A stretch of DNA of 10,467 bases from Alphaproteobacteria bacterium (GTDB lineage: Bacteria; Pseudomonadota; Alphaproteobacteria; RF32; CAG-239): NCBI GenBank assembly GCA_017650255.1, contig JAGCFG010000056.1, positions 1 through 10,467 of the forward strand, in the 5' to 3' direction. The translations under genes and the position numbers were made by a program. The notes beneath the pieces are model-generated. The model saw only the letters and a program-made list of their open reading frames with translations, ran no database searches and had not been told where the DNA came from. Shown here piece after piece: positions 1-10,467 of this stretch. Position 1 is the first letter of the stretch; every line of letters begins with the position of its first letter.

Positions 1-104
1 AGCTTTATATCAAACGTTGCTATCTTTCTAACGGCCAGCTGTTGAAGCTGCTCAACAACGGTAGAATTGACATTGTCAAAACTTATCTGAAAACTCACTT
101 ATGA
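1..104 (+). CDS. C-terminal end of a 26-residue-repeat protein (partial)
   Basis: This is an open reading frame entering from the left edge. Codons start at base 3 and end in TGA at 102-104, leaving 33 visible residues. The last 26 residues form one repeat unit of the same kind as in the three genes that follow: Leu-Ser at repeat positions 1-2, Leu-Leu at 9-10, Gly at 13, Ile-Val-Lys at 17-19 and Tyr-Leu at 21-22. The protein ends exactly at the end of that repeat. It lies 33 bases upstream of the next family member with no terminator between, so the two may be co-transcribed. The function is unknown and I recognise no named family. Assignment to the repeat family rests on only one unit, but it aligns without gaps. 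Confidence 0.6.
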   Translation, partial: LYIKRCYLSNGQLLKLLNNGRIDIVKTYLKTHL

Positions 105-137
105 TTTCTGTTTTATTGTTTTTTAAATATTTTTATT

Positions 138-518
138 ATGAGTTATAAGGAAAAAATTGATCAAGAGGAAATTTTGACTGTCGAGGAAGAAAGACAGTTG
201 ATTGACGCGAAGGATTTGGAGTATTTGAAAAAATATCTCGAATATTCTACGCTGTTCCTCGAAAATGAAGTGCACTTTGTGTACAATTTTAAGGATACCG
301 AAATTTTCGGGACCTATCTCCAAACAGATGGATTGTGCTCTTCTCATGCTCAAGCCGCTTGCGCAAAGTTGTGCAGCAAAGAGGATGTTGTGTGCATGAT
401 TGAAGATCTCAGTTCGCGCAGTGAAGAAGTTGAAAAAGAGCTTCTGAGCCGCGGGGATGAAGAACTTTTGGAGTTCTATGAAGAAAAATATGGTGACATT
501 GTCGTTGAGAATGTGTAA
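138..518 (+). CDS. Small acidic protein with 26-residue helical repeats, unknown function
   Basis: A 126-residue protein that I do not recognise. After a 12-residue leader (Lys6-Ile7), repeat-like units begin at residue 13. The first (13-38) is clear, with Leu at 1, Leu-Ile at 9-10, Tyr-Leu-Lys at 17-19 and Tyr-Leu at 21-22. The second is one residue longer, the third (about 66-91) is degenerate, and the last (about 94-119) regains Leu-Leu, Gly, Leu-Leu and Tyr. The third unit carries four cysteines in 20 residues (67, 75, 79, 86). By my count there are 32 acidic and 13 basic residues, making it strongly acidic. There is no signal peptide or membrane segment, so a cytoplasmic location is inferred. 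The ATG is supported by the leader shared with the two genes downstream. No Shine-Dalgarno is visible; the upstream stretch is very T-rich. A strong terminator follows. Confidence 0.75.
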   Translation: MSYKEKIDQEEILTVEEERQLIDAKDLEYLKKYLEYSTLFLENEVHFVYNFKDTEIFGTYLQTDGLCSSHAQAACAKLCSKEDVVCMIEDLSSRSEEVEKELLSRGDEELLEFYEEKYGDIVVENV

Positions 519-522
519 CAAC

Positions 523-565
523 AAAAGCTCCTTGGTCGTTGTAATGACGGCTGAGGAGTTTTTTA
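523..565 (+). terminator. Rho-independent terminator after the acidic repeat gene
   Basis: A 12-base-pair stem (528-539 with 547-558, including G-T wobble pairs at three positions) encloses a 7-base loop and is followed directly by six T residues from 559. A run of A before the stem can pair with this T tract, so some termination on the opposite strand is also possible. It starts a few bases after the stop codon at 516-518 and separates the first two repeat genes from the next two. Confidence 0.85.
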
Positions 566-567
566 TT

Positions 568-620
568 TTGACAAAATTAAATTTATTTCTTGACAAAAAT
601 ATAAAAATATGCTTTGTTAT
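568..620 (+). promoter_or_regulatory. Candidate promoter with duplicated -35-like TTGACAAAA
   Basis: The nine bases TTGACAAAA occur at 568-576 and again at 590-598, exactly 22 bases apart (about two helical turns), in a very AT-rich stretch between the terminator and the gene at 661. The second copy could act as a -35 box with TGTTAT (615-620) as a -10 box, but the 19-base spacer is long and the -10 match is only 4 of 6. The pair may instead be a binding site. A promoter is expected here because a terminator lies just upstream; its exact position is uncertain. Confidence 0.4.
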
Positions 621-660
621 TGTATGATAAAAAAATCGATTATTAATAAAACCTATAATT

Positions 661-1050
661 ATGTACACACAAGACAAAGTTTTGGAAGGAATTCCTATTG
701 CACAGAGTGAGCAATTCTATTTGATTGAAACCGGAAAGACATGGCTTATACGGCGGTATATACAAAAATTCCGTCTGTCGGCCAAGGCGCAGATTTTACT
801 TCTTAAAAAATCTAAGAGCAGACTTTTTAAGGAGTATGTAATGCGCTATGATATCGCTCCAATTGCACAGGTAAAGATGGTTGAATTACGTAACATTAAT
901 CTGTTTAAGATTTTTGTTGAAAACAATAAGCTATCGCTGCCGGCACAAAAAAAATTGCTTGAACCATGCTATGCGGATATGTTGAAGGAGTATACGAAGT
1001 ATCATGCCCTTCATCCTTCGGTATTGAGAAATCAAAAAAATGTCAAATAA
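661..1050 (+). CDS. Small basic protein of four 26-residue helical repeats, unknown function
   Basis: A 129-residue protein that gives the clearest view of the repeat family. After a 12-residue leader (Lys6-Val7), four units of exactly 26 residues run from 13-38, 39-64, 65-90 and 91-116, and the first 13 residues of a fifth end the protein. Each unit has Leu/Ile at position 1, Ser/Ala at 2, Gln at 6, two hydrophobic residues at 9-10, hydrophobic residues at 17-18, Lys/Arg at 19, Tyr/Phe at 21 and usually an aliphatic residue at 22. This pattern suits two short amphipathic helices per unit and hence a small alpha-solenoid, which is inference. By my count there are 24 basic and 11 acidic residues. 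There is no signal peptide, membrane segment or catalytic motif. No Shine-Dalgarno precedes the ATG. The next paralogue starts 11 bases after the stop, so the pair is probably co-transcribed. Confidence 0.8.
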   Translation: MYTQDKVLEGIPIAQSEQFYLIETGKTWLIRRYIQKFRLSAKAQILLLKKSKSRLFKEYVMRYDIAPIAQVKMVELRNINLFKIFVENNKLSLPAQKKLLEPCYADMLKEYTKYHALHPSVLRNQKNVK

Positions 1051-1061
1051 AAAAAACTGTT

Positions 1062-1433
1062 ATGACAACAAGACAAAAAATCTTGAACAAGCAACCTCTT
1101 TCTGATGAGGAAATTCGTCAGCTCATTGAGCAGAAGAAGGAGTATTTGGTTCTCCTTTATCTGGGCTACTGTCCGTTAATCTACGCTCAAGAACTCTGGC
1201 TGGTTAATTCTGGCATGAAAAAAGCATTGCGCAAGCAAATTAAACTCCATGGGTTGTCTTACCCACAAGCCGAAGTGGACTTGATGAAACCCGAGAACAT
1301 TGAGTTTATTAAGCTTCTTATCAAAGAGCAAATGGTTTGTTACAATGCGGAAATTGCCTTGAAAAATCTAGGCTCTGACGAGCTGAACAACCTCTACAGG
1401 AAGAAGCACCGCTTTTTTATGTGCGAAAGATAA
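1062..1433 (+). CDS. Small protein of four 26-residue helical repeats, unknown function
   Basis: A 123-residue paralogue of the preceding gene. The 12-residue leader again carries Lys6-Ile7, and four units of 26 residues occupy 13-38, 39-64, 65-90 and 91-116, followed by a short aromatic and basic tail. The first two units fit the family pattern well. In the last two, the hydrophobic positions shift by about one residue. The frame is open further upstream to an ATG at 966, but that start would overlap the previous gene by 85 bases and break the shared leader and repeat register, so the ATG at 1062 is chosen. No Shine-Dalgarno is seen; translation may be coupled to the gene 11 bases upstream. 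The protein is mildly basic with no export signal. A hairpin terminator follows within six bases of the stop. Function unknown. Confidence 0.8.
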   Translation: MTTRQKILNKQPLSDEEIRQLIEQKKEYLVLLYLGYCPLIYAQELWLVNSGMKKALRKQIKLHGLSYPQAEVDLMKPENIEFIKLLIKEQMVCYNAEIALKNLGSDELNNLYRKKHRFFMCER

Positions 1434-1438
1434 CAAAA

Positions 1439-1477
1439 CCCCGATTGTCGTGATGATAATCGGGGTGTTTTTGTTTT
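1439..1477. terminator. Bidirectional terminator between converging repeat genes and lipid A operon
   Basis: An 11-base-pair stem (1439-1449 with 1455-1465, one G-T pair) with a GC-rich base and a 5-base loop. On the + strand it is followed by T-rich sequence from 1466, ending the repeat-gene unit. On the - strand it lies about 27 bases beyond the fabZ stop and is followed by TTTTGTT, so it can end the operon too. Its position between two converging units fits a shared terminator. Confidence 0.85.
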
Positions 1478-1492
1478 TGATGAGTGATTTTT

Positions 1493-1936
1493 TTATAAAA
1501 TCATTGCGGTAAATTCTGCCTCGGACACAACTTTGTCATCTACCATCGCTCTGCCTTTGAAAACAAAAACATTACGGCGAGACTGAATTTTTTCGACATA
1601 CATTTTCATTTGGTCGCCGGGTTTTACCGGTTTGCGGAATTTTACGCCGTCGATCGACATAAACAAAACATTCGGGGTTTTCTCCACATTTTCGGCACCG
1701 GCAACAACAATCGCTCCTGCTGTTTGTGCCATAGCCTCAATTTGCAAAACTCCCGGCATTACCGGATTGTTGGGGAAATGGCCTTGAAAAAATTCTTCGT
1801 TCATAGTCAGGTTCTTCAGTCCCATGCCTTTTTCACCGGGGATTTCCACCTCCAACCTATCCAGCAACAAAAACGGATAGCGGTGAGGCAAAAGTTTCAT
1901 AATTTCTTCGATATGATAAACTTTATTTTCTGACAT
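1493..1936 (-). CDS. fabZ: 3-hydroxyacyl-[acyl-carrier-protein] dehydratase FabZ
   Basis: FabZ removes water from 3-hydroxyacyl-ACP in the elongation cycle of type II fatty acid synthesis in the cytoplasm. The 147-residue length is normal for the family. The hot-dog-fold signatures are present: HRYPFLLLDR near residues 18-27, the catalytic His53 in GHFPNNPVMPG, and the catalytic Glu67 in the helix that follows (IEAMAQ). The ATG at 1936 is chosen because AGAGGA lies 4 bases upstream; the open frame extends 12 codons further into the end of lpxD, with no support for that start. It is the last gene of the operon, 10 bases after lpxD. The pairing makes sense because 3-hydroxyacyl-ACP is the branch point between FabZ (membrane fatty acids) and LpxD (lipid A). 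In most alphaproteobacteria lpxA would follow; here a terminator does. Confidence 0.97.
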   Translation of the reverse strand: MSENKVYHIEEIMKLLPHRYPFLLLDRLEVEIPGEKGMGLKNLTMNEEFFQGHFPNNPVMPGVLQIEAMAQTAGAIVVAGAENVEKTPNVLFMSIDGVKFRKPVKPGDQMKMYVEKIQSRRNVFVFKGRAMVDDKVVSEAEFTAMIL

Positions 1937-1940
1937 ATTT

Positions 1941-1946
1941 TCCTCT
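1941..1946 (-). promoter_or_regulatory. Ribosome binding site deciding the fabZ start
   Basis: AGAGGA on the minus strand, 4 bases before the ATG at 1936. It supports this start over the longer in-frame one at 1972, which lies within the lpxD coding region. Confidence 0.8.
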
Positions 1947-2960
1947 TTATTTTTTTGAACTTTTTTGAACAAACGACACTTGACGCATAAAGTCTTTTAT
2001 CGGCACGCAGGGGGAGCCCATAACAATACTTCCCGGTTCGATATCACGCATTGCACCTGATTGGGCACCGACTTGAGCAAAGGAACCAACATTCAAATGG
2101 TCAGCAAAGCCTGTTTGACCTCCGCAAACGACATAGTCTCCAAAGTTGCAGCTTCCGGCAATACCGGTTTGGGAGACAATTATGCAACCGCGCCCAAGTT
2201 TGTCGTTGTGGGCAATTTGGACAAGGTTGTCAATGCGGCAGCCGTCACCAATTATTGTATCACCCAAAGCGCCTCTGTCAACGCAAGAACACGAACCAAT
2301 TTCAACATCGTCACCGATAATCACTCTGCCAAGCTGAGGAATGCGTTTGTGTACGCCATTGATGGTTTCAAAACCAAAGCCATCTTGTCCAATGCGAGCG
2401 CCGTTATATATGTAGCAATGATTACCGATTATGGAATATGCAATATAACAATGTGCGCCCAAGCGGCAATTGTCGCCGATTGTGCACCCCTGCTCCACGA
2501 CAGCAAATGGCTCAACAATCGTATTTTTGCCAATTTTAACATTAGCGCCGATAACCGCATAAGGTGCTATGGAGCAACCATCGCCTATTTCGGCTGATGA
2601 GTCTATGCAGGCAAGAGGAGAAACACCGGCTTGTGGACGTTTTTGCGAATACATGGCTTCGTTTAACTTTAGGTAGGCCAATTTTGGATTTTCCGTGGTC
2701 AAAATTATTACACCTTGTGCCACAAATTGAGCCAAATCCGCTGAGGTTACGCAGACCGAAGCCTTGATTTCGGCTCCGGCTGCTTTTTTCTTGCGGTCAT
2801 AAAAGAAGCATACTTCTCCTTTTTGAGCCGAAGTCATCATATTGATATCGTTGATTAACTCATTTTCGGAACCGGGGGTTATAATCTTGGCATCGCAAAT
2901 TTTTGCAATTTCCGCAACAGTCAATTTTCCCGAGTGATTAAAAAAACGAGTATCAACCAT
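1947..2960 (-). CDS. lpxD: UDP-3-O-(3-hydroxyacyl)glucosamine N-acyltransferase LpxD
   Basis: LpxD transfers a 3-hydroxyacyl chain from ACP to the 2-amino group of UDP-3-O-acyl-glucosamine, the third step of lipid A synthesis. The protein has 337 residues, typical for the family. An N-terminal uridine-binding domain (about 1-110) is followed by a left-handed parallel beta helix (about 115-315) built of hexapeptide repeats such as IGDGCS, IGANVK and IGDNCR. The expected catalytic histidine is His251 in NLVQIAHN, and the GQDGFGFE motif lies near residue 191. A C-terminal helical tail follows. ATG at 2960 is chosen with AAGGAG 7 bases upstream; an in-frame TTG one codon earlier is less likely. 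The ribosome binding site overlaps the bamA stop, so translation is probably coupled. Its presence implies an outer membrane containing lipid A, provided the rest of the pathway lies elsewhere. Confidence 0.97.
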   Translation of the reverse strand: MVDTRFFNHSGKLTVAEIAKICDAKIITPGSENELINDINMMTSAQKGEVCFFYDRKKKAAGAEIKASVCVTSADLAQFVAQGVIILTTENPKLAYLKLNEAMYSQKRPQAGVSPLACIDSSAEIGDGCSIAPYAVIGANVKIGKNTIVEPFAVVEQGCTIGDNCRLGAHCYIAYSIIGNHCYIYNGARIGQDGFGFETINGVHKRIPQLGRVIIGDDVEIGSCSCVDRGALGDTIIGDGCRIDNLVQIAHNDKLGRGCIIVSQTGIAGSCNFGDYVVCGGQTGFADHLNVGSFAQVGAQSGAMRDIEPGSIVMGSPCVPIKDFMRQVSFVQKSSKK

Positions 2961-2971
2961 CAACTTTCTCC

Positions 2972-5230
2972 TTACAATCTTGCACCAAAGTTAAGTCTGA
3001 ATACTTCGGTTTCATCATATTTTTCTTTAACAACAGGGAAACCGAAGTCGATATCGATTTTGCCCATTGGCGACAGCCATGAGAAACCAAAACCGACAGA
3101 CATACGCGGGTTGGAAGAGTAGTTAACATCCTCGGAGCTGATATCGTCCGGCTTACCAACAGTTCCGACATCCATAAAGGTGCGACCTTTAATGCCGACT
3201 TCGTCAAGACCTATCGGGAACATTAACTCTGTTCCGCCGTATACCATCCAGTTACCACCCAGAGCATCGTTGGTAAATTTGTCTCTGGCACCGATACCGG
3301 CTGTTTCGAAACCGCGCATGGTTGAACCGCCCAAGAAGTATCTTTGAGCAAGGCGAACATTTTCACCGCCGTAACCTGTGACATAACCGCCATTTAAGAA
3401 CATTTTTAAGGTTACATCTTCAAAGAAGGTATAGTACAAGTATGACTTGGCATCGAAACGTAAATATTTCTCGTCGCCTCCAACACCGGCAACATCGTTA
3501 CCAAATGACAGATAATATCCTGATTTCGGATCTATCGCACTGTCTCGCTTGTCATAAACCATGGTTTGACCGACAGAGGAGTCAATATATTTTCCTTCTT
3601 CACGACGAATGTATTTTGAAGAGTTGCGGCTGACATTCTTAATTTCATCCTGCTTTAAGGTGTAGCGAACGGATTGAGAAAGATTGTCGGTATATCTCCA
3701 GCCGAAACGGGTTCTACCACCATTGACTACTTCGTCATAAGAAGCCTCGTCTTGATAGTCGGTTTCGGTACGGAACACGTCTATACCGGCGCTCAAAGGC
3801 CATCCTAAGAAATATGGCTCAGTAAAGCTGAAGTTGTAGTCTTGTTCACGTTGAGAAATACCTAAATCAACACCAATTTGCTGACCTCTGCCGCGGAAGT
3901 TGTTTTCGGTAACACCTGCTCTTACCAAAGCACCATTGACTGTTGAATAACCTACACCGATATTGAAATAACCGGTTGATTTTTCCTCTAGCTCGACATT
4001 TATGTCTGCTTTGCTCGGGTCAGGAGTTTGTGCTGTTTGAATATCTACTTTGCTAAAGTAGTTCAAATTTTCGATATTTCTGCGAGAAGCTCTGATTTTG
4101 GCAGCATTGAATGCATCACCTTCACCGATACGGAATTCTCTGCGGATTACGTTATCATGTGTACGATTGTTGCCCATAATATTGATTTGGTTTACAAAAA
4201 TGCGAGCTCCTTCGCGAACCTGAAAGGTTACATCTATGATGCCGTTTTCCATATCTTTGTTTAAAATCGGCTCAACTTCTACGAAAGCAAAACCTCTTTT
4301 GCCAAGCTCTTCAGTCAAATTGTAAACATCTTTATCAAGAGCCTCAGCATTATACCAATCGCCGCTGTCTATATCTATTTCTTTTTTGAGGGCTTCGGTA
4401 TCTACGTTGCTGACGGTTGAACGAACATTTATATTACCAATTTTGTAGCGATTTCCTTCGTCCAAAACAGTGGTTAATATAAACGACTCTTTGTCAGGAC
4501 TAAGTTCGGCTACAGAAGATACTACACGAAAATCGGCATAACCACGTTTTAGGTAAAAACGACGCAATAATTCTTGGTCATATTTACTCTTTTCCGGGTC
4601 ATAATTCTCAGATGATGAAAAAATTCTCCACCAGCGAGTTTCTTTGCTCAAAATCTCGCTCTTTAAGGTGTTGTCGCTGTAATGTTTGTTACCTACAAAA
4701 TTTACTTTGGTAATTTTTGCCAAGGGGCCTTCGTCAATTTCGTATATCAAATCCACACGATTTTGATCTCTTTCGATAACTTTCGGTTCTACAACTGCGG
4801 CATAACGACCTACTCTTTTATAGACATCCAAAATTCGCTTGGTGTCTTCTTGAACTTTTGCTACACTATATATGGAACGAGGAGCAAGCTGAACTTCGCT
4901 CTCAAGCATTTTGTCTTCTACTTTATTATTGCCATCAAAGTATCTTTTGTTAACAATCGGATTTTCTGAAACCTGAATGTTTAAGATGCCTTGGCTGACA
5001 ACAAATTTTATGTCAGAGAAAAGCCCTGTAGTATAAAGTTTTTTAAACGCGTTGTTCAATGCCTCTTCAGAAACATCATTGTGAGGTTCTATATCGACAT
5101 AGGAAAGAACAGTCTCTCTCTCAACACGTTGCAAACCTTTGACATCTATGCCGTTGATTTGAACAGCCGAAGCATTGAAAGCTCCGAGCATCGCCGGCAA
5201 CAAAACTGCTAAATAAGTTTTTTTCATCAT
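2972..5230 (-). CDS. bamA: Outer membrane protein assembly factor BamA
   Basis: BamA is the core of the BAM complex, which folds and inserts beta-barrel proteins into the outer membrane. The precursor of 752 residues begins with a signal peptide (two Lys, hydrophobic core, predicted cut after Ala22 in NASA-VQ). Five POTRA domains follow (about 23-425), the third containing a TRWW motif and RRFYLKRGYADF, as is common in alphaproteobacterial BamA. The C-terminal Omp85 barrel carries the conserved loop-6 RGF at 639-641 (STMRGFETAG). The barrel ends in FRLNFGARL; the last residue is Leu instead of the usual Phe or Trp. The start is one of two adjacent ATGs (5230 or 5227), both served by AAGGAT at 5234-5239. 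The gene lies 23 bases after rseP, as in many proteobacteria, where a site-2 protease gene sits next to bamA. Confidence 0.97.
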   Translation of the reverse strand: MMKKTYLAVLLPAMLGAFNASAVQINGIDVKGLQRVERETVLSYVDIEPHNDVSEEALNNAFKKLYTTGLFSDIKFVVSQGILNIQVSENPIVNKRYFDGNNKVEDKMLESEVQLAPRSIYSVAKVQEDTKRILDVYKRVGRYAAVVEPKVIERDQNRVDLIYEIDEGPLAKITKVNFVGNKHYSDNTLKSEILSKETRWWRIFSSSENYDPEKSKYDQELLRRFYLKRGYADFRVVSSVAELSPDKESFILTTVLDEGNRYKIGNINVRSTVSNVDTEALKKEIDIDSGDWYNAEALDKDVYNLTEELGKRGFAFVEVEPILNKDMENGIIDVTFQVREGARIFVNQINIMGNNRTHDNVIRREFRIGEGDAFNAAKIRASRRNIENLNYFSKVDIQTAQTPDPSKADINVELEEKSTGYFNIGVGYSTVNGALVRAGVTENNFRGRGQQIGVDLGISQREQDYNFSFTEPYFLGWPLSAGIDVFRTETDYQDEASYDEVVNGGRTRFGWRYTDNLSQSVRYTLKQDEIKNVSRNSSKYIRREEGKYIDSSVGQTMVYDKRDSAIDPKSGYYLSFGNDVAGVGGDEKYLRFDAKSYLYYTFFEDVTLKMFLNGGYVTGYGGENVRLAQRYFLGGSTMRGFETAGIGARDKFTNDALGGNWMVYGGTELMFPIGLDEVGIKGRTFMDVGTVGKPDDISSEDVNYSSNPRMSVGFGFSWLSPMGKIDIDFGFPVVKEKYDETEVFRLNFGARL

Positions 5231-5233
5231 TTT

Positions 5234-5239
5234 ATCCTT
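5234..5239 (-). promoter_or_regulatory. Ribosome binding site of bamA
   Basis: AAGGAT on the minus strand, 3 bases before the ATG at 5230 and 6 before the ATG at 5227. It rules against the longer in-frame starts at 5257 and 5266, which would add a charged stretch before the signal peptide. Confidence 0.7.
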
Positions 5240-5253
5240 AAAAGTTATGCCTT

Positions 5254-6387
5254 TCATACAAACCACCTTTTGAACAGGTGAACAAAATCATTCCATGTAG
5301 CCAAAAGCATCAAAGCCAATAAAAAAGCAAAACCGCATTTGAACAATACTTCCTTGACTTTTTCGTGCATTTCGCGACCTGATATAATCTCTAACAAAAA
5401 AATTACGACATGTCCACCATCTAAAACGGGGATTGGGAATAAGTTTATCAATCCCAAATTTATGGACAACATCGCCATAAAGCCGACAAAGTCTATCCAG
5501 CTATGTGTTTTGGATATATCACCGGTCATTTCGGCAATGCGTATTATGCCGCCAATATCTTCCGTGCCGCGCGAGCCTCTTATCATTTGCCCAACTCCGC
5601 GCAAAGTATCAACGCTCATGCGCCAAGCTTCTTTGCCGGCCAAAGCAAAAGCCTTAAAAAAAGATAACTTTCTCTCGCCGACTTCGACGGTAGATTTTGA
5701 TTTAATTCCCAACATAGGTCTTTCAGAAACAGGTTTGCCATCCTCGACAGATATGTTGGTCAACTTGATATTTAACTTGATTGTTTCATCGCCCCTTTTT
5801 AGAACTATATCCGCATAGCCGGAGGCAGAAAGAGCTATTTCTGAACTGATGTCGCTAAACTCGCTAATTTTGCGTCCGTTTACTTCTATAATGCGGTCAT
5901 TTGGCAATATACCTGCTTTATCTGCGGCTCCACCGGGGATAATACCTCCGACTACCGGAGGATATACAATGTTGCCAATAAACATAAATACAAAGGCTAG
6001 AACAACTATTGCAAAAAGATAATTAAATCCAGGACCACCCAAAACTATGGCAAGCTTTTTCCACGGATTTTGAAGGGAAAATGCATGTTTTTTATCTTCT
6101 TCGGAAAGAGAGTCTAATACGTTTTCATCATCGCCTGCAGAAGCACCGTTGGCATCGCCCAAAAATTGGCAATATCCTCCCAGAGGAATCGCACAAATTT
6201 TCCAATTTGTCTGATATTTGTCTGTAAAACCCCACAACTTGCGACCAAATCCGATAGAAAAATCGGTAACCCTCACACCGCACATACGGGCTATTATAAA
6301 GTGTCCAAATTCGTGAACAAAAACCAAAACACCTAATAAAAATATAAAAGGAATTATGTAATATAATGAATCAAAAAGGCTCGACAT
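5254..6387 (-). CDS. rseP: RseP-type site-2 intramembrane zinc metalloprotease
   Basis: A membrane-embedded protease of the S2P family. Known members cut the transmembrane segments of anti-sigma factors and remnant signal peptides; the substrate here is unknown. The 377-residue protein shows the zinc-binding HEFGH motif in the first membrane helix (His25, Glu26, His29), the conserved GGPGFNYLF near residues 117-125, one PDZ domain (about 145-210), and the third zinc ligand motif NLFPIPVLDGG with Asp323. A final hydrophobic helix lies near residues 350-365. E. coli RseP is longer, with two PDZ domains; a single PDZ is common in alphaproteobacteria. The ATG at 6387 has AGAGG 8 bases upstream. 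The gene starts 12 bases after cdsA, where dxr would normally lie in this operon. No sigma-E or RseA-like gene is nearby. Confidence 0.95.
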   Translation of the reverse strand: MSSLFDSLYYIIPFIFLLGVLVFVHEFGHFIIARMCGVRVTDFSIGFGRKLWGFTDKYQTNWKICAIPLGGYCQFLGDANGASAGDDENVLDSLSEEDKKHAFSLQNPWKKLAIVLGGPGFNYLFAIVVLAFVFMFIGNIVYPPVVGGIIPGGAADKAGILPNDRIIEVNGRKISEFSDISSEIALSASGYADIVLKRGDETIKLNIKLTNISVEDGKPVSERPMLGIKSKSTVEVGERKLSFFKAFALAGKEAWRMSVDTLRGVGQMIRGSRGTEDIGGIIRIAEMTGDISKTHSWIDFVGFMAMLSINLGLINLFPIPVLDGGHVVIFLLEIISGREMHEKVKEVLFKCGFAFLLALMLLATWNDFVHLFKRWFV

Positions 6388-6399
6388 TCAATTTACCTC

Positions 6400-7179
6400 T
6401 TAAAAAACATACAAATCATATAGAATAATGGTGATTAAAAGAATCGGGGCTGTAAATATCAATCCGTCAACTCGGTCAAAAACACCACCGTGTCCGGGGA
6501 TGATGGAACTGGAATCTTTGGCTCCGACTCTTCTTTTTATGGCAGATTCAATCAAATCTCCAATTTGTTCTACAACAGCCAAAATGGCAGCAAATGCTGC
6601 ATAGCCGTGCTCGTTATAACCTTGAAAGATATAGGCAAAAAGTCCGCCAAAAAAGGCAGCAAAAATCATTCCTCCAACCAAGCCGGACCATGTTTTGTTA
6701 GGACTTATTTTCGGCGCCAATTTCGGACCTTTTACCGTACTTCCGACAAGATATCCCCCGATATCAACACTCCAAACGACTATGAGTAACCACAAAACTG
6801 CAAGGTTGGAAAAAGCTATCATACACCACATCAGAGAACCGACACCTATTGATATATAAGGGACACCCAAAACAAGAAGACATCTGTGGTTTTCTTTTTT
6901 AGATTTTATTAAAACCAACAATGAGGAAAGACAGATTACTATGATAGTGCCAAAAAACGATTGCAAAAGTACAGATGTTGCGACAGATATCGCATAGATG
7001 GTAGAATATGTAGATTTGTTATCTTGTGCAACAAGGTTGCTCCACTCCCAACTTATGCATCCGCCAATGGCTAAAATCAAAAGATTGTAGTAAGGAAACT
7101 CCAAAAATATGCTTCCAATTACTATCGGTGCCAATATGAGGGCGGTTACAATTCTGTAAAATAAATTACTTCTTGCCAT
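6400..7179 (-). CDS. cdsA: Phosphatidate cytidylyltransferase CdsA
   Basis: CdsA makes CDP-diacylglycerol from phosphatidate and CTP at the inner membrane, supplying all phospholipid headgroup pathways. The 259-residue protein has several hydrophobic segments and the full CDP-diacylglycerol synthase signature at 212-238: Ser, KRR, Lys-Asp (221-222), GHGG and DRVD at the end. The upstream WSVDIGGY (136-143) and SPNKTWSG (159-166) motifs are also typical. ATG at 7179 is chosen; it overlaps the end of uppS by 14 bases, with GGGAT-like Shine-Dalgarno sequence inside uppS. The frame stays open to 7281, but those residues have no family support and would increase the overlap. Tight overlap suggests coupled translation with uppS. 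It links functionally to plsY at the other end of the window, which starts the route to phosphatidate. Confidence 0.96.
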   Translation of the reverse strand: MARSNLFYRIVTALILAPIVIGSIFLEFPYYNLLILAIGGCISWEWSNLVAQDNKSTYSTIYAISVATSVLLQSFFGTIIVICLSSLLVLIKSKKENHRCLLVLGVPYISIGVGSLMWCMIAFSNLAVLWLLIVVWSVDIGGYLVGSTVKGPKLAPKISPNKTWSGLVGGMIFAAFFGGLFAYIFQGYNEHGYAAFAAILAVVEQIGDLIESAIKRRVGAKDSSSIIPGHGGVFDRVDGLIFTAPILLITIILYDLYVF

Positions 7180-7867
7180 ATCGTCTATCCCTTGTTTGAT
7201 AGTTCTCAATAATTTTTTCCAGCTCTTTGCGGTTGAAATCAGGCCACATCGCATCACTGAAATATAACTCTGAATATGCAATTTGCCATAGCAAATAGTT
7301 GCTTATTCTCTGTTCACCGCTGGTTCTTACCAAAAGATCAGGATCAGGAATGTCCTTAGTATAAAGCATATTTGAAAAAGTTTGTTCAGTTATATCTTCT
7401 AGGCCCATATTACCTAATTTGACCTCTCTCGCAACTTTTTTAACCGCGGAGATAATTTCTTGTCTTGAACCATAACTTAGCGCAAGACAAAGTGTAAAGT
7501 CATGATATTCAGCTGTTTCCTGTTCGATTTTGTTCATTTGCTCGACAATATCTTTATCAAGCATATCCCGCTCGCCGATAAAACATATTCTTACTTTGTT
7601 TTTTTGCAGTTCTTGGACATTGTTTTTCAAATATGAACGCAAAAGATCCATCAAAGCCGCAACTTCTTCAGGAGAACGATGCCAATTTTCGGTAGAAAAG
7701 GCATATAGTGTCAAATATTTTATTCCCAGTTCTTTGACATCTTTGCAAATTTGTTCAAAATTTTTGGCGCCCTGTTTATGTCCGGCAATGGCGGGAAGAC
7801 CGTGCTTTTTTGCCCAGCGTCTGTTTCCGTCCATTATAATGGCTAAATGATCTATTTGATTAGTCAT
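7166..7867 (-). CDS. uppS: Di-trans,poly-cis-undecaprenyl-diphosphate synthase UppS
   Basis: UppS is a cis-prenyltransferase that extends farnesyl diphosphate with isopentenyl units to undecaprenyl diphosphate, the lipid carrier for peptidoglycan and O-antigen. The 233 residues include the signature MDGNRRWAK with catalytic Asp13, YAFSTENW at 55-62, and the C-terminal substrate-binding block PDLLVRTSGEQRISNYL with Arg181 and Arg187, followed by Glu200 in YSELYF. Length and motif order match the family. ATG at 7867 follows GGGACAGGAA, and the gene lies 18 bases after frr. The isoprenoid gene dxr, a frequent neighbour in this operon, is not present in the window, so the source of isopentenyl diphosphate cannot be judged here. 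Confidence 0.97.
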   Translation of the reverse strand: MTNQIDHLAIIMDGNRRWAKKHGLPAIAGHKQGAKNFEQICKDVKELGIKYLTLYAFSTENWHRSPEEVAALMDLLRSYLKNNVQELQKNKVRICFIGERDMLDKDIVEQMNKIEQETAEYHDFTLCLALSYGSRQEIISAVKKVAREVKLGNMGLEDITEQTFSNMLYTKDIPDPDLLVRTSGEQRISNYLLWQIAYSELYFSDAMWPDFNRKELEKIIENYQTRDRRYGKK

Positions 7868-7885
7868 TTCCTGTCCCGTCTTTTA

Positions 7886-8449
7886 CTATACCTGCATAAT
7901 ATCTTTTTCTTTTTGGCTCAAAACATCATCTACTTTTTTGATATTTTCATCCGTAAATTTTTGAATTTCGTTTTCATAGCGTTTTTCTTCGTCTTCGGAG
8001 ATGAGGTTGTCTTTTTTGAGCTTTTTAATCGAATCCAAGGCATCACGACGAATATTGCGAATGGCGACTTTTGCTTGTTCGGCACATTTGCCGGCAACTT
8101 TTACCAACTCTTTTCTTCTTTCTTCGGAAAGAGGAGGAATTTGTATGCGAATCAGCTGTCCGTCAGACATTGGATTTAATCCTAAATCAGACTCCATGAT
8201 AGCTTTTTCCACCGACTTTACTAGGCCTTTATCCCAAACATTTACAGAAAGGGTACGTGCATCAGGAACACTGACGGTAGCAACTTGAGCAATCGGGCTA
8301 GGAGAACCATAGGCATCTACCGAAATTGTATCGAGCAAACTGGCATGAGCTCTGCCGGCACGAAGTCCGCCAAGTTCAGCTTTAAGCGAATCGAGTGATT
8401 TTTCCATACGACTTTTAGTGTTTTCTTTAATTTCTGAATAATCGGACAT
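7886..8449 (-). CDS. frr: Ribosome recycling factor Frr
   Basis: Frr (RRF) works with EF-G to split the post-termination ribosome. The 187-residue protein has the conserved N-terminal block LRAGRAHASLLD (about 34-45), the VSVPDARTLSVNVWD stretch, IPPLSEERRKELVK, and a C-terminal helix rich in Lys and Glu that closes the three-helix bundle. ATG at 8449 is preferred: AGAGGA lies 4 bases upstream and the N-terminus then fits the family length. An alternative ATG at 8464 forms an ATGA overlap with the pyrH stop and would add five charged residues. The gene follows pyrH by 11 bases; this pairing is widespread in bacteria. Confidence 0.97.
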   Translation of the reverse strand: MSDYSEIKENTKSRMEKSLDSLKAELGGLRAGRAHASLLDTISVDAYGSPSPIAQVATVSVPDARTLSVNVWDKGLVKSVEKAIMESDLGLNPMSDGQLIRIQIPPLSEERRKELVKVAGKCAEQAKVAIRNIRRDALDSIKKLKKDNLISEDEEKRYENEIQKFTDENIKKVDDVLSQKEKDIMQV

Positions 8450-8453
8450 TTTT

Positions 8454-8459
8454 TCCTCT
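8454..8459 (-). promoter_or_regulatory. Ribosome binding site deciding the frr start
   Basis: AGAGGA on the minus strand, 4 bases before the ATG at 8449. The same sequence and spacing is used by fabZ, which favours this start over the ATGA overlap start at 8464. Confidence 0.75.
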
Positions 8460-8460
8460 T

Positions 8461-9171
8461 TCATTTTATGATGGTAAACTTTTCTTTGCCAAAAATAACA
8501 TTGACCAAAGAATTTTTGTTCTTTAAAGCAAATACTACGATTGGAATATTGTTATCTCTGGCAAGTGCAACAGCAGCAATATCCATAACCTTCAAGTTCT
8601 TTTTGATAACCTCATCGTAGCTGACTGTGTCGTAACGTTTTGCTTTCGGATTTTTTTTCGGGTCGTCGGAATATACTCCGTCTACCTGGGTGGCTTTTAA
8701 TATGACATCGCACCCCATTTCCGAGGCACGAAGCGCCGCACCGCTGTCGGTTGTAAAATATGGATTACCTGTTCCGCCGGCAAAAATCAAAACTCTGTCT
8801 TTTTGTAGGTGACGCAAGGCTCGGCGATAGATGAAACTTTCACAAACAGCAGGAATATTAAGTCCGGACATTACCCTTGTGGAAACACCGATTGTTTCTA
8901 ATGCATTTTGGAGATATAGGGCATTCATGACGGTTGCCAACATACCGACTTGGTCGGCGACAGAACGATTTAAGCCTTTAGAGGCCTCTTTGGCGCCCCT
9001 AAAAATATTGCCTCCACCGACAACAAGACAAACTTCCACACCTTTATCTTTAACGGATTTTATTTGTTCGGCTAAAGATTTTATGGTCTTGTCATCCATA
9101 CCAAAGGGCTTGTCTCCCATAAGCCCTTCGCCGGATAACTTTATCAAAACTCTTTTGTATTTTGGTTTCAT
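8461..9171 (-). CDS. pyrH: UMP kinase PyrH
   Basis: PyrH phosphorylates UMP to UDP with ATP, a step needed for all pyrimidine nucleotides and for UDP-sugars such as the LpxD substrate precursor. The 236-residue protein belongs to the amino acid kinase family: KLSGEGLMG at 11-19 (phosphate binding), VGGGNIFRGA at 51-60, GGTGNPYFTTDSGAALRA at 132-149 and the nucleotide-binding KATQVDGVYSDDPKKNP at 159-175. ATG at 9171 is chosen; a TTG two codons earlier is in frame but lacks support. The Shine-Dalgarno is weak (GAAGA), the poorest of the operon. It appears to be the first gene of the operon: the expected rpsB-tsf pair is not upstream, and a divergent promoter region precedes it. Confidence 0.97.
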   Translation of the reverse strand: MKPKYKRVLIKLSGEGLMGDKPFGMDDKTIKSLAEQIKSVKDKGVEVCLVVGGGNIFRGAKEASKGLNRSVADQVGMLATVMNALYLQNALETIGVSTRVMSGLNIPAVCESFIYRRALRHLQKDRVLIFAGGTGNPYFTTDSGAALRASEMGCDVILKATQVDGVYSDDPKKNPKAKRYDTVSYDEVIKKNLKVMDIAAVALARDNNIPIVVFALKNKNSLVNVIFGKEKFTIIK

Positions 9172-9203
9172 TTGCAAGAATCTTCACGTTGTTATTTTTT
9201 TAC

Positions 9204-9231
9204 ATATTAACCAAATAAATTACTTTGTCGA
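9204..9231 (-). promoter_or_regulatory. Candidate promoter of the pyrH-fabZ operon
   Basis: On the minus strand, TCGACA (9226-9231, 5 of 6 to the sigma70 -35 consensus) is followed after 16 bases by TAATAT (9204-9209, 4 of 6 to the -10 consensus). Transcription would start near 9197, about 25 bases before the pyrH ATG. It lies in an AT-rich region where many chance matches are possible. Confidence 0.45.
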
Positions 9232-9266
9232 CAATATTTTCATTTTTTATCCAAGAAAACTTTAAT

Positions 9267-9278
9267 TTAAAGCTTTAA
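9267..9278. repeat. 12-base perfect palindrome between divergent promoters
   Basis: TTAAAGCTTTAA is a perfect inverted repeat ending one base before the candidate -35 box of plsY and lying upstream of the candidate pyrH promoter. The position would suit a regulator controlling either direction, but AT-rich palindromes of this length also arise by chance and no cognate regulator is visible. Confidence 0.3.
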
Positions 9279-9279
9279 G

Positions 9280-9308
9280 TTGACATCTTTTCTCTATGAG
9301 AGTAAAAA
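9280..9308 (+). promoter_or_regulatory. Candidate sigma70-type promoter of plsY-dprA
   Basis: A perfect TTGACA at 9280-9285, a 17-base spacer, then TAAAAA at 9303-9308 (4 of 6 to the -10 consensus). Transcription would start near 9315, about 30 bases before the plsY ATG. The perfect -35 and ideal spacing make this the best promoter match in the window. Confidence 0.6.
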
Positions 9309-9309
9309 T

Positions 9310-9338
9310 TTGTGAGAAGTATCTTTAACTATTGTGAG
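9310..9338 (+). repeat. Direct repeat TTGTGAG in the plsY leader
   Basis: TTGTGAG occurs at 9310-9316 and 9332-9338, 22 bases apart. The first copy covers the expected transcription start and the second overlaps the plsY ribosome binding site (GAGG at 9336-9339). It could be an operator or simply chance. Confidence 0.3.
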
Positions 9339-9346
9339 GCTGCGCT

Positions 9347-9976
9347 ATGTATATTTTGCTATCCGCGTTGGGCGGTTATTTATTGGGATCTATTCCTTTC
9401 GGATTGGTTTTGTGTTATTTGGCAGGTTTGGGAGATATAAGAAAAATCGGTTCTGGAAATATCGGAGCGACAAATGTATTGAGGACGGGGCGCAAAGATT
9501 TGGCTCTGCTTACGGTTCTTTTAGACGCATCAAAGGCAGGTTTTGCGGCTTGGATGGCAGGAAAACTAACACAACAGAATCCAGAAATGTTTTGCGGAAT
9601 TATGACCAACACATCGCTTGTTGCCGCGCTTATCGCAGGCACTTGCGCAATTTTAGGACATAATTTTCCAGTTTGGCTAAAATTTAAGGGTGGCAAAGGG
9701 GTTGCCTCTGCATTCGGTTTTATTTTGGTTATCAGCCCGATGGTAGCTTTGTCGGCTTTTGCGACATGGCTGGTTGTAGCAATTTTGTTTAGGTATTCTT
9801 CTTTGGCGGCAATTACCGCAGCAGTACTGACTCCTTTGTATACTTTCTTTTTTGCCGGAGTTATTGAAACAGCTTTTATCACGTTTATTGCCGTTTTGGT
9901 TTTGGCTCGGCACCACGCAAATATATCTCGTTTGTTGCAGGGAAAAGAAAGCAAAATATCTTTTAAGAAAAAATAG
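9347..9976 (+). CDS. plsY: Acyl-phosphate glycerol-3-phosphate acyltransferase PlsY
   Basis: PlsY is an inner-membrane enzyme that transfers an acyl group from acyl phosphate to glycerol-3-phosphate, giving lysophosphatidate. It works with PlsX, which is not in this window. The 209-residue protein is strongly hydrophobic with the conserved motifs of the family: GSIPFG near residues 14-19, SGNIGATNVLR near 36-46, and GHNFPVWLKFKGGKGVA near 104-120, which form the phosphate- and substrate-binding loops. The C-terminal part contains further membrane helices and a short basic tail. ATG at 9347 has GAGG 7 bases upstream. It is transcribed away from the pyrH operon from a shared intergenic region. 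Its product feeds the phosphatidate used by CdsA. The dprA start codon directly follows the plsY stop. Confidence 0.97.
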   Translation: MYILLSALGGYLLGSIPFGLVLCYLAGLGDIRKIGSGNIGATNVLRTGRKDLALLTVLLDASKAGFAAWMAGKLTQQNPEMFCGIMTNTSLVAALIAGTCAILGHNFPVWLKFKGGKGVASAFGFILVISPMVALSAFATWLVVAILFRYSSLAAITAAVLTPLYTFFFAGVIETAFITFIAVLVLARHHANISRLLQGKESKISFKKK

Positions 9977-10467
9977 ATGACAAGAGAAGACGAAATTATT
10001 TCTTGGCTAAGGCTTGCCAATTCTGATGGATTGGGAGCAATAGGTTTTGAAAAATTGATGCAAAAATGCGGTTGGAATGCGGAAGCCGCAACTGCTATGT
10101 GGAAAAAACCTTTGGCTGCGGAAGATTGGGCAAGAAAAGAGCTGGAAACAGCTTATCATAACAATATTCACATAGTTTTGAAAAAGGATAATATTTATCC
10201 CAATAGTCTTTTGAAACTCAGAGATGCACCGCCAATTTTGTATGTTATGGGCAGAATCGATTTGTTGGCGCAAGAAGATGCTCTTGCTATTGTCGGAAGC
10301 AGGAATGCGTCTCTTTGGGCTTGCGGAGTTACGGAAAAAATTGCTTTTGATTTGACAGAAAAAGGAATATTAATCGTTTCAGGCATGGCAAGAGGAATTG
10401 ATAGTGCCGCACACAAAGGAGCTTTGCGAGCCTGTGAGGGCAAAGGCGCCACCATCGCTGTGCTGGG
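9977..10467 (+). CDS. dprA: DNA-processing protein DprA (partial, runs off right edge)
   Basis: DprA binds incoming single-stranded DNA during natural transformation and loads RecA; it is also widely conserved in bacteria without known competence. The ATG at 9977 follows the plsY TAG with no gap, and 163 full codons are visible before the edge. The N-terminal part (about 1-60) fits the helical SAM-like domain. The Rossmann-like core begins with YPNSLLKLRDAPPILYVMG (74-92), followed by AIVGSRNAS (104-112), the nucleotide-binding motif, and VSGMARGIDSAAHKGAL (134-150). All these blocks are characteristic of DprA. The C-terminal portion, including any winged-helix domain, lies outside the window. 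Immediate adjacency implies co-transcription and coupled translation with plsY, an order seen in other alphaproteobacteria, often with topA next. Confidence 0.95.
   Translation, partial: MTREDEIISWLRLANSDGLGAIGFEKLMQKCGWNAEAATAMWKKPLAAEDWARKELETAYHNNIHIVLKKDNIYPNSLLKLRDAPPILYVMGRIDLLAQEDALAIVGSRNASLWACGVTEKIAFDLTEKGILIVSGMARGIDSAAHKGALRACEGKGATIAVL

What the first reader, a model, noticed from the sequence alone, without database searches (positions are those of the whole stretch)
1..1433. Tandem cluster of four small paralogues built from 26-residue helical repeats
Three complete genes and one partial gene in a row encode proteins made almost entirely of degenerate 26-residue units: hydrophobic at 1, 9, 10 and 17/18, Tyr/Phe at 21, often Ser at 2, Gln/Glu near 6 and Gly or Lys near 13. 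In the 661-1050 protein four units fit with no gaps. I do not recognise a named family. The unit length differs from ankyrin (about 33), TPR (34) and Sel1 (about 36). Small lineage-specific alpha-solenoid families in tandem suggest duplication and binding roles, as with expanded repeat proteins in host-associated bacteria. The repeat itself is read directly; the role is inference.
Basis: partly seen in the sequence, partly recalled or inferred. Interest (0 to 1): 0.72.

Follow-up and report, generated by a model that had tools for sequence, protein, structure and literature searches.

The report
New 26-residue helical-repeat protein family
A cluster of small genes in a rumen/gut bacterium encodes proteins built from an unusually short, undescribed 26-residue two-helix building block that has multiplied within one bacterial family, probably to make many different binding proteins.

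Summary
Three genes (138-518, 661-1050, 1062-1433) and the tail of a fourth (3-104) encode 26-residue units. A unit profile trained without the window scores each above all 3000 of its shuffles and places four units in each complete protein. AlphaFold2 predicts stacked two-helix hairpins, all helix (pLDDT 93.5). No Pfam or NCBIfam model passed its cut-off and no PDB sequence matched significantly.

The family reaches well beyond the window: 52 profile matches in this 1.0-Mb genome and matches in 95 of 152 genomes of the same family. Samples of the class, the phylum and a Bacteroides-centred phylum gave matches only from that family, plus one borderline hit. Orthologues of other members are under purifying selection.

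By geometry the window protein most resembles ankyrin repeats without the beta-hairpin, but scores are middling, Foldseek finds nothing significant, and homology to ankyrin is not shown. I read it as a lineage-specific alpha-solenoid binding scaffold spread by gene and unit duplication. Ligand and secretion are unknown; a link to the family's VirB4 system is not supported.

The parts
3..104 (+). 3' end of a further repeat gene, cut by the contig start
   Evidence: frame 3 reads 33 residues and a TGA; 19.7 bits to the window-free unit profile, 0 of 3000 shuffles as high
138..518 (+). repeat protein W1, 126 aa, four units at about 186-263, 267-344, 348-425, 429-506; net charge -19
   Evidence: 22.9 bits, 0 of 3000 shuffles; third unit is barely recognisable (-1.7 bits)
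661..1050 (+). repeat protein W2, 129 aa, four gap-free units at 709-786, 787-864, 865-942, 943-1020; net charge +13
   Evidence: 65.2 bits; AlphaFold2 helices H15-24/H27-34, H41-50/H53-62, H67-76/H79-86, H93-99/H102-112, pLDDT 93.5
1062..1433 (+). repeat protein W3, 123 aa, four units at 1110-1187, 1188-1265, 1269-1346, 1347-1424; 11 bases downstream of W2; net charge +5
   Evidence: 18.0 bits, 0 of 3000 shuffles; first two units score near zero
523..563 (+). terminator-like hairpin between W1 and W2
   Evidence: consensus match only, the number found (3) is not clearly above the shuffle mean (1.7, sd 1.4)
1438..1466 (+). terminator-like hairpin after W3, before the convergent fabZ
   Evidence: consensus match only
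1493..1972 (-). fabZ (named by eye), convergent neighbour that marks the cluster's site; the closest named relative fetched (L085) has its own repeat-gene cluster at the same side of fabZ

Best explanation
The proteins are members of an undescribed alpha-solenoid family, seen so far in only one bacterial family. Each 26-residue unit is a hairpin of two short helices (helix A about positions 25-8, turn 9-10, helix B about 11-20, loop 21-24) with conserved hydrophobic positions Leu5, Val/Leu6, Leu13, Ile/Leu14, Tyr17, Ile18 and Leu23 that presumably form the stacking core. Shown by computation: the repeat, the all-helical stack (a prediction), the family-restricted distribution in the samples searched, the gene clusters, a difference in unit number between orthologues, and purifying selection in other members. 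Inferred: the stack is a rigid scaffold that works as an ankyrin domain does, holding a variable surface (the 22-26 loop and the first turn of helix A, the most variable positions between units of one protein) that binds partner proteins; gene and unit duplication supplies new specificities. Most likely these are soluble, modular protein-binding adaptors. The ligand, and whether they stay in the cell or are delivered out of it, are not known.
Confidence: 0.7

Rival explanations
1. They are divergent members of a named repeat family, most plausibly ankyrin repeats that have lost the beta-hairpin.
For: VIA-align of W2 is dominated by ankyrins; many giant-virus ankyrin proteins are in the BFVD list of the longer model, though none at E <= 0.001; ordinary ankyrin proteins are present in 12 of 12 family genomes tested; the one weak profile alignment pairs, as I read it, helix A-turn-helix B with the matching ankyrin segment. 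One TPR-like Pfam model (TPR_Vps41, 14.4 bits, cut-off 27) appears far below cut-off for one protein.
Against: Profile-profile comparison with five local ankyrin proteins: probability 0.7%, E 0.084, 18 columns, against 99.4% and 5.7e-21 for the positive control; five rows make a thin ankyrin profile. No ankyrin, HEAT, ARM, PPR or Sel1 model appears in Pfam scans of 23 repeat proteins, and nothing passed a cut-off. Unit 26 against 30-34 for ankyrin (PMC11514114, passages read).
Confidence: 0.2
2. They are injected or released effectors that act on a eukaryotic host (animal gut or rumen protozoa), as ankyrin effectors do in other host-associated bacteria.
For: Named relatives are largely gut/rumen bacteria and the family's genomes, some incomplete, are 0.6-2.0 Mb; a single VirB4-type match occurs in 126 of 152 family genomes; ordinary ankyrin proteins are also numerous in several of these genomes; the proteins evolve faster than housekeeping genes.
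Against: Repeat presence is not associated with VirB4 (82 with both, 13 repeat only, 44 VirB4 only, 13 neither; Fisher p 0.18), and the repeat-rich G001, G083, G077 and G080 lack a VirB4 match, although they are incomplete (92, 91, 95, 72%). Counts of this repeat (capped) and of ankyrin matches do not correlate significantly in 12 genomes (rho 0.37, p 0.23). No signal peptide seen by eye; no secretion test was run. No paper whose listing or passages I saw shows an intracellular life for this lineage.
Confidence: 0.25
3. They are modular nucleic-acid-binding solenoids with a one-unit-one-base code, like PPR or TAL repeats.
For: Regular two-helix units in long arrays; PUF proteins occur among the matches of the longer model.
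Against: Median net charge -0.9 per 100 residues over 93 proteins, range -15.1 to +10.1; W1 is -19. No pair of hypervariable positions stands out from a broad variable patch 22-26 and 3.
Confidence: 0.07
4. The ORFs are decaying or non-coding relics.
For: W1 and W3 units are degenerate; some matches hold stops, in G031, G038 and G040, G086 and G154, and one in the window's own genome (C69).
Against: dN/dS 0.09-0.36 in 23 of 26 orthologue pairs of other members, three being saturated; W2 is open and 65% identical to a metagenome protein, P0001.
Confidence: 0.03

Closest known systems
Ankyrin repeats (Pfam Ank; subfold 'ANK' of the alpha-solenoid review PMC11514114, passages read)
   Same: Two antiparallel helices per unit stacked side by side; in several VIA rows about one unit per ankyrin repeat when W2 is aligned to ankyrins and DARPins; Gly-Asn at the A/B turn recalls ankyrin's Gly-His (recalled).
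   Different: 26 instead of 30-34 residues; no beta-hairpin (no strand in either model); no TPLH motif; Tyr at position 17; no significant profile similarity.
Armadillo/HEAT repeats
   Same: Helical superhelix; importin-alpha and designed armadillo proteins are among the top VIA rows of the 248-residue model.
   Different: HEAT about 40 residues (PMC11514114, passages read), ARM about 42 (recalled); importin rows have rmsd 8.5-12.2 A, the shorter designed-armadillo alignments down to 4.8 A; no Pfam hit.
TPR / PPR / PUF repeats
   Same: Two-helix or helical solenoid units; low-scoring Foldseek rows.
   Different: Units of about 34, 31-36 and about 36 residues (PMC11514114, passages read); no Pfam model above cut-off, one TPR-like model far below it.
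Sel1 and TAL effector repeats
   Same: Listed with the above as alpha-solenoid subfolds (PMC11514114).
   Different: Longer units (recalled: about 36 and 33-35); no Pfam hit.
Uncharacterised 'hypothetical protein' of Alphaproteobacteria MAGs
   Same: 30 database proteins match the 27-residue sister form.
   Different: Only 4 of the 30 carry a source name, each 'hypothetical protein'; one carries a precomputed Pfam label (PF06200, tify), which I take for a chance match; no function is assigned in the sources seen.

Membership tests
Ankyrin repeat | unit of 30-34 residues | tested here: not met
   period 26; in the relatives' loci L071-L084, 62 neighbouring-unit spacings are 26, 24 are 27, 10 are 28, few are 29-33
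Ankyrin repeat | TPLH tetrapeptide and conserved glycines | tested here: not met
   consensus of 567 units has no TPLH; its only common glycine is at position 9 (28%)
Ankyrin repeat | beta-hairpin between helix pairs | tested here: not met
   no strand in either AlphaFold2 model; prediction only
Ankyrin repeat | match to an ankyrin profile | tested here: not met
   no Ank model in Pfam scans of 23 repeat proteins, E up to 1 or 0.1; hhalign to five local ankyrins 0.7%, E 0.084
Ankyrin repeat | stacking geometry of helix pairs | tested here: inconclusive
TPR / PPR / Sel1 | unit of 31-36 residues and Pfam profile | tested here: not met
   period 26; no profile above cut-off, one TPR-like model at 14.4 bits against 27
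HEAT / ARM | unit of about 40 residues and Pfam profile | tested here: not met
   period 26; no profile match
HEAT / ARM | superhelix geometry | tested here: inconclusive
Alpha-solenoid (fold class) | tandem helical units forming one elongated stack | tested here: met
   8 regular helix pairs after two N-terminal helices in the 248-residue model, 4 pairs in W2 (DSSP lists); prediction, not experiment, and coordinates were not inspected
Secreted effector | delivery out of the bacterium | not testable with these tools
   only co-occurrence with VirB4 could be tested; no association

The most novel reading that the evidence does not exclude
A further subfold of alpha-solenoid, with a shorter two-helix unit than the review's ankyrin, TPR, PPR, PUF and HEAT repeats, arose in one family of gut and rumen Alphaproteobacteria. 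It works as a hairpin-less analogue of ankyrin, and gene and unit duplication have made it that family's fast-changing repertoire of partner-binding proteins, in some species dozens of matches per genome beside a separate repertoire of true ankyrins.
Probability: 0.35. Interest if true: 0.75.

Novelty: new variant of a known kind. Interest (0 to 1): 0.55.

Why it matters
Alpha-solenoids are grouped in a 2024 review into eight subfolds; the unit lengths I read there (ankyrin, TPR, PPR, PUF, HEAT) run from 30 to about 40 residues. A natural 26-residue unit with regular arrays of up to 18 copies would be a compact new scaffold for protein engineering. It would also give a handle on how a widespread gut/rumen bacterial family known mainly from metagenomes interacts with its surroundings. 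A family with both regular and degenerate arrays is also a good case for studying how repeat proteins arise.

Tried and rejected
Homologues by direct search: the window protein W2 finds one database protein and no viral contig; a ten-row profile finds five and a 27-residue-form protein finds 30, in both cases with only about 8000 candidates scored. Two genome-contig scans: the first with a repeat protein gave no relative, the second with LpxD named the relatives.

T4SS dependence: considered because VirB4 is nearly universal in the family, rejected as unsupported. A type III apparatus was not supported either: FHIPEP in only 3 of 12 genomes, which I take for flagellar export proteins (that reading is inference).

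Homology to ankyrin: considered seriously, not shown. Contig C33 as the upstream neighbour of the window: gene order in L085 suggests it, but there is no exact end overlap of 15-200 bases, so it is left open. Rfam: no match in the window. PHROGs: matches only for the two most repetitive of six proteins, all but two of them (a tail-fibre and a tail-completion family) of unknown function, short and partial, judged chance; the sub-cut-off Pfam hits (best E 2.1e-5, 24.6 bits against 26.9) were judged the same way. PDB sequences: best E 0.031 and 0.099. Foldseek against solved structures for both models and viral models for one: none at E <= 0.001. Literature: searches; in the titles and abstract starts listed (only part of the papers found in 43, 98, 99 and 109) none describes this repeat. 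I read passages of PMC11514114 and PMC8992543 only; no paper was read whole.

Rows dropped before counts: unit statistics used only ungapped units above a score threshold in proteins above 14-15 bits; orthologue pairs were kept only if reciprocal best and 80% long, and dN/dS was computed for the 26 pairs of 46-97% identity, three of them saturated; the per-position orthologue comparison used 11 chosen pairs and 82 units.

Full report
What was claimed and what is there. The window is contig C109 of a 1.01-Mb genome assembly (152 contigs, 79% complete). Its first 1433 bases hold the tail of one gene (3-104) and three whole genes (138-518, 661-1050, 1062-1433), all on + and convergent with fabZ. 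The repeat is real. The 661-1050 protein shows period 26 by itself (z 6.6); the other two do not reach significance alone (p 0.07 and 0.31), but the three pooled give z 5.8 and 24 repeat proteins of the genome give z 21.2, all at lag 26. A unit profile built from 517 units with the window left out beats all 3000 shuffles for each of the three proteins and for the partial one, and puts four units in each whole protein. Units differ in quality: all four of W2 score 10.8-21.1 bits, but one unit of W1 and two of W3 score near or below zero and rest on register.

The unit. From 567 units of 93 proteins: A/E1, E/Q2, L5, L/I/V6, G9, N/S/D10, E/D12, L13, I/L14, K15, Y17 (90%), I18, K/R20, Y/H21, L23, C/S24. 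A sister form has 27 residues and two proteins on C114 show a 29-residue period.

How far it spreads. In this genome the three-unit profile matches 52 places on seven contigs. In the same bacterial family 95 of 152 genomes and 13 of 16 genera have a match at E <= 0.001, some of them a single weak one. In the 74-genome relatives set, 21 match (the own genome included), all in the family, and 0 of the 32 genomes outside it. In a class sample 4 of 385 match, all four from the family; in a phylum sample 1 of 349, the window's own genome; in a sample centred on a Bacteroides genome 1 of 395, a 35-column hit at E 8.9e-4, about what chance gives. Of 12 genomes behind named loci, 3 match: Azospirillum sp. 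CAG:239 (E 1.4e-4) and two other Alphaproteobacteria MAGs (L087, L088); 0 of the 5 from outside Alphaproteobacteria. Named relatives found with the neighbouring lpxD are, among the better matches, mostly rumen and gut Alphaproteobacteria MAGs by title. The GTDB name of the family was not shown to me.

Genomic setting. In the nearest named relative (L085, yak rumen, LpxD 86% identical) a seven-gene repeat cluster lies at the same place and orientation beside fabZ. Four of its genes are reciprocal-best partners, at 46-68% identity, of genes on contig C33 of the window's genome, while W1-W3 have none there. Among 3103 ORFs of the 80 lpxD loci, only those seven matched the unit profile at more than 15 bits, with no reversed decoy above 10 bits. 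So in these two genomes the site is shared while its gene content differs. The other clusters lie beside tolQRA (C69) and rnf genes (C6), identified by eye from the translations.

Selection. Of 26 repeat orthologue pairs, 23 have unsaturated dS and dN/dS (Nei-Gojobori) of 0.09-0.36; three are saturated. A matched control exists only for the window's genome against L085: six housekeeping genes give 0.03-0.12 at 79-95% identity, two unsaturated repeat pairs 0.13 and 0.19, and the four repeat pairs are 46-68% identical. These members are therefore kept, but evolve faster. The pairs are not independent, and W1-W3 themselves could not be tested.

Function. Between units of one protein the least conserved positions are 22, 26, 3, 24 and 25 (identity 0.07-0.13), the loop and the first turn of helix A, yet these keep 0.45-0.66 identity between orthologues. 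This fits a variable binding face, but loops vary in most proteins, so it is weak evidence. Two orthologues in genus g4 carry regular arrays of 16 and 18 units (567 and 618 residues) behind an apparently duplicated N-terminal domain that Pfam does not know, a sign that units are gained or lost. Charges differ widely between neighbours (W1 -19, W2 +13, W3 +5), which suggests different partners. I found no support for delivery by the family's VirB4-type system: no association between the two was seen (Fisher p 0.18).

Novelty. The 2024 alpha-solenoid review gives 30-34 for ankyrin, 31-36 for PPR, about 34 for TPR, about 36 for PUF and about 40 for HEAT (PMC11514114, passages). A 26-residue unit lies outside these. 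It is a new repeat family of a known fold class.

Noticed in passing
L009:5540-6118 (-): A 193-residue protein made of EF-Tu domains 2 and 3 only, without the GTPase domain (PF03144 6e-19, PF03143 1.2e-12), sits inside the C69 repeat cluster; tblastn at 1e-5 found it only in loci of that contig.
   Followed up: partly
L010:2430-2852 (+): A protein with a signal-like N-terminus and tandem 'YGYNAQGDYVPTSVG'-type units lies in the C33 cluster, on the opposite strand; tblastn at 1e-5 found it only in loci of that contig.
   Followed up: partly
L187:10764-11153, L185, L072, L196: An apparently duplicated N-terminal domain ('YPFYVYPDGTCG') is fused to the repeat arrays in several genomes of genus g4; Pfam has no match.
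   Followed up: partly
L203, L204, L206; family-wide: One VirB4-type match occurs in each of 126 of 152 genomes of the family, next to small pilin-like genes and a run of predicted exported proteins (by eye): an inherited secretion or pilus system worth its own study.
   Followed up: partly
L207-L218: Ordinary ankyrin-repeat proteins occur in 12 of 12 family genomes tested, up to 39 matches in G015.
   Followed up: partly
L012:1355-1746: A low-complexity tandem repeat readable in several frames ('SPGSKSSRIL' / 'DFEPGDRIR') lies near the C114 repeat genes.
   Followed up: no
P0001 residues 1-39 vs window 545-660: The database protein P0001 carries an N-terminal extension whose first part resembles a reading of the window's region before W2, there in another frame; probably an over-called start (by eye).
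   Followed up: no
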